The notes under the pieces are model-generated. The model saw only the letters and a program-made list of their open reading frames with translations, was not told the origin of the DNA and did not search any database. From NCBI RefSeq assembly GCF_025995175.1, contig NZ_BAPV01000004.1:62001-126000 (forward strand): DNA of 64,000 nucleotides, given 5' to 3'. The stretch is from Asaia krungthepensis NRIC 0535 (GTDB lineage: Bacteria > Pseudomonadota > Alphaproteobacteria > Acetobacterales > Acetobacteraceae). A program made the position numbers and the translations under genes. Below are positions 1 through 64,000 of this stretch, in pieces. How positions within the stretch are numbered: position 1 is the stretch's first letter; every line of letters begins with the position of its first letter.

Positions 1-1
1 G

Positions 2-364
2 ATTGCCGCACTCCGCCCGCGGAAAGCTTCGCTCGGGATCTCCGGGCCATATGAACGCTATTTAATTCAGGACGCTGCAATCACACTCGGACCGCTATCC
101 TGCGTCGCCCGTGGCACGCTCGGCAGCGATGGGGCCGGCACTCTCTGGGCGCACCTGTCTGGCTTGCAGGGCTTTACCCGCTACTGGATTGCCCGCGCGC
201 CGGAAATCCTGCGCGCCCTGCCGGCCAGCGCCCCGTTCCTGCATAGCCTTGATGAACAATCGGCAAGGATACCAGACCAGTTTGACCTGCCCGTTCCGGT
301 AGGCGGCGATGACATTTTATTGCAAAATCACTTTTCCACGATAATAACAGGGCATTCTCGATGA
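2..364 (+). CDS. Unknown protein, C-terminal fragment cut by the window edge
   Basis: An open frame runs from the first codon in the window to a TGA at 362-364, about 120 residues with no internal stop. Its codon use is GC-rich like the neighbours, and the translation looks protein-like (for example GPYERYLIQDAA, GLQGFTRYWIARAPEILRAL). I therefore read it as the 3' end of a gene that starts upstream of the window. I do not recognise the family and see no membrane segment or catalytic motif. It precedes cioA in the same direction with an 85-base gap. An internal TTG near 164 could give a shorter 66-residue product, but that is less likely. Confidence 0.45.
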   Translation: MAALRPRKASLGISGPYERYLIQDAAITLGPLSCVARGTLGSDGAGTLWAHLSGLQGFTRYWIARAPEILRALPASAPFLHSLDEQSARIPDQFDLPVPVGGDDILLQNHFSTIITGHSR

Positions 365-449
365 ACCGGAGGGGAAGCTGACGCCTTATGGGCGGTGGCA
401 GTTAACCATTCCCCTTCACGACTGGCCTTGATGGCCGCGGATCCCTGCA

Positions 450-1859
450 ATGCCTGACATGAGTGCTCTCTTCCTCGCACGATTGCAATTCGCGTTTACC
501 GTCGGATTTCACATCGTCTTTCCCGCCTTCTCCATCGGTCTGGCAGCGTTCCTGGCCGTGCTCGAAGGGCTTTGGCTCAAGACGGACAAGCCCGTCTATC
601 TCGACCTCTTCAAATACTGGCTGCGCGTCTTCTCGGTCGTGTTCGCCATGGGCGTCGTCTCAGGGCTGGTGATGTCCTATGAGTTCGGCACCAACTGGTC
701 GCAGTTCTCGCAAAAGGCGGGGCCAATCCTTGGTCCGATGCTGGCCTATGAGGTCATGACCGCCTTCTTCCTCGAAGCAGGCTTCCTCGGCGTGATGATG
801 TTCGGGCTCAACCGCGTGGGCAAAGGGCTGCATTTCGCGGCAACCTGCATGGTCTCGATCGGCACGCTCATCTCGATGAGCTGGATCCTTGCATCCAATT
901 CCTGGATGCAGACGCCCCGGGGTTACAAGATCGACGCCGCGACGGGTCGTTTCCTGCCAGCAGACTGGTGGGCCATCGTCTTCAACCCGTCTTTTCCGTT
1001 CCGCCTCGTGCACATGGCGCTGGCCGCTTTCCTGTGCGTGGCCTTCATCGTGGGCGGCGTAGGGGCTTGGCATCTGCTCAAGGCCAAGCGCCAGAAGCGC
1101 CAGCCGACCGATGCTGTGAAGGTCATGTTCTCCATGGCCATGTGGATGGCTGCCATCGTGGCCCCGCTGCAGATCCTTGCGGGCGACGCCCACGGCCTGA
1201 ACACGCTGAAATACCAACCTGCCAAGATCGCGGCGATGGAAGGCGACTGGGAGAGCGAGAGCCGTGCGCCCGAACTGCTGTTCGGGGTACCGGACATGGA
1301 ACATGAGGTGACCCGCTACAAGATCGGCATTCCGCTCGTTGGCTCGCTGATCCTGACGCACAGCCTCGACGGCAAGGTGCCGGGCCTCAAGGATTTCCCG
1401 AAGGACCAGCGCGCGCCGATGTATGTGGTGTTCTACACCTTCCGCGTGATGGTGGCCCTTGGCAGCCTGATGGCCCTGCTTGGATTCTTCTCGCTGTTCC
1501 TGCGCTGGAAGGGCGGGTTCTATACCAACCCGATCCTGCTGCGCGGCGCGCTGCTCATGACGCCTGCCGGGTTCATCGCCCTGCTTTGCGGTTGGGTCAC
1601 GACCGAAGTGGGCCGCCAGCCCTTCACGATCTATGGGCTGCTGCGCACCGTCGACAGCGTCTCACCCGTGACACTGCCGAACATGGAAATGTCCATGGTG
1701 GCCTTCGTCATCGTCTATTTCATCGTCTTCACCGCCGGTATCGGCATCCTGCTGCGCGACTTCGCCAAGGAACCGAGCTCGAACGAGCCTGAGCCCCCGC
1801 GCGATCAGCCGCATCGTGCCGCTGGTATCACCCAAGTCTCTCACCACCCGGCGGAGTAA
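450..1859 (+). CDS. cioA: Cytochrome bd-type quinol oxidase subunit I (cyanide-insensitive type)
   Basis: Membrane quinol:O2 oxidoreductase subunit carrying the haems. Visible family residues are His21 near the N-terminus, Glu101 and Glu109 in YEVMTAFFLEAGFLGVM, His188 in FRLVHMALAAFL, FRVM around Met334 (likely the haem b558 Met ligand) and GRQPFTIYGLLRT. At 469 residues it lacks the long Q-loop of E. coli CydA (about 520 residues), which fits the CIO subclass. Multiple hydrophobic helices are evident. A second Met lies three codons in and could be the true start; no strong ribosome site is visible for either. It is followed after 9 bases by cioB, so the two are co-transcribed. In acetic acid bacteria this oxidase competes with the bo3 quinol oxidase. 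Confidence 0.95.
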   Translation: MPDMSALFLARLQFAFTVGFHIVFPAFSIGLAAFLAVLEGLWLKTDKPVYLDLFKYWLRVFSVVFAMGVVSGLVMSYEFGTNWSQFSQKAGPILGPMLAYEVMTAFFLEAGFLGVMMFGLNRVGKGLHFAATCMVSIGTLISMSWILASNSWMQTPRGYKIDAATGRFLPADWWAIVFNPSFPFRLVHMALAAFLCVAFIVGGVGAWHLLKAKRQKRQPTDAVKVMFSMAMWMAAIVAPLQILAGDAHGLNTLKYQPAKIAAMEGDWESESRAPELLFGVPDMEHEVTRYKIGIPLVGSLILTHSLDGKVPGLKDFPKDQRAPMYVVFYTFRVMVALGSLMALLGFFSLFLRWKGGFYTNPILLRGALLMTPAGFIALLCGWVTTEVGRQPFTIYGLLRTVDSVSPVTLPNMEMSMVAFVIVYFIVFTAGIGILLRDFAKEPSSNEPEPPRDQPHRAAGITQVSHHPAE

Positions 1860-1868
1860 GCGATCACC

Positions 1869-2891
1869 ATGAACACCCTCGCCTATTGGTTGCCCATTAT
1901 CTGGGCAACCCTCGCCTCTCTGGCCATCTTCATCTATGTCTGCCTCGACGGGTTCGACCTGGGCATCGGCATCCTGTTCCTCGGCGAGCACCGCAAGGAA
2001 CATCGTGATGTCATGGTCAACACCATCGCCCCGGTCTGGGACGGTAACGAAACCTGGATGATCTTCGGGGGCGCCACGCTTTATGGCGTGTTCCCCGTGG
2101 CCTATGGCACGATCCTGCCCGCGCTTTATCTGCCCATTCTCTTCATGCTGCTCGCGCTCATCCTGCGTGGCGTGGCGTTCGAGTTCCGCGTCAAGGCAAG
2201 CGGTATTTTCGGCATGGGGTTCTGGGATCGGTCCTTCTGCATCGGCTCGCTCGTGGCGTCGGTCATGCAGGGCATCATTCTCGGTGAACTGATCATGGGC
2301 GTGAAGGTCGAGAACAATACCTTCGTTGGCAGCGCCTGGGACTGGGTCGCCCCCTTCCCGCTTTTCTGCGGCTTTGCCGTGGCTGTGGGCTATACCCTGC
2401 TGGGTGCAACCTGGCTGGTGTGGCGTACGGAAACCGATCTCAAGGCGGTCATGCAACGTCTTTCGGCGCCGCTCGGTCTGGGCATGCTGGTGCTGATTGC
2501 CATTGTCTCGGTCTGGACGCCCTATCTGCACGCGAACTACATGCACCGCTGGACCGATTTCCCCGAGATCGTCTGGGTGGCCCCCGTACCCGTCGCAGTG
2601 ATCGCTCTGGCTGCGCTCTTCTTCCTGTCGCTGCGCAAGCAGACAACGCGCCTGACGCCCTTCCTCTGCGCGCTGGGTTGGTTCTTCCTGTGTTTCTCGG
2701 GTCTGGGCATCAATGTATGGCCCTATATCGTGCCGCCCACCGTCACGATCTGGTCGGCGTCATCCCCGCCGGAGAGCCAGCTGTTCCTTCTGGTCGGTGC
2801 GTCGATCCTGCTGCCGATCATTCTGGCCTACACCATCTATTCCTACTGGGTATTCCGCGGCACCGTGACCGCCGATCAGCACTACCACTGA
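1869..2891 (+). CDS. cioB: Cytochrome bd-type quinol oxidase subunit II
   Basis: CydB/AppC family membrane subunit (340 residues, about eight hydrophobic helices) that pairs with CioA. The N-terminus has the family signature around CLDGFDLGIGILF, followed by PVWDGNETWMIFGGATLYGVFP, which is strongly conserved in CydB. The gene starts nine bases after cioA stops and ends just before a perfect hairpin (2912-2941) that separates it from a 43-residue DUF2474 gene. The three genes look like one transcription unit. Confidence 0.95.
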   Translation: MNTLAYWLPIIWATLASLAIFIYVCLDGFDLGIGILFLGEHRKEHRDVMVNTIAPVWDGNETWMIFGGATLYGVFPVAYGTILPALYLPILFMLLALILRGVAFEFRVKASGIFGMGFWDRSFCIGSLVASVMQGIILGELIMGVKVENNTFVGSAWDWVAPFPLFCGFAVAVGYTLLGATWLVWRTETDLKAVMQRLSAPLGLGMLVLIAIVSVWTPYLHANYMHRWTDFPEIVWVAPVPVAVIALAALFFLSLRKQTTRLTPFLCALGWFFLCFSGLGINVWPYIVPPTVTIWSASSPPESQLFLLVGASILLPIILAYTIYSYWVFRGTVTADQHYH

Positions 2892-2911
2892 CTCAGACCA
2901 CACGCAGTCGA

Positions 2912-2941
2912 CCCCATCCGAACGACGCGGTTCGGATGGGG
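2912..2941 (+). terminator. Perfect 12-bp hairpin between cioB and the DUF2474 gene
   Basis: ccccatccgaac (2912-2923) is the exact reverse complement of gttcggatgggg (2930-2941), with a six-base loop. No T-run follows and another co-directional gene starts 22 bases later. It may be a partial terminator or a 3' stabiliser that sets the ratio of oxidase subunits to the small protein, rather than a full terminator. Confidence 0.55.
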
Positions 2942-2963
2942 CCTGCCTCAAGGGAGATCGATC

Positions 2964-3095
2964 ATGCCAGTCACTGCTGCTCCACGGTCCTTCCTCGCCC
3001 GGCTTGGCTGGTTTGTCGGGCTATGGGCAGCCGGGGTCGTCACGCTCGCCATCGTTGCGACCCTGATCAAGATGATCATCTTCCATCAGTTCTAG
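2964..3095 (+). CDS. DUF2474 small membrane protein, probable accessory subunit of the bd oxidase
   Basis: A 43-residue frame starting MPVTAAPRSFLARLGWFVGL, preceded by the ribosome site AGGGAGA at 2951-2957. It has one hydrophobic segment (about residues 16-38) after a basic RLGW motif, and ends IIFHQF. The RLGW..(I/L)W pattern and the position directly after cioAB match DUF2474, a family of very short proteins that I recall beside CIO-type oxidases. By analogy with CydX/CydS of other bd oxidases it may sit against CioA and stabilise the haems; that role is inference. Its stop codon overlaps the 3' end of the convergent HAD gene by four bases. Confidence 0.75.
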   Translation: MPVTAAPRSFLARLGWFVGLWAAGVVTLAIVATLIKMIIFHQF

Positions 3096-3733
3096 GCAGA
3101 AGGCGTGAGATGAGGGCGTACATCGACTGCCCTCATCCCGGCATTATGGGCCGCCTCGAGCCCCTCTTCCGTATCCTCGAAAACGAGACAGCGAGCCGGA
3201 GCAACATTGAGGCGTTCGGCAGCCAGAAGATAGAGATCGGGAGCAGGCTTGCCGTGCTTCACGTCTTCGATCGTGACCACAGTATCGAAGAGTTCCAGCA
3301 GATCGAGCGTCTGCAGGGTAGACGTCACCGCCGATTTCATTCCCGCTGACGCAACAGCCATCGGCACATGGCCGAACTGCTCACGCGCAATCGTGGCGGC
3401 AAAACCATGCTCGCGCAGCTTGTCCAGATGGTTCTGGTAGAGCAGCTTGCAGCGCGCCAGCAGGGTTGGCCGATCCAGGGTAAGGCCGAAGCTCTGTTCA
3501 TACGCATTGAACAGCTTGTCACTCGACAGCCCTGTTCGGGCAAAATACCAGTCCCGTTCCAGCGTGTAGCCCACCTCACCCAGCGCTTCCTGAAAGGTCA
3601 GGAAATGCACAGGCAGGGTATCGGCGATCGTCCCGTCACAATCGAAAATGATCGCGTCGAATACGTGATCGTCCAAGGAAAATTCGGACGTCGCAGGATT
3701 GGTCCCATCGTCATCGGATATGGCCGCACTCAT
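3092..3733 (-). CDS. HAD superfamily hydrolase, subfamily IA (phosphatase or phosphoglucomutase-like)
   Basis: Cytosolic phosphohydrolase with all four HAD motifs: nucleophile Asp31 and acid Asp33 in FDCDGTIADT, motif II Ser129 in VASAG, motif III Lys162 in HGKPAPDLYL, and motif IV acidic FEDTEEG at 185-191. The segment between motifs I and II forms a helical cap of the beta-phosphoglucomutase/phosphoglycolate phosphatase type. Length 213 residues is normal. The substrate cannot be told from sequence. It lies 17 bases downstream of gloB on the same strand, so the two probably share a transcript. Confidence 0.85.
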   Translation of the reverse strand: MSAAISDDDGTNPATSEFSLDDHVFDAIIFDCDGTIADTLPVHFLTFQEALGEVGYTLERDWYFARTGLSSDKLFNAYEQSFGLTLDRPTLLARCKLLYQNHLDKLREHGFAATIAREQFGHVPMAVASAGMKSAVTSTLQTLDLLELFDTVVTIEDVKHGKPAPDLYLLAAERLNVAPARCLVFEDTEEGLEAAHNAGMRAVDVRPHLTPSA

Positions 3734-3750
3734 GATCGGTTTGCTTTCCT

Positions 3751-4470
3751 TCAGAAATTATCCTTGGCCCGACGCAGCGCGGCAAATTCGGCGACATCGC
3801 GCGCTCTCAGGAATAGATTGGTCTGGCGCTCTAGCCCGAGGGTCACAGGCACTGTGGGGCGCCCTTGCGCACGCAGCGCGTTGACTTCCTGAGCGCGCTG
3901 TTTGAGCGCCATAGTATCGGGCCCGTGAGCAAGCGCGAAAGCCGCGTTGGACGCCGTATATTCATGCCCGCAACAAATAAGGGTTTCATCGGGGAGAGAA
4001 TCGAACCGCCTCAGGCTGTCGAAAAGCTCCTGTGCAGTGCCTTCCAGGAGCCTTCCACAACCGAGGCTGAAGAGCGTGTCACCACAAAACAGGGCGGGAA
4101 CGGATCGGAAATAGAAGGCGATGTGACCGCGTGCATGACCCGGTGTGGCGATCACCTCACCCAGATCATGCCCGATCGCGATACGGTCCTCGTCATGAAG
4201 CAACAGATCGAGTGGCGGCAGGCGCGCCTGGTCGGCCTCAGCCCCGGCAATGCGTGCGCCATATTTCCGGCGCAAGGTCTCAGCCCCGCCGATATGATCG
4301 TCATGATGATGGGTCAGGAGGATCAGGTCCAGCCGCCCCTTCCCAATCACATCGATCACTGGTGCGGCCTCCCCCGGATCGACCACAGCGACGGCGCCGG
4401 TCTGGGGATCGGTCAGTAACCACGCGTAATTATCCCGTGCGAAGGGAACGGCTCTGATTTCGAGACTCAT
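3751..4470 (-). CDS. gloB: Hydroxyacylglutathione hydrolase (glyoxalase II)
   Basis: Metallo-beta-lactamase-fold enzyme that hydrolyses S-lactoylglutathione to D-lactate and glutathione, the second step of methylglyoxal detoxification. The metal-binding motif THHHDDH is at residues 53-59; further ligands appear in TPGHARGHIAFY, FCGDTLFSLGCGRLLEG and CGHEYT. The 239-residue length and the C-terminal RAKDNF are typical. The product D-lactate could feed the quinone-linked D-lactate dehydrogenase at 27.8 kb. The gene is divergent from a methyltransferase gene. Confidence 0.95.
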   Translation of the reverse strand: MSLEIRAVPFARDNYAWLLTDPQTGAVAVVDPGEAAPVIDVIGKGRLDLILLTHHHDDHIGGAETLRRKYGARIAGAEADQARLPPLDLLLHDEDRIAIGHDLGEVIATPGHARGHIAFYFRSVPALFCGDTLFSLGCGRLLEGTAQELFDSLRRFDSLPDETLICCGHEYTASNAAFALAHGPDTMALKQRAQEVNALRAQGRPTVPVTLGLERQTNLFLRARDVAEFAALRRAKDNF

Positions 4471-4782
4471 TGTCCTGTCTTCCTTCTGTTCGCTGATTTG
4501 GCTTGTTAGCCATAGCCTAGCCTCACTCGAAGGCTAACGTATCCTCACGCCTGTGAGATCAAATCGGTCAGGCACGTATCCATCTTGCTGCCCTCCGGAT
4601 GACCGTGACCAACGTGGTGAGACGCGAATAAAATGCTTGGTTGTCGTCAGCGCAGTCTTCTTTGCGCTTAGATGCACAGGCGAGGATCCGCCTGCTACGC
4701 CCATGCTTCAATCGCGTTCCGGCGGCGCTCTCTACTCTGCCCCCTCTGGCCGCCGGGGCCGGTTCGGTCTAGCCTGCGCGCC
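4471..4782. other. Divergent intergenic region between gloB and the methyltransferase gene
   Basis: 312 bases with no convincing gene. It holds a 7-bp inverted repeat (gttagcc at 4505-4511, ggctaac at 4532-4538) just upstream of gloB, and presumably the promoters for both directions. The frame entering the methyltransferase is open from 4672, but the upstream part reads as low-complexity Arg-rich sequence and was not included in the gene. Confidence 0.5.
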
Positions 4783-5577
4783 ATGCCGAAGCGTATCGCC
4801 CAGCCCATTCCACCCGATGCCGCCGGTTTCTATGCCAGCCGGCGCGGCGAGCAGGTCACCTCGCTTTTGATGGCGCGGCTTGCGCCTTTACTCCCCGACC
4901 CACGCGGCCTGCGCGTTCTTGGCCTCGGATTTGCGCAGCCCCTGCTCGCTCAGTGGCGCGGGCTCGATGAGGCAAAATGGGTGGCTTCGGCGCAGCTCGA
5001 TACCCCGCTCACGCGACGTCATGGAACCTCCTTTTCCAACCTTCCCTCCTGGCCCTCCTGCCTCGTCGCACCGGACTGCCTGCCTTTCGACGATCTGAGT
5101 ATCGATCTGGTTGTCATGGTCCACGGGCTGGAACTGGTCGATCCACAGCCACTCCTGCGCATGGTGTGGAAGCTGCTGGCCGATCATGGGCGGCTCGTTC
5201 TGGTCGTTCCCAACCGGACAGGGCTTGCCGCCAAAGATGACACGCTGCCTTTCGGGCATGGCAGCCCTTTCTCGGCCAGCCAGCTTGATCGCGCCTTGCA
5301 CCGCGGTCTATTCCGGGTCGAAGCCAGCGCGTCTGCCCTCAGCGCGCCGCTCGGCCTGTTGTCGCTGGGCGAAAAGACCGCGCTAATAGCCGACAAGGCC
5401 GTTGGCGCTTTGGGGCGTCGCCTTGGCGGCGTACATCTGGTCAATGCCTGCAAGGATCTCTACTCCGGCATGCCAGTGGAAGCGGAGCGCGCGACGCTGG
5501 GTTTTGCCCGTCGTGTCACGACCCTTGCCAGCTCGGCCAGAAGCTACCCAAACCTGCCGAAACGGCGCAAAGCTTGA
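4783..5577 (+). CDS. Class I SAM-dependent methyltransferase
   Basis: A 264-residue protein beginning MPKRIAQPIPPDAAGFYASR. The Rossmann-like core is visible: GLRVLGLGF (motif I region), CLPFDDLSIDLVVMVHGLELVDP and LLADHGRLVLVVPN (beta-4/beta-5 region). The glycine-rich motif I is degenerate (LGLGFAQP). Similar methyltransferases often sit divergently beside gloB in alphaproteobacteria; the substrate is unknown. I chose the ATG at 4783 because the conserved domain starts right after it and the upstream extension is not protein-like. It is followed 31 bases later by psd. Confidence 0.8.
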   Translation: MPKRIAQPIPPDAAGFYASRRGEQVTSLLMARLAPLLPDPRGLRVLGLGFAQPLLAQWRGLDEAKWVASAQLDTPLTRRHGTSFSNLPSWPSCLVAPDCLPFDDLSIDLVVMVHGLELVDPQPLLRMVWKLLADHGRLVLVVPNRTGLAAKDDTLPFGHGSPFSASQLDRALHRGLFRVEASASALSAPLGLLSLGEKTALIADKAVGALGRRLGGVHLVNACKDLYSGMPVEAERATLGFARRVTTLASSARSYPNLPKRRKA

Positions 5578-5608
5578 CCCGAAACGCAGGTATCGTAAGA
5601 CTGCGCTC

Positions 5609-6286
5609 ATGTCCCTGATTCAATCGATCAAATCCGTTCTGGCACCGCCGCACCGCGCTGCCTTCCCCTTTCTCGCGCTGACTGGCGGGTTGACCCTGCT
5701 TGGCCGCGCGACACCGTGGCGTGCTACGCGGATCATCGGCAATCTGGCGCTGGGCGGGTTCGGATTCTGCCTGTATTTTTTCCGTGACCCGAAGCGTTTT
5801 CCGCCTGCGCGCACAGACCTCGCTCTGGCTTCGGCCGATGGCCGCGTGGTATCTGTCGAACTCGCCACACCCCCTGCAGCGCTGGGCATGGGCAGCGAAC
5901 CTGTCTGGCGCGTGGCGACCTTCCTCTCGGTTCTGAACGTGCATATCAACCGCATGCCCGCCGCCGGTACGGTCACCAAGATTGCCTATCACGCAGGGCA
6001 GTTTCTCAATGCGAGCCTAGACAAGGCCTCCGACCTCAACGAGCGCAACGAGGTTCGCCTGACCTTGGAAGATGGCCGCCACCTGGCGGTGGTCCAGATT
6101 GCGGGTCTCATCGCACGTCGTATCGTCTGCTATGTGGATGAAGGCAGCGTGGTCGAGCCGGGTGATCGCTTCGGTCTGATCCGCTTCGGCTCGCGTACCG
6201 ATCTGTACCTGCCGCCCGGCGTGACCCCGCTGGTCAGCACGGGCCAGATCATGGTCGGTGGCGAAACCGTCATCGCCCATCTCTGA
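5609..6286 (+). CDS. psd: Phosphatidylserine decarboxylase proenzyme (short type)
   Basis: Converts phosphatidylserine to phosphatidylethanolamine at the inner membrane. The short form (225 residues) self-cleaves between Gly194 and Ser195 in RFGSRTDLYLP to create the pyruvoyl group. Other conserved parts are FFRDPKR (57-63), ADGRV, FLSVLNVHINRMP and the ERNE segment. An N-terminal hydrophobic stretch (about 20-57) would anchor it. The next gene, pssA, makes its substrate, and the two are 13 bases apart. Start chosen at 5609 because the upstream frame overlaps the methyltransferase gene. Confidence 0.95.
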   Translation: MSLIQSIKSVLAPPHRAAFPFLALTGGLTLLGRATPWRATRIIGNLALGGFGFCLYFFRDPKRFPPARTDLALASADGRVVSVELATPPAALGMGSEPVWRVATFLSVLNVHINRMPAAGTVTKIAYHAGQFLNASLDKASDLNERNEVRLTLEDGRHLAVVQIAGLIARRIVCYVDEGSVVEPGDRFGLIRFGSRTDLYLPPGVTPLVSTGQIMVGGETVIAHL

Positions 6287-6299
6287 AACGCCCCTGATC

Positions 6300-7211
6300 A
6301 TGTCCGAAGCACGCCCCGCACCTGTTGCTGACCTTCAGGTGCAAAGCTCTGGCGGTGAGGGCGCTGCCCCTCTGAGAACGGGGCGCAAGCGCCGCCGCCT
6401 GCGGCGTATCCGCCCCCGGCGTGTGCGTGTGCGTGGTCCGTCCTTCAACCGGCTCATCCCGAATTTGCTGACCATGCTCGGGCTGTGCGCCGGGCTCAGT
6501 GGCATGCGTTACGGGCTTGAGCAGCAATTTGCCTATGCGGCTGCCGCTCTGGTGATTGCGGCCTGTATCGATGGACTCGACGGACGCATTGCCCGGCTTC
6601 TGCATGGCACGTCGCGTTTCGGCGCCGAATTCGACTCGCTTTCCGATTTCGTCTGCTTTGGGGTGGCACCGCCCTTCCTGCTCTATCTATGGACGCTGCA
6701 TGAAAATGGCGGACGCTATGCGTTCGTACCCTGCATCTTTTTCACCGTCTGCATGGCCCTGCGTCTGGCCCGGTTCAATGCGAGCCTCGATGACGACGAA
6801 AAACCGGAATATTCCTACAGCTTCTTCACAGGCGTTCCCGCGCCTGCAGGGGCAGGCATCGTCCTCTTTCCCATCTTTCTGGGGCTGGAGGCGGAGAAGA
6901 TGCACTGGCCTCTTATTGACGGTCTGGCGCGCTCTCCCCTTCTGGCCGCAGGCGCTCTCATCCTGACGGCGGCCCTGCTCGTCTCGACACTGCCGGTCTG
7001 GTCTTTCAAGAATTTCAAGATCGCCTCACGCTATGTGCTGCCGCTCATGCTCGGCACGCTGCTTTATGCCGCGATCCTGCTGGCCGATCCCTGGCTTGCC
7101 CTGGCGGCAGCAGGCATTCTCTATCTGCTCATGCTGCCTTTCAGCCGACGCAGCTTCCATCGCCTGAAGGCTCAGGCCGAGGCGCTTTCGGAAGATATCC
7201 CCGAAGCCTGA
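6300..7211 (+). CDS. pssA: CDP-diacylglycerol-serine O-phosphatidyltransferase
   Basis: Integral membrane CDP-alcohol phosphatidyltransferase (303 residues) that condenses CDP-diacylglycerol with serine. The full active-site signature DGxxDGxxAR(x8)GxxxDxxxD is present at residues 91-116 (Asp91, Asp94, Asp112, Asp116). The first 47 residues carry a very basic stretch (RKRRRLRRIRPRRVRVR) before the first helix, longer than in many homologues and likely to bind anionic lipid. About eight hydrophobic helices follow. The ATG at 6300 was preferred over 6258, which overlaps psd. Confidence 0.93.
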   Translation: MSEARPAPVADLQVQSSGGEGAAPLRTGRKRRRLRRIRPRRVRVRGPSFNRLIPNLLTMLGLCAGLSGMRYGLEQQFAYAAAALVIAACIDGLDGRIARLLHGTSRFGAEFDSLSDFVCFGVAPPFLLYLWTLHENGGRYAFVPCIFFTVCMALRLARFNASLDDDEKPEYSYSFFTGVPAPAGAGIVLFPIFLGLEAEKMHWPLIDGLARSPLLAAGALILTAALLVSTLPVWSFKNFKIASRYVLPLMLGTLLYAAILLADPWLALAAAGILYLLMLPFSRRSFHRLKAQAEALSEDIPEA

Positions 7212-7235
7212 ACCGCGCCGAGCGGACAGGCCGGA

Positions 7236-7259
7236 TCAGGGGGCGACGCCTCCCCCTGA
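7236..7259. terminator. Hairpin between convergent pssA and the TonB receptor gene
   Basis: tcaggggg (7236-7243) pairs with ccccctga (7252-7259) around an eight-base loop. It lies 24 bases after the pssA stop and 11 bases before the 3' end of the minus-strand receptor gene, so it could serve both directions. There is no T-run. Confidence 0.5.
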
Positions 7260-7270
7260 CAAGCCCGGGC

Positions 7271-9889
7271 TCAGAAAGCGAGTTCGACCTGACCACCAAA
7301 CTGACGCGCCTCGTTGTAATAGCCCTGGAGGCCCGTCGTAACGCCCAGCGTCTTGAAATACACATGCTGCTCGGCAAACAGGTTACGCGCCCAGAGTGAG
7401 AACGTGGCCTTGCTGCCGGTATTCCCCAGCCGCACATTGGACACCGCCACACGCCCGTTGACGATCAGGCCGCTATCCCCCTTTGGCTGATAGACGTTTT
7501 TAGGATTGCCTATCCCCAGATAGACCGGATCGGTCGTGCTGGCATAATAGCCGCTGTCGATATTTCCATCGAGATGCGCAAGCAAGGTAAAGCCCTGAAA
7601 CGGTCGAACGTAATCCACCTGAAAGCTCCCCGAATGCGCCGGCGTGTAGCTCTGGTAGATCGGCACCAGCATCGGGCTGACCACGCCGATCGAGTTCGGA
7701 TAGGGGTTCGCGGTTGAGGGGATATGCACGTAGTTATAGGCGTAGGAGAACCCGATCGTCAGGTAGCGCAACGGGGTGACATTCAGCTCCGCTTCGACAC
7801 CGCTCAGATCGCCATGGCCGGGCGCGTTGATGGTCGAGGTCGTCGTGCGCGTCGTCAGCTGATTGCCGATCTGATAAGGTCGGCTGAAATCGACCTGGAT
7901 ATCCTTGTAGTCCCCCCAGTACCCCGCAACATTGAAACGCGCGCGGTGATCGAGAAACTCGGTCTTGGAGCCGACTTCGAACATCGAGACCGATTCAGGG
8001 CCGAAGGCTTCGTAATCCTGCGCACGTGAATTGGCACCACCCGGCTTGTAGCCGGTGCTCCATTTCCCATAGAGCAGCACATGCCTGGTCAGGTCGCCGC
8101 TGATTTCGAGCAAAGGATCGACGCGCGACCATCCGGCATCGAAATCGATCGGGCCCGAGACGCCCGCCGTATTCACGGGGGCCTTGTTATTGACCGTGGT
8201 CAGCGTCCCCTGCTTGCCGTCATGCGACCAGCGCAGCCCTGCGGTGAGATGCAGGGCGTCGTGCAGTACGGGCGGGGTATAGACGGCGTTACCATAGACA
8301 CCCCAGCTCCTGGACGTCACATGGCTGGCGCGATCGATGGGTTGAAGGCTCCAGTCATCATAGGCCGGGCCGGAAAGCAGCTTGTAGGCACTGCCCGCCG
8401 CATCGGTGAACTGGTTGGTGTAGAAGGCCTGCGCATTATCGGAGGCATGCTCGCGATAATAGACGAAGCCACCCTGGTATTTCAGGCGCTTGGTATGTCC
8501 GAAGGCCTGGATTTCCTGACTGATCTGGTTCTGCCAGAATCCCGCGAGCGAATTACGCGCAAAGTTCATGCCGAGGAAATTGCCCGAGATATTGGACATA
8601 CTCCCTGAAGCCATGCCGTTATCGAACTGGCTCTGACTGAGGGAGCGATAAGCCGTGATCGAACGAAATGCCAGATATTGGGGTATCGCCTTGTAGTCGA
8701 GCGTCATGCGATGCCCGCTGTTTTTTCCGATGCTCGGCCGCTCGGGCACGCCGATATTGGCCTCTTTGGCGCGCGCAGTCTGCAATGTCGCGAGTTTGGC
8801 GAGCTTGTTCGACCCGCCTTTCAGCAACTGCATCCACAGCGTGGTCGTGCTGTCATAGGAATTGTCATAGGCGTAATCGGCGGAGAAATTATCGACCGGG
8901 TGATAGAGCGCCTCAACATGCACGCCATGCTTGTCATACTGGTTGAACCCGCCCGTATCCGGCAGCGGATTCGAGACAAGGGGCGAGCGATGCGCGGTGA
9001 CCGCATCGACCTTGATGGCGAGATCGTGGAAGGCGGGCAGATCGAGATGCAACTCGCCCTTGTTGCTGCTGTAATTGCCGAAACCGCCCACCAGGCGCAT
9101 TCCGAATTTTCCGGTTGGCTTGCGGGTAATGATGTTGAGCGCGCCAGCCTCGGTATTACGCCCAAAAAGCGTCCCCTGCGGGCCCTTGAGTACCTCCATG
9201 CTCTCGACATCGAACAAGGCAGTACCCAAAGCCTGAGGACGCGCGACATAGACGCCATCGATATACACGCCCACGCCCTGGTCTCGTGCGGGCTGGTTGC
9301 TGTCCCCGAGAACGCCGACGCCGCGAATATTCACGACCAGTGCTGAATTACGGCCCGAGAACTGGGCAATACGCAGCGAGGGGATGGAGCCATCACCCAG
9401 ATCGACCAGAGAGACGACATGACGATTGGCGAGTTGTTTGGCACTGAAAACCGTGATCGATGCCGGATCTTTCTGAACGTTGCGCCCATGACCGGTGCCG
9501 GTCACACTGATGCTTTCTGGCGTCGCACCATGCGCTGCGCGCTTCTTCGCCGCCAGATGTGGGGCTTTCGAGGAGGGGGCTGCTGCGACCTGCGCCGGGT
9601 CTCTCGCAGCACCATCGGTCGTTTCCTGCCCGGCGGCACCCCGGCGGCTGGCCGGATGACGTTTGGTTTTTCTAGGAACCTCACCCCGACGAACAGATCC
9701 GCCGGTCATATCCTGGGGGGCGCCCCTCCCGGAAGGAGCGCTGACCGGATCAGCCCCGCCTGCGCGACCCGATGCCAATCCACGAGACGGATCGTCCTGA
9801 CCTGCATTCCCCTGCGGGGCAGCGGCGTATGCCGAACCGGTACAGCAAAGAAAGGTGACCACAAGGCACAGTCTCTTACCTCTCAACAC
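7271..9889 (-). CDS. TonB-dependent outer membrane receptor
   Basis: Outer membrane transporter of about 872 residues. The GTG at 9889 is preferred: AGGAGAG lies 7 bases upstream and the product then begins with a clear signal peptide (LRGKRLCLVVTFLCCTGSAYA). The mature N-terminus has about 95 residues rich in Gly, Ala, Arg and Pro before a TonB-box-like ESISVTGT. The plug follows (NIRGVGV, DQGVGVYIDGVYVARP, EVLKGPQGTLFGRNTEAGALNIITRKP), then the beta barrel ending in Phe (QFGGQVELAF). It resembles the broad TonB-receptor group of acetic acid and sphingomonad bacteria; the substrate is not evident. No transporter or TonB gene is adjacent. An upstream ATG at 9928 is possible but lacks a good ribosome site. 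Confidence 0.92.
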   Translation of the reverse strand: MLRGKRLCLVVTFLCCTGSAYAAAPQGNAGQDDPSRGLASGRAGGADPVSAPSGRGAPQDMTGGSVRRGEVPRKTKRHPASRRGAAGQETTDGAARDPAQVAAAPSSKAPHLAAKKRAAHGATPESISVTGTGHGRNVQKDPASITVFSAKQLANRHVVSLVDLGDGSIPSLRIAQFSGRNSALVVNIRGVGVLGDSNQPARDQGVGVYIDGVYVARPQALGTALFDVESMEVLKGPQGTLFGRNTEAGALNIITRKPTGKFGMRLVGGFGNYSSNKGELHLDLPAFHDLAIKVDAVTAHRSPLVSNPLPDTGGFNQYDKHGVHVEALYHPVDNFSADYAYDNSYDSTTTLWMQLLKGGSNKLAKLATLQTARAKEANIGVPERPSIGKNSGHRMTLDYKAIPQYLAFRSITAYRSLSQSQFDNGMASGSMSNISGNFLGMNFARNSLAGFWQNQISQEIQAFGHTKRLKYQGGFVYYREHASDNAQAFYTNQFTDAAGSAYKLLSGPAYDDWSLQPIDRASHVTSRSWGVYGNAVYTPPVLHDALHLTAGLRWSHDGKQGTLTTVNNKAPVNTAGVSGPIDFDAGWSRVDPLLEISGDLTRHVLLYGKWSTGYKPGGANSRAQDYEAFGPESVSMFEVGSKTEFLDHRARFNVAGYWGDYKDIQVDFSRPYQIGNQLTTRTTTSTINAPGHGDLSGVEAELNVTPLRYLTIGFSYAYNYVHIPSTANPYPNSIGVVSPMLVPIYQSYTPAHSGSFQVDYVRPFQGFTLLAHLDGNIDSGYYASTTDPVYLGIGNPKNVYQPKGDSGLIVNGRVAVSNVRLGNTGSKATFSLWARNLFAEQHVYFKTLGVTTGLQGYYNEARQFGGQVELAF

Positions 9890-10422
9890 AAAACTCTCTC
9901 CTGACCGGGCGGTGCCATGACGCACCATCCGGACTCATCTCGAACCGACCAAATTCCCGGCAGGGCAACGCCGAAACAAACCGTAACGGGAGAGTTTCCA
10001 TTAATTCGAAAAACGAATAGTTTCGTGGCGAAGTAAGTACGAACAGTGAATAGATTATTACACTGTCATAATTTTTTAACTATTTACGATAACAATATTC
10101 ATAAACCTACCTGATCCGCGCTTCGCCTACGGATGCCTTGCAGAAATGCAGGTCGGGCCTCTGTCAGATTGCCCTATCGGCAAGAAGTGATCTTTCCCGG
10201 GTATCTGCCGTGGAGCGGATCTTGCATACGGATTCTCGAGACGCCGCGTCCTCAAACAGGAACCTCTGATCGGAACTGCATGGGCCACAGCAGATCGCAG
10301 TCAGCCCCTCTGAGTCGCATCCTGCCATGTCAATCTGAGTGGAATGATCTCCATAAACATCGATGTCTCACCACGCGGATCGGATGGATATGAAAACCCG
10401 CCTCCCTGTCACGGGGGCCCCG
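9890..10422. other. AT-rich leader of the receptor gene; no gene seen
   Basis: About 530 bases between the receptor start and the 3' end of the KirBac gene. Positions 9995-10110 are much more AT-rich than the surroundings and contain an inverted repeat attcg-aaaaa-cgaat (10004-10018) and runs such as cataattttttaactattta. This probably holds the receptor promoter and operators. An 86-codon frame at 10133-10393 has no family resemblance and poor composition; I did not call it. Confidence 0.5.
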
Positions 10423-11385
10423 TCAGAGGGCGCGGTCGACTTCCTCTTCGATGTCATGGAGACGTCGGTAATCGATGCGATAAACGCCTTGCCCGTCATG
10501 GATCACCATATCGACGAAGCGCATTCCGCGAATCATGCGGGCGTGGTCATAGCTGCGTTGCAGCAGAACGGCCTGGCCTGTGGCTTCATCCGTGCCGCGC
10601 ACAGTCACCAGAATTTCGGCGTGGGTGGCATCGAGCTGTTCGAGACTCAACAATGTGAGCGGGCTGGTACTGTCGATCGGATGCACCAGAGTTTCGATGA
10701 AGCGCAGTTCGGGCACCTGGGACTGGAGCAGTTTCAGCGGCGAGAAGATGCGTGTCGGGTACCCGCCCTCTCCGATGACGAACTGGGAAAGCGAGAGCTG
10801 GACCTCCATGGCCAGAACGGCGCTCTTGCGTGAATTGGCAAGCCTTATGCAGAGCGCAGGCGGGCTGGCCTGCTGGCTGATCACCCCTACCTGACTGAAC
10901 AGGATCTGGGCGCGCGGCCTCGAGAATCGCGCGAACACGACACCGGTCGACAGCGCATTGATCATCATACCGAGCAGGGCTTCGATTGAGACAAGCGCGT
11001 TCGCGATGTGGCCGGTAGGGGCCATGACCCCATAGCCAACGGTTGAAAGTGTCTGCACGCTGAAGAAGAACAACGCCAGCAGATCGAGGTCGGCAGCGTT
11101 GTTGATATGCGCATTGCACAAGCGATAAAGCAGCGCAAAAGCCAGATTGATGACCACGTAAGCAAGGGTGGACCACCCCATGAAACGGGGCCAGGACGTG
11201 GTCAGGGCGTGGTGGTAGAGATCTGTCCAGAAATTACTGCCGATACCCACACGAATAACAGCCGAGCGGTCATGTTGCTGAACGGCATCCAGCGCATTTT
11301 CCTGCCCTTGAAGGGGCAACCCTACCCGTCCCCTGAGCAGCCGGCTCCATTCAACCGGCCCCTTCTGGCGGTGGTCGCCCTTCAT
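10423..11385 (-). CDS. Inward-rectifier potassium channel, KirBac type
   Basis: Inner membrane K+ channel of 320 residues. It has a first transmembrane helix (about 71-90), a pore helix with the selectivity filter TVGYG at 115-119, a second helix (about 126-152) and a C-terminal cytosolic immunoglobulin-like Kir domain (PRAQILFSQVGVI onward, with RFIETLVHPIDSTSPL characteristic of the family). The N-terminus GIGSNFWTDLYHHALTTSWPRFMG matches the slide-helix region. The gene ends at 10423 and starts 21 bases downstream of the gltX stop, so it is probably co-transcribed with gltX. Confidence 0.9.
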   Translation of the reverse strand: MKGDHRQKGPVEWSRLLRGRVGLPLQGQENALDAVQQHDRSAVIRVGIGSNFWTDLYHHALTTSWPRFMGWSTLAYVVINLAFALLYRLCNAHINNAADLDLLALFFFSVQTLSTVGYGVMAPTGHIANALVSIEALLGMMINALSTGVVFARFSRPRAQILFSQVGVISQQASPPALCIRLANSRKSAVLAMEVQLSLSQFVIGEGGYPTRIFSPLKLLQSQVPELRFIETLVHPIDSTSPLTLLSLEQLDATHAEILVTVRGTDEATGQAVLLQRSYDHARMIRGMRFVDMVIHDGQGVYRIDYRRLHDIEEEVDRAL

Positions 11386-11406
11386 GATTTTAAGCCCTTG
11401 TTTCGC

Positions 11407-12741
11407 TCAGGCCAGCCCAGCTTCCTCAAGGCGACGCAACACAAGGGCGCGCCCCATGAGCGGAAGAAGCGCATGCAGTTCCGGCCCGGCCTCTTCACCT
11501 GTCAAAGCGAGGCGCAGCGGATGGAACAGGGCCTTGCCCTTGCGGCCTGAGACCTCCTTGAGGGCGTTGATCCAATGCTTCCAGACTTCGCCATCCCAGG
11601 GTTCTGCCGGCAGGGTTTGCCGGGCTTGTGCCAGGAACTCCGCCTCACCGCTCAGGGAGGGTGGCGCAATCTCGCCCTGCACCACGTCCCACCAGAAAGC
11701 GATCTCGCCGGTCAGATCGACATTGCCGCGAATGGCGTTCCAGAAGGCCTCGCTCGCGCCCTCGGGTAGACGAGTCCTTACTGCCTCGAAGTCGAGGGTG
11801 TGGAGCAGGCGGCGATTGAGCCCAAGCAAATGCTGCATGTCGAAACGCGCCGCAGAGCGCGAGACATGGGAGAGATCGTAGCTGGCGATCGATTCCTCCA
11901 GTGTCATCGGCACCGGGTCATCCGAGCTGCCGATCTTCGAGAGGTAGGAAACGACAGATTGCGGCTCCATGCCGTCATGACGCAGAGCACGCAAGGAGAG
12001 GGAGTCGAAACGCTTGGACAGCTTGCCACCGCCCTCGTCCAGCAGAAGCGGCAGATGGGCGAAGGTAAAGCGTGATGGGCGGCCGCCCAGAGCCTCGATG
12101 ATGTCGAGCTGCACGCCCGTGTTGGTGATATGATCCTCGCCCCGGATGATATGGGTCACGTCGAGTTCCATATCGTCCACGACCGAGGCCAGGGTGTAGA
12201 GCACTGTGCCATCGGCGCGCACCAGAACAGGGTCGGAGATGGCCGTCAGCTTGACCGACAGATCTCCCATGACCAGATCGCGCCAGCTCTTGTGCCCGTC
12301 CGACAGTTTGAACCGCCAATACGGCACCTTTCCATTGGCCTCGGCCCGCTCGCGCTGATCGGCGGTCAGGCGCAGCATGGCCCGGTCATAGATCGGGGGC
12401 TTGCGTGCCTTCAGCCGCGCCTCGCGCTTGGCCGCCAGTTCCTGCTCGCTCTCGAAACAGGGATAGAGCCGACCGGACGCCTTGAGGGCCTCTATGGCCT
12501 TGGCGTAGCGATCCAGGCGCTCGGACTGATGCGCCATTTCGTCCCAGTCCAGACCGAGCCATTCCAGATCGGTCTTGATGCCCTGCTCATACTCCGCCTT
12601 CGAGCGTTCCAGATCGGTATCGTCGATGCGCAGCAGGAATTGGGCACCATGCTTGCGGGCATAGAGGGCGTTGGCAATGGCCAGACGGGCATTACCAACA
12701 TGAAGATAGCCGGTCGGGCTGGGGGCGAAGCGCAGTTTCAT
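11407..12741 (-). CDS. gltX: Glutamate-tRNA ligase
   Basis: Class I aminoacyl-tRNA synthetase charging tRNA-Glu. The HIGH-type signature is PSPTGYLHVGNARLA (residues 7-21) and the KMSKS-type loop is KLSKR (240-244). RIDDTDLERSKAEYEQ and IIRGEDHITNTGVQ are also typical. At 444 residues it is slightly short. Many Acetobacteraceae carry two GltX paralogues, one of which can mischarge tRNA-Gln for amidation by GatCAB; which paralogue this is cannot be decided from the sequence alone. Confidence 0.93.
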   Translation of the reverse strand: MKLRFAPSPTGYLHVGNARLAIANALYARKHGAQFLLRIDDTDLERSKAEYEQGIKTDLEWLGLDWDEMAHQSERLDRYAKAIEALKASGRLYPCFESEQELAAKREARLKARKPPIYDRAMLRLTADQRERAEANGKVPYWRFKLSDGHKSWRDLVMGDLSVKLTAISDPVLVRADGTVLYTLASVVDDMELDVTHIIRGEDHITNTGVQLDIIEALGGRPSRFTFAHLPLLLDEGGGKLSKRFDSLSLRALRHDGMEPQSVVSYLSKIGSSDDPVPMTLEESIASYDLSHVSRSAARFDMQHLLGLNRRLLHTLDFEAVRTRLPEGASEAFWNAIRGNVDLTGEIAFWWDVVQGEIAPPSLSGEAEFLAQARQTLPAEPWDGEVWKHWINALKEVSGRKGKALFHPLRLALTGEEAGPELHALLPLMGRALVLRRLEEAGLA

Positions 12742-12757
12742 GCTGCTTCTATGCCAA

Positions 12758-12790
12758 GCGCGCGGGCAATTTGCCAGTGCCCGTGCGCGC
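12758..12790 (-). terminator. GC-rich hairpin between the DsrE-like gene and gltX
   Basis: gcgcgcgggca (12758-12768) can pair with tgcccgtgcgcgc (12778-12790) with a two-base bulge. It lies 28 bases past the 3' end of the minus-strand DsrE-like gene and just before gltX, so it may end the aroG-pncB operon. There is no clear U-tract. Confidence 0.35.
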
Positions 12791-12817
12791 CGGGCACGAT
12801 CAGAATGTCAGGCGCAT

Positions 12818-13585
12818 TCAGAAAACGCGCGAGAAACCGGCGCGCTGCAACTCGGCCAGTGCGCCCAATGCGCTGGGTGTGACAATCGCCCGCTTGTCGA
12901 GATGATTCGTGAGCTGCGCCGCAAGCTGCTCCTGTGTGGGATTGCCAGGCACGGCACCCAGTGCCAGCAGACGCCCCGCATGAGCCCAGACCGCGTTATG
13001 GCAGGCCAGAAACACAACGCCGCGTGCCTGGAGAGCCGGAATACCGCGCCCCGCCGCGCCATACGCGCCCAACTCGTCCTGATGGTGGCGAGAGCTCCCC
13101 GTCGCGCTCTGCTTGAGCGGCAGCGGAGATTGCCCCGGTGAGGTCAGGCGGGCGAGATCGAATTGCGACCACGCGGCCTCGTCATACAGCGCAAGCTGCG
13201 CCTCGCCCCAGAGCGCCATGACCAGAAGCGCATCGGGATGACCGAAGGCAAAGATCTCGCTGTTCAGAAGATTTTGGGCCTCGACGGGCCAGGATCCGGA
13301 GAGGGCAGTCCCCGTCCCGATCATCCGTTCCGCCCCGCGATAGGCACGCAGGGCATCGAAGGCGACATCGTCCCACAGATCCGGATGATCCAGCAGCCGA
13401 GGCAGCGTCGCGAACTCACGACGACGCGGCAAAGCGGTCAATTGGCGGCTCAGATCCGGCAGATGGGTTTCGGGGGCCGGGGGCGCGGGGGTCGGTAGCA
13501 CAGGCTGTGCGGCCCGTGCGGCGAAAGGAAGAACGGCTCCCAATGAGGCAGCGGCAGTAATGAGCTGGCGACGCGGCAGGATCAT
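12818..13585 (-). CDS. Tat-exported protein with a C-terminal DsrE-like domain
   Basis: A 255-residue protein beginning with a twin-arginine-type signal (LPRRQLITAAASLGAVLPFAARA), so likely periplasmic. After a Pro-rich linker the central part is not recognised. The C-terminal part, ALQARGVVFLACHNAVWA with Cys195 and then TPSALGALAELQRAGFSRVF, resembles the Cys-loop and C-terminal strand of DsrE/DsrF-like sulfur-handling proteins. That assignment is from pattern only. The start overlaps the stop of the acidic gene by one base (TGATG), and it is the last gene of the DAHP synthase operon. Function unknown. Confidence 0.7.
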   Translation of the reverse strand: MILPRRQLITAAASLGAVLPFAARAAQPVLPTPAPPAPETHLPDLSRQLTALPRRREFATLPRLLDHPDLWDDVAFDALRAYRGAERMIGTGTALSGSWPVEAQNLLNSEIFAFGHPDALLVMALWGEAQLALYDEAAWSQFDLARLTSPGQSPLPLKQSATGSSRHHQDELGAYGAAGRGIPALQARGVVFLACHNAVWAHAGRLLALGAVPGNPTQEQLAAQLTNHLDKRAIVTPSALGALAELQRAGFSRVF

Positions 13586-13959
13586 CAGAGCTCTACCTCC
13601 TCGTCATCCTCCACAAGTCGCCGCGGGTCGAGGGTACGCCAGTCACGTTCCATGGGGGTGGCGGGCGTCGCGGCGAAATCCTCGAGTTCCGAGGCCGATT
13701 TCCAGCCATCGTCTCCCGCTTCGACCACAATTGCGTCCTCCCCGAATGAGAACCAGGCTTCCAGAACCTCACGCCCGACAGCCCCACCGACGCGGCAGCG
13801 TTCCACGCTGTCGCGCACATAGGCGCGGGCATAGGCATTGGCATGGGCGAGGTCCTGGAAGTCCTTGACCTCCTCCACAATACCCTCCTCGGCGCCACCC
13901 GAATTATCGAGAATCCTGACAAACCAACCGCGATCGGGTTCCGCTTCTGAGCTGCTCAT
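13585..13959 (-). CDS. Conserved-looking acidic hypothetical protein
   Basis: A 124-residue cytosolic protein with no signal or membrane segment. It is strongly acidic, ending in LVEDDEEVEL. A central helix-like region (DLAHANAYARAYVRDSVERCR) precedes REVLEAWFSFGEDAIVVEAGDDGW. I do not recognise the family. It overlaps pncB by four bases (ATGA) upstream and the Tat/DsrE-like gene by one base downstream, so translational coupling is expected. Its place directly after pncB hints at a link to NAD salvage or to the aromatic pathway, but nothing in the protein shows this. Confidence 0.75.
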   Translation of the reverse strand: MSSSEAEPDRGWFVRILDNSGGAEEGIVEEVKDFQDLAHANAYARAYVRDSVERCRVGGAVGREVLEAWFSFGEDAIVVEAGDDGWKSASELEDFAATPATPMERDWRTLDPRRLVEDDEEVEL

Positions 13960-15161
13960 GCGCCATTCTCCTTGGACTTGCTTTGTATCTTCTGAAGGAG
14001 GAATTCACGGCCGACCTTGACCCGCTTCTCCCCGTCATAAGCGACGATATCGGCGGTGGCGTAGGTTTCGTTCCATTTGACCGGGATGAACGATCCGGTG
14101 CCGACCACATCGAGCGGGGCGTGGGAGTCGCGCATGGTCATGCATTTCTCGAGGCCGAACCCCGAGGAGACGATGATCTTCACCTCCGTGAAGCCCGCCG
14201 CGTTCAATTGCTCACGCATCCACCAGATAGCGGCTGCCGAAACACCCGTCCCGACCAGATCCTTCAGCTCATGATCGGAGCGATAACGCCTGATCGTGCC
14301 CGGCGTATGGCGTTCCAGCACGGCATAGGACGACTGGGGATCAAGCCCCTCGATGAAGCGGCCACCATGGGTGTCGAGACGCACACTGATGCGCCCCTGC
14401 GCCGCCAGTTCCGGGAAACGATGGCACACGGCCAGCGCATCGGTGATCTCCTGACCGAAATAATCGACCAGCACCACCAGCGGATCGTCGGGATAGACCT
14501 CGCGATACATCTCGGCGGCGCGCAGCGTGGAGCCGGCATAGCCGATCAGCGCATGGGGCATGGTTCCCAGCCCGTGATCCTGACCGAAGAACGCCGCCGT
14601 TACGTCATTGGCACACCCGACAAAACCACGCGCGCCCTCGCGTCGTGCAGCGCGTGACCCGATGGACGCCGCATAGCCCATCATCTCCTGCATTTCGAAC
14701 CCGGCGCAATGACGGGCCTCCATGGCCATGAAGGCGGCATCCGGCAAAGCCAGCGCCATCTGATAGGCATTATGCGCAGCCACACAGGCCGAGCCGAGCT
14801 TCTGAAGCAGCAGGGTTTCCAGCGGAGCAAGCTTCGTGAAGGGGCCTGTCAGATAGAGCAGGGGCTCTCCTGCCCCGACCCAGCTTCCTTCCGCCGAGAT
14901 GATGTCGATCGCGACCTCGAAATCCTGCTCGCGGGCCACGTTTTCGAGCCAGGCCACCATGAGCCCGTGTGCTGCAATCACCGGGCGCCGGATGAACAGC
15001 GCATAGGTGACCTCACACTCGCCGAAGCGCGACACAATGGCCTGTGTGCGATTGAAATACGCATCCGTCCGTGCCGCGATTTCGCCAGGCGTCAGCGAAA
15101 GTCTGGGGCTGAGCGCCGCATCGAGTGCGGCGCGTCCCTCATCCGCCTTGGGCGGGGTCAT
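13956..15161 (-). CDS. pncB: Nicotinate phosphoribosyltransferase
   Basis: NAD salvage enzyme of 401 residues joining nicotinate to PRPP. Recognisable parts are YFNRTQAIV near residue 35, [40 protein letters not shown] in the middle (quoted in part), VRLDTHGG (the phosphate-binding strand) and [10 protein letters not shown], with GTGSFIP late. The fold and motif order fit the NAPRTase family. The gene overlaps the upstream DAHP synthase gene and the downstream acidic gene by four bases each, so all three are likely translated in a coupled way. Confidence 0.88.
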
Positions 15162-16552
15162 CCCCGAAGCGCCCCGTGGTCACGGAAATGGCCCGTCAGT
15201 TCCTCGGCGAGGAGAAAGGCCATCTCGAGTGACTGCTCGGCATTGAGGCGCGGATCGCAGAAGGTTTCGTAGCGCCCGGCCAGGTCGGCCTCGGTCAGGC
15301 ACTGGGCGCCGCCCACGCATTCGGTCACGTCCTGGCCGGTCATCTCGATATGGATGCCGCCCGGACGGAGCCCGGCCTTCTGGAAGACGGAGAAGAAACC
15401 CTTCACTTCGCCCAGAATGGAGTCGAAGGAGCGCGTCTTGACCTTGTCAGCCGTGCTGATGGTGTTGCCATGCATCGGGTCGCACAGCCATGTGACGGTG
15501 CGACCGCTTGCCTGGACCTTGTCGAGCAGAGGCGGCAGGAAATCCCCAACCTTGCTGGCACCCATGCGCGAGATGAGCGTAATGCGTCCCGCCTCATCCT
15601 TCGGATTGAGGATATCGAGCAGGTTTTCCAGATCGTCCAGCGTGGTCGTCGGCCCGACCTTGATGCCGATCGGATTGCCCACGCCACGCAGGAACTCGAC
15701 ATGCGCCCCATCGGGCTGGCGCGTGCGATCGCCGATCCAGAGAAAATGGGCCGAGCAATCGTACCAGTTCTCGCTCAGGCTATCGATGCGCGTGAGTGCC
15801 TGCTCATAGGGCAGAAGCAGCGCCTCATGAGACGTATAGAACTCGGTCTCGTTGATCTGGGGGGCGCTCTGGTTGAACCCACAGGCCCCCATGAAGGAGA
15901 GCGTCTCATCGATGCGCTGGGCCAGATCCTGATAGCGCTCGGCCAGAGGCGAACGCTTGACGAATCCGAGATTCCAGCGATGCACCTCATGCAGATTGGC
16001 ATAGCCGCCCGATGCGAAGGCACGCAGCAGGTTCATGACGCCGGCAGACTGGAAATAACCGGTTTCCATGCGTGCCGGATCAGGCAGGCGGGCGGATTCA
16101 GTGAATTCCGGCCCGTTGATGATGTCACCGCGATAGCAGGGCAAGGTGACGCCGTCCTGCGTCTCCGTGTCGGAAGAGCGCGGCTTGGCATATTGACCCG
16201 CCATACGGCCGATCTTGATGACCGGCACCTTGGCTCCAAAGGTGAGAACGACCGCCATCTGCAGGAGCACACGGAAGGTGTCGCGCACGATATCGGCCGT
16301 AAACTCGTTGAAGCTCTCGGCACAGGCTCCGCCCTGCAGCACAAAGGCCTCGCCACGCGCTGCCTTGGCAAGCTGGCTCTTGAGGCGCCGCGTCTCACCC
16401 GCAAACACCAGTGGCGGATATCGCCGCAGACGGGCTTCGACAGAGTCGAGCGCGGCTGCATCCAGATATTGGGGCGCCTGGCGGATGGGGTGCGACCGCC
16501 AGCTCGACGGCGTCCAGCCGGCGTGCGCAGCGGATTCGCGGTTCGGGTGCAT
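15158..16552 (-). CDS. aroG: 3-deoxy-7-phosphoheptulonate synthase, class II
   Basis: First enzyme of the shikimate pathway, condensing PEP and erythrose-4-phosphate. At 464 residues it matches the plant-like class II family: [17 protein letters not shown] at the start, QGGDCAE-type motif here [50 protein letters not shown] and [15 protein letters not shown]. Substitution of Asp by Ala in the QGG(D/A)CAE motif is seen in some members. It leads an operon with pncB and two unknown genes. A class II enzyme has no ACT domain, so allostery would act through the barrel. Confidence 0.92.
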
Positions 16553-16613
16553 GAGAGCGTCTTCCTTTGGTTGAAAAAAGGGAACTTAGTATGGAGCGTA
16601 ATGGCCCATACGC

Positions 16614-17267
16614 CTAGGGGCTATCCTGCGCCCTCACCCGGCGGAAGGTGAGATTCCATCGCAGCGCGCCGGTCAGCGGGTGCATGTCCGGTTTGAGCGG
16701 GGCGATGCCGTGATAAAACAGCCGTGACCGGCCGCCCCAGACGACGACATCGCCGCTCAACAGGGGGATCTTGCGAACGGCGTCGGTTCTGGCCACCCCG
16801 CCGAACAGAAACAGGGCCGGAACCCCCAGAGAAATCGAAACGATGGGGCTTTCCAATGCCTCCTCGTCACGGTCCTGATGCAGCCCCATCCGCGCGCCCG
16901 GTTCATAGCAGTTGATCAGACAGGCTTGCGGCGTGAACCCGTCAAAACCTGCCTCCTGCGCCAGATCACGCGCGAGCCGGGCCCATTCCTGAGGCAAATC
17001 CGGCCAGTCCTTGCCGGTCAGGGGGTCAACGGACTCGTAACGATAGCCGCTCCTGTCCGAGTGCCAGCCCAATTCGCCACAATTTGTCATGCGGACCGAG
17101 AACTGCCGTCCACCCGGTGTCTGCAAACGGCGAAGGGGAGAAAAAGCGGCAATCGTTTCTATCGTCTCGATCAGGCTGCGTTCCTGGTCGAGCGCCCGCC
17201 CGGGCAGGAAAGCGGCGCCCGGTCCCAGAGTCTCGGTCTGACGTATCGTCTTGAAGAGGTCGTCCAT
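16614..17267 (-). CDS. alkB: Alpha-ketoglutarate-dependent DNA/RNA demethylase AlkB
   Basis: Fe(II)/2-oxoglutarate dioxygenase that removes alkyl groups such as 1-methyladenine and 3-methylcytosine from nucleic acids. The iron ligands are His130, Asp132 (LHQDRDEE) and His186 (RLFYHGIAP); the arginines for 2-oxoglutarate and substrate are in ALRWNLTFRRV near 203 and 209. NCYEPGARMGLH is the expected preceding strand. Length 217 and residue spacing are nearly those of E. coli AlkB. A GTG directly precedes the ATG at 17267; I chose the ATG. It is divergent from a small secreted protein gene. Confidence 0.93.
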   Translation of the reverse strand: MDDLFKTIRQTETLGPGAAFLPGRALDQERSLIETIETIAAFSPLRRLQTPGGRQFSVRMTNCGELGWHSDRSGYRYESVDPLTGKDWPDLPQEWARLARDLAQEAGFDGFTPQACLINCYEPGARMGLHQDRDEEALESPIVSISLGVPALFLFGGVARTDAVRKIPLLSGDVVVWGGRSRLFYHGIAPLKPDMHPLTGALRWNLTFRRVRAQDSP

Positions 17268-17408
17268 CACGATAGGCTCTTGCCGCCTCCGATCTCACGA
17301 ATTACTTGGAGTCTCTGACTGCGCCAGAGATCGGGCTTATTTCCGAAATGGCAACCACCGTTCCTGTACGCCTTGCCGAATGGGACGAAACTGCAAGGGA
17401 ATGCTTCG

Positions 17409-17795
17409 ATGTCAACGCGCCGACGCGCCGCCTTACTGGCTGCCTCTCTTTTCGCCCTGCCCGCCGGAACGGCTTTCGCCCAGTTCACCGGGCAGAATGC
17501 TCCAAACGAGGCCCATGCCCCGCAGAACACGGCCAATGACACGGGCGTGGAATATCATGGCAAGGGCGAGCATCTGACCGCCAAGGGGCGTCACTCCCTG
17601 CCGCCCGGCTATCAGGAAACGCCGAGCACCGAGTTCCAGCACGGTCCCGATCCGGATCACGCCGATAATGTGCAGCGCGATGCGGTGACCGGTGCGGATC
17701 TGAGCAAGTTCGGCTCGGCCTATTCAAACAGCAGCCCGGTCCAGAGCGGTCAGTTGGGCGACGCCTCGGGCAATGGCTGGGTTGCTCCGCGCTGA
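17409..17795 (+). CDS. Small secreted protein with C-terminal VTGA-FG-AY-N-S motif
   Basis: A 128-residue product with an AAGGGA ribosome site at 17394 and a clear signal peptide (MSTRRRAALLAASLFALPAG, cleavage near TAFA-Q). The mature part is polar, Gly/Asn/Pro-rich and probably unstructured. The last 40 residues contain DAVTGADLSKFGSAYSNSSP. A very similar segment, DPVTGAAIGAFGPAYQNASL, closes another small exported protein encoded at 51708-52109, so the two look like members of one family I do not recognise. It is divergent from alkB and followed by an alpha/beta hydrolase gene after 203 bases. Confidence 0.75.
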   Translation: MSTRRRAALLAASLFALPAGTAFAQFTGQNAPNEAHAPQNTANDTGVEYHGKGEHLTAKGRHSLPPGYQETPSTEFQHGPDPDHADNVQRDAVTGADLSKFGSAYSNSSPVQSGQLGDASGNGWVAPR

Positions 17796-17910
17796 TCTTC
17801 TGACTGCGCATTTTCCCGAAGCATTCTCTTGATGCGCTGGCTTGCAAACCGACGCGACACTATGAGGCTTGCCCTGGCCGGCCTCACGCCCCGGTGAAAA
17901 CGCTTCCCTG

Positions 17911-17944
17911 AACCGGGCAGGAACTCCCTGCCTTGGTCCCGGTT
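17911..17944 (+). terminator. Hairpin between the small secreted gene and the hydrolase gene
   Basis: aaccggg (17911-17917) pairs with cccggtt (17938-17944), with cagg and cctg inside extending the arms imperfectly. A short T-containing tract (cttcctt) follows. It may terminate the small secreted gene or act in the hydrolase leader. Confidence 0.4.
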
Positions 17945-17998
17945 CTTCCTTCCGGAATCACCGCCCCCTATGACGGGCGAACCGGAAAGGATGAGACC

Positions 17999-18829
17999 AT
18001 GCCCTCTCTCAAGCTGCGCGACGGAAATTCTCTCCATTACAAGGATATGGGTGCGGGTCGTCCTGTCCTGCTGGTCCACGGCTGGCCACTTACCGGCGAT
18101 ATGTGGGAATACCAGACCCTGGCGCTGCTCGAGGCCGGATACAGGGTCATCACCTATGACCGTCGCGGCTTCGGTCAGTCGAGCCATCCCTTTGGTGGCT
18201 ATGATTATGACACCCTTACCGCCGATCTGGCCGAGCTGATCGAAAGCCTGGACCTGACAGACCTCACGCTCGTCGGGTTCTCCATGGGGGGCGGTGAGGT
18301 CGCACGCTATTTGAGCCGATACGGCACGACGCGTGTCGCAGGCGTCGCCCTGATCGCATCGGTCGTGCCCTATCTGCTGCAGGACAGCAGCAATCCCGAC
18401 GGTGTCCCTGTCGACGTCTTCGCGGATTTCAAGGCCCAGATACGGCGCGACCGCTTCGCCTTCCTGGCCGAGTTCCTCAAGAGCTTCTACGGCGTGAGCA
18501 TGATCCGCAAACCGGTCAGTCAGGCGCTGATCGACTGGAGCTTCACGCTGGGTATCATGGCAAGCCCGAACGCCACGCTGGACTGTATCGACAGCTTCAG
18601 CCGCACCGATTTCCGCCCCGATCTGGCGGCTTTCACGGTGCCTACGCTCGTCGTGCATGGTACGGGCGACAAGACCGTGCCCTATGAACTGACGGGCAAG
18701 CGTGTGAAGGATCTCGTGCCCCATGCGCGCTATGTGGAGTATGACAGCGCCCCGCATGGCCTCTTTGCGACGGATGCAGAGGCCCTCAACCGCGATCTTC
18801 TGTCTTTCCTGTCCGGCACGACCCTCTGA
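17999..18829 (+). CDS. Alpha/beta hydrolase of the non-haem chloroperoxidase/esterase type
   Basis: A 276-residue cytosolic alpha/beta hydrolase. It has LLVHGWPLTGDMWEYQ (oxyanion HGWP), YDRRGFGQSS, the nucleophile elbow GFSMGGGEVARY, the acid strand VVHGTGDKTVPYE and the catalytic His in DSAPHGLFAT. The pattern GFSMGGGE with RYGTTRV is typical of cofactor-free haloperoxidase-like esterases; in vivo substrates are generally unknown. The ATG at 17999 is preferred because the domain starts directly and an upstream extension would include non-conserved sequence. Confidence 0.88.
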   Translation: MPSLKLRDGNSLHYKDMGAGRPVLLVHGWPLTGDMWEYQTLALLEAGYRVITYDRRGFGQSSHPFGGYDYDTLTADLAELIESLDLTDLTLVGFSMGGGEVARYLSRYGTTRVAGVALIASVVPYLLQDSSNPDGVPVDVFADFKAQIRRDRFAFLAEFLKSFYGVSMIRKPVSQALIDWSFTLGIMASPNATLDCIDSFSRTDFRPDLAAFTVPTLVVHGTGDKTVPYELTGKRVKDLVPHARYVEYDSAPHGLFATDAEALNRDLLSFLSGTTL

Positions 18830-18839
18830 TACGCGTCCC

Positions 18840-18863
18840 ACCCGGGCATTTCCCTGCCCGGGT
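18840..18863 (+). terminator. Hairpin after the alpha/beta hydrolase gene
   Basis: acccgggca (18840-18848) and tgcccgggt (18855-18863) form a perfect 9-bp stem with a six-base loop, starting 10 bases after the stop codon. A T-run is absent. Confidence 0.55.
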
Positions 18864-19161
18864 ACCCCGCACGACATCCACCGTGTAATCAATCGCGTCG
18901 TTGGCCGTATCGTCGGCCTGGCCGCAGGCTTTGTCGTGTACGGTATGACGGGCCGTGTCATGGGTGAAGCATGAGGCGATGTGAGATCAGCCCCTCGCCT
19001 GCGCCATGTCGGGAGAAGGTAAGGTAGCTCCTGTTTCCTCGGCAACATCACCAACCGGGCACCATCGCCAACCGGGCACCATCAATAAAGAGCCACAGCG
19101 CCGTTCGCGCTCAAGGTCTATCTTGTATCCATAGTTCATGGACGCATGAGAGGGCCGTCCT
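18864..19161. other. Intergenic region with a two-copy tandem repeat
   Basis: No complete gene seen. Positions 18882-18974 can be read as a Gly/Val-rich tail (NRVVGRIVGLAAGFVVYG) ending in TGA but with no start codon or ribosome site, so it may be a gene remnant. At 19051-19083 the 16-mer ccaaccgggcaccatc is repeated twice with a 17-base period, just upstream of the nuclease-like pseudogene. Confidence 0.4.
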
Positions 19162-20208
19162 TTGTCTCACCTGAGAGGACTGAACCCGGGGCTTATCCCG
19201 GGGCTGATCGCGGTCGCCCTGCTGTGCCCTTGCACGGCCTGCGGTTGGGGCGAACGGACGCATGGCGTCATCAACCGCACGGCCATCGATACACTCCCAG
19301 ATGACGGCCCCGTCTATCTCAAGGCGCGAAAGACGCTGATCACGCGATCGGCCACGTGACCCGACACTTGGCGCGCCGCAAGCGAGCTCTTCTCCAAAAT
19401 GGCAGAAGACCCGAACCATGGCTGGTTCCGTGAGCAATTCGCCTTCATGACCGCCATCCCACGCTCGCGCATGGAATGCCTGTTCACCCTTTATCGCGAG
19501 CATGAACGCCTCGTCCGGAGCGACCCGGGCACGGCACAACGCGTGAACATACGCTGGACCGGCACTTTGCCTTATGCGGTATTGGAGGGATATGGCCGTC
19601 TGGTCGCCGATATGCGGCTCATGCGGGCGTTGCGCCTGGAGGGCATGGACACCAAGCCATTCGAGATCGATACGGCGTTTCTGGTGGCCTGGATGGGGCA
19701 TTATAACGCCGATAGCTCTCAGCCCCTGCATGTCAGCATTCATCATGATGGCTAGGTCGGGCCGAACCCGGCGCATTATACCCGCGATCCAGCCGTTCAT
19801 GGGCGGCTCGAGACCGATTACGTCAACCTGATCGGCCTTTCGGAACGCGATATTGTCCCGCATCTGCCGCCGGTCGCGCATCAGCACGGCGATGTCTTTA
19901 CCGCCGTGCTCGCCTATCTCGACCGGTCGCATCGGGATGTCGAAACCGTCTACCGCCTGAACCGGGACGGCGCATTGCGCGACGTCGGCAATCGGGAGGC
20001 CCGGAGCCTTGTCTATGAGCGTTGTGCCGCGGCATCGGCGATGCTGCGCGATCTGGTGACCCGCGCTTGGAAAGAGAGCGCCCTCTCCCCCCTTCCGCCA
20101 ACCCATCCTGACGATCCGGACAGCCTTGGCTACGACCCTGCCACCGGATCGGCTCCGGCGCCTCTGTCGAGAGAACTGCCCGAACCCGTGCGCCACGCGG
20201 CTCCCTAG
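19162..20208 (+). pseudogene. S1/P1 nuclease-like (zinc-dependent phospholipase C fold) gene with two in-frame stops
   Basis: A single reading frame runs from a TTG at 19162 (AGAGGG seven bases upstream) to TAG at 20208, broken by TGA at 19357-19359 and TAG at 19753-19755. The start encodes a signal peptide ending ...TACG-WGERTHGVINRTAIDTLP, where the mature N-terminal Trp and the following His fit this zinc hydrolase family. After the first stop PDTWRAASELF continues; later WMGHYNADSSQPLHVSIHHDG stops at TAG and continues VGPNPAHYTRDP. Related proteins read ...YDGWVGPNP, so the TAG replaces an expected TGG Trp codon. Remaining pieces have no internal frameshift that I can see. Likely a recently inactivated periplasmic or secreted zinc hydrolase. 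Confidence 0.75.
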
Positions 20209-20301
20209 CCTCAGCCGATCACCTTGAGGCACGAGACGCATGCGGCCCCCAGCCGGATAAAGTGTGTGGCTTGCCGGGTTGGGAGCGATTTGGGAGGCGG
20301 T

Positions 20302-21696
20302 TCAGGAACGGGGCGTGCGCTCACGCTGGCGTGTAGGCGTGCGCATGGTGACAAACTCTTCCGCTGTGGTCGGGTGAATGCCGATCGTGCGGTCAAAATC
20401 GATTTTCTTGAGCCCGGCCGTGACCGCAATGGCGATGCCCTGCATCATCTCTGCTGCCGCATCGCCCATCATATGCGCGCCCACTACTTTCTGGCTTTCA
20501 CGCTCGACGATCAGCTTCATGAACGCCTTGCGATCCCGCCCGATCAGGGTCTGGCGTAGAGGACGGAACGCGGCAGTGAATACCTCGATATCCGCCTTCT
20601 CCACGGCCTCCTCTTCCGTCAGGCCAACACTGGCGAGGGTCTCCGAGAAGAACACGGCCTTGGGTGTCGTCTCGAAAGACCAGCTTCTGGTCTGACCGGC
20701 ATACAGGGTTTCGGCCAGGATATGACCTTCCGCAATCGCGACAGGGGTAAGATTGATCCGGTCGGTCACATCGCCGATCGCGAAGATATTGGCGATATTG
20801 GTCGCCGATCGCTCATCGACAGCAACGGCGCCATTCTTGAGCGTCACGCCGACGGCTTCCAGCCCAAGCCCATCGATATTGGGTTTGCGTCCGGTTGCGA
20901 AGAAAACAAGTCCGGTCTCGATGCTCTTGCCATTGCCGAAGGTGACACGATAGCTGGACTCGCCCAGTTTCTCGATCCGCTCCGGGCTCTGACCCGCATG
21001 AACCGTGATGCCATGATGCGGCAGCGCCTCATGCAGTTTCTCGCGCAGTTCCCGGTCGAAGCCGCGCAAAGGCAGGTCCTGACGAAAGACGAGATCGACC
21101 TGCGACCCCAGCCCCGCGAAAATCCCGGCGAACTCGACCCCGATATACCCGCCGCCGATGATGCAGATACGCTCCGGGCGCGCTTTTAGATGAAAGGCCT
21201 GATCGGAGATGATAGCGTGCTCCGCGCCCTCAATGGGGGGGCGCGTTGGGCGTCCGCCCGTGGCAATCACGATGCGCTTGGCCGTCACCCGCCTCGGTTC
21301 CGCCTGCTCGTCCAGCGGTCCCGGGCCGATCTCGATGGTGTTGGCGTCGATCAGTTTGGCCCGCCCGATAAAAAGCTCGACCCCTGCCTTGCCCAGCATG
21401 GATTTGTAGATCCCGTCGAGCCGCTCGATTTCCTTGTCCTTGGCGGCGATCAGTTTCTGCCAGTCATGCGCGCCGGTTCGGATATCCCAGCCATAGGCGC
21501 GGGCGTCTTCTGCGGCCTCGGCACCTTCGGAGGCATAGACCATGAGCTTCTTGGGTACACAGCCCAGATTGACGCAGGTCCCGCCCCAATGGCGGCTTTC
21601 GGCAATGGCGACCTTGGCCCCGTTCTGTGCGGCGATACGCGCAAAGCGGACGCCGCCCGATCCGGCACCAATTACGAAAACATCGAAATCCGGCAT
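20302..21696 (-). CDS. gor: Glutathione-disulfide reductase
   Basis: Flavin disulfide reductase of 464 residues. The N-terminal FAD-binding motif is VIGAGSGGVRFAR; the redox-active disulfide is Cys41-Cys46 in GGTCVNLGCVPKK; the NADPH domain starts IIGGGYIGVEFAGI; the FAD-proximal segment is FAIGDVTDRINLTPVAI; and the C-terminal dimer-interface base is His in TIGIHPTTAEEF. VFRQDLPLRGFD is typical of the glutathione rather than dihydrolipoyl subgroup. Start at 21696 is supported by GGAGGGG about 6 bases upstream. It keeps glutathione reduced, which gloB needs. It lies downstream of fpr on the same strand, after a strong hairpin. Confidence 0.92.
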   Translation of the reverse strand: MPDFDVFVIGAGSGGVRFARIAAQNGAKVAIAESRHWGGTCVNLGCVPKKLMVYASEGAEAAEDARAYGWDIRTGAHDWQKLIAAKDKEIERLDGIYKSMLGKAGVELFIGRAKLIDANTIEIGPGPLDEQAEPRRVTAKRIVIATGGRPTRPPIEGAEHAIISDQAFHLKARPERICIIGGGYIGVEFAGIFAGLGSQVDLVFRQDLPLRGFDRELREKLHEALPHHGITVHAGQSPERIEKLGESSYRVTFGNGKSIETGLVFFATGRKPNIDGLGLEAVGVTLKNGAVAVDERSATNIANIFAIGDVTDRINLTPVAIAEGHILAETLYAGQTRSWSFETTPKAVFFSETLASVGLTEEEAVEKADIEVFTAAFRPLRQTLIGRDRKAFMKLIVERESQKVVGAHMMGDAAAEMMQGIAIAVTAGLKKIDFDRTIGIHPTTAEEFVTMRTPTRQRERTPRS

Positions 21697-21718
21697 GAAG
21701 CCCCTCCCCCAAATGAAA

Positions 21719-21744
21719 CGCGGCCGGGAAACCTCCCGGCCGCG
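21719..21744 (-). terminator. Strong hairpin after the ferredoxin-NADP reductase gene
   Basis: cgcggccggga (21719-21729) is the exact complement of tcccggccgcg (21734-21744) around a four-base loop. On the minus strand it follows the fpr stop by about 53 bases and is followed by cgtttca, so it probably ends fpr transcription before gor. Confidence 0.65.
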
Positions 21745-21797
21745 CATGGCATGTTCAGTCGTCTGTCTTGCGCCCGTTCAGAACGGGGCGAGAGGGC

Positions 21798-22682
21798 TCA
21801 ACGTTCCGCAAAGGCCTTCTCGACCACATACGAACCCTGATTGCTCATATTGCCTTCATCAAAGCCCATGGAAAGGAGGAGCTTTTCGGTATCGGCCAGC
21901 ATCTCGGGCGACCCGCAGATCATGACGCGGTCATGCTCGGGGTCCAGCTTGGGCAAGCCCAGATCCTCGAAGATCTTGCCGTTCTCGATCAGCGTGGTGA
22001 TACGATCCGTGACCGCAAACTCCTCGCGCGTCACAGCCGGATAGTATTTGAGCTGCTTGGAAACGAATTCGCCCAGGAATTCGTGGTTCGGCAGATCGTG
22101 GCGGATATGGTTCATATAAGCCAGTTCGCCTGAGACGCGTACGGTATGGCTCAGCACCACATTCTCGTAACGCTCATAGCATTCCGGGTCCTCGATCAGG
22201 CTCATGAAGGGCGCAAGGCCCGTGCCCGTCGAGAGGAAGTAAAGGTTACGGCCCGGGCGGAGATTATCGAGCAACAGCGTGCCCACCGGCTTGCGACCGA
22301 CGAGCACGGTATCACCCACTTTCACATGGCGCAGGCGCGAGGTCAGAGGACCGTCTTCCACCGCGATGGAGAGGAATTCGAGTTCCTCCTCGTAATTGGC
22401 AGAGACGATGGAGTAGGCGCGCAGCAGCGGCTTGCCTTCAACCTCGATGCCGATCATCGTGAACTGACCGTTTTCGAAGCGCAGACCGGGGTCGCGGGTG
22501 CAGGTGAAGGTGAACAGACGATCGGTCCAGTGATGGACGCTCAGAACCTCGCAGGCCTGAAGATGCCCATATTCCTTGCTGGGCGGTGCCAGACGATACT
22601 GGCCGGGATGGCCCTCAACAGGCAGGAGCCCCGAAAGCGGCTCGGCAATAATGGGCATCGGCAGGGAGACAGGCGCGTTCAT
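21798..22682 (-). CDS. fpr: Ferredoxin/flavodoxin-NADP reductase
   Basis: FAD-dependent reductase of about 294 residues exchanging electrons between NADPH and ferredoxin or flavodoxin. The FAD site is LRAYSIVSANYEEELEF, the NADP-binding pieces are STGTGLAPFMSLI and VMICGSPEM, and the C-terminus YVVEKAFAER is the expected family ending. The N-terminal 30 residues (MNAPVSLPMPIIAEPLSG) are longer than in most bacterial Fprs. The ATG at 22682 was chosen over 22724; the ribosome site is weak in both cases. Confidence 0.92.
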   Translation of the reverse strand: MNAPVSLPMPIIAEPLSGLLPVEGHPGQYRLAPPSKEYGHLQACEVLSVHHWTDRLFTFTCTRDPGLRFENGQFTMIGIEVEGKPLLRAYSIVSANYEEELEFLSIAVEDGPLTSRLRHVKVGDTVLVGRKPVGTLLLDNLRPGRNLYFLSTGTGLAPFMSLIEDPECYERYENVVLSHTVRVSGELAYMNHIRHDLPNHEFLGEFVSKQLKYYPAVTREEFAVTDRITTLIENGKIFEDLGLPKLDPEHDRVMICGSPEMLADTEKLLLSMGFDEGNMSNQGSYVVEKAFAER

Positions 22683-22798
22683 CGGCACTCTTTCGCAGGG
22701 AGCAGGGGGCGGGCGGTCTGACACCGCCCAAAGTGGCGAAATTTCTAGAGCATCCTTCCGCCGTTTGAAAACCCCACAGCCTCGTCTGTTCTAAAATA

Positions 22799-24460
22799 TT
22801 ACGACGATTTCGGATGCGTCCTTGCGATAAACTGCGACACGTTATCGTGCATTTCCTTCAGCGCAGGCAGATGGGCGTAGACCATATGGCCAGATGCATA
22901 TTGCCTGATCTCGACATTCTTCGCGAGGGCGCGTGGGATCGGGAGATGACGCATCTCGTACACACCCTCGAAGTACGGGGTGCCAAGATCGTAATAGCCC
23001 TGGTTCAGCATGACCTGCAGTGACGGGTTGGTTTTCATGGCCATGGCAAGGTCTGGCAGCACGTTCGGCTCCCCGCGTGCCGCGCCGCGCTGGTCGGGCT
23101 GCTTGTGGGTGAAGCTCCATTTGCCGATGCTATGGGCGCTTACGCGATATTCCATATAGCCATCGCCGAAGGACGGATCGGCCCCGTAATGCAGCGTCTT
23201 GCGCGCGTAATCATTGAACGCCGCGACATAGGCCGATTCCATGGCCGCAGATTGCGGATCATAGGCGGGCCGCTGGGCCAGCGGGTCCAGGCTTGGTCCC
23301 GAGAAGCGGCTGTCGAGGCGACCCGTATCCTGCCCCTCCTCACCCAGCAGCGTCTTGGCGAATTCACCGCCATTCACGCGCAGATCGGCCTTGATCAGGT
23401 AATCGACCGGCAGACCGGTATAGCGATGCAGCTTCTCGGCCGTGGCCTTGAGCTTCTCGTCGCTGATCCCGGTGCCATCCTGCAGGGCGGAGGTGTAGTC
23501 GGTCAGGGCAAAATGCTCGACCTCGGCAAGGAAGGTTTTCAGATCGGCAGGCTGGTCGGGCAGCTTGTGATGATACCAGGCCGTCGCGGCAAAGCTCGGC
23601 AGGCCCAGCACATAAGGCTGATCGTTGCTCGGATTGTTCTGGGCGCGATCGATGGAGTTCCCGTAATTCAGGATCTGCGACAGCAGGATCACGCCATTGA
23701 GGTCTATGCCCTTTTCCGATGCCAGCGCATTGGCGACGATGGCCGAGCGTGTGGTGCCATAGCTCTCGCCGAAGAGATATTTAGGCGAGTTATAGCGCCC
23801 GTGACGGGCCAGAAACTGGGCGATGAAATCGGTGAAGGCGGCGGCATCGGGATCGGTGCCGTAAAACGCCTTGTCGCGATCCTTGCCGATCACGCGACCG
23901 AAGCCCGTGCCCGGCGCATCGATAAAGACAAGATCGGTCGAGTCCAGCAGGGAATCGTCGTTATCCACCAGCTTGTACGGCGCGGCGGGGGTGTGCACGT
24001 CGTCCGAGGTTACGACGCGCTTGGGACCGAGTGCGCCCATATGCAGCCAGACGGTGGAGGAGCCGGGGCCGCCATTATAGATGAAGGTGATGGGCCGGTT
24101 TTCGGGATGCGCACCCTTCTTGAAATAGGCAACGTAGAAGATCGAAGCGACGGCCTGCGGGGCTTTAGGGTCGGGGTTGGCGTCATCCCAGCCGTCGGGA
24201 TGAACAATCAGCGTGCCGGATTCTGCCTGATAGGGAATAACCTGACCGCGAATGGTTGCGCTACCATCACTCAGAACATGCTGCGGCTTCATCAGATAGG
24301 CGGGGCCGTGTACCTCGCCGGGGCCACCATCGGGGCCAGGCGGAGGGGGTGGCGGGCCCATATGCGGCGGCGGCATATCGGGGGCCGCCAGAGCGGTGCC
24401 GCCCATCATCGCAGCCAGAGCAAAAAGGGATGAAAGTTTCGGGGCTTGCTTGAACCGCAC
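22799..24460 (-). CDS. Secreted serine carboxypeptidase-like protein, peptidase family S10
   Basis: A 553-residue exported alpha/beta-hydrolase-fold peptidase. It uses a GTG start at 24460, supported by AAGGAG six bases upstream. The signal peptide (KLSSLFALAAMMGGTALA) is followed by a Pro/Gly-rich linker (PPPHMGPPPPPPGPDGG). Family signatures are FIYNGGPGSSTVWLHMG, the nucleophile in LFGESYGTTRSA, the Asp region QVMLNQGYYDLGTPYFEG and the catalytic His in YASGHMVYAH. S10 peptidases act at acid pH, which suits an acid-producing host; the natural substrate is unknown. It is divergent from the helicase gene. Confidence 0.9.
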   Translation of the reverse strand: MRFKQAPKLSSLFALAAMMGGTALAAPDMPPPHMGPPPPPPGPDGGPGEVHGPAYLMKPQHVLSDGSATIRGQVIPYQAESGTLIVHPDGWDDANPDPKAPQAVASIFYVAYFKKGAHPENRPITFIYNGGPGSSTVWLHMGALGPKRVVTSDDVHTPAAPYKLVDNDDSLLDSTDLVFIDAPGTGFGRVIGKDRDKAFYGTDPDAAAFTDFIAQFLARHGRYNSPKYLFGESYGTTRSAIVANALASEKGIDLNGVILLSQILNYGNSIDRAQNNPSNDQPYVLGLPSFAATAWYHHKLPDQPADLKTFLAEVEHFALTDYTSALQDGTGISDEKLKATAEKLHRYTGLPVDYLIKADLRVNGGEFAKTLLGEEGQDTGRLDSRFSGPSLDPLAQRPAYDPQSAAMESAYVAAFNDYARKTLHYGADPSFGDGYMEYRVSAHSIGKWSFTHKQPDQRGAARGEPNVLPDLAMAMKTNPSLQVMLNQGYYDLGTPYFEGVYEMRHLPIPRALAKNVEIRQYASGHMVYAHLPALKEMHDNVSQFIARTHPKSS

Positions 24461-24592
24461 CGGGTTCTCCTTGTGTCACGTCTCACAGGATACGCCGCAG
24501 CGTATCGTTCCGGTTGCGTATAGGAAGGCGAAACGCCCGTAGCCGCAAGTCTCCCGTTGCAGCAAACCGTGTCATAACGCACAAACGGATTT

Positions 24593-27181
24593 ATGGATTC
24601 AGCACTCTCCCCCGCCGATCACGCGCTCTCTGTTGCGATTGAGGAAACCGGCCTCTCGCCCAGCCCCAAGGAGGAGCCGCGCCTTCTCAAACTGATCGCG
24701 CGCAGCCTCGTACCGGGGACGAACACCATCCTCGCTTCGGAATATGAGCGGCTGATCTGCGACGTCCGGCGGAAAGACTGGGCAGCGCAGCTCATGAACC
24801 TCACCCGCCGCGCCGGCGAGCTCTGGATCAGCAAGGCGGATATGCTCGACGCCGTGAGCCGGGTGCATGACCCGCGCGCGACGCCGGAGCTTCTGCGCGC
24901 CACGCTGGACGACACCCTGGCCGCGCGTTTTCGCGATATGGGCCATACGCCACGCGATGTGCTTGAGGCCGTGCAGGCCGATCTGACCGATGCAGGCACT
25001 TTCCTCTCGGGCGGGCAGATTGATCGCCTGGCCCAGATCATTGCCTCGGCTTTCGGCGTGGAAGATACAGGCTTCGAGGCTGAGCTGATCGCAAGCGAGA
25101 AAGCGCGTCGCGAAGAGGAAGAGCGCATCGAGGCACGCGCCGAGGCACGCCGCAAGCGGGAAAACGAGCGCCTCAAGGCATGGGAAGAGAGCCTTGTCGG
25201 GTTCGATCAGGTGCCCGCCATCCTGCATTGCACCCCGCGCGAGGCGCTACGCTGGATTGCCGAGAACCGCCTGCTGGTCACCCGCCGCACTCCGCAACCC
25301 GACGGTACAGAGAAATTCGAGTTCGATCCCGAAATTCTCAAGCGCCTGCGTTCGCAACTGGCCGAGTGGCGCGGAGGAGAAAAAGGCACGCCGGCTCTTG
25401 CCGGGCGCAAGGTGGGGAATGCGGTCATCGCCCGTGTGGCGGCGCTTGATCGTTATGTGGCGCATTTTCGCACGGCGCGCTCGCTCAAGCGCCGTATCAC
25501 GCTGGTCACCGGCCCGACCAATTCGGGCAAATCCTACACCGCGCTCAATGCTCTGGCGAATGCCGAGAGTGGCCTCGCCCTCGCGCCGCTGCGCCTTCTG
25601 GCGCATGAATTTCGTGAGTCCCTGCTGTCTCGCGGCGTCCCTGCCTCGCTCGCCACAGGCGAGGAGCGCATCGAGTTTCCCGGGGCGCGCCATCTGGCCG
25701 CAACGGTCGAGATGTGCCCGTTTCATAACCCGGTCGATGTTGCGCTGATCGATGAGGCGCAGATGCTTATGGACCCGGACCGTGGTGCCGCCTGGACAGC
25801 TGCCATCATGGGCGTGCCAGCGCGTCATCTGTACATACTGGGCGCACCGGATTGTATTCCGCTCATCAGGCGTATTGCCGAGCTTTGCGATGATCCGCTG
25901 GACGAGATCAGCCTCGAGCGCAAATCGCCGCTCCGTGCCGCGAGCGCCCCTCTGCGCCTGCGCGATCTGGAGGCGGGCGATGCACTTATTGCCTTCTCGC
26001 GTCGCGAGGTTCTGGACCTGCGCGCCGAGCTGTTGACGCTGGGCAAGCGCGTGGCCGTGGTCTATGGCGCGCTGAGCCCTGAGGTGCGCCGTGCCGAAGC
26101 CGCGCGATTCAATAATGGCGAGGCCGAAATTCTGGTCGCGACCGATGCCATCGGCATGGGGCTCAACCTGTCCATCAAGCGCGTCGTGTTCAGCGCGTTG
26201 CGTAAATACGATGGCAAGCAGACACGTGACCTGACGGCGCAGGAAATCAAGCAGATTGGCGGGCGCGCCGGGCGCTACGGGCATCATGAAAACGGCGTCG
26301 TCGCCGTGCTGGGCGAGGCGGGCACACCGGCCCATATCCGCAAGATGCTCGCCGCACCGCCGGAGCCCATCACGGAACTGCGCCCCCTTGTGCAACCGGA
26401 TGCCGATATCGTGCGCGCGGTAGCCGAGGAAATCGAAACCGATAGCCTTTACGGCGTGCTCGTGCGCATCAAGCGCGCCGTGTTGCGCGCCGATGACCCG
26501 AATTACCGTCTGGCCGATATGGATCAGGCTTTCGAGATCGCCTCGGCGCTGGAAGGTGTGGAGAGGCTCTCCCTTACCCAGCGCTGGGTCTATGCCATGT
26601 GCCCCATCGATGAGCGCGATAACGGCATTTCGCGGCTGGTTGGCTGGGCCAGCGATCATGCGGCGGGGCGTCGTGTCCCGCCGCCCGGTACGGGGCGTCT
26701 GGTTCAGCCCTCTCAGGCTGGGCGTGAAGAGCTCGAGCGCGCCGAGAAACGTCATAAACGTCTGGTGGCATGGCGCTGGCTGTCCCTTCGCTTTGCCGAT
26801 GCCTACACAGACAAGCAGGCCGCTGAGGACAACACGACGGCGCTGAATGACTGGATCGAGGCCGTGCTGCGTCAGCAGAGCCGCGAGCGCGAACATCAGA
26901 AACGCGCCGTGCCCGGCAGGCGTGGCGGTGCCAGGGGCTACGGTGACCGTGCCGGTGGTGAGCGATCAGGAGGTGACCGTTCAGGAGGTGACCGTTCAGG
27001 AGGAAGCTACTCCGGTCCCGGACGTGGTCCCAGACCACAGGGGCGCCACGCCCATGGTGGTGGGCGTGAGGGGGGGAGCGAAAACAGCGAACGCCCAACT
27101 GGCGGCGCTCCCGGCAAGAAGCGTTTCAAGGGGGCAAGCGGCGCCCGCAAGGGCTCGAATAACGGACGCAGGCGCGGCTGA
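24593..27181 (+). CDS. SUV3-like superfamily 2 RNA/DNA helicase with RGG tail
   Basis: An 862-residue helicase. Walker A GPTNSGKS lies at about 307-314 and motif II DEAQM at about 387; motif VI-like QIGGRAGRYGHHENGVV is typical of the mitochondrial SUV3 group. The N-terminal 200 residues include a long charged helix (EKARREEEERIEARAEARRKRENERLKAWEE, partly quoted). The last 90 residues are very rich in Arg and Gly (GGERSGGDRSGGDRSGG, GRGPRPQGRHAHGGG), an RNA-binding type tail. In mitochondria SUV3 works with a 3' exonuclease in RNA decay; a bacterial degradosome role is inference. Confidence 0.85.
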   Translation: MDSALSPADHALSVAIEETGLSPSPKEEPRLLKLIARSLVPGTNTILASEYERLICDVRRKDWAAQLMNLTRRAGELWISKADMLDAVSRVHDPRATPELLRATLDDTLAARFRDMGHTPRDVLEAVQADLTDAGTFLSGGQIDRLAQIIASAFGVEDTGFEAELIASEKARREEEERIEARAEARRKRENERLKAWEESLVGFDQVPAILHCTPREALRWIAENRLLVTRRTPQPDGTEKFEFDPEILKRLRSQLAEWRGGEKGTPALAGRKVGNAVIARVAALDRYVAHFRTARSLKRRITLVTGPTNSGKSYTALNALANAESGLALAPLRLLAHEFRESLLSRGVPASLATGEERIEFPGARHLAATVEMCPFHNPVDVALIDEAQMLMDPDRGAAWTAAIMGVPARHLYILGAPDCIPLIRRIAELCDDPLDEISLERKSPLRAASAPLRLRDLEAGDALIAFSRREVLDLRAELLTLGKRVAVVYGALSPEVRRAEAARFNNGEAEILVATDAIGMGLNLSIKRVVFSALRKYDGKQTRDLTAQEIKQIGGRAGRYGHHENGVVAVLGEAGTPAHIRKMLAAPPEPITELRPLVQPDADIVRAVAEEIETDSLYGVLVRIKRAVLRADDPNYRLADMDQAFEIASALEGVERLSLTQRWVYAMCPIDERDNGISRLVGWASDHAAGRRVPPPGTGRLVQPSQAGREELERAEKRHKRLVAWRWLSLRFADAYTDKQAAEDNTTALNDWIEAVLRQQSREREHQKRAVPGRRGGARGYGDRAGGERSGGDRSGGDRSGGSYSGPGRGPRPQGRHAHGGGREGGSENSERPTGGAPGKKRFKGASGARKGSNNGRRRG
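26961..27002 (+). repeat. 15-bp tandem repeat coding the GGDRS units of the helicase tail
   Basis: The unit tcaggaggtgaccgt recurs two full times with a partial third copy (tcaggagga), plus a related unit before. It stays in frame (five residues, S-G-G-D-R), so copy-number change would lengthen or shorten the tail without a frameshift. Confidence 0.7.
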
Positions 27182-27262
27182 GGCCGCTTCTCGGCTCCTG
27201 CTATTCCGTGTCGTACCCTCCCCTTGCTGCTCCATAAGCCTCACGGGGCCGGGGACTCACTG

Positions 27263-27303
27263 CTGAGGCATAAAATCAGAAGCGTCGTATCGCTTCGCCT
27301 CAG
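27263..27303 (+). terminator. Two-part hairpin after the helicase gene
   Basis: Outer stem ctgaggc (27263-27269) with gcctcag (27297-27303), and inner stem gaagcg (27279-27284) with cgcttc (27291-27296), continuous on the 3' side and with a nine-base bulge on the 5' side. It lies about 80 bases beyond the helicase stop. It may be its terminator or a 3' structural element. Confidence 0.45.
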
Positions 27304-27579
27304 GGGCAGGGTCGATGCGTGGGCCTGAAAGGGGATCGACGCCTTGCCCTTGCCTCGACAGATCGAGTCGCTCGTCGATTCGCAGAGCGTCTCAGCCAAG
27401 CCTCGAGCCCTCCTCAAACCGCCATTTTCAAGACATTTAAGCGCAGCGAGATGATGCCGCGCTAAAAATTTTCCGGAAAACGACGCAAAAAGTTCTTCCA
27501 TTCTTCACAAAAACCGCGCTAGCGTTTCTTTGCGGCAACGGAGATTGCTTCAAGTAATTCTTCAGAAATAGTTCTGAAG

Positions 27580-27729
27580 ATGAAAGCAAACTTTGGAATC
27601 CGCAAAATAGTGCGCATCCTGCGCCATGTGAAGAAGGAATACAGATATGTCGTCTGGTTTTTCCGTAAGCACATTTTCGCCGAAAACTATGACCTCGGTC
27701 CGGGTTTTCTTTGCAGATGCCAAATATAA
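27580..27729 (+). CDS. Possible 49-residue basic peptide
   Basis: An ATG at 27580 opens a 49-codon frame ending TAA at 27727-27729. The product is rich in Arg, Lys and Tyr (RKIVRILRHVKKEYRYVVWFF) with a Cys-containing end. The nearest ribosome-like sequence is weak (ctgaag directly at the start). The frame lies in the AT-richer stretch. It could be a real small cationic protein, a decayed gene end, or chance. Confidence 0.2.
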   Translation: MKANFGIRKIVRILRHVKKEYRYVVWFFRKHIFAENYDLGPGFLCRCQI

Positions 27730-27819
27730 AGGAGTTGGCCCACCGTAAAGGTGCGCCTCGGCCCTCCGCCTCCTGCATGAACAGGCCATGCGCAGGGCCA
27801 CTCTTCCTTCCAATGCCCC

Positions 27820-29541
27820 TCAGATACTCTCGGCTTTCCAGTTTCGCTTCTTTGTCGACCTTCCAATACCGGGATTGAGACAGTTGCACGGGTCCAGATC
27901 CCGGTAGTGAGACAGTATCGCCTCCCCCGCCTCATAAAGATGCCCCAGATTATGCTCTGCCGGATAACGCGCGCCGCGCGCATCGAGCAGACCAAGCATC
28001 TCGTGCTCTACTGCCTCAGCGGATTCTCCCGGTTTCAGCACATAGTCCTGATGCATCACATGGCACAGGAAGTGCCCGTAATGGAGCGTACGGGCGATAC
28101 GCGCTTCGAGTGACGCTGGCAGGGTTTCGAACCATGCGCGGTCATTGCGCCTGAGCGCTACATCGAGAGCCACGATTTCTCCCGCTTTTTTCCCATGGAC
28201 CGCGCGATATCGCAGCGCCGCACCGGCGGCAGCGAAACGATGCAGAAAGGCGCGCTTGCCCTCATCAGGGGTACAGGCGAACCATCCTCCTGTCTCGCCC
28301 TGCATGGTTATCCTCAGATGCTCCTCTATTTGCGGTGCGAGGCGCGACGACACGCGAAGCATCAGGTGATGCGCGAAACGTTTTTCGAATTCCCGCATCT
28401 TTGCGGGTATCTGCTGAGGCAGGAGCCGGCCCAGCTTCTGCATGAGCCGATCGGTCGCATGGTCTGGCAGAAAATCAAATCGGCCGAGCAGATTGTCGAT
28501 CCACGCCTTGGCGGCAAAAAGACGCGGGATGGACCGCGTGCCGATGGTGCGGATAAGCGCCACCGTATCGCGGCCATATTCCTCGGCGATGCGAAAGGCA
28601 TCGCGATGCATGTATTCACCTGCGATGGGCAATTCGTCATAGGTTGTCAGCAGATGGCGGCGCAGATCTTCCAGCGCATCCGTGCTGTTCGTGCCGATAT
28701 AGAAGACCCGGCTATCGACCTCTGCCGGGAAGCTGTCGACGCGCACCGCAAATACGATGAGCTTGCCCGCGCAACCCGATGCCTCAAACCAGCGCTTTTC
28801 GTCCTGATTGAAGCGCGCCGGGGTTTCGGCGTCCACATCACGCACATGGGTGACATAGTCCTGATCATGGCCCTTCGCTCCTGACCATTCGATCTCGTCG
28901 CGGGTGAGAGCACCGCTTTCAAGTCGGGTCAGCGCCTTGATCGGGTCCGGATCCAGACGGACCCCGAGATGGTTGACGAGTTCGAGTCGGCGATCTTCGG
29001 TCACCCGCGCGAAAAGCGCCATCTCAGTATAGGCCGGACCGCGCTGCACCAGAGCGCCGCCGGAATTATTGCTTATCCCACCGAGGACCGACGCGCCGAT
29101 GCAGGAGGAACCGATGACTGAATGCGGCTCGCGCCCATGGCGAGCCAGTGTGGTTTCAAGCTTGTGCAGCGTCGTACCCGGCAGACAGATCACCTGCCTG
29201 CCACCGGCCAGCAGATGCATCCCACGCAGTCGGCGCGTATTGATGAGAATGACCGGGCGATCATACTCGTTGCCATCGGGCGTCGAGCCTCCGGTCAGAC
29301 CGGTATTGGCCGCCTGGACGATCATGATCTGATCGGCCGCCACGCAAAGCTCTGCCACGCGCCAGAACTCGACGAGGGTACGCGGCCGGATCACGGCACG
29401 TACCTTGCCGTCACCGAAGCGGAACCCCTTCGTGTAGGGCGCAGTCGCATGAGGCGCGACAAGCACATGAGGCGTCCCGACAATTTGCCGAAGCAGGACC
29501 AGAAGGCGGTCCGCGTGAATTGTAGGTTCGGTCAGGCGCAT
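27820..29541 (-). CDS. dld: Quinone-dependent D-lactate dehydrogenase
   Basis: FAD flavoprotein of about 573 residues that oxidises D-lactate to pyruvate and passes electrons to quinone at the inner membrane face. The FAD-binding part has VQAANTGLTGGSTPDGNEYDRP and HSVIGSSCIGASVLGGISNNSGG; GHDQDYVTHVRDVDAETPARFN and the C-terminal DPCNCLNPGIGRSTKK also fit E. coli Dld, which has nearly the same length. It closes the methylglyoxal route from gloB and connects lactate to the respiratory chain that ends in oxidases such as CioAB. I chose the second ATG (29541) since AAAGG lies nine bases before it; the first ATG is at 29550. Confidence 0.93.
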   Translation of the reverse strand: MRLTEPTIHADRLLVLLRQIVGTPHVLVAPHATAPYTKGFRFGDGKVRAVIRPRTLVEFWRVAELCVAADQIMIVQAANTGLTGGSTPDGNEYDRPVILINTRRLRGMHLLAGGRQVICLPGTTLHKLETTLARHGREPHSVIGSSCIGASVLGGISNNSGGALVQRGPAYTEMALFARVTEDRRLELVNHLGVRLDPDPIKALTRLESGALTRDEIEWSGAKGHDQDYVTHVRDVDAETPARFNQDEKRWFEASGCAGKLIVFAVRVDSFPAEVDSRVFYIGTNSTDALEDLRRHLLTTYDELPIAGEYMHRDAFRIAEEYGRDTVALIRTIGTRSIPRLFAAKAWIDNLLGRFDFLPDHATDRLMQKLGRLLPQQIPAKMREFEKRFAHHLMLRVSSRLAPQIEEHLRITMQGETGGWFACTPDEGKRAFLHRFAAAGAALRYRAVHGKKAGEIVALDVALRRNDRAWFETLPASLEARIARTLHYGHFLCHVMHQDYVLKPGESAEAVEHEMLGLLDARGARYPAEHNLGHLYEAGEAILSHYRDLDPCNCLNPGIGRSTKKRNWKAESI

Positions 29542-29847
29542 GAGGCTCATCCTTTCAGCATCGTCGGAAGAGCGCGCGCCCTGCGCCGCAGTGAGGCACA
29601 GTGAACTTTTCCCGCCCTGTCGGCAGCCCTTTCAGGCCATACGGCCCGTTTCCGACATCTCGGGCCCTTGCCATCATTCCTTCCGCGTCCCCCGATGTAC
29701 CGTAGCAGCGCATCGGATTCCGCAGTTTTTCGCTCTCCCCCTGTCAGGACAGAACCTGACCCCGAGGGCTCATCGACGATCGCACCGGCAGGAAAGCGCC
29801 ACCGCGACCCCTGCGGCGCCAGGGGGCGAGCGTCTGATCTCAGGCCT
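29542..29847. other. Intergenic region between serS and dld
   Basis: About 300 bases with no gene. It contains a small hairpin gtcagg-acagaa-cctgac at 29743-29760, which on the minus strand would lie about 90 bases after the serS stop, and the likely dld promoter. Confidence 0.4.
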
Positions 29848-31110
29848 TCAGCCGATCCGCGTGATCCCGCCCATATAGGGATGCAGGGACGCTGGAATCT
29901 CGATAGCCCCCTCCGCCGTCTGGCCGTTTTCCATGACCGCAATCAGCGTGCGCCCGACTGCCAGGCCGGAGCCATTGAGCGTATGCACGAAGGCGGGCCC
30001 GTTTTCGGTACGGTAGCGCGCATTCATGCGGCGTGCCTGAAAGTCGCGCGTGTTGGAGCACGACGAAATCTCGCGCCATGCCTTCTGTCCCGGCAGCCAG
30101 CCTTCGAGATCGAAGGTCTTCGCGGCGCCAAAGCCAGTATCGCCCGCGCAGAGCAACATGCGCCGATACGGTATGTTCAGCCGCTCCAGAATCGTCTCGG
30201 CGCAGCGCGTCATGCGCTCGTGCTCATCCGCACTGGCTTCGGGAGTCGTGACCGAGACCAGTTCCACCTTGCTGAACTGGTGCTGGCGCAACATGCCACG
30301 CACATCGCGACCGGCGGACCCCGCCTCGGAGCGAAAGCAGCTTGAGAGGGCCGTCATGCGCAAAGGCAATGCTTTCGCATCGAGAATCTCGCCTGACACG
30401 CTCGCTGTCAACGGAACCTCGGCGGTCGGGATCAGCCAGCGACCATCCGTTGTCTGAAAGGAGTCCTCAGCGAATTTCGGCAGCTTGTCGGTGCCATACA
30501 TCGCTGCGTCATTGACCAAAAGCGGAACGATGGTTTCGCTATAGCCGAATTCCTGCGTGTGCGTATCAAGCATGAACTGACCGAGCGCGCGTTCCAGCCG
30601 GGCCAGCGCCCCACGCAGCACGGTAAAGCGCGCGCCGGAAAGCTTGGCCGCAACCGGAAAATCCATCAGGCCAAGCTGCTCACCCAGTTCGAAATGCTGT
30701 TTGGGCTCGAAGTCGAAAACCGGAACCTCGCCCCATTGATGAACGACCTGATTCGCCTCCTCATCACGCCCTTCCGGCACGGTGTCATCAAGACGATTGG
30801 GAAGGCCTGCGAGAATGGCGCTGATCTCGCCCTCGATCTGAGAGGCACGGACCTCGAGAGACGCGATATGATCACGCAGTTCGACGGCTTTTTGCTCGAG
30901 CGCGCCGGTGTCCTGACCGGTCTTCTTGCCCTGGCCGATTTCCTTGGCCAGCACTTTGCGCTGTGCCTGCTGTTCCTGCAGCGCCTGGAGCGCCGAGCGG
31001 CGCTCCTCGTCACGACTGACCAGGTCATTGGCAACCGGCGACAGGCCACGACGGTTCAGAGCTGCGTCGAAACCAGCCGGATCGGCGCGGAGGGCGCGCA
31101 AGTCATGCAT
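29848..31110 (-). CDS. serS: Serine-tRNA ligase
   Basis: Class II synthetase of 420 residues. The N-terminal coiled-coil arm that clamps tRNA-Ser is visible at about residues 27-110 ([22 protein letters not shown]). Motif 2 appears as [28 protein letters not shown] (partly quoted), and motif 3 as [18 protein letters not shown]. It sits 64 bases downstream of tatC, the usual alphaproteobacterial order. Confidence 0.95.
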
Positions 31111-31174
31111 TTCAGTCTTATCCCGTCAGTACGTGGTCTTCGGTTCTTGGTCTTCTGTGTACGGTCGTCGGCGC

Positions 31175-31954
31175 CTAGTCGCTTTCGGCAGGGCGCGGCT
31201 CGGCAAACCGGGCCGTGACGATCGAGATTTCATACAGAAAGATCAGGGGCACGGCGAGGCCTACCTGGGTAATCACATCGGGCGGCGCGAGCACGGCGGC
31301 AATCACGAAGGCCCCGACAATGGCATAGCGTCGGAATTTCTTCAGCCCAGCAGCAGTAATGATCCCGACACGTGCCAGGAGCGTGAGCACCACAGGCAGC
31401 TCGAAAGCAACACCGAAAGCCAGGATCAGCTTCATGACCAGGGAGAGGTAGTCCGACACCTTGGCCTGAAGTTCGATATGCATGCCATGCGAACCCGCCG
31501 GTGCGGTCTGAAACGACAGAAAGAAGCGCCAGGCAATCGGAAAGATGAAGTAATAGGCCAGCGTCGCGCCGACGAGGAAAAGCACCGGGGTCGCGATCAG
31601 GAAGGGCGCGAAAGCCCGCTTCTCATTGCGATACAGGCCCGGCGCGATGAAGATCCAGGCCTGCATGGCGATGATCGGGAAGGACAGGAACGCTGCACCG
31701 AAAAACGCCACCCGGACATAGGTGAAAAACGCCTCCGAGAGGGCGGTATAGATGAGATGCGGCTCTTCCCCCTGCTGACGCATGATCCGCGCGAGCGGGT
31801 CAGCAAGAAACAGATAGATCTGCTCCGAGAAGTGGTAACAGACCAGAAAGGCGACAATGAACGCGGCCAGAGACCAGATCAGCCTTTTACGCAGCTCGAT
31901 CAGATGATCGAGGAGCGGCATCGCCTTGTCGTCGAGGGAATCGTTGTTCGTCAT
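31175..31954 (-). CDS. tatC: Twin-arginine translocase subunit TatC
   Basis: Inner membrane receptor for twin-arginine signal peptides, 259 residues with six hydrophobic helices. The N-terminal signature MPLLDHLIELRKRLIWSL and later FEL in GVAFELPVVLTLLA are family-typical. It overlaps tatB by four bases. At least one likely client, the Tat/DsrE-like protein at 12.8 kb, is in the window. Confidence 0.95.
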   Translation of the reverse strand: MTNNDSLDDKAMPLLDHLIELRKRLIWSLAAFIVAFLVCYHFSEQIYLFLADPLARIMRQQGEEPHLIYTALSEAFFTYVRVAFFGAAFLSFPIIAMQAWIFIAPGLYRNEKRAFAPFLIATPVLFLVGATLAYYFIFPIAWRFFLSFQTAPAGSHGMHIELQAKVSDYLSLVMKLILAFGVAFELPVVLTLLARVGIITAAGLKKFRRYAIVGAFVIAAVLAPPDVITQVGLAVPLIFLYEISIVTARFAEPRPAESD

Positions 31955-32610
31955 GGCGCTGCCGGAAATTCTGTCTGTGAGGGCTGGGAGTCGGTGGCGT
32001 CGTGACCGGTCGATCCCGTGACGGGAACCGTCTCGTCGAACTGGCCCGACACAGAGGGCGGATCGAGCGCGATACGTCGCCCGTTATGGATGACTCTGAG
32101 CGGGGGGATAATGGCCGGTGCATGCCATAGCGTCTCTTCGTGACGCAGGCGTCTGGCTGTGGCAGGCGGCAGAATGGCGGGGCCCGGTCGATCGGTGGGC
32201 TTTGTCTCGGCAGCCAGAGGCTCCGTATGGGTCACACCCGGACCGCTGACCGGCAGGGACGGGCTTGGCGCCTGACTGGCCAGGGCGCCCGTCGCACCTG
32301 CCGGAGCCGAGAGCGACGGCGGGGGCGTGAAATCGAGGCTCTTGCTGATCGTCTGATCGGAATCGATAGTGCGGGCGATGCGGTCGCGAAAGTCGAACCG
32401 CTTGAGATCGCGCAGATGATCGCGCGCCTCGCCCAGATCGGCCTCGCGGATCATCTCATCCACATGGCCCTGAAACTCGGACGCCATGCGGCGTACGGCC
32501 TTGATCCCCCGGCTGACGGCGCGAATGGCGGTCGGCATGTCCTTGGGGCCGATGAAAACCAGCGCCACGACAACGATCAGCGCAATTTCCGACCAGCTAA
32601 AATCGAACAT
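31951..32610 (-). CDS. tatB: Twin-arginine translocase subunit TatB
   Basis: A 219-residue protein with the TatB start MFDFSWSEIALIVVVALVFI, the GP hinge (GPKDMP), an amphipathic helix and a long acidic/Pro-rich cytosolic tail. Start at 32610 is preferred over an upstream GTG because TatB proteins begin with this MFD segment. A tatA gene, normally just before it, is absent: only 63 bases separate tatB from scpB, so TatA must be encoded elsewhere. Confidence 0.92.
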   Translation of the reverse strand: MFDFSWSEIALIVVVALVFIGPKDMPTAIRAVSRGIKAVRRMASEFQGHVDEMIREADLGEARDHLRDLKRFDFRDRIARTIDSDQTISKSLDFTPPPSLSAPAGATGALASQAPSPSLPVSGPGVTHTEPLAAETKPTDRPGPAILPPATARRLRHEETLWHAPAIIPPLRVIHNGRRIALDPPSVSGQFDETVPVTGSTGHDATDSQPSQTEFPAAP

Positions 32611-32673
32611 GTTCCCCACTCATTCCAAAACTGCGCCCTGTACCTGCGCACACCCCGACCAATGCCCGCTTGG

Positions 32674-33270
32674 TCATGCCTGCAGACTGCCTTTCTGGGT
32701 CACGACACGATCATTGCGGCCCGACGCATCCGGGTCGAGCAAAAGCTCCTCCCTGCGTGGGAGCGCCCCCAGATCGCTCAGGCCGAAACTGCTCAGAAAA
32801 TGGGCCGATGTGCCCCAGAGAATGGGCCGCCCCGGTACTTCCTTGCGCCCTTTGGGCATGATCAGTCCATCCTCGATCAGCGTGTCGAGCACGGTCTGAC
32901 TCAGCGAAACACCGCGTATGCCCTCGATATCGGCACGGGTGCAGGGCTGATGATAGGCGATGATGGCGAGCGTTTCCATGGCGGAACGGCTGAGACGGCG
33001 CGGTTTCTCCACCACGCGGGTCAGAGCAGGCGCGATTTCCGGACGCGTGCGGAACTGCCAGCCGCGCGCGACGGCCACAAGCTCGACCGCATGATCGTCG
33101 TAGCGCGTCATGATAGCTTGCAGCACAGGCCCAAGCCCTGCCTCGTCTGCTCCCTGCGCCACCATGAAAGCCTTGAGCGCGTGCTCGGAGACCGGCTCAG
33201 CGCTCGCGAAGATCAGGCCCTCAACCAGCCGGGTGAGAGCCTCGAAATCAGACATGATGAACGCTTTCAT
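32674..33270 (-). CDS. scpB: Segregation and condensation protein B
   Basis: A 198-residue winged-helix kleisin-interacting protein that binds ScpA and SMC for chromosome condensation. Typical stretches are LVEGLIFASAEPV, ETLAIIAYHQPCTRADIEGIRGVSLS and GRPILWGTSAHFLSSFGLSDLGALP (partly quoted). The start overlaps the scpA stop by four bases. Confidence 0.93.
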   Translation of the reverse strand: MKAFIMSDFEALTRLVEGLIFASAEPVSEHALKAFMVAQGADEAGLGPVLQAIMTRYDDHAVELVAVARGWQFRTRPEIAPALTRVVEKPRRLSRSAMETLAIIAYHQPCTRADIEGIRGVSLSQTVLDTLIEDGLIMPKGRKEVPGRPILWGTSAHFLSSFGLSDLGALPRREELLLDPDASGRNDRVVTQKGSLQA

Positions 33271-34109
33271 ATCGGGTCGCTCTCTTGGGCGCCATTGCCG
33301 GAAGGAGGGCCATGCGTCAGATCCTCTTCCCTGTCCTGCGGCGCACGAAGCATGATTTCGGCAAAGGAACTCTCCTGCCTGAGTTCCACGGCGCCGCTTT
33401 TCGCCATTTCCAACCCTGCCACAAGCGCGCTGGCCATGGCCGCCGCCCGCGCGCGCGGTGAGCTTGCGGATTGGGCAGGCAGGAGTGCTGTCAGCTTCTG
33501 CCAGCCAGCAATTTCGCTGGCATTGAGCAGACGCTGAAGCGCCGAGACAGCTTCGGTCACGGTCCAGTAGCGAGGCCGGGGCGGGGCATAAAAGCGTTTG
33601 CGCCCGCGACGACGCGTCATGGCCAGATAGGCGCCGATCAATCCCATCAGATCGACACGCAGCCTTGAGCGGTCGATACGGGTCATGTCTTCCGAACAGC
33701 CGCGCGCAAAAACATGCTCGCCCAGGCGGGGGCGCTCATCGAGCCACAGGGCCAGGGCGCGTATGGTCTCCAGTTCCTGCAGTCTCGTCTGCAGAAGACC
33801 GGCAGCCTCTTCGGCCTCGCCATCGGGTTCGTTCTCAGCCGGAAGGAGCAACCGGGATTTGAGCCAGGTCAGCCAGGCCGCCATGACGAGCCAGTCTGCC
33901 GCCAGCTCAAGCCGGATCTGCCGGGCCCCCTCAACGAAGGCCAGATATTGCTCGACCAGTTGCAGGATCGAAATCTGCGCCAGATCCACCTTCTGGGCAC
34001 GGGCCAGATCGAGCAGCAGGTCGAGCGGCCCCTCGAAACCGGTGAGGGAGAGATGGGGCGCGGTTTCCTGCTCCACATCCGACAGAAAGACCGATCCCCC
34101 CTCACCCAT
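33267..34109 (-). CDS. scpA: Segregation and condensation protein A
   Basis: Kleisin subunit of the SMC-ScpAB condensin, about 280 residues. The N-terminal family motif FEGPLDLLLDLARAQKVDL and later EQYLAFVEGARQIRLELAADWLVMAAWLTWLKSRLLLP (partly quoted) are clear. The ATG at 34109 lies five bases after the stop of the SPOR gene and is preferred over the 34166 start inside that gene. In most alphaproteobacteria nagZ separates these two genes; here it is missing. Confidence 0.93.
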   Translation of the reverse strand: MGEGGSVFLSDVEQETAPHLSLTGFEGPLDLLLDLARAQKVDLAQISILQLVEQYLAFVEGARQIRLELAADWLVMAAWLTWLKSRLLLPAENEPDGEAEEAAGLLQTRLQELETIRALALWLDERPRLGEHVFARGCSEDMTRIDRSRLRVDLMGLIGAYLAMTRRRGRKRFYAPPRPRYWTVTEAVSALQRLLNASEIAGWQKLTALLPAQSASSPRARAAAMASALVAGLEMAKSGAVELRQESSFAEIMLRAPQDREEDLTHGPPSGNGAQESDPI

Positions 34110-34114
34110 ACCGA

Positions 34115-35245
34115 TCAGAAAACCGCCGGGGTGCAGGCAATGGAGCGCGCATGCAGACGCACACAAAAGGCGCGCGCTGCCTGGGCCGTGTCGAACCCGC
34201 CAACGCGCAGGCGATAGAAGACGTGACCATTGATCGTCTTCTGCTCGATCATTGGGGTGCGATCGGCCAGCAGGTCGGTGGCCTGCTTGCTCAGCTTGCC
34301 CCAGGTCGCCTTGGCATCCGCCTCGCTGCCGAGTGCGGCAAGCTGCACCATATGGCCGCCGGAAGCCTGTTTGGCGGAGGCCGAGGCCTCCGCAGTGGGG
34401 GCCGCCGGGGAGGCCGGAGGGGACGCAGCCGGAGACGTAGCCGAGGTACCGGATGCGGCCTCATGCTTTGGTGCAGGCTGGGTCTCGGATGCGTCATCGG
34501 GCCCGGATGACGTTTCAGGAGCCTTGCGGGGCGCGGGCTCCGGCTTCGCCGTCAATGCCGAACCGGTCTCAACGGGTGCTGCGGCGGTATTCCGCGCAGG
34601 TGCAGCCCCCTCGCCGCCGGCAGCGCTCTCGGCCGGGGCATCGGGCGCATTCCCAGCCGCATCCTTCGCCGACGGGGCCGCTGGTGTCTCTGGCGCAGCG
34701 CGGGCGGCAAGGGCTTCGGGTCGGGGCTGTTCGGGTTCAGGAGCCAGATGCGCTTCGCCCTGCCCTGTCACATCCAGATCGGTACCGTCGCCCATGATCT
34801 GCATCCCGCCCGGATCGGCCGGACGATCGCGCACGGGGCCAGGAGGTGGGCCGATGACAGGAATACCGCCCGAATGGCCGCCAAGCAGCGACCAGCCACC
34901 CACCCCGATGACCAGCAGGGCACCAAGCCCCGCTGCCCCGTAAACAAGGCGGCGCGTCAGGGCATCCGAGCCCAGCAAGGCCGAGAGCCCGCCCGCAGAC
35001 CCTGCAGTACGACGACGGAAAACCGGCTCCTCGTCATAATCGGCACTCAGACGCTCGCGGGGCGGCGCACTACGACCCGCTTCCCGCGGGGCGGCTCCGG
35101 CGTCATCGGCATAAGAAGGCGGACGCGTGTCAGTAAAGCGCGGATCCCGCGAGCGACGTTCGGCATCGTCGTTCTGGCGAGGGCGCTCATAGCCGCCCTC
35201 ATCGCCCGTGCGGTCGTCCCGCCAGTCCGGCGTGTCGTCTCTCAT
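34115..35245 (-). CDS. SPOR domain protein (cell-division or envelope associated)
   Basis: A 376-residue bitopic membrane protein. An acidic, Arg-rich cytosolic head (about 1-90) precedes one transmembrane helix (RRLVYGAAGLGALLVIGVGGWSLL, partly quoted). A long Ala/Pro/Glu-rich periplasmic linker follows, and then a C-terminal SPOR domain (about 300-376: HMVQLAALGSEADAKATWGKL, RLRVGGFDTAQAARAFCVRL). SPOR domains bind denuded glycan strands at division sites. It overlaps argS by four bases and is followed by scpA after five. Confidence 0.9.
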   Translation of the reverse strand: MRDDTPDWRDDRTGDEGGYERPRQNDDAERRSRDPRFTDTRPPSYADDAGAAPREAGRSAPPRERLSADYDEEPVFRRRTAGSAGGLSALLGSDALTRRLVYGAAGLGALLVIGVGGWSLLGGHSGGIPVIGPPPGPVRDRPADPGGMQIMGDGTDLDVTGQGEAHLAPEPEQPRPEALAARAAPETPAAPSAKDAAGNAPDAPAESAAGGEGAAPARNTAAAPVETGSALTAKPEPAPRKAPETSSGPDDASETQPAPKHEAASGTSATSPAASPPASPAAPTAEASASAKQASGGHMVQLAALGSEADAKATWGKLSKQATDLLADRTPMIEQKTINGHVFYRLRVGGFDTAQAARAFCVRLHARSIACTPAVF

Positions 35246-37047
35246 CGCATCTCCTCAACCGGCTCGACACCGAGAATGGCCAGACCACAGCGCAGCACGC
35301 TGGCAACAGACGCCACGAGCGCGAGCTTGGCCAGACTCGCCGGGCGGTCCTGCTCATGCAGGAAGCGCAGGGTCGTATCCTCACGGCCCTTGTTCCACAA
35401 GGCGTGGAAATCGGCCGCCAGTTCACCGCAGTAATAGGCGATACGATGCGGCTCGCGCGTCTGGGCCGCGCCCTCGACAACGCGAGGAAAGGTAGACAGG
35501 CGACGCAGCACGGCAAGTTCCACATCCGAGGCGAGGCGCGACAGGTCTGCCTCGAGCAGCGAGGCATCCGACGTCACCTCGGCTCCGAACATCGCCTCGG
35601 CGCTGCGCATGACCGAGCGACAGCGCGCATGGGCATACTGCACGTAAAACACCGGATTATCGCGCGTCTGCGCCACGACCGCATCAAGGTCGAAATCCAT
35701 CTGCGCGTCCGCCTTGCGGGTCAGCATTGTGAAGCGCACGGCATCACGACCGACCTCGTCCAGCAGATCGCGCAGAGTCACGAAAGTGCCCGCGCGCTTG
35801 GACATGCGCACGGGCTCGCCGCTCTTCATGATCCGCACAATCTGGCACATCACGACTTCGAATGCGGTCTTGCCATCGGTCAGCGCGCTGACGGCGGCGC
35901 GCATGCGCGAAACGTAGCCGCCATGATCGGCGCCTAGCACGTCGATCAGCTCGTCAGCCGCTTCGGCCTTCTTGGCATGGTACCCAATATCATTGGCGAA
36001 ATAGGTATTGCTGCCATCCGACTTGCGAAGCGCACGATCCACATCATCGCCGAACTGGGTCGAGCGGAACAGCGTCTGGGGCCGCGGCTCCCAGTCTTCA
36101 GGCGTCTTGCCCTTGGGGGGCTCGAGCACGCCCTCATAAAGCAGGCCCTTCGCATCGAGGGCGTTGATCGCCGCGTCCACACGGCCACTGGCGAGCGTTT
36201 CGGCTTCCGAGGCAAACACCTCGTGATGAATACCAAGCAGGCCCAGATCGGTGCGGATTTCCGCCATCATCACCTTGAGCGTCGCCGCGCGCACGATGTC
36301 GAACCAGACCGAGGGATCGGCGGCCTGTCCCTGATCATTGGCCAGCGCCTTGCCATGCTCTGCCGCCAGAGCCTCACCCACGGGGATGAGATAATCGCCC
36401 TGATATTGCAGCCCCGTGGGCGTGAGCGCTGCAAAAGCCTCGGCATCGACCGCCGTGCCGATGGCCTGAAGATAGCGCCAGTAAGCCGCCCAGGTGAGCG
36501 CGATGACCTGCGCACCGGCATCGTTGATGTAATATTCCTTGGTGACGGCGTGACCCGTCTTGGCCAGCAGATTCGCGAGCGCATCGCCCACCACGGCGCC
36601 ACGGCAATGACCCACATGCATCGGCCCTGTCGGGTTGGCCGAGACATATTCCACATTCACGCGCTTGCCCGCACCCAGACGCGACTCACCGAAGCGCGGC
36701 CCTGCCTCGATCACGCTGCGGACGACCGATTGCAGCACGTCGGGGCTCAGGGTCAGGTTCACAAAACCGGGGCCCGCCGATTCCGCCTTCGCGACGCCGG
36801 GCAGTGCGGTCAGGAGCGGGACCAGATCGGCAGCGATATCGGCCGGGCGGCGACGGGCGAATTTCGAGGCCAGAAGGGCCGCATTCGTGGCCATATCGCC
36901 GTGGGACGGATCACGCGTCGGGGTCAGTTCGACACGCGCGGCAATATCGTCAGGAAGATCGGCCACCACCGAGCGCAGCGCCTCGCGCACCTGATTCTGG
37001 TAGCGGGCGAAAAGGCAGTCTGTGGTGGGCGTGATGGTATCGGACAT
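35242..37047 (-). CDS. argS: Arginine-tRNA ligase
   Basis: Class I synthetase of 601 residues. It has the N-terminal additional domain, the HIGH-type motif NPTGPMHVGHCRG, and the C-terminal DALR anticodon-binding domain ending LRCGLAILGVEPVEEMR. The segment MSKRAGTFVTL lies in the KMSKS position. The gene follows dgt and leads the SPOR-scpAB block. Confidence 0.95.
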   Translation of the reverse strand: MSDTITPTTDCLFARYQNQVREALRSVVADLPDDIAARVELTPTRDPSHGDMATNAALLASKFARRRPADIAADLVPLLTALPGVAKAESAGPGFVNLTLSPDVLQSVVRSVIEAGPRFGESRLGAGKRVNVEYVSANPTGPMHVGHCRGAVVGDALANLLAKTGHAVTKEYYINDAGAQVIALTWAAYWRYLQAIGTAVDAEAFAALTPTGLQYQGDYLIPVGEALAAEHGKALANDQGQAADPSVWFDIVRAATLKVMMAEIRTDLGLLGIHHEVFASEAETLASGRVDAAINALDAKGLLYEGVLEPPKGKTPEDWEPRPQTLFRSTQFGDDVDRALRKSDGSNTYFANDIGYHAKKAEAADELIDVLGADHGGYVSRMRAAVSALTDGKTAFEVVMCQIVRIMKSGEPVRMSKRAGTFVTLRDLLDEVGRDAVRFTMLTRKADAQMDFDLDAVVAQTRDNPVFYVQYAHARCRSVMRSAEAMFGAEVTSDASLLEADLSRLASDVELAVLRRLSTFPRVVEGAAQTREPHRIAYYCGELAADFHALWNKGREDTTLRFLHEQDRPASLAKLALVASVASVLRCGLAILGVEPVEEMR

Positions 37048-37087
37048 GAAGGGCCTTGCGTTCCTGACGTGTATTCTGCTGCCTGTA

Positions 37088-38257
37088 TCAACCCAGCACG
37101 GAGAGTTCCGTCAACCGTCGATGTTCATCCATCGCAAATCGATCGGTCATTCCGGCGATATAATCGGCGACGACGCGCCGGCGCCCGTTCTCATCGCCTT
37201 GTTGCGCCTTGTCGCGCCAGCCATCGGGCAGCAGGCTCGGATCTTCGGCCAATATCTCGAAAATGGCGGTGAGCGCCAAGCGGGCCTTGCGCGTCATGCG
37301 CTTCACCTTCCAGTGACGATACATCCGCGCATAGAGGAATTTGCGGATTTCCTTGTTCTCCAGCGCCACCTGCGCGCTGAACCCGACCACCGGGCCGGAA
37401 GCCTGACGGATATCGTCAGAAGATTCAGGCTTCAACGCAGCCAGATTGGCGCGTGTGGTGGTGGTCAGATCGGTCACGAGCACATTGATGACCTGCCGGA
37501 TCGTCTCGTGCCGGATGCGACGCTCGCGGTCATAGCGCTCCCCTGCCCGCGCGCCGCTCAGAGCGCGCTCATAGGCCTGACCAACGATCGGAAGACCCGC
37601 GATATCATCGAAGCTCAGCAATCCGGCCCGCAATCCGTCATCAAGATCGTGCCCGTGATAGGCGATGTCATCGGCCAAAGCCGCAACCTGCGCCTCGGCC
37701 GAGGCGTAGCTGCCATAATCGAGATGATGCTGGGCGTCGTAATCGAGCAGATACGGGGTGGGCCGCTTGACTGGCCCATTATGCTTCGCAAGCCCTTCCA
37801 GCGTTTCCCAGGTCAGGTTGAGCCCGTCGAAGGCATGGTAGCGCCCCTCGAGCAGCGTCACGAGCCTCAGGGACTGGGTGTTGTGATCGAAGCCGCCGAA
37901 ATCCTGCATGCAGGCTTTGAGCGCGTCCTCCCCCGCATGGCCGAAAGGCGTGTGGCCGAGATCATGCGCCAAGGCCAATGCCTCGGTCAGATCTTCATCG
38001 AGTCTGAGCTGACGCGCGATCGAGCGGGCAATCTGGGCCACTTCGAGCGAATGCGTCAGGCGCGTGCGGAAAAAATCGCCCTCATGATTGATGAAAACCT
38101 GCGTCTTGTATTGGAGCGTGCGGAACCCTGCAGAATGGATCACACGGTCACGGTCGCGCTGCCAGGGCGAGCGTGTCGGCGCATCCTCTTCGGGGTGGAG
38201 ACGACCACGCGCGGTCTCGCGACGCACGGCATAAGGGGCGACATCCTGACTGATCAT
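37088..38257 (-). CDS. dgt: dGTP triphosphohydrolase-like HD-domain protein
   Basis: A 389-residue metal-dependent HD hydrolase, probably cleaving dNTPs to nucleosides and triphosphate. HD motif residues are in RTRLTHSLEVAQIARSIAR and ALAHDLGHTPFGHAGE; SPWQRDRDRVIHSAGFRTLQYKTQVF is the usual N-terminal signature. The ATG at 38257 is chosen on the ribosome site GGAGAG and the conserved start MISQ. It is divergent from erpA, as in many alphaproteobacteria. Confidence 0.92.
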   Translation of the reverse strand: MISQDVAPYAVRRETARGRLHPEEDAPTRSPWQRDRDRVIHSAGFRTLQYKTQVFINHEGDFFRTRLTHSLEVAQIARSIARQLRLDEDLTEALALAHDLGHTPFGHAGEDALKACMQDFGGFDHNTQSLRLVTLLEGRYHAFDGLNLTWETLEGLAKHNGPVKRPTPYLLDYDAQHHLDYGSYASAEAQVAALADDIAYHGHDLDDGLRAGLLSFDDIAGLPIVGQAYERALSGARAGERYDRERRIRHETIRQVINVLVTDLTTTTRANLAALKPESSDDIRQASGPVVGFSAQVALENKEIRKFLYARMYRHWKVKRMTRKARLALTAIFEILAEDPSLLPDGWRDKAQQGDENGRRRVVADYIAGMTDRFAMDEHRRLTELSVLG

Positions 38258-38315
38258 CCACACTCTCCACTTTGCCCGCTTTAAGAGCGTGGCTACGCGC
38301 ATTATATGGGAAAAC

Positions 38316-38687
38316 ATGAGCCAGACCACGCCCCCCTCCGACGCGGCCCAGACGGGTCGCTTTTCGGTCTCGCCCGGTGCCGCCGCCCGGATTGTCGAGA
38401 TCATTGCCCAGCAGGACGAGCCCGAAGGGCTGGCCCTGCGCGTGGCTGTGCTCGCGGGGGGGTGCAATGGATTTCAGTACCAGTTCAAGCTGGAAACCGG
38501 GCGCGCATCGGATGACGTGGTGATTGATCAGGATGGCGCTACCGTGCTTGTCGATCCCGTGAGCCTCGATCTGCTCGAAGGGGCGCAGCTCGAATTCGTG
38601 GACAAGCTGATGGGGGCGCATTTCACGGTGACCAACCCCAATGCGGCGTCATCCTGTGGGTGCGGTACGAGCTTTTCCCTCGCATGA
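38316..38687 (+). CDS. erpA: A-type iron-sulfur carrier, ErpA/HesB family
   Basis: A 123-residue carrier that delivers Fe-S clusters to apo-proteins. The three ligand cysteines are in LAGGCNGFQYQF and the C-terminal SSCGCGTSFSLA. The N-terminal 20 residues are an extension. It overlaps xthA by four bases (ATGA), suggesting co-translation. Confidence 0.92.
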   Translation: MSQTTPPSDAAQTGRFSVSPGAAARIVEIIAQQDEPEGLALRVAVLAGGCNGFQYQFKLETGRASDDVVIDQDGATVLVDPVSLDLLEGAQLEFVDKLMGAHFTVTNPNAASSCGCGTSFSLA

Positions 38688-39451
38688 GCTTCACTTTTGC
38701 AAGCTGGAACGTCAATTCCATACGCCAGCGCGAGAAACACGTACTCGACTGGCTCGACCGCAAGAAGCCCGACCTGCTCTGCCTTCAGGAACTGAAATGC
38801 GAGACGCATCTCTTTCCGGCAAGCTTTGCGGAAGCAGGGTATCATCCGGTGGTCGTGGGGCAGAAAGCCTATAACGGCGTGGCGATGCTCTCACGTACAC
38901 CGGTCGAGATAACACATGAGAAGCTTCCCGGCTTCGACCATGACGTGGCGCGCTATGTCGAGATCCGCGTGTCGGGAATGGTGATCGGCAATCTTTATCT
39001 GCCGAACGGCAATTCCGGCGGGGCGACGGGTTTTGCCACCAAACTCGAATTCTTCGACGCCCTCGCCCAACGAGCTCAGGCTCTGCTCAATGCAGAGGAA
39101 GATTTCCTGTTCACGGGAGATTTCAATGTCTGCCCCACCGACGAGGATTTTGCGCCGGGCGCGCTGAGCCCCGATGACGCCCTTTTGCGGCCCGAGAGCC
39201 GGGCCGGATGGCGCCGCCTGCTCTGGCTCGGCCTGACTGATGCCCTGCGGGCGATCCGCCCCACCGGGAGGGACTACACATTCTATGATTACCAGAACGC
39301 CGCCTTTCAGCGGAATGCCGGGTTACGCATCGATCACGCGCTGCTCTCGCCACGCCTGACCGAGCGCCTCGTTTCGGTCACACCCGACCGGGACGAACGG
39401 GCAAAAGACCAGCCTTCGGATCATATTCCGCTGGTCGTCACACTGGCCTGA
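38684..39451 (+). CDS. xthA: Exodeoxyribonuclease III
   Basis: AP endonuclease/3' exonuclease of 255 residues in base-excision repair. Active-site parts are FASWNVNSIRQRE, CLQELKCE (metal Glu), YLPNGNS, TGDFNVCPTDED (Asp/Asn) and the final DQPSDHIPLVV (catalytic His). It is coupled to erpA through a four-base overlap. Confidence 0.94.
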   Translation: MSFTFASWNVNSIRQREKHVLDWLDRKKPDLLCLQELKCETHLFPASFAEAGYHPVVVGQKAYNGVAMLSRTPVEITHEKLPGFDHDVARYVEIRVSGMVIGNLYLPNGNSGGATGFATKLEFFDALAQRAQALLNAEEDFLFTGDFNVCPTDEDFAPGALSPDDALLRPESRAGWRRLLWLGLTDALRAIRPTGRDYTFYDYQNAAFQRNAGLRIDHALLSPRLTERLVSVTPDRDERAKDQPSDHIPLVVTLA

Positions 39452-39478
39452 GCGAAAGGCGCGGAAAGCTCGTCGGGA

Positions 39479-40873
39479 TCAGATGATCCCGTCACGATCG
39501 GCACCACCATGCCCGGCGATGACGCCGCTGATGATCTGCAATGCGGCAGCGAGTTCCGCGCGGCTCCCGGGCGCGCCCAGACACAGCCGAAGCCCGGTAT
39601 CGGCCTCGCGCGAAACACCAGAGGCTTCAGGAGGCGTCACCTCCACCCCTGCGCGCAACAGCCGCGCCGTCACGCGTTCGGCTTCGATCGCGGGCATGGG
39701 CAGGAAAGCATGGGGCGAGTGTGCGGCACCGGGCCTAACCACAAGAGCGCCAAGTTCGGTCTGTGTCATGATCCAGCGCGCGGAGGCCTCATGCTGGATC
39801 GCGCTTGCCATGGCCTCAATGCGGCCATCCTCGACCCATTGCATGAAAATCAGCGCCCCAAGGGCGGGCGGACAATAACCGAAAGCCCTGATCCCTCGAA
39901 TCAGACGCTCCCTCGGTAATTCCGGAGGCAATGCCAGAAACGCCAACCGGAGGCCCGGGCAGATTCCCTTGGACAGGCTGACGAGATAGAGCGTTCGTTC
40001 CGGGGCGAAGCTGGCAATTTGCGGTGGGCGCAAAGAATAGGCGTAATACGCATCGTCCTCGAGGATCAGAAGATCCCGCGCGCGTGCGACCCGCGCGATA
40101 TCCTGACGACGCTGAGCTGACATTGTCCGTGTGGTCGGGTTATGGAGCGTGGGAAGGGTGAACAGCATCCGGCTGCCCGTCTCGGCCGCTGCGCGATCGA
40201 GAGCATCGGGACGTATACCCTCCTCATCCATCGCGACCCCATGCAGCCTGAGCCCCAGATGCTCCGCCGCCATGCGCGCGCCGTAGAATGTGGTCGACTC
40301 ACACAGAACCGTATCACCCGGCCCGCAAAAGGATGAAAACGCCAGCGCAATGCCGTGCTGCCCCCCATTGCACTGGATCAGGTTTTCCGCGGCTACATCG
40401 AGACCATAACTGTCAGCGATCCAACGCGCTGCGGCGTGCCTCACAGGAGCCAGGCCGGGACCCTGAATGTAATGCAGCGCCGGGTCGAGCGCGCCACGCT
40501 TCGTGAGCTGAGACAACGCAAGATCGAGCTCGTGCATCAAAGGCACGGGCGGTGGCGTGTTGCACCGTAGATCAATGATCCCGGCCCGCCCCCCGGCGCC
40601 GCGCTCGAGGGCAGGCACATCCGGGACAGGAGAGGACGCCCCCCTGACGAAAGACCCCCGACCGACATGCGCCACCAGAAGGCCGCGCCGCTCGGCTTCG
40701 GCATAGGCCCGGGTGACGCTCCCACTGCTGACACCGAGGCGAAATGCCAGATCGCGCTGAGGTGGCAGGCGTGCCCCCGCAGCGAGCGCCCCGCGCCTGA
40801 CGTCGGCGGCAATCGCATGGACCAGCCGCTCGTAGAAAGGTGCCGGACCGGCTTCGATCTCAGGATGCCACAT
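39479..40873 (-). CDS. MocR-type regulator: GntR DNA-binding domain fused to an aminotransferase-like domain
   Basis: A 464-residue PLP-binding transcription factor. The N-terminal winged helix is visible as FYERLVHAIAADVRRGALAAGARLPPQRDLAFRLGVSSGSVTRAY (about 13-60, quoted in part). A linker leads to a fold-type I aminotransferase domain with the PLP lysine in LYLVSLSKGICPGLRLAFL. The ATG at 40873 has AAGGGTG nine bases upstream; TTG and GTG codons further upstream are alternatives. It is divergent from urcA-phzF, and the 120-base gap holds repeated operator-like elements. The effector is unknown; MocR proteins typically sense PLP, amino acids or related amines. Confidence 0.92.
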   Translation of the reverse strand: MWHPEIEAGPAPFYERLVHAIAADVRRGALAAGARLPPQRDLAFRLGVSSGSVTRAYAEAERRGLLVAHVGRGSFVRGASSPVPDVPALERGAGGRAGIIDLRCNTPPPVPLMHELDLALSQLTKRGALDPALHYIQGPGLAPVRHAAARWIADSYGLDVAAENLIQCNGGQHGIALAFSSFCGPGDTVLCESTTFYGARMAAEHLGLRLHGVAMDEEGIRPDALDRAAAETGSRMLFTLPTLHNPTTRTMSAQRRQDIARVARARDLLILEDDAYYAYSLRPPQIASFAPERTLYLVSLSKGICPGLRLAFLALPPELPRERLIRGIRAFGYCPPALGALIFMQWVEDGRIEAMASAIQHEASARWIMTQTELGALVVRPGAAHSPHAFLPMPAIEAERVTARLLRAGVEVTPPEASGVSREADTGLRLCLGAPGSRAELAAALQIISGVIAGHGGADRDGII

Positions 40874-40887
40874 CTGGGGATTCACCC

Positions 40888-40898
40888 TTACATTGTAA
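40888..40898. promoter_or_regulatory. Palindrome TTACATTGTAA in the MocR leader
   Basis: Perfect 5-1-5 inverted repeat 15 bases upstream of the MocR start codon. It contains ATTGTA, the same hexamer that recurs on both strands at 40945, 40968 and 40978. A candidate autoregulatory operator. Confidence 0.5.
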
Positions 40899-40907
40899 TG
40901 GTTCAAT

Positions 40908-40936
40908 ATACCGATTGCGATTCATAAAATACCGAT
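40908..40936. promoter_or_regulatory. Direct repeat ATACCGAT, 21-bp spacing, candidate MocR operator
   Basis: ATACCGAT occurs at 40908-40915 and 40929-40936, so the repeats are exactly two helical turns apart on the same DNA face. I recall that the MocR protein GabR of Bacillus binds direct repeats containing ATACCA. The placement between the divergent genes fits a MocR binding site. Confidence 0.6.
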
Positions 40937-40963
40937 CAAAATAATACAATCGAATCGATTCGT

Positions 40964-40983
40964 TATAATTGTATCAGTACAAT
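40964..40983 (+). promoter_or_regulatory. urcA-phzF promoter -10 box with overlapping inverted repeat
   Basis: A perfect -10 hexamer TATAAT lies at 40964-40969. It overlaps the inverted repeat ATTGTA-TCAG-TACAAT (40968-40983), which would cover the start site. Ribosome site GAGGAA follows at 40985-40990 and the ATG is at 40994. No good -35 is seen, which suits an activator-dependent or tightly regulated promoter. The perfect palindrome cgaatcgattcg lies just upstream (40951-40962). Confidence 0.6.
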
Positions 40984-40993
40984 AGAGGAAATC

Positions 40994-41431
40994 ATGAGAC
41001 ATCCCTGTCGAGCGAGCAGCGCCTTACGCTGCCCGCCTGAACCCAGCCCCTTACCTTCAGGGTTTGGTGCCATACTCGGCGCCGTGACGGCATTGCTGAT
41101 CGCAAGCATGCTCGCGGGTCTTCCCACGCCCTGCCATGCAGCCACGGAGGATGGCGATGACCAGATCGAACGGATTCCCGTCGCCTATGAGGCCTCCGAT
41201 CTCACCGATCCGGTACGCGCCAGGAAGTTGCTCTGGCGTCTGGATAGCGCCTCGCTGCAGGCATGCGGTGCCATGGATGGCATGTCGCTCCCGATGCAGA
41301 AAGCGGTCGAACGCTCGGCCTGCCACCGCACAAGCCTGACCGCTTCGGTCTCTTCGCTCCATAGCCCGATATTGTGGCAACTGGCCCGGGACATGATCGG
41401 GACGCGCGGCGTCACACAGGAGGCACCCTGA
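40994..41431 (+). CDS. UrcA family exported protein
   Basis: A 145-residue protein with a long signal peptide (hydrophobic LGAVTALLIASMLAGLPTPCHA) after a Cys/Pro-rich start. The mature part fits the UrcA family: IPVAYEASDLTDPVRARKLLWRLDSASLQACG, then a second Cys in ERSACHRTSLTASVSSLHSP (both quoted in part). The two cysteines would form a disulfide. UrcA proteins are periplasmic and of unknown function. A ribosome site GAGGAA precedes the ATG. The phzF gene starts two bases after its stop, so the two are one operon, divergent from the MocR gene. Confidence 0.85.
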   Translation: MRHPCRASSALRCPPEPSPLPSGFGAILGAVTALLIASMLAGLPTPCHAATEDGDDQIERIPVAYEASDLTDPVRARKLLWRLDSASLQACGAMDGMSLPMQKAVERSACHRTSLTASVSSLHSPILWQLARDMIGTRGVTQEAP

Positions 41432-41433
41432 TC

Positions 41434-42273
41434 ATGAAGCTCGCTTTCCATATGGTCGATGTCTTCGCGACTGGCATTTTCAACGGCAACCCATTGGCGG
41501 TTATCGTCGGCGCGGACACTGTCTCCGATGCACAAATGGCGGCCATCGCCAACTGGACCAATCTCAGCGAGACGAGTTTCCTGCTCGCGCCCCGATCGGA
41601 CCAAGCCGATTATCGTGTGCGAATCTTCACCCCGCATTCTGAATTGCCGTTCGCCGGGCATCCCACACTTGGCACAGCTCATGTCTGGCAATCGCTCCAT
41701 GGTGCGGCGAGCAGCGAGCGCATTGTCCAGGAATGCGCCGCGGGGCTCGTTTCCCTGCGCCAGACAAGCGGAGGACTGGCTTTCGCGGCACCGCCCATAC
41801 AGCGTTCCGGTCCAGCGAGTCCCGCCGAGCTTTCCCGGGCCCTTAACGCCCTCAGACTCCATCCAGACGATATTCTCGATGCGCGATGGGCCGATAACGG
41901 GCCGGGCTGGCTGGCTCTGCGCCTGCGTAGCGGTGCTCAGGTCCTCGCGGTGGAGCCGGATTGGGGCGCGCTGATCGGCCAGAAACTGGGAGTTGTCGGC
42001 GCCTGGGAGCCAGCCGAGCACCCGTATGGCGCGCATGTCGAGATCAGGGCTTTTGTCGGGGAGGACCCTGGGTATGAGGATCCTGTCACAGGAAGCCTGA
42101 ACGCGAGCATCGCCCAGTGGCTGATCGAGGAGGGGCTGGCCCCCGACAGCTATATCGCTGTGCAAGGAACGGTTTTGGGCCGCGCCGGTGCTGTCTCTGT
42201 CGAAAAACGGGGGGAAACAATCTGGGTAGGTGGACGCACGACAACCCGGGTGACGGGCACGATCGACCTGTGA
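41434..42273 (+). CDS. PhzF family isomerase/epimerase
   Basis: A 279-residue protein of the diaminopimelate-epimerase fold. It has the PhzF signature VDVFATGIFNGNPLAVIV, the catalytic Glu in NLSETSFLL, FTPHSELPFAGHPTLGTAHVW and EDPVTGSLNASIAQWL. The ribosome site AGGAGG is at 41419-41424. Family members isomerise trans-2,3-dihydro-3-hydroxyanthranilate or act on unknown small molecules. There are no other phenazine genes here, so the substrate is open. Co-transcription with urcA and likely control by the MocR regulator suggest a small amine or amino acid pathway. Confidence 0.9.
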   Translation: MKLAFHMVDVFATGIFNGNPLAVIVGADTVSDAQMAAIANWTNLSETSFLLAPRSDQADYRVRIFTPHSELPFAGHPTLGTAHVWQSLHGAASSERIVQECAAGLVSLRQTSGGLAFAAPPIQRSGPASPAELSRALNALRLHPDDILDARWADNGPGWLALRLRSGAQVLAVEPDWGALIGQKLGVVGAWEPAEHPYGAHVEIRAFVGEDPGYEDPVTGSLNASIAQWLIEEGLAPDSYIAVQGTVLGRAGAVSVEKRGETIWVGGRTTTRVTGTIDL

Positions 42274-42333
42274 CAGGAGACGCCACGGCGCCGCTCCGGC
42301 TCGGCCTGTCCCGGGCGGCGGCGGACACCTGAC

Positions 42334-42389
42334 GGGTCAGCGGGTCAGCGGGTCAGCGGGTCAGCGGGTCAGCGGGTCAGCGGGTCAGC
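42334..42389. repeat. Seven tandem copies of an 8-bp unit at the eipB 3' end
   Basis: gggtcagc is repeated seven times without a mismatch between 42334 and 42389. It overlaps the 3' end of the minus-strand eipB gene: the stop TGA of that gene is formed inside the repeat and the last codons (Leu-Thr-Arg) come from it. Slippage would not change the protein, since the stop lies in the first units read. Confidence 0.95.
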
Positions 42390-43207
42390 GAACATGACGC
42401 TGCAGGCAGCGGGGTCAGGCTGTCAATCTGGCCCGACAAGACATAATCCCCGAAATCGATGAGAAGTTTATCCTCCACGCCGTTGGTCCAGAGACGATCA
42501 CTGTAGGTCGAGTCCGGCAGAAGGGTGGCATCACCGCCACCGAAGCTTGCAACCGATACGGGCACGGCCATGCCTCCTGCGAAAGCCGGGCTGTCGAATC
42601 CCGGCGTGGCAGGGGCGAGGGTGCCAAGCGTCACGTAATTGGGCGTTGACCCATCGGCGGATGCGCCGTCGAAAATCTGGCTTTGAAGATGCAAAGCCCC
42701 CTTACGGGCCGCCTCAAGCAGTGTCCCCGTAAACTGGACCGGAAAAACCGTTGCCGCCGGCAGGGTGATCGTTTTCGTGTCAGGCTTGGTGAAATGGACC
42801 ACCACCTGCCCATGACGTTGACGAATGGCCTCACCTGCCGTCTCGCTGGTCGTTTCCCCATCCTGGCTTTGCACCGTGCGAAAAAGGAAACGACGCCCGT
42901 TCTTGTCTTCCAGCGTAGCGGATTGATAGGTCACCACGCTCGTGCTGCCATCGCCGCTCATGATCTGGACTTCCAGCTTTTGGCTGGACGACCAGGAATC
43001 GCATGCATCGCGCAGCTGGTAGCTCGCCTTTCCTCCCGCTGCGACCAGCGAGCCTGCTTTGAGTCGGGCGAGGTTGAGCGTGTAGCTGATCTTGTGCGGT
43101 AGAAGCGCCCCCGCAACCGGCACGGCATCACGCCGCGGGGAAGCCGCGTGCGCGGGGAGTGCGGCAAGGCCGATGACCATAGCCGCAGCGAGGCGTGTCC
43201 GTTTCAC
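42377..43207 (-). CDS. eipB: EipB-like (DUF1849) periplasmic envelope protein
   Basis: A 276-residue exported protein with signal peptide RLAAAMVIGLAALPAHA. The DUF1849 pattern is visible: LLPHKISYTLNLARL, YQSATLEDKNGRRFLFRTV, FTKPDTKTITLPAATVFPVQFTGTLLEAARKG and IFDGAS. Cys69 and Cys272 match the conserved disulfide of Brucella EipB, where the protein supports envelope integrity. Its C-terminus (PAASCSLTR) runs into the 8-bp tandem repeat, which supplies the stop. It is convergent with phzF and lies downstream of aspS. Confidence 0.87.
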   Translation of the reverse strand: MKRTRLAAAMVIGLAALPAHAASPRRDAVPVAGALLPHKISYTLNLARLKAGSLVAAGGKASYQLRDACDSWSSSQKLEVQIMSGDGSTSVVTYQSATLEDKNGRRFLFRTVQSQDGETTSETAGEAIRQRHGQVVVHFTKPDTKTITLPAATVFPVQFTGTLLEAARKGALHLQSQIFDGASADGSTPNYVTLGTLAPATPGFDSPAFAGGMAVPVSVASFGGGDATLLPDSTYSDRLWTNGVEDKLLIDFGDYVLSGQIDSLTPLPAASCSLTR

Positions 43208-43228
43208 CCGCGCTTCTCCGTTTTCGCC

Positions 43229-45070
43229 TCAGGCCTTCTGATCGGCGCCCTTATCGGCATCAGCCCTCTCGCCATCGCCCTTGACCATCGTAGCTTTGGG
43301 CTTGGGCGGCAGAATGGCGAGGGAAAGCTCCTTGAGACGGGCAGGCTCGACCGGAGCCGGAGCTTCCATCATCAGGTCTTCGCCGCTTTGATTGAGCGGG
43401 AAGAGAATCACCTCACGGATGTTCGGCTCATCGGCCAACAGCATCACGATACGGTCCACACCCGGTGCCGACCCGCCATGCGGTGGGGCGCCGTAACGGA
43501 ACGCGTTGAGCATACCACCGAAACGGGCCTCGACCACATCCTCTCCGTAGCCGGCAATGGCGAAGGCGCGGATCATGACTTCCGGCAGATGGTTACGGAT
43601 GGCACCCGAGGACAATTCGATGCCGTTGCAGACGATATCGTACTGATAGGCCTTGATGGTCAGCGGGTCCTGCGAGTTCAGCGCCTCTAGCCCGCCCTGC
43701 GGCATGGAGAACGGGTTGTGCGAGAAATCGACCTGGCCCGTTTCCTCGTTGCGCTCGAACATTGGGAAATCAACGATCCAGCAGAAGCGGAAGGCATCCT
43801 GCTCGATCAGATCGAGTTCCTGAGCGATGCGCGTGCGCACCTGTCCCGAGAACTTGGCCACGGCATCGCCTTCGCCTGCGGCGAAGAACACGGCGTCACC
43901 CGCCTTGAGGCCACAGGCTTCACGAATAGCCTCGACGCGATCAGCTTCCAGATTCTTGGCAATCGGGCCCTTGCCGCCATCTTCCTCGAAAATGATGTAG
44001 CCAAGACCGCCCGCACCGGCATCACGCGCCCAGCTATTGAGCTTGTCGAAAAAGCCACGCGGACGCGTACCGGCACCGGGGGCCGGAATGGCGCGCACTT
44101 CGCCGCCATTGGCAGCGATACGGGCAAACAGGCCGAAACCGGAATTGGCGAAAGCTTCGGTGACCGTACTGATCAGCAGCGGATTGCGCAGATCGGGCTT
44201 GTCGGAGCCGTACAGGCGCATCGCGTCGTCATAGGGGATACGACGGAACGGCGCTGTATCGACCTTGCGGCCCTGTCCGAACTCGGCAAACAGACCGCTC
44301 AGCACGTCTTCCAGAACCGCAAACACGTCTTCTTGGGTCGCGAAGGCCATTTCGAAGTCGAGCTGGTAGAACTCGCCCGGGCTGCGATCGGCACGTGAGG
44401 CTTCGTCACGGAAGCAGGGGGCGATCTGGAAGTAGCGATCAAAACCCGCCACCATGGCGAGCTGCTTGAACTGCTGCGGCGCCTGGGGCAGCGCGTAGAA
44501 CTTGCCGGGATGCAGACGCGCCGGGACGAGGAAGTCACGTGCGCCTTCCGGCGAGGAGGCCGTGAGGATAGGCGTCTGGAACTCGGTGAAGCCATGGCCG
44601 ATCATGCGCGCACGCATGGAGGCAATGACCGCCGAGCGCAGGCGGATATTGGCGGCCATCTTCTCACGACGCAGGTCGAGATAGCGATATTTGAGGCGCA
44701 GATCTTCGGGGTAGTTCTCGCTGCCAGCCACCTGGAAAGGCAGCACAGCGGCGTGGGAGCGGACCTCGATTTCACGGGCACGCAGTTCGATGGCACCGGT
44801 CGGCAGATGCGGGTTGCGCTGGCCGTCCTCGCGCACCACCACCTCGCCTGTGACCGTTATGACGCTCTCGACGCGCAGGCGCTCGACCGTCTCAAGAAGC
44901 GCCGTGCCGGAGGGAATGACGATCTGCGTCATACCGGTCTGATCGCGCAGGTCGATAAACAGAAGTCCGCCATGATCGCGCTTGCTGTGCACCCAGCCGG
45001 AAAGACGGACACTCTGCCCGGCGTCACTTTCGCGCAGGGCGCTACAGCTATGGGTGCGATAGGGGTGCAT
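43229..45070 (-). CDS. aspS: Aspartate-tRNA ligase
   Basis: Class II synthetase of 613 residues. The N-terminal OB anticodon-binding domain begins [31 protein letters not shown] (partly quoted). [19 protein letters not shown] and [25 protein letters not shown] mark motif 2, with [18 protein letters not shown] late. A C-terminal charged tail ([18 protein letters not shown]) extends beyond the usual end. The gene overlaps the Rieske-FAD gene only if the 45160 start is used; the ATG at 45070 is the better match. Confidence 0.94.
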
Positions 45071-45156
45071 GGGCGTCTTCCTGATTCGTGACCTCGGGGG
45101 TGCGGGGGTGTTCCCCCCGCGAATGAAGCGCAGGAAGCCGCTCCACCCCTTCTCTG

Positions 45157-46674
45157 TCAAGCATCGTCGAAGGTGACGGCCGCCTCGCCCATCTCTTTTG
45201 GGCGCGAGGCTGCTGCCAGACCCACTATTTTATCCTGCGCAACATACTCAGCCATGAAATCGAAGCTCTGCGCCGTGCCATCGATCTGCACGGCGTTATG
45301 CGGCTGCGGCCAACCCAGATATTCGATCTTGCGATCATATTGCTGGGTCCAGAACCAGGGCGTAGGCAGGTCGCCCCCCGGCAAGCCGAGCATGGTGCGC
45401 GCGGCAATACGGGCCTGACATTGCGCCGTGCGCCAATGCTCGATGCGATAGCGCTGGCCCTCATGGCTCATGCTTGCGATATCGCCTGCCGCATAGACAT
45501 GGGCACCGACACGCATCGCTTCGTCGACATCGATCCCGCCCTGATCATTGATGGCGTAGTCCGGCAGGAAATCGAGCACTGGCTCCGCGCCAATCCCGGC
45601 AAGGACAAGCGTTGCGCCGATACGCGTCCCGTCATCGAGTTCGACGCCGCTGACCGCCTCCCCTCCCGTGATGGCTTTGACCTTGCGCGAGGGAATGAAG
45701 GCCACCCCCTTTTCCTCATGCAGGCTGCGCATGGCGCTCGCGATATCTTTGCCCAATTGCTTCTCAAAAGGCAGCGCGCTCTGTGACACAACGGTGACCC
45801 CCGCACCGCGCTTGCGCAACGCCGCAGCGGCTTCCATGCCGATAAAGCCTGACCCGATGACGACGACACTGGTCTTCTCATCGACCGAGGCGATGATCGC
45901 GCGTGCATCTTCAGCGCTGCGCAACAGCTTCACACCAGAAAGGGATGCTCCGGGAATGTCGAGTGCCCGTGCGCGCGATCCAGAGGCGATCAGGATATGA
46001 TCGGGCGTGAGCGTCTCTTCAGACCCAAGCGAAAGCGTGCGTCCCTCGATATCAAGCCTCGTCACACAGTCGGTGATGCGCTCGATATTATTGGCCTCGT
46101 ACCAGGAGTCCGGGCGTAAGGCAGGCGGGGCTGCGTCTTTCTCACCACTGCCGAGCACCATCTTGCTCAGTGCCGTGCGATCATAGGGAAGCTCGGCCTC
46201 AGGGCTGATCAGCAGCACGCGTCCGGCATAGCCTTCCTCGCGCAGGGTGACGGCAGCGGCTATGGCGGCAGCACCAGCCCCGATAATCGCGACCGTATCG
46301 TGCTCGCGCATGGGAGCAGGCGGCTCGCGCCTGATAGCCTGCTTGCCCACAAGAACGCGCCCATCATGGACCTCTACCGGGTAGCGGTTGAGAGGATCCA
46401 GAGCGGGTGGCGCGATCAGCCTCCCACTCTCTGCGGAAAAACTCGCCTTGTGCCAGGGGCACACCAACTGCACATCGCCATGCCGTGATTTACAGGCGAC
46501 GCCCTGCTCCATAGGCGCACCCTTATGCGGACATTTGCCGTCAAAGGCGCGTATCCCGTCTGTGGAGCGGTAGAGCACCAGCGCCTTGTCACCGATGCTG
46601 ACGGGAGTGATGACCTCGAGGGGGAGGTCATCAAGGGCCAGAACATCCGTCCAGTCCAGCAGGTCTTGGCTCAT
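45157..46674 (-). CDS. Rieske-FAD pyridine nucleotide-disulfide oxidoreductase (AIF-like)
   Basis: A 505-residue fusion. The N-terminal Rieske [2Fe-2S] domain has CPH at 48-50 and CPWH at 72-75. A FAD/NAD oxidoreductase follows ([22 protein letters not shown] for [27 protein letters not shown] for [13 protein letters not shown] near the end). The same domain order occurs in AIF-like proteins of vertebrates and in bacterial ferredoxin-type reductases. Its partner is not in the window. It reads toward aspS with a gap of 86 bases. Confidence 0.9.
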
Positions 46675-46825
46675 CTTGCATCCAGTTCGATCAGGAATTT
46701 CGAAGCGATACCGGATGCAACGTGAGGAATGGGCTCGGGTTGAGGCGGTTCCTTTCTTTCGCCTGAGAACAGGTATGATCCCGGCCTCGGAAAAAAACGA
46801 AAGACCGGTCGATCCGTCCCAGTTC

Positions 46826-47599
46826 CTAGCCCAGTGCCTCTGTCAGGAAACGGCGTACTGCGGGATTTGTCCGACCGAAGGAAAGCGGCGTGACGCTGAC
46901 ATGATGATCGGCGATGGCCCTGGTTTCCGTACCCGGGGCATCGCCCTCGTGATCGCGTCGCAGATGGAGCCAGTGATAAGCCATGCGGCGTACATCCTCA
47001 CGCGCAACGATATCAATATCGCGCAGCAATCCCCTGCCCTGCTCGGTCACCATGAGCCCCTTGGCCTCCTGAGCGTCACAAGCGGGGAAATTCACATTGA
47101 GGCAGCAGGGTTCGGGCAGAACGAGGGAGGCGAGCTGGCGGATGATATCGGGCGCGAGAACACGTGCCGTCTCCCATGGCACCTCTTTCATCGGGCTGAA
47201 AGCCTGGCTGAGGGCAAAAGCAGGCAGGCCAAGCAGCATGGCGGTCATCGCAGCGCCGACCGTACCCGAGAACACGGTTTCGACCCCCAGATTGGCGCCG
47301 CGATTGATACCGGACAGGACGAGGCTCGGCGGTGCATCGCCCAGGATCTGCCGTGCGGCAATTGCCACACAATCACCGGGCGTACCATTCACGGAAAAGC
47401 GTCGCGGGCCATGCTGATGGACGCGTAGCGGATCATGCAGGCTGAGCGCGTGGGAGATACCACTCTGATCGCGCGCAGGCGCCACGACCCAGACATCATC
47501 CGAGAGGAGAGACGCGACCTCGAAGAGCACCGAGAGGCCGGGCGCATCGATCCCATCGTCATTGGTAAGGAGGATGCGGCGAAACAGGGGAGAACTCAT
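46826..47599 (-). CDS. surE: 5'-nucleotidase SurE
   Basis: A 257-residue stationary-phase survival nucleotidase. The metal motif is LTNDDGIDAPG (Asn13, Asp14, Asp15), followed by APARDQSGISHAL and SGINRGANLG. The ATG at 47599 is chosen because the conserved domain starts there. In many alphaproteobacteria surE follows serS; here it is 15 kb away. Confidence 0.94.
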   Translation of the reverse strand: MSSPLFRRILLTNDDGIDAPGLSVLFEVASLLSDDVWVVAPARDQSGISHALSLHDPLRVHQHGPRRFSVNGTPGDCVAIAARQILGDAPPSLVLSGINRGANLGVETVFSGTVGAAMTAMLLGLPAFALSQAFSPMKEVPWETARVLAPDIIRQLASLVLPEPCCLNVNFPACDAQEAKGLMVTEQGRGLLRDIDIVAREDVRRMAYHWLHLRRDHEGDAPGTETRAIADHHVSVTPLSFGRTNPAVRRFLTEALG

Positions 47600-47681
47600 G
47601 GCATGCGTCCTTTGACTGAGAGGCGGAACAGGCAGGGCCAGCACTCCCCGGAGTCTGGCACAGCGGACGCGCAGGCAAAAG

Positions 47682-47707
47682 AAAACCCGGCACCAAAGCC
47701 GGGTTTT
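47682..47707 (-). terminator. Rho-independent terminator (both strands)
   Basis: aaaacccggc (47682-47691) and gccgggtttt (47698-47707) form a perfect 10-bp stem with a six-base loop and A/T runs on both sides. On the minus strand it lies 41 bases after the DUF2076 gene and before surE. Confidence 0.85.
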
Positions 47708-47747
47708 CACTGATCAAGTCGACGAGATTTACCGTGTCGACGGGGTT

Positions 47748-48536
47748 TCAGAAGGAGTCGTCACCCCAGCCACCACCGCTATCGCCGCCCCAGTCACCGC
47801 CATTGTCGCCGCCACTATTGCCCCAGTTATCGGCGTCATAAGACTGGCCCGCATCCTGGCCGCTCCCTGCAAAGGGATCGTTTCCGCCACCGGCGCCATA
47901 GTTGTTGTTGATGATCGTCTCACCCCCGCCGAAACCTCCGGCAGCATCACCGCCATGATGGCCCGAGAACAGGCTCTCGATGGCATTGGCCGCCAGCATA
48001 CCCCCGGCAACACCTGTGGCCGTGGTCAGGGCCGATCCGAGAAAGCCCGACCCGCGCTGCTGGAACATGCCGGGTGAGTAGCCCGGGGGAAGATTGGCCT
48101 GCGGCGGCGGGGCATAGCCCTGGCCATACCCCTGGCCGTAACCTTGCTGCGGCTGCCCGCCCCAGCCCGGCGGTGGGCCAGCCTGCTGCGTCCGATTACC
48201 CCCACCACCGAACAATCCACCAAACAGGCCGCCACCACCCTGCGGGCGCTGCTGCTGAGCCTGCTGCAACTGGGACTGCGCCTGCTGGAGCTGGAATTCG
48301 AGCTGACGGATGCGATTCTGCGCTTCGGCCAGCGCTACCTCCTGCACCACGGCCATCTGGGTCACGCGGTAACGGGCTTCGGGGTATTTCTGGAAATTCT
48401 CCCCGATCCAGCGATCGGCTTCCTGATCGATGGGCGGCAGATTGGCCGGGGCCTGAGAGCCACCGAACCCGCTATTCGGCGCCCCGCCGACGCGGGCGAC
48501 GAACTGCGAAATAAGATCACGCTCTTGCTGGTTCAT
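47748..48536 (-). CDS. DUF2076 domain protein
   Basis: A 262-residue protein beginning MNQQERDLISQFVARVG, the DUF2076 signature. A Gln-rich coiled segment (EAQNRIRQLEFQLQQAQSQL) follows. The rest is Gly/Gln/Asn-rich low complexity (GYGQGYGQGY, GGGLFGGLFGGGG) ending in a Gly/Asp/Trp-rich tail (NWGNSGGDNGGDWGGDSGGG). A small hydrophobic stretch around LGSALTTATGVAGGMLAANAI may be membrane-inserting. The family function is unknown. GGAGAG lies before the ATG at 48536, and a strong terminator follows the gene. Confidence 0.88.
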   Translation of the reverse strand: MNQQERDLISQFVARVGGAPNSGFGGSQAPANLPPIDQEADRWIGENFQKYPEARYRVTQMAVVQEVALAEAQNRIRQLEFQLQQAQSQLQQAQQQRPQGGGGLFGGLFGGGGNRTQQAGPPPGWGGQPQQGYGQGYGQGYAPPPQANLPPGYSPGMFQQRGSGFLGSALTTATGVAGGMLAANAIESLFSGHHGGDAAGGFGGGETIINNNYGAGGGNDPFAGSGQDAGQSYDADNWGNSGGDNGGDWGGDSGGGWGDDSF

Positions 48537-48747
48537 GGGGATGACTCTCCATCCGGTCAAAATGATAATGCTTATAATGTGGTCGGGGGCCCCAAGAGTT
48601 GCAAGAGGCCTATCCCGAAGGCGTCAATCCTGCCCTTGGATAGGAACCAACCGATCTGTGCATCTTGCTGAAGAGCGGGAGCGTGATTGGCTTGTTTCCC
48701 TCCTCGGGGTAGAACGGACCGACTGAACAAGACCGGAGCCTCGATCC

Positions 48748-49635
48748 TTGACCCCCTTGCCCGAAAACGGCGGACGCCCCCTTTCCTTTCAGGATCTGAT
48801 CCTGCGCCTGCATCAGTTCTGGTCGGCACAGGGCTGCGCCCTGCTTCAGCCTTACGATACCGAGCTTGGGGCGGGCACGCTCTCGCCGCATACAACGCTG
48901 CGGGCATTGGGGCGCAAGCCATGGAAGGCCGCTTATGTGCAGCCCTGCCGCCGGCCCTCGGACGGGCGCTATGGTGAGAACCCGAACCGGCTTCAGCATT
49001 ATTATCAGTATCAGGTGCTGCTCAAGCCGACGCCCGAAGACAGTCAGCGTCTGCTGCTCGACAGCTACCGGGCCATCGGGATCGATCCGGAAAAGCACGA
49101 TATCCGCTTTGTGGAAGATGACTGGGAAAACCCGACAATCGGCGCCTGGGGGCTGGGCTGGGAAGTCTGGTGCGACGGCATGGAAGTCACGCAATTCACC
49201 TATTTCCAGCAGGTTGGCGGCATTCCGACCGTCGTCCCTTCGACCGAACTGACCTACGGCCTTGAGCGTCTGGCCATGTATGTGCAGGGCGTCGAGAATG
49301 TCTATGACCTCGACTTCAACGGTCAGGGTCTGAAATACGGCGATGTCTTCCTGCGCGCCGAGCAGGATTATTCGCGCCATAATTTCGAGCTGGCCGATAC
49401 CGAGATGCTGATGCGCCATTTCCGCGACGCCGAAGCGGAATCCGTGCGTCTGGCTGAAGCTGGCGTAGCCCAGCCCGCCTATGACCAGTGTGTCAAGGCC
49501 AGCCATCTGTTCAACCTGCTCGACTCACGCGGTGTCATTTCGGTGTCCGAGCGCGCCTCCTATATCGGGCGCGTCCGCAATCTCGCAAAGCTCTGCTGCG
49601 AAACCTGGCTTGCTGGCGACGAGGAGTCGAAATAA
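48748..49635 (+). CDS. glyQ: Glycine-tRNA ligase alpha subunit
   Basis: Catalytic subunit (295 residues) of the alpha2-beta2 enzyme. It starts [20 protein letters not shown] with the Gly-specific [28 protein letters not shown] (partly quoted). The only plausible start is TTG at 48748, with GGAG nine bases upstream; no ATG or GTG fits. The stop overlaps the glyS start by one base (TAATG). Confidence 0.93.
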
Positions 49636-51704
49636 TGGCCGAATTCCTTCTCGTTCTCGATTGCGAGGAAATTCCTGCCCGCATGCAGGAAAGCGCCGGT
49701 CAGGATCTGGCGCGTCTCGTTTCCGAAGCCCTTTCTCCCCTCTCCCCTTCGGACATCACCCCGTTCTGGGGCGCACGCCGCATCGGCGTGGTCATGCAGA
49801 TTGCCGAGCACATTGCCGAAACCACCCAATCCGAACGCGGCCCGCGTGAGACGGCGCCCGAACAGGCTTTGGCGGGTTTCCTGCGCAAACATGGTGCCGA
49901 ACGCGATGCCCTGGTGCTCGAAAACGGTTTCTGGGTGCTCAATCGCACGCTGCCCGCCATCAGTGCCGCCCAGCAGATTGCCGCAACACTCCCTGCCCTG
50001 TTCTGGCGCTTTCCCTGGCCCAAATCCATGCGCTGGGGCCGTGGCAGCCTGTTCACCTGGGTGCGCCCCTTGCGTCGCATCGTGTGTCTGCTCGATGGAA
50101 CCCTCGTGCCTTTCACCCTGGCGACCGAGAGTGATGACGCCCATGGTCTGAGCGCGGACGCGCAGAGCGAAGGCCATCGTTTCATGGCGCCGGGCGCGTT
50201 TACCGTCTCCTCCTACGCCCAGCTCACCTCCGAACTTCTCGCCCGCAAGGTCGTGCTCGATCCGGAAAAGCGCCTGTCGATCATCCGCGATGGTCTCAAG
50301 ACGCAGGCCGACAAGGCCGGTCTCACGCTTGTCGAGGATGAGAAGCTGGTCGAGGAAGTGTCGGGCCTGGCCGAATGGCCGGTCGCGCTCCTTGGTCGGA
50401 TCGACGACGCCTATATGGATCTGCCGCCTGAGGTGATGCAGGTCTCCATGCGCATCAACCAGCGCTACTTTGCCCTGCGCAACGCAGACGGAACGGCAGC
50501 CCCGCATTTTGCCTTCATCGCCAATATGGATTTCGCCGATGGCGGTGCGCTGACCATCGCCGGTAATGAGCGCGTGCTGCGCGCCCGCTTTGCAGATGCG
50601 CGCCATTTCTGGGATCTCGACCGCAGGACGAAACTGGCCGAACGCGTGGCCGCGCTGGATGGGGTGACCTTCCATGCACGGCTTGGCAGCCAGGGCGCGC
50701 GCGTACGGCGTGTCGTGGCGCTGGCCGGTATCGTCGCTCAGGCGATGGGTCTCGATGCGCAAGCCCAGGCTCAGGCCCAGCGCGCGGCCCTTCTTGCAAA
50801 AGCCGATCTGACGACCGGCATGGTCGGCGAATTTCCCGAATTGCAGGGTGTGATGGGTGGCTACTACGCCCGTCATGATCATGAGGGCGATGCAGTTTCC
50901 GACGCTGTGGCCGAGCATTACATGCCCCGCGGGCTGAACGATGCCACGCCGCGCGCCCCGGTCTCGGTGGCCGTCGCACTCGCCGATCGTCTGGATCTGC
51001 TAACCGCCTTTTTTGCCATGGGTGAAACGCCGAGTGGTTCGGGCGACCCCTATGCGCTGCGTCGCGCCGCGCTCGGGATCATCCGTATCATCCGCGATAA
51101 CGGGCTACGCCTCGACCTGACAGCGCTCATCGCTCAGGCCGCACAGAACCTGCCTGAAGAGCTGCGCGACGGTGGCGAACTCGAGAGCCTGCCCGGCTTT
51201 CTGGCCGAGCGTCTGCGTGTGCAGTTGCGCAGCGAAGGTGAGCGTTACGATGTGCTCGCCGCTGTTCTGGCCGGTGGTCTCGATGGTGATCTGGTGCGGC
51301 TGCTTGCCCGTACTGCAGCCTTGGCAGAAATGGTCGGCACCGATGACGGGCGCAATCTGCTCGCAGCGGGCAAGCGCGCAGCCAATATCCTGCGCATCGA
51401 AAACCGCAAGGACGGCCCGCATCAGGGCGCGCCAGACAGCGCGCTTTATGTTCAGGATGAGGAACGCGCCCTCGGTGAGGCGCTCGCTTCAGCGCAGTCG
51501 GCCATTCACGCGGCCCTCGGTCAGGAGCGTTTTGCCGAGGCCATGATCGAGGCAGCATCACTCCGCCCTGTGCTGGATCGCTTCTTCGAGGTCGTGACTG
51601 TCAATGACCCCGAGCCTGCCCGTCGTCTGAACCGCCTGCGCCTGCTGGCGCGGATTGGTGAAACCCTGACTGAAATTGCCGATTTCAGCCAGATCGAAGG
51701 CTGA
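49635..51704 (+). CDS. glyS: Glycine-tRNA ligase beta subunit
   Basis: A 689-residue tRNA-recognition subunit. The N-terminus AEFLLVLDCEEIPARMQ is family-typical, as is YLPRGLND-type YMPRGLNDATPRAPVSVAVALADRLD (partly quoted) and the C-terminal anticodon-binding domain (FFEVVTVNDPEPARRLNRL). It starts inside the glyQ stop. A 9-bp hairpin follows its stop. Confidence 0.94.
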   Translation: MAEFLLVLDCEEIPARMQESAGQDLARLVSEALSPLSPSDITPFWGARRIGVVMQIAEHIAETTQSERGPRETAPEQALAGFLRKHGAERDALVLENGFWVLNRTLPAISAAQQIAATLPALFWRFPWPKSMRWGRGSLFTWVRPLRRIVCLLDGTLVPFTLATESDDAHGLSADAQSEGHRFMAPGAFTVSSYAQLTSELLARKVVLDPEKRLSIIRDGLKTQADKAGLTLVEDEKLVEEVSGLAEWPVALLGRIDDAYMDLPPEVMQVSMRINQRYFALRNADGTAAPHFAFIANMDFADGGALTIAGNERVLRARFADARHFWDLDRRTKLAERVAALDGVTFHARLGSQGARVRRVVALAGIVAQAMGLDAQAQAQAQRAALLAKADLTTGMVGEFPELQGVMGGYYARHDHEGDAVSDAVAEHYMPRGLNDATPRAPVSVAVALADRLDLLTAFFAMGETPSGSGDPYALRRAALGIIRIIRDNGLRLDLTALIAQAAQNLPEELRDGGELESLPGFLAERLRVQLRSEGERYDVLAAVLAGGLDGDLVRLLARTAALAEMVGTDDGRNLLAAGKRAANILRIENRKDGPHQGAPDSALYVQDEERALGEALASAQSAIHAALGQERFAEAMIEAASLRPVLDRFFEVVTVNDPEPARRLNRLRLLARIGETLTEIADFSQIEG

Positions 51705-51707
51705 GCG

Positions 51708-52109
51708 TCACCGCCCCACCGTTTCACCCGGTGGGGCAAGACCGTGCCCTACCAGACTGGCGTTTTGATAAGCCGGTCCAAAAGCCCCTATGGCCGCGCC
51801 CGTTACGGGATCATGGCCGGAGGTGCCTTCCCCGATGGGAAGGAATTGTTTCACGAAATCGACGGCTTTACCCGCGGTGGTGCGCCTTATCGGCGGGGCT
51901 GCCATGGCACGGGGCAATGGTGCGGGTTCCCACTGCACAGATCCTGCCTCTGACGGGGATCCCCGCGACGCTGGAGAGGCAGTCGACGGCACCTCGACAT
52001 GAAGCGGCAAGACAGTCGAAAAACCGCGTGCCATGCACACACCGCTGCTGGCAGGCATACCGCCGAGCGTCACGGTCGCAAGCGTCAGGCACAGGTTCTT
52101 GTTCCTCAT
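51708..52109 (-). CDS. Small secreted protein with C-terminal VTGA-FG-AY-N-S motif (second member)
   Basis: A 133-residue product starting at ATG 52109 (AAGGG upstream) with a signal peptide (RNKNLCLTLATVTLGG). The mature part is Pro/Ser/Ala-rich and largely disordered. The C-terminus HDPVTGAAIGAFGPAYQNAS matches RDAVTGADLSKFGSAYSNSS of the protein at 17409-17795. The gene is convergent with glyS (three-base gap) and its 3' end contains a hairpin. I do not recognise the family; the shared motif is the only clue to function. Confidence 0.65.
   Translation of the reverse strand: MRNKNLCLTLATVTLGGMPASSGVCMARGFSTVLPLHVEVPSTASPASRGSPSEAGSVQWEPAPLPRAMAAPPIRRTTAGKAVDFVKQFLPIGEGTSGHDPVTGAAIGAFGPAYQNASLVGHGLAPPGETVGR
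51714..51738 (+). terminator. Hairpin after glyS
   Basis: gccccaccg (51714-51722) pairs with cggtggggc (51730-51738) around a seven-base loop, 10 bases after the glyS stop. It lies inside the 3' end of the convergent small gene. Confidence 0.55.
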
Positions 52110-52199
52110 TTCGGGACCCTTTACTGCCGGGAGTACGATCAAACCGTTATTCTCGAGCCCAACGCCACTAAAAAAGGAGAGAATGGCAGACGCAACTCA

Positions 52200-53139
52200 T
52201 CAGAGGCCCTCCGAAAGAGCCTTCCTTCTTTTCTCCGCGCGTATGAAAAAACGTCTTCTGAGATCATCGAGCAGCCAGCTGCCTGCGCGCCCCGGGGCAC
52301 GATCGCGCATGGTCGCAGCGAAGATACGTTTTGGGGCCGGGGCATCCGGGTCATCATCGACAATCTCAAGCCTCACCAGCCTGCCATCGCGCAGCGAATC
52401 CTCGACGAGATAATCGGGCATACGGCACCAGCCGAGCCCGCCCAGAAGAAAATCGAAGCGCCGACCCAGTTCGACAAAGCGCCAGCATCTTGGGCTCAGA
52501 ACCCCGTATTGGGGGCCGCCGGGTGAGGACGAATCAGACAGAACGAGTTGAACATGCTCGGCCAGATCAGCCCGTGTCACCGCCCGGTTCAAACGGGCCA
52601 GCTCATGATCGGCAGACACGACGGGCACCAGCACAACGTCGCAGATCGGCACGGCAATGAGATCATCGGGTAGGCCGAAAAGCAGCACACAGAGCGCCAG
52701 CGAGGCATCGCCCTGACGCAGACGCCGCTCGGCGCCCCCCCAGCCCCTCGGTCGAGAAGCTGACGGGCAGATGGGGAAACTGCTCTTCGAGGGCGCGCAG
52801 GCTCTTGATGAAGGCCCCGGTCGGCACGAGGGGGTCGATGGCAACAGCGAGTTCCGGCTCTACCCCGTCCCTGATCGCTGCGGCGAGCGCCCCGAACTGG
52901 GCAGCACCGGACAGGACACGACGTGCCTGCGCTACCAGAACCCGCCCCATTTCGGTCAGAATGGGACGATGGCCCGACCGGTCGAACACGACAACACCCT
53001 GCGTCGTTTCAAGCGTGGCGACGGCCTGGCTGATGGCGGATTGTGCCCGGTTGAGCCTCCGACCGGCAGCCGAGAAACTCCCCGTCGCGTTGATCGTGAC
53101 CAGCACGCGCAGCTGATCGAGGGAAAGCGTTCCCAGCAT
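52200..53139 (-). pseudogene. LysR-type regulator interrupted by a frameshift in a G7 run
   Basis: The N-terminal part (from 53139) has a good LysR helix-turn-helix: LSLDQLRVLVTINATGSFSAAGRRLNRAQSAISQAVATLE (partly quoted). It continues through SFSTEGLGG and then runs into a different frame and a stop at 52663. The rest of the effector-binding domain (AERRLRQGDASLALCVL onward to 52200) is in the next frame. The switch lies at a run of seven G on the minus strand (52735-52741); six G would restore EGLGGAERRL. Either a pseudogene, a phase-variable gene or a sequencing error. It is divergent from a DODA-type dioxygenase. Confidence 0.8.
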
Positions 53140-53215
53140 CCATCACCCCACACGATAGAGTCCATCGGTTTTTTATCACTGATAGTGAGAGAACAGACAG
53201 GATAGGCTTGCTCTC

Positions 53216-54007
53216 ATGCAACCCAGCTTCTTCATCAATCACGGCGGTGGTCCGTGCTTCTTTCTCGAACCCGGACCCATGCGCCGTGCCTGGGCTCCTC
53301 TGGAAGCCTATCTCGCTGGCTTCGCCGCAAGACTGCCGAAGCAGCCGGATGCGCTACTGGTCATCTCCGGCCATTGGGAAGACAGGGTGCCGCGCATTCA
53401 TTTCGGCGGGTCGCCATCGCTGCTCTACGATTATGGCGGGTTTCCGCCTCACACCTATGCGCTGGAATGGTCCGCGCCGGGGAGCCCCGCCCTCGCCGCT
53501 CGTATCGCAACCCTGCTCGACGATGCCGGTATCGAAACCGCACGCGAAACGACACGCGGCTGGGATCATGGCGTGTTCATACCGCTCAAGATCGCCTTCC
53601 CCAAGGCAGAGATCCCCGTGGTTCAGCTCTCGCTACAGCAGAATCTCGACCCAGAGGCGCATCTCGCTCTTGGCCGCGCATTGGCGCCGCTGCGGGCCGA
53701 AAATGTGCTGATCATCGGCAGTGGCCAGTCCTATCACAATATTGGCGGTTTTTTCTCAGGCACAACCTCCGATCCGGCTGCGGAATCTTTCGATCGGTGG
53801 TTGCGGACAACGATGAACAACCCGGCCACGCGCGAGCAGGCATTACGAGACTGGCGCCACGCTCCCGGTGCCCGCGCCGCCCATCCACGCGAAGAGCATC
53901 TTCTGCCCCTGATGGTTGCTGCTGGCGCCGCAACAGGAGAAGCAGCCCATCTGGATTTCGCCGATACGGTGCTCGGCAAACCGCTTTCGGGCTACCGCTT
54001 TGGATAA
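53216..54007 (+). CDS. DODA-type extradiol dioxygenase (LigB superfamily)
   Basis: A 263-residue protein of the class III ring-cleavage family. It has HGGGPCFFLE at 9-18, SGHWEDRV, RGWDHGVFIPLK and HPREEHLLPLMVA, which carry the metal-binding His and Glu residues of YgiD/DODA proteins. It may open catechol-type rings; the substrate is unknown. It is divergent from the frameshifted LysR gene, its likely regulator. Confidence 0.87.
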   Translation: MQPSFFINHGGGPCFFLEPGPMRRAWAPLEAYLAGFAARLPKQPDALLVISGHWEDRVPRIHFGGSPSLLYDYGGFPPHTYALEWSAPGSPALAARIATLLDDAGIETARETTRGWDHGVFIPLKIAFPKAEIPVVQLSLQQNLDPEAHLALGRALAPLRAENVLIIGSGQSYHNIGGFFSGTTSDPAAESFDRWLRTTMNNPATREQALRDWRHAPGARAAHPREEHLLPLMVAAGAATGEAAHLDFADTVLGKPLSGYRFG

Positions 54008-54211
54008 AACCAGCCTTCCATGACTGCTCTGGCGCCCTCACCTTGTGCGGGGTGGGCCATATCGCGCTGAGGCATCGACAACAATGCGGTCTGGTTTTTA
54101 CCGGGCGTCATTGTCGCTTATGATGACCAGGAGACGAATAGCGCCATCCGAAAGACGGGCAATGACGCTCCTCATCGTTTCGATTTGCTCCTAGACGCAT
54201 TGGAAACGGTC

Positions 54212-54778
54212 ATGGCGAGATTTGCACTTATAATCCTGGCGTTCGTCCTGATCGCTCTTGTCGCCGATATAGGCGTCATCTTTATCAACGGATTCAGCAT
54301 GCCCTCTGACGAGGCATCCGTAGCAGTCATTCTTGGCAATGAGGTTTATGCCGATGGCACCCCCTCTCCCCGCCTCCAAGCGCGACTGGATCAAGGGGAG
54401 CTTCTTTATCAGACAGGGAAGGTCAAACGGATCATCGTCAGTGGGGGCGTTGAGGAGAATGGTCTGAGCGAAGCTCAGGTCATGGCTCGCTATCTGTCGG
54501 CGCATGGCGTTCCATCGGATGTGATTGCCATGGACGATACGGGACGCAACACGCATCTGTCCGCCGTAGCGCTATCGAAAATGCTCAGCCGAGAGACTCC
54601 CATCATCGTGGTGAGCCAATGGTTCCACATAGCGCGAACCGAGTTGGCGATGCGTCAATGTCACTTCACCAGGATATCCGGCGCAGCACCGCATTATATC
54701 GATGCCAGAGATATCTATTCTCTTTTGCGGGAAACACTCGCCCTACCCTATTACGCAGTCACCCATAAGGGCTGTTGA
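54212..54778 (+). CDS. YdcF/SanA-type DUF218 membrane protein
   Basis: A 188-residue protein with an N-terminal membrane helix (FALIILAFVLIALVADIGVIFI) and a cytosolic or periplasmic DUF218 domain: AVILGNEVYADGTPSPRLQARLD, RIIVSGGVEENGLSEAQVM and ETPIIVVSQWFHIAR. Related proteins (SanA, ElyC, YdcF) affect envelope permeability, but the activity is not established. The ATG at 54212 is preferred to a TTG at 54185 because of the upstream ggaaacgg and the hydrophobic start. Confidence 0.85.
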   Translation: MARFALIILAFVLIALVADIGVIFINGFSMPSDEASVAVILGNEVYADGTPSPRLQARLDQGELLYQTGKVKRIIVSGGVEENGLSEAQVMARYLSAHGVPSDVIAMDDTGRNTHLSAVALSKMLSRETPIIVVSQWFHIARTELAMRQCHFTRISGAAPHYIDARDIYSLLRETLALPYYAVTHKGC

Positions 54779-54794
54779 CGCCTTGAATTGAGCT

Positions 54795-54971
54795 ATGACG
54801 ACATTGTCTCGATGGTTTGAGGCAGGCGTAAAATCACGAGCGATCGCGGTGGATGCTGGACGGCTACTCGGTTCCCTCGCTGAGCGACCGCATAGTGCAC
54901 TATCGGTCAGCACAGGGTATCGAGAAATCGAATTTTTCGAACGTTTCCACCAAATCAATCAGTTGGATTGA
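54795..54971 (+). CDS. Possible 58-residue small protein
   Basis: ATG at 54795 opens a frame of 58 codons to TGA at 54969-54971. The product is balanced in composition (MTTLSRWFEAGVKSRAIAVD at the start, GYREIEFFERF near the end) and lacks a membrane segment. The ribosome site is weak. It lies between the YdcF gene and the COG4529 flavoprotein gene. Family unknown. Confidence 0.3.
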   Translation: MTTLSRWFEAGVKSRAIAVDAGRLLGSLAERPHSALSVSTGYREIEFFERFHQINQLD

Positions 54972-55021
54972 TTTAAAACACTGCCGGATACTCGGCCTTA
55001 CAGAAAGCAGTGAGGCAGATC

Positions 55022-56395
55022 ATGACAGAGATCCACGATATCGCGATCATTGGCGGGGGCGCGAGTGCAACTCTCTTGGCGTGGAATTTGCGCCACCGGC
55101 ACGGCCTGGGCTGCGTCGTGATCGATCCTACCGACCAGCCAGCCCTCGGTCTGGCCTATGGCACACGCAGCGTCGAGAATTTGCTGAACGTCCCTGCCAG
55201 CGGCATGAGCGCGCTCGCGGATGAGCCGGGCCATTTTCTTGACTGGCTGAGACGGAAGATCGACCTGCAGATCGACTCACAGGCTTTCATTCCACGGGCC
55301 ATCTACGGGCTCTATCTGCAGGATCTGTTTCGTCAGGCGCGGCCGCTTCATCTGCGCGCACGGGTCACGAGGCTGTCCGGTGACGCCGACATCACGACAT
55401 TGCATCTCGATGCCGGGACTTCCGGCGCAGGGTATTGTCTGCGCGCGCGCCATGTCGTTCTGGCGCTTGGGCATTTTGCGCCCCCTCTCCTGCCCGGCAT
55501 CCCGACAGAGCTGGCGGGCGGCGGGCGCTATCATCATCAGGTCTGGGCGCAGAACGCACTCGAGGCAATCGCACCGGAAGACCCGGTGCTGCTGATCGGA
55601 AGCGGACTGACCGCCATCGACCAGATCATGCAGCTTCGGGCGGCAGGGCATAGCGGCAAGATAACGGTCATTTCGCGCCATGCCCGTTTTCCGCAGCGCC
55701 ACGCCCCGGCGCCGGTTCTTTCAGCGCCTGTGATCGAACCCGGCCAGTGTGCGCCCTGCTGCACCGCCTATCTGCATCGCCTCAATACCGCATTGAAACA
55801 GGGCATTCCGTGGCGCGCCTGTATCGACAGCCTGCGCCCGGTTACCAATGATCTCTGGGCCGCCCTGCGGCCTGACGAGCGGGCACGTTTTCGGCGCCAT
55901 CTGCAAAGGCGCTGGGATGTCGTGCGCCATCGCATGGCCCCCCGCATCGCCGAAGCGCTCGATGTCGAGCTGAAAAGCGGCGCCGTTTCGCTGAGCGCAG
56001 GGCACCTGCAGAAAATCACGACCGTCGCAGGCGGGTTATGCGTGACACTGCGCTGTAACGGGCAGCTCGAACGCGTCACTGTCGCCCATGTGCTCAACTG
56101 CACCGGACCGAATCTGCGTTATGACAGGGTAGACTCGCCGCTCCTGCGCGACCTGCTTGACAGAAAGCTCGCCCGCTGCGGTCAGGGTGGGATTGGACTG
56201 GACACAACGCGCGACGGGAAGGTTATCGCGGCCGATGGCACGGCGCGGCTGCCGCTTCATACGCTGGGGCCTGCGCGACAGGGCACGTTGTTCGAATCCA
56301 TCGCCATTCCCGAAATACGTGGTCAGGCCTATGATCTTGCCCTGACACTCGACGGGCTTCTGAGCGGAGCCTCACCTCAGGATCTGTGCGCATGA
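55022..56395 (+). CDS. COG4529/YdhS-type FAD-NAD(P) binding protein
   Basis: A 457-residue flavoprotein. It starts IAIIGGGASATLLAWNLRHRHG (FAD dinucleotide motif), then PALGLAYGTRSVENLLNVPASGMSAL (family-typical), a second nucleotide motif VLLIGSGLTAIDQIMQL, and NCTGPNLRYD near the end. The ATG at 55022 has GAGG seven bases upstream and is preferred to GTG at 55010. The downstream DUF202 gene overlaps by four bases and the LysR gene overlaps that by four, so the three form one coupled operon. Function unknown. Confidence 0.85.
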   Translation: MTEIHDIAIIGGGASATLLAWNLRHRHGLGCVVIDPTDQPALGLAYGTRSVENLLNVPASGMSALADEPGHFLDWLRRKIDLQIDSQAFIPRAIYGLYLQDLFRQARPLHLRARVTRLSGDADITTLHLDAGTSGAGYCLRARHVVLALGHFAPPLLPGIPTELAGGGRYHHQVWAQNALEAIAPEDPVLLIGSGLTAIDQIMQLRAAGHSGKITVISRHARFPQRHAPAPVLSAPVIEPGQCAPCCTAYLHRLNTALKQGIPWRACIDSLRPVTNDLWAALRPDERARFRRHLQRRWDVVRHRMAPRIAEALDVELKSGAVSLSAGHLQKITTVAGGLCVTLRCNGQLERVTVAHVLNCTGPNLRYDRVDSPLLRDLLDRKLARCGQGGIGLDTTRDGKVIAADGTARLPLHTLGPARQGTLFESIAIPEIRGQAYDLALTLDGLLSGASPQDLCA

Positions 56396-56766
56396 TAAGC
56401 CGATATACCGATCACGCCGCCAATGAGCGCACATTTCTTGCCTGGGTCCGCACGGCGCTTGCCATGGTGGCCATTGGCTGCATGCTGGCAAAATTCACCA
56501 TCTTCCTTCGGCTGATCAGTTCCGAGCATCCCGATGCCATGCCGGCCATGTCGGGATCCTCGGCCTGGGTCGGCGTGCTGACGATTTGCGCCGGACTCAT
56601 GCTTCTGCCCGCAAGCTGGTGGCGCTTTCGCAAGGTGAAGGCCGCTCTCTCTGCCGATGAGCCAAGAGAAATCGCCCTCAACGGGCTGGAAGGGCTGTTC
56701 TGCCTGCTCCTCTCCCTGCTGGTCGGCGCCATTCTGCTCTCGCTTCTGGGGGTTCTGCCCTCGTGA
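56392..56766 (+). CDS. DUF202 (YidH-like) membrane protein
   Basis: A 124-residue inner membrane protein with three hydrophobic helices and the DUF202 signature ANERTFLAWVRTALAMVAIG near the start. It overlaps the flavoprotein gene (ATGA) and the LysR gene (GTGA) by four bases each. DUF202 proteins lack a firmly established function. Confidence 0.87.
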   Translation: MISRYTDHAANERTFLAWVRTALAMVAIGCMLAKFTIFLRLISSEHPDAMPAMSGSSAWVGVLTICAGLMLLPASWWRFRKVKAALSADEPREIALNGLEGLFCLLLSLLVGAILLSLLGVLPS

Positions 56767-57653
56767 CACTTGAGCAGCTGCGCATCTTCATCGCCGTCGC
56801 CGAACGACAGCACATGACGCGCGCGGCCGAAGCGCTCGCCCTGACTCAATCGGCCGTGAGCCATGCCATCATGACGCTGGAAAACAGCTTCGGGCTGCAG
56901 CTCTTCGACCGGGTCGGTCGGCGCATTCTGCTGACAGATGCCGGCAAAATCTTTCTGCACGAGGCCCGCGCCGTACAGGCAAGGGCCGGCGCCGCCCGCG
57001 CCTGTCTGGAAGATCTGGGCGGGCTGCGTACGGGCAGGCTGCATGTCTGGGCCAGTCAGACATTGGCAAGCTACTGGCTGCCCGCGCGCCTCAACCGTTT
57101 TGCGGCACTCTATCCCGATGTGACGCTGGGCATGACCATCAGCAATACGGAAGAGATCTGCGCTCAGATCAGCGCTGGCACCATAAGCTTCGGCCTGATC
57201 GAGGGCGCCCCCATCGGCCCGTCTGTCAGAACCGAAACCCTGGCACGCGATCAGCTGCTGCTTGTGGTGAGCCCCGAGCACCCCTGGGCAGAATCCCCAC
57301 CTAGGATATCGGCACTCGACCAGACGCCCTGGGTGCTGCGTGAGAGAGGCTCAGGCACGAGGGCGAGCTTTGAAAAGGCCCTTCAGAACTGGGGCCTTGC
57401 CACAGACCGGCTCGATATCGTCATGGAGCTGCCCTCCAACGAGGCCATCGCCACCATGGTGAGCACTGGTCGCGCCGCCACGGTGCTTTCGGCGAGCGTG
57501 GTTTCAGGACTGATTGAGAACGGTTTGCTCTGCCCCGTATCGATGCCGTTTCCGGATCGGCATTTTGCCCTCGCCTGCGGCGCGCGCGCCCTGTCTCCGG
57601 CAGAGCAGGCCTTCTGCACGCTTCTGCGTGGTGAGGCATCGCGCACTTCCTGA
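56763..57653 (+). CDS. LysR-type transcriptional regulator
   Basis: A 296-residue regulator with a GTG start at 56763. The N-terminal helix-turn-helix MTLEQLRIFIAVAERQHMTRAAEALALTQSAVSHAIMTLE (partly quoted) is clear, and the effector domain has LLLVVSPEHPWAE and FEKALQNWGL of the CysB-like type. It ends the flavoprotein-DUF202 operon, an unusual place for a LysR gene, which is more often divergent. It may regulate the operon by itself. Confidence 0.9.
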   Translation: MTLEQLRIFIAVAERQHMTRAAEALALTQSAVSHAIMTLENSFGLQLFDRVGRRILLTDAGKIFLHEARAVQARAGAARACLEDLGGLRTGRLHVWASQTLASYWLPARLNRFAALYPDVTLGMTISNTEEICAQISAGTISFGLIEGAPIGPSVRTETLARDQLLLVVSPEHPWAESPPRISALDQTPWVLRERGSGTRASFEKALQNWGLATDRLDIVMELPSNEAIATMVSTGRAATVLSASVVSGLIENGLLCPVSMPFPDRHFALACGARALSPAEQAFCTLLRGEASRTS

Positions 57654-57658
57654 AACGC

Positions 57659-58045
57659 TCAGGCCAGCCAGACGAGACGAACGCGACGATGAGGCTGGGC
57701 AAGCACTACGGCATTCTGCCCGAAAAGGCGCGCCAGAATACGCGCCTTGGGGAGTGGACAGGCCACCGCGAAAAACGGCTCAGACCACGCGCGCCAGCTC
57801 CCTTCACCGCACCATGAGGGGGTTCGACCCAGTCGCGCCTGCAATTGTCGCATGAGACGGGCGTTGACCCCATCAGGCAGACGCTGCCCGCTGGGGTTGC
57901 AGGCGCCGACAAGAACAAGGCTTCTGACGTCATACGGCCAGTCTGATGGCCGCTGCCGGATATGAAGCACAACTGGGCCGATGGCATAGCGGGTGCGACG
58001 ATAGGCCGCTCTGGCAGCCGGGGTTGGCGGCCTGACGCGGCTCAC
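57659..58045 (-). CDS. DUF3293-like protein
   Basis: A 128-residue cytosolic protein with a GTG start at 58045. It fits DUF3293: RRTRYAIGPVVLHIRQ, LVLVGACNPSGQRLPDGVN and a C-terminal EPFFAVACPLPKARILARLFGQNAVV with RRVRLVWL. Function unknown. It follows rodA with a 12-base gap and may be translationally linked. It is convergent with the LysR gene. Confidence 0.75.
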   Translation of the reverse strand: MSRVRPPTPAARAAYRRTRYAIGPVVLHIRQRPSDWPYDVRSLVLVGACNPSGQRLPDGVNARLMRQLQARLGRTPSWCGEGSWRAWSEPFFAVACPLPKARILARLFGQNAVVLAQPHRRVRLVWLA

Positions 58046-58057
58046 TCCGCTACCGGA

Positions 58058-59212
58058 TCAGTGATCGTCACGTGCTGCTGGCAGATCACGATCATTGCGA
58101 TGCACCCAGGAGGAAAGCAGCAGACCAAAACCGAACATCATGGTCAGCATGGCCGACCCGCCATAGGAAATAAGCGGCAGCGGCACGCCGCCGACAGGGA
58201 TCACTCCCATGACCATGGAAAGATTGACCGCACAATAGAGGAAGAAATCAACCGAAATGCCAAGGGCGAGAAGCCGCCCGAACTGGTTGCGGCTGCGCAT
58301 GGACATGAGCATACCGCCCACAACCAGCAATGCCAGGAGTCCTATGACGGATACCGCGCCTGCATATCCCCATTCCTCACCGATCATGGTGAAAATGAAG
58401 TCGGTCTGTTTTTCCGGCAGGAAATTAAGCTGGCCCTGCGTTCCACGCAGATAGCCCTCACCCCACATCCCGCCCGAGCCAAGGGCGATCTTGGACTGAA
58501 TGATATTATACCCCGCCCCCAATGGGTCATGCTCGGGATGCAGAAAAGTGTCGATGCGCGCTTTCTGGTAGTCATGCAGATGGGCGTAGATGAACTTACC
58601 CAGAAACGGTACGGGGGCGACGAGCAGGGCGATCTGCCACAGACGCATACCGGCAGCGAAGAACATCGTCGCGCCGATCAGACCGATAATGACCGCCGTG
58701 CCCAGATTGGGTTCTTTCAGCACAAGCCCGACGGGAAGGAGCGTCAGCAATGCTGGAGGTATCAGGCGCAGCGGATTGCCCATGCGCTTGTGGTCGATAC
58801 GATGAAACCAGCTTGCCAGCGCCAGAACCAGCGCGATCTTGGCAAACTCGGAAGGCTGGAACTGCAGCCCTGCCAGATTGATCCAGCGCTCGGCTCCCTT
58901 GCCCACATGGCCCATGCGAAGCACGAGCGTCAGCAATGTCACCGCACCGAGATAGATGGGTATCGAGAGGAGACGCAGCACGCGCGGGCTTGTCAGCGCC
59001 ACCACAATCATCATGACCAGACCGAAGCCGAAACGTACGATCTGCGGCCGGGCGAAAGGCTTGGCGGTGCCGCCTCCTGCGGAGTAGAGCGCCAGATAGC
59101 CGACCCCGGCCAGAGCGCAGATGAGCAGCACATAAAGCCAGTTGATCTGAAGCAGCTTGCCCAGAAGCCGGAAACTCGGCTCTGGACGCCACAGGCGTTT
59201 CTGCCAGTTCAT
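58058..59212 (-). CDS. rodA: Peptidoglycan glycosyltransferase RodA (SEDS)
   Basis: A 384-residue polytopic membrane SEDS polymerase of the elongasome. Family motifs are LQFQPSEFAKIALVLALA, PNLGTAVIIGLIGATMFFAAGM, QSKIALGSGGMWGEGYLRGTQGQLNFLPEKQTDFIFTMIGEEWG (quoted in part) and PLPLISYGGSAMLTMMFGFGL. It pairs with PBP2 (mrdA), whose stop overlaps its start by one base. Confidence 0.94.
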   Translation of the reverse strand: MNWQKRLWRPEPSFRLLGKLLQINWLYVLLICALAGVGYLALYSAGGGTAKPFARPQIVRFGFGLVMMIVVALTSPRVLRLLSIPIYLGAVTLLTLVLRMGHVGKGAERWINLAGLQFQPSEFAKIALVLALASWFHRIDHKRMGNPLRLIPPALLTLLPVGLVLKEPNLGTAVIIGLIGATMFFAAGMRLWQIALLVAPVPFLGKFIYAHLHDYQKARIDTFLHPEHDPLGAGYNIIQSKIALGSGGMWGEGYLRGTQGQLNFLPEKQTDFIFTMIGEEWGYAGAVSVIGLLALLVVGGMLMSMRSRNQFGRLLALGISVDFFLYCAVNLSMVMGVIPVGGVPLPLISYGGSAMLTMMFGFGLLLSSWVHRNDRDLPAARDDH

Positions 59213-61116
59213 TACTCTGCGTCCGCGACGGCCTGACCGGGGGCGTGATCGTGATTGACCGGATCGCGCTGGAGCGTATCGGTCATGATATCGCGTGCCA
59301 GAGGGGCAGCGGCATCGGCGCCACCATTTCCGTGCTCGATCACGACCGCAATGGCATAACGCGGGGCGTCATACGGTGCGAAACAGATGAAAAGCGCATG
59401 AGGGCGTTCCTCCCAGGGGAGGTTCATCGAATTAAAATGCCCGCTCTCACGCAGCGCCCGCGACACACGCCTGACCTGAGCCGAGCCGGTCTTTCCCGCC
59501 ATTGCCACATCCGGGATGTTCAGTTTGGCTTTGGGCGCCGTTCCGCGAGGGGCGTTGACGACATCGAACATGCCCTGACGGATGACCGAAAGATGCGCGT
59601 CGGGAATATCGAGCACGGGAGCGGCATCGAGCGGCGTATGCTCTGAGTCGCGCTCATTGATCTTGCGCACCAGATGCGGCGTGACGTTACGTCCGGACGC
59701 GATGCGCGAGACATAGGTGGCAAGTTCGAGCGGCGTGACCTGCACGAAACCCTGACCGATACCGGCATTGACGGTGTCACCGCCATTCCAGTGGAAGCCA
59801 TGTTTCTGGCGCCATTCGGGCGTCGGGATGACCCCTGCCCGCGTATGGGGCAGCTCGATGTCCAGCTTGGTGCCCAGCCCAAAGCCATTGGCCATGGCCT
59901 TGATCGGTTCCATGCCGATCTTGCGTGCCGCCAGATAGAAATAGACGTCGCAGCTATACATCAGCGCCTGCTGCATGGTGATGCTGCCATGCCCCCAGCG
60001 CGACCAGCAATGGAAACGGACTCCGCCCATATCGTAATAGCCTGGGCAGGTAAAACGGTCCTGCGGGCTGACCAGACCGGATTGCAGCGCAGCCAGTGCC
60101 ACGGCGGGCTTGAAGGTTGAGCCCGGCGGATAGACACCGGCCACAGTCTTGTTGATCAGCGGCGTGCGGACGTTATTCGTCCATTCGATCCACTGGGCAT
60201 GGCTCACGCCGGAGTCGAACAGGGAGGGGTCGAAGGACGGTGTGCTGACCATGGCCAGCACCTCTCCATTGCGGCAATCCATCACCACAACACTGGCAGC
60301 CTGATCGCCGATGCGGTTGAGCACCATCTGCTGCAACCCGGCATCGATGGTCAGAACGACCTCGTCACCCTGCTGACCGTCGACGCGATCCATCTCGCCC
60401 ATGACGCGGCCCTTGGAGTTGACCTCCATTTCGACAGAGCCCGGCGCGCCGCGTAACAGATCATCCTGCGTCTGCTCGATACCGGCCCGACCGGCGCGCA
60501 TGCCCGGCAGGGCCATCATCGGGCTGGAGGCCACGTCGCGTTCATTGGGAGGCGCGACATAACCGACGATATGAGCCAGTTGCGGCCCATAGGGATAAAG
60601 GCGGGTCGTACCGACATCGATCAGCACGCCAGGCAGGCTCGGCGCGTTAAGCTCGATACGCGCCATGTCATCCCAGCTCAGGAAGTCCTTAAGGGCTACG
60701 GGCACATATTTGCGAATATGACGCAAATCGCGCTCGATCCTTGCCTGATCGCGATCGTCCAGCGCGATGATCTGGCCGAAACGCGCGATTGTCGCGTGGA
60801 TATCGGTCGTTTCCTCGGGCATGAGGAGCGCGCGCCAATTGACCTTGTTGCCCGCGAGCTGGATGCCGAAGCGATCGACGATCTGCCCGCGCGCCGGAGC
60901 GAGAAGACGCTTGCTTGTACGGTTGCGCGCGGCGAGATCGCGCAGGTGATCGCCCTCATGCACCTGCAGATCGTAGAGCTTCTTGCCCAGAACGCCGAGC
61001 ACACCCGCCTGGGTGGCGAGCACGAGGAGCGCGCGGCGCGTGAAGACACCGCGCGAGGGTGTTACCTCCTCACGCTTGCTGCGGGACCGGGATGACTGCG
61101 GGCGCTTTGACTTCAT
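59212..61116 (-). CDS. mrdA: Penicillin-binding protein 2
   Basis: A 634-residue class B PBP, the transpeptidase of cell elongation. A basic N-terminus and one membrane helix (RRALLVLATQAGVLGVLGKKLYDL) precede the dimerisation domain. The active-site Ser-X-X-Lys is in YPPGSTFKPAVAL; the SXN and KTG motifs are near LMYSCDVYFYLA and MAGKTGSAQVRRV. It is part of the mreBCD-mrdA-rodA gene set. Confidence 0.94.
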   Translation of the reverse strand: MKSKRPQSSRSRSKREEVTPSRGVFTRRALLVLATQAGVLGVLGKKLYDLQVHEGDHLRDLAARNRTSKRLLAPARGQIVDRFGIQLAGNKVNWRALLMPEETTDIHATIARFGQIIALDDRDQARIERDLRHIRKYVPVALKDFLSWDDMARIELNAPSLPGVLIDVGTTRLYPYGPQLAHIVGYVAPPNERDVASSPMMALPGMRAGRAGIEQTQDDLLRGAPGSVEMEVNSKGRVMGEMDRVDGQQGDEVVLTIDAGLQQMVLNRIGDQAASVVVMDCRNGEVLAMVSTPSFDPSLFDSGVSHAQWIEWTNNVRTPLINKTVAGVYPPGSTFKPAVALAALQSGLVSPQDRFTCPGYYDMGGVRFHCWSRWGHGSITMQQALMYSCDVYFYLAARKIGMEPIKAMANGFGLGTKLDIELPHTRAGVIPTPEWRQKHGFHWNGGDTVNAGIGQGFVQVTPLELATYVSRIASGRNVTPHLVRKINERDSEHTPLDAAPVLDIPDAHLSVIRQGMFDVVNAPRGTAPKAKLNIPDVAMAGKTGSAQVRRVSRALRESGHFNSMNLPWEERPHALFICFAPYDAPRYAIAVVIEHGNGGADAAAPLARDIMTDTLQRDPVNHDHAPGQAVADAE

Positions 61117-61227
61117 CGCGTGGCAACATATCCGCGATAAAGAACGGGCATGGTTACGCGTTCGCCTGTCGGGCGTCCGGTCGGAAACGCTACGCTGCGA
61201 CGGAACATCATGCTCAAAACCGGGCCT

Positions 61228-61794
61228 TCAGGCTTGTTCAGGGTCTGCCACCGTGCGACGCGCCCAGGCAAAAAGGGCGCTCAAAGTCGGATAGATACCA
61301 ATTGTCACCGCAGCCTGAAAGAGACTCGGCCCCGGTGACAGGAACGTCAACGTCCCGATACACGCGATGATCCATCCAAACAACGACAAAACAAGAGCCA
61401 GCCCGCCCAGCAAGGCCCAGGCAAAGAGAAAGCTGATCCGGCTGAGACCGTAGCGCCACAGATGCGCCACCCCGTGAAAGACGAGCAGGGAAAACAGAAA
61501 TACGCCTGGCGGCCCGAAACTGAGCATTTCGCAAACGAGACCGACGCAGAAGGTCATGAAAGGAGTCATGGACTGGGGGCGATGGGCCGACCAGAAAAAT
61601 ACCGTCGAGGCGGCAATACCGAACGCCAGTTCGCTCTGTCCCGGAATTCCGAGCCCGGCGGACAACACGAACGCACTGATCACAATGAACAGTGACGGCA
61701 GCAGCGCACGCATCAGCTGGTCAAGGCGACGGCGTAATGTCGGCCGGGGGGCGATGCCGGGATGGATATCGGGGGCGTGACGATGGGTGACCAT
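61228..61794 (-). CDS. mreD: Rod shape-determining protein MreD
   Basis: A 188-residue membrane protein with five or six hydrophobic helices (LLPSLFIVISAFVLSAGLG, MTPFMTFCVGLVCEMLSFGPPG with the MreD-like GPPG). It lies three bases after mreC and ends 111 bases before mrdA. MreD sequences diverge strongly, so the call rests on length, topology and context. Confidence 0.85.
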   Translation of the reverse strand: MVTHRHAPDIHPGIAPRPTLRRRLDQLMRALLPSLFIVISAFVLSAGLGIPGQSELAFGIAASTVFFWSAHRPQSMTPFMTFCVGLVCEMLSFGPPGVFLFSLLVFHGVAHLWRYGLSRISFLFAWALLGGLALVLSLFGWIIACIGTLTFLSPGPSLFQAAVTIGIYPTLSALFAWARRTVADPEQA

Positions 61795-61796
61795 GC

Positions 61797-62741
61797 CTAG
61801 CCCTGCCCCCTGATTGGCTTCTGGAACGGCACGAAAGGCAGTTCCGGCGCAACGGGCATGGGGGGCATGAGCCTGACCCGACCAGGCGCATCGGGGCCGG
61901 CGTGATCGGCGCTCATATAGTTGAAAACGCGAACGATATCAGGATGGTCGAGCGAGGCTTCGGGCACCACCACCGGGCTGCCGGGGCGTACGTAATGCAC
62001 GGTGCCCACCACAAGCCCACCGGGCATGCCGGCAAAGGCGCCATGCTCACGTCCGTCCGGTGCGGGCTGCTCGCCCGTCACCACGCGTTCACCCTCTACC
62101 GGACGGTTATCCTGCGCATAATAGATCAGTCTCGGATAAGGCGAGCCATCGCCGGCCATGATCGCATTTCCGCGCGAGGCGGTCAGCATGACCGGGATCC
62201 GGCTGGCATCGTCATTGATCATGAGAATGCGCACGGTGCGATTGCCGGTTTCAGTGACGCGGCCGAGCAGCCCTGCCGCGTCGAGCGCCACATCCCCCGG
62301 CACGATATCATGGTCCTCTCCCACGGCGAGAAGGATAGACCGCCAATACAGCCCTCCGGCATCGCGCAGCGCGTGGCCACTCACGTAGTTCGGGGCGTTG
62401 TCAGGGATCCAGTGAAGACTGGCCTTGAGCTGGGCATTCTCATTGGCCAGGGCAACGGCTACGTCATACCAGCGGCGCAGCTTCTGGTTCTCTGCGCGCA
62501 GCCGGGCGTTCTCGCCCGCGATGTCGGTCAGACCCACAACCGACTGCTTCCATTGCGAAAAGACGGTTTCAGGCGCGGCCATGAGGCGATAGGCGGGAGA
62601 AAGCCCATCGGCCAGAGCCAGACGAGCGGAATCGACAACAGGCCGACGTGTCAGGCCGAGCATGATCAGCCCGATCGCCAGCACGAAAAAAAACGGCAGC
62701 ATCAGCTTCGCGAGTGCGTGTCGCCCCTGAATCGACAGCAT
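61797..62741 (-). CDS. mreC: Rod shape-determining protein MreC
   Basis: A 314-residue bitopic protein. One N-terminal helix (LMLPFFFVLAIGLIMLGL) is followed by a periplasmic coiled coil (ENARLRAENQKLRRWYDVAVAL) and the MreC beta domain (LLGRVTETGNRTVRILMINDDASRIPVM, partly quoted; GGLVVGTV). It starts 21 bases after mreB. Confidence 0.92.
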   Translation of the reverse strand: MLSIQGRHALAKLMLPFFFVLAIGLIMLGLTRRPVVDSARLALADGLSPAYRLMAAPETVFSQWKQSVVGLTDIAGENARLRAENQKLRRWYDVAVALANENAQLKASLHWIPDNAPNYVSGHALRDAGGLYWRSILLAVGEDHDIVPGDVALDAAGLLGRVTETGNRTVRILMINDDASRIPVMLTASRGNAIMAGDGSPYPRLIYYAQDNRPVEGERVVTGEQPAPDGREHGAFAGMPGGLVVGTVHYVRPGSPVVVPEASLDHPDIVRVFNYMSADHAGPDAPGRVRLMPPMPVAPELPFVPFQKPIRGQG

Positions 62742-62762
62742 CGACGGGATGCTCCCTGGCTA

Positions 62763-63809
<1,047 letters not shown>

Positions 63810-64000
63810 TCAAGCCTCCTGGCCGAAAGATTTGCGCGCGCGGGTCGCGCCCTGGCTTCTTGTGACCGGCCCCCTCGCTGGCGAGGGAGGAAAGCCCGGA
63901 GGCAGAAAAGTCATGACGCGAGATATTCTGGCGCAGGGCTTACCGGGGCCAAGAGTGGGGAGCAAGACCCCTCGCGGGAAAATTGCAGTTTAATGACCAC

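Follow-up and report, generated by a model that had tools for sequence, protein, structure and literature searches.

A MocR-type regulator of Asaia krungthepensis NRIC 0535 probably operates as a dedicated, autoregulated and amine-responsive switch for the adjacent urcA and phzF genes, acting through two palindromes in the region that separates it from them. The locus lies in a window of 64,000 nucleotides, the whole stretch of DNA analyzed here, which is part of contig C4 of a 3.5-Mb genome. The gene order, the conserved palindrome pair, the active-site motifs of the PhzF protein and the predicted position of the PLP-lysine in the regulator are read from the sequence; binding, repression and PLP chemistry are proposed by extension from EnuR/EutR and other work on MocR regulators. 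No function is known for UrcA or for the majority of PhzF-like proteins, and few MocR regulators have a ligand assigned to them. The unit described here joins MocR, PhzF and UrcA with a defined, strongly conserved putative operator in culturable acetic acid bacteria, and a simple reporter would let the inducing compound be found, after which the action of PhzF and UrcA on that compound could be asked.

The mocR-urcA-phzF locus and its distribution

The regulator gene (mocR, 39479-40873, minus strand) encodes a GntR winged helix (Pfam GntR, 50 bits, residues 25-87) and a fold-type I aminotransferase-like domain (Aminotran_1_2, 80.3 bits, residues 138-459; both in the numbering of the 475-aa ORF), which is the architecture of the MocR subfamily. 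Its start is most likely the ATG at 40873, since the CCACAT start context is common to 21 of the 28 orthologs compared; a TTG further upstream, at 40906, is the alternative in the ORF list. When the protein is aligned with a solved aminotransferase, K302 (464-aa numbering) falls on the SK motif of the latter, which places it at the predicted conserved PLP-lysine position. Across a divergent intergenic region of 120 bp (40874-40993) lie, on the plus strand, a urcA-family gene (40994-41431) and, two bases after its stop codon, a phzF-family isomerase gene (41434-42273); together with the GntR-aminotransferase fusion, this is the gene content given in the initial annotation, and it was borne out by Pfam and NCBIfam. 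The urcA and phzF genes are also two bases apart or overlapping in the 5 Asaia and 5 Gluconobacter loci compared, with starts read by eye. No Rfam element reached the gathering score in the window. Beyond phzF, a perfect tandem array of CGGGTCAG (7.2 copies, 42333-42390) overlaps the 3' end of an EipB-like gene (42377-43207, minus strand).

The UrcA-family protein matches TIGR04433 at 36.6 bits against a cut-off of 25, and all 5 orthologs scanned also score above that cut-off; the family is recognized by NCBIfam only, with no Pfam match for the protein. An N-terminal hydrophobic segment is visible by eye, and C91 and C110 are invariant in 17 aligned sequences. The structural model (mean pLDDT 70.4), confident for about residues 61-140 only, predicts a helical core at high pLDDT, and a Foldseek search of the fold against the PDB returned nothing at E ≤ 0.001 (best E 2.5). 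A second UrcA-family gene of the genome (L107, 1318-1824; G000:C20:109085-109357; 37.8 bits) adjoins an ORF that by eye resembles a histidine kinase.

Membership of the PhzF family is indicated by matches to PF02567 (162 bits) and TIGR00654 (163.6 bits) and by intact Glu/His/Asp active-site motifs, which we take to be the catalytic residues: E46, H76 and D216 are invariant in all 24 rows aligned, comprising 23 MocR-linked proteins of acetic acid bacteria and the second PhzF of the same genome. The best-matching solved structure is 1ym5, at 123.4 bits. The gene for the second PhzF, 58% identical (L106, 4068-4895; G000:C61:211067-211888), lies in a 9-kb stretch that lacks the palindrome motif described below and adjoins ORFs named by eye as alcohol-dehydrogenase-like and dihydroxyacetone-kinase-like.

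Orthologs of mocR were found at E ≤ 1e-90 in 20 of 397 genomes of the family, representing 6 of 102 genera, and a scan of named genomes gave 18 mocR loci, 16 of them from acetic acid bacteria (Asaia, Swaminathania, Acidomonas, Gluconobacter, Acetobacter and Ameyamaea). Eight of the 20 genome-search matches are the same records as named loci and were therefore counted once; the 28 orthologs compared are the window locus, the 16 named loci and 11 loci from genus g67. The distribution is patchy: the search covered 8 other Asaia genomes, and in 4 of them (G001, G002, G003 and G005) it found no ortholog of this mocR at E ≤ 1e-90.

A urcA match occupies the divergent slot in 26 of the 28 loci (25 full-length and a partial ORF in G346) and is absent from it in G074 and G326. 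A phzF gene of at least 280 aa is present in 24 loci, three of which reach the end of the fetched stretch; it is absent at the Acidomonas and G374 loci and fragmentary in A. senegalensis and A. farinalis. Full-length urcA and phzF both stand beside mocR in 21 of the 28. From these counts we infer that the arrangement is conserved and that either output gene can be lost. The divergence of mocR from a urcA-phzF pair, which the initial annotation had noted in one genome and suggested searching for across the Acetobacteraceae, thus extends across the acetic acid bacteria, with adjacency kept in those 21 loci.

Two of the loci have unusual structures. In Asaia platycodi (L099), mocR gives two matches that overlap but are read in different frames (residues 1-317 and 302-464), which points to a frameshift or to a fault in the assembly. 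Downstream of urcA in Acetobacter farinalis (L095), the short phzF fragment is followed by ORFs rich in RFIPACAGN and VHPRMCGE repeats, which by appearance look like translated CRISPR repeats.

The palindrome pair and other intergenic elements

The presumed MocR operator consists of palindrome A on the mocR side (ATTGTAATGGTTCAAT, 40892-40907), with 9 of 10 arm bases, and palindrome B on the urcA side (ATTGTATCAGTACAAT, 40968-40983), with 10 of 10. Sites were defined as 16-bp ATTGT-N6-ACAAT matches with at least 9 of 10 arm bases, a motif chosen after the sequences had been seen. Both palindromes are present in all 28 orthologs (A with 9 of 10 arm bases in each, B with at least 9), spaced 75-78 bp from start to start (76 bp in the window), which argues for the symmetric operator region proposed in the initial annotation. 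Repeated boxes near the target promoter, as sought for a MocR regulator, appear in the alignment as conserved boxes. At the same threshold, the flanks of the 16 named loci (109,883 bases) contain 2 background matches and the window contains 1 more, and the motif was found at 0 of 7 other PhzF loci. Among 5000 dinucleotide shuffles of the 120-bp intergenic region, two sites at this threshold arose in 1; a single 16-bp palindrome is not rare, since a 16-mer with perfect 6-bp inverted arms arose in 360. Both palindromes persist at the loci with no phzF or only a fragment of it (Acidomonas, G374, A. senegalensis and A. farinalis) and at those that lack urcA (G074 and G326).

The 16-bp inverted repeat originally placed over the urcA start does exist, but it ends 10 bp before the urcA ATG (40994) and so belongs to the 5' leader. 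The four hexamers reported with it are all in place, TACAAT at 40945 and 40978 and ATTGTA at 40892 and 40968, and four or more such hexamers arose in 0 of the 5000 shuffles. When the whole 120-bp region was used as a DNA query, matches were obtained in 5 of 397 family genomes, which indicates that only the boxes, and not the entire intergenic region, are widely kept. A pattern search of the genome with one mismatch found the two known sites and two others, no more than the 5 matches of a control pattern, and the regulon therefore looks local.

Three further elements occupy the region. A GATTG box (40913-40917, plus strand) adjoins palindrome A, is marked by column conservation in the 28-row intergenic alignment and is possibly part of a three-box operator. 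Palindrome C (CGAATCGATTCG, 40951-40962), the perfect 12-bp palindrome of the initial annotation, is exact in 15 of the 28 orthologs (14 of the 16 named species and the window, and 0 of the 11 g67 genomes); it occurs just once, in exact form, in the 3.5-Mb genome and could be the site of a different regulator. The TATAAT box (40964-40969, plus strand) is likewise present, as had been reported, and is found in 4 of the 28 orthologs, which leaves it as a candidate -10 of the urcA promoter only; a promoter search gave one sigma-70-like match (9 of 12), which is not conserved.

Related MocR loci in other Alphaproteobacteria

MocR matches at E ≤ 1e-68 were found in 51 of 385 genomes of the class. 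We compared 36 distant loci, 34 from the genome searches and 2 from the named scan, which are the best-scoring loci and no random sample. Their divergent side holds DUF1127, which we take to be one family with COG5457, in 25 loci and PhzF in 20, with either in 29 and neither in 7; Pfam confirmed DUF1127 in 5 of 6 loci checked. UrcA was found in 0 of the 36 (flanks of 1.5 kb, or 3 kb for the two named loci). Under the strict test, neither of the two named loci has a site with 9 of 10 arm bases. Looser sites, TTGT-N6-8-ACAA, occur at the MocR start in 27 of the 36 loci and in none of the other 9, with 35 matches in 9,720 bases at MocR starts versus 9 in 150,856 bases outside. Related MocRs elsewhere in the Alphaproteobacteria adjoin DUF1127, PhzF or DMT genes, with similar sites.

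In a PhzF tree built by a quick method, a fully supported long branch sets 14 of the 15 distant MocR-linked rows apart, and G494 belongs to a third group, which also has a long branch. By this placement, the PhzF proteins encoded next to the acetic acid bacterial MocR are of a different subfamily from the DUF1127-linked PhzF proteins in the comparison. The tree left out 7 rows shorter than 180 aa (five of them distant and MocR-linked), G275 (a near copy of G244) and G374 (no phzF), and its label "unlinked" was not checked row by row, unl_L023 being the same gene as the MocR-linked dist_G046. In the MocR tree (quick method, midpoint root, G275 left out), all 27 rows from acetic acid bacteria fall into a single clade (support 100). 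The row nearest to this clade is the long-branched G494 (support 89), which groups with four plasmid MocRs that stand beside LysE, AraD1 or aldehyde dehydrogenase genes, and the midpoint root separates the DUF1127-linked MocRs from them; a long-branch warning applies to both trees, G494 included. This placement weakens the idea that UrcA replaced DUF1127 within one inherited unit, and it leaves the slot analogous, with inheritance not demonstrated. Taken with the PhzF subfamilies, it suggests that MocR and PhzF came together more than once, or that PhzF was swapped. At the G494 locus itself (L116), a LysE-like ORF, named by eye, lies between mocR and PhzF in the divergent unit, and a TTGT-N6-ACAA site is present.

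Models of regulation and relation to known systems

In the model that we favor, MocR would bind the two ATTGT-N6-ACAAT palindromes, of which one lies toward mocR and the other, 76 bp away, in the urcA leader, and binding would control both mocR itself and the compact urcA-phzF operon; the near-constant spacing would allow two dimers to cooperate. Most likely MocR would repress both transcripts without ligand, a sign borrowed from EnuR, and the location of palindrome B just before the urcA start also suggests repression. The regulator would let go once an amine or amino acid reacts with the bound PLP, the ligand being, by analogy, one that forms an aldimine with PLP. PhzF would probably isomerize or epimerize this compound or a relative, and UrcA would act in the periplasm.

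The initial annotation had raised the possibility of a small-molecule detoxification or utilization switch with an exported sensor or binding partner. More tentatively, the locus may be a two-compartment amine unit, in which the PLP-reactive amine sensed by MocR is remodeled by PhzF in the cytoplasm and an exported, disulfide-stabilized UrcA handles the periplasmic side, with PhzF proteins of two, perhaps three, separate subfamilies having become MocR neighbors. If this were true, PhzF-like isomerases would act on MocR ligands in general, and UrcA would gain a functional context besides the metal response.

The sign of control could also differ between the two transcripts. GabR is an activator, and its site consists of direct repeats. 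MocR might activate urcA-phzF and repress itself, binding both palindromes and perhaps looping the 76 bp (about seven helical turns); the near-constant spacing of 75-78 bp in all 28 orthologs would suit such an arrangement, and the activating MocR regulator TauR provides a precedent (PMC5320631). The position of palindrome B, 10 bp before the urcA start codon, seems more repressor-like, and we regard this reading as rather unlikely.

An improbable alternative is that the regulator is a true EnuR/EhuR with a retained ectoine operator, sensing ectoine breakdown products, and that urcA-phzF are recruited targets. EhuR (NF052286) is indeed the nearest NCBIfam model and the operator consensus is identical; yet the score is 337.6 bits against a curated cut-off of 480, the genome gave no match to eutD (TIGR02993) in a search that covers one family and gives weak sub-cut-off matches in all 14 control genomes, and the nearest rows of the MocR tree adjoin LysE, aldehyde dehydrogenase, AraD1 or PhzF genes. 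We consider it quite improbable that the adjacency is a relic, with MocR regulating itself alone and urcA-phzF as mere neighbors. Such a relic would be in keeping with the absence or fragmentation of phzF or urcA in 6 of the 28 loci and the partial urcA of a seventh (G346), but the urcA-side palindrome is conserved in all 28, and PhzF genes, mostly of the other subfamily, recur beside MocR genes in 20 of the 36 distant loci. Finally, the two copies of ATACCGAT (40908-40915 and 40929-40936, plus strand), which do lie exactly 21 bp apart as first described, were rejected as a highly improbable operator of the GabR style, since the pair occurs in 1 of 28 orthologs, that of this genome, and is missing from the other 27, including Asaia sp. 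W19 (MocR 91% identical), while the neighboring palindromes are conserved, so that the conservation test set in the initial annotation goes against the repeats and in favor of the palindromes, and since 994 of 5000 shuffles contain an exact 8-mer direct repeat of some kind, which makes the pair unremarkable.

The favored switch can be compared with known systems at the level of its proteins and of its regulation. The yeast protein of 1ym5 and E. coli YddE are near full-length family matches to the Asaia PhzF, for which no phenazine context was noticed in passing. Caulobacter UrcA, described in PMC8963506 as periplasmic and of unknown function, belongs to the TIGR04433 family that the Asaia protein matches above the cut-off; Caulobacter urcA differs in that it depends on the two-component system UzcRS and not on a MocR, and the passages of that article consulted mention no phzF alongside it.

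MocR regulons with PhzF (COG384), COG5457 and DMT transporters, including that of PdxQ, were predicted in 2016 by Suvorova and Rodionov (PMC5320631), and the DUF1127/PhzF/site pattern of the distant loci fits that work. The likeness lies in a MocR controlling a PhzF-family gene and in the same kind of comparative genomics, and the difference in the subfamily of the PhzF, which here is other than the DUF1127-linked ones compared. The main text of PMC5320631 has no match for urcA, Acetobacter or Gluconobacter, and UrcA as the output of a MocR unit was not found in open-licence PMC papers. The initial claim that a UrcA-PhzF output under MocR is undescribed appears to hold for UrcA and gives way for PhzF: MocR-PhzF control is a known theme, and the UrcA output appears new.

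EnuR/EutR, the MocR regulator of ectoine catabolism, corresponds to the NCBIfam model nearest to the Asaia MocR. Its published operator consensus, ATTGTnnnnnnACAAT, is of the ATTGT-N6-ACAAT type (PMC8739950), and the palindromes here, with 9 of 10 and 10 of 10 arm bases, are the same; two sites are present in each of the two species discussed there, as at the Asaia locus. The Asaia MocR differs in scoring below the EhuR cut-off, in the lack of a eutD match and in having urcA and phzF as neighbors, and may thus work like EnuR without being one.
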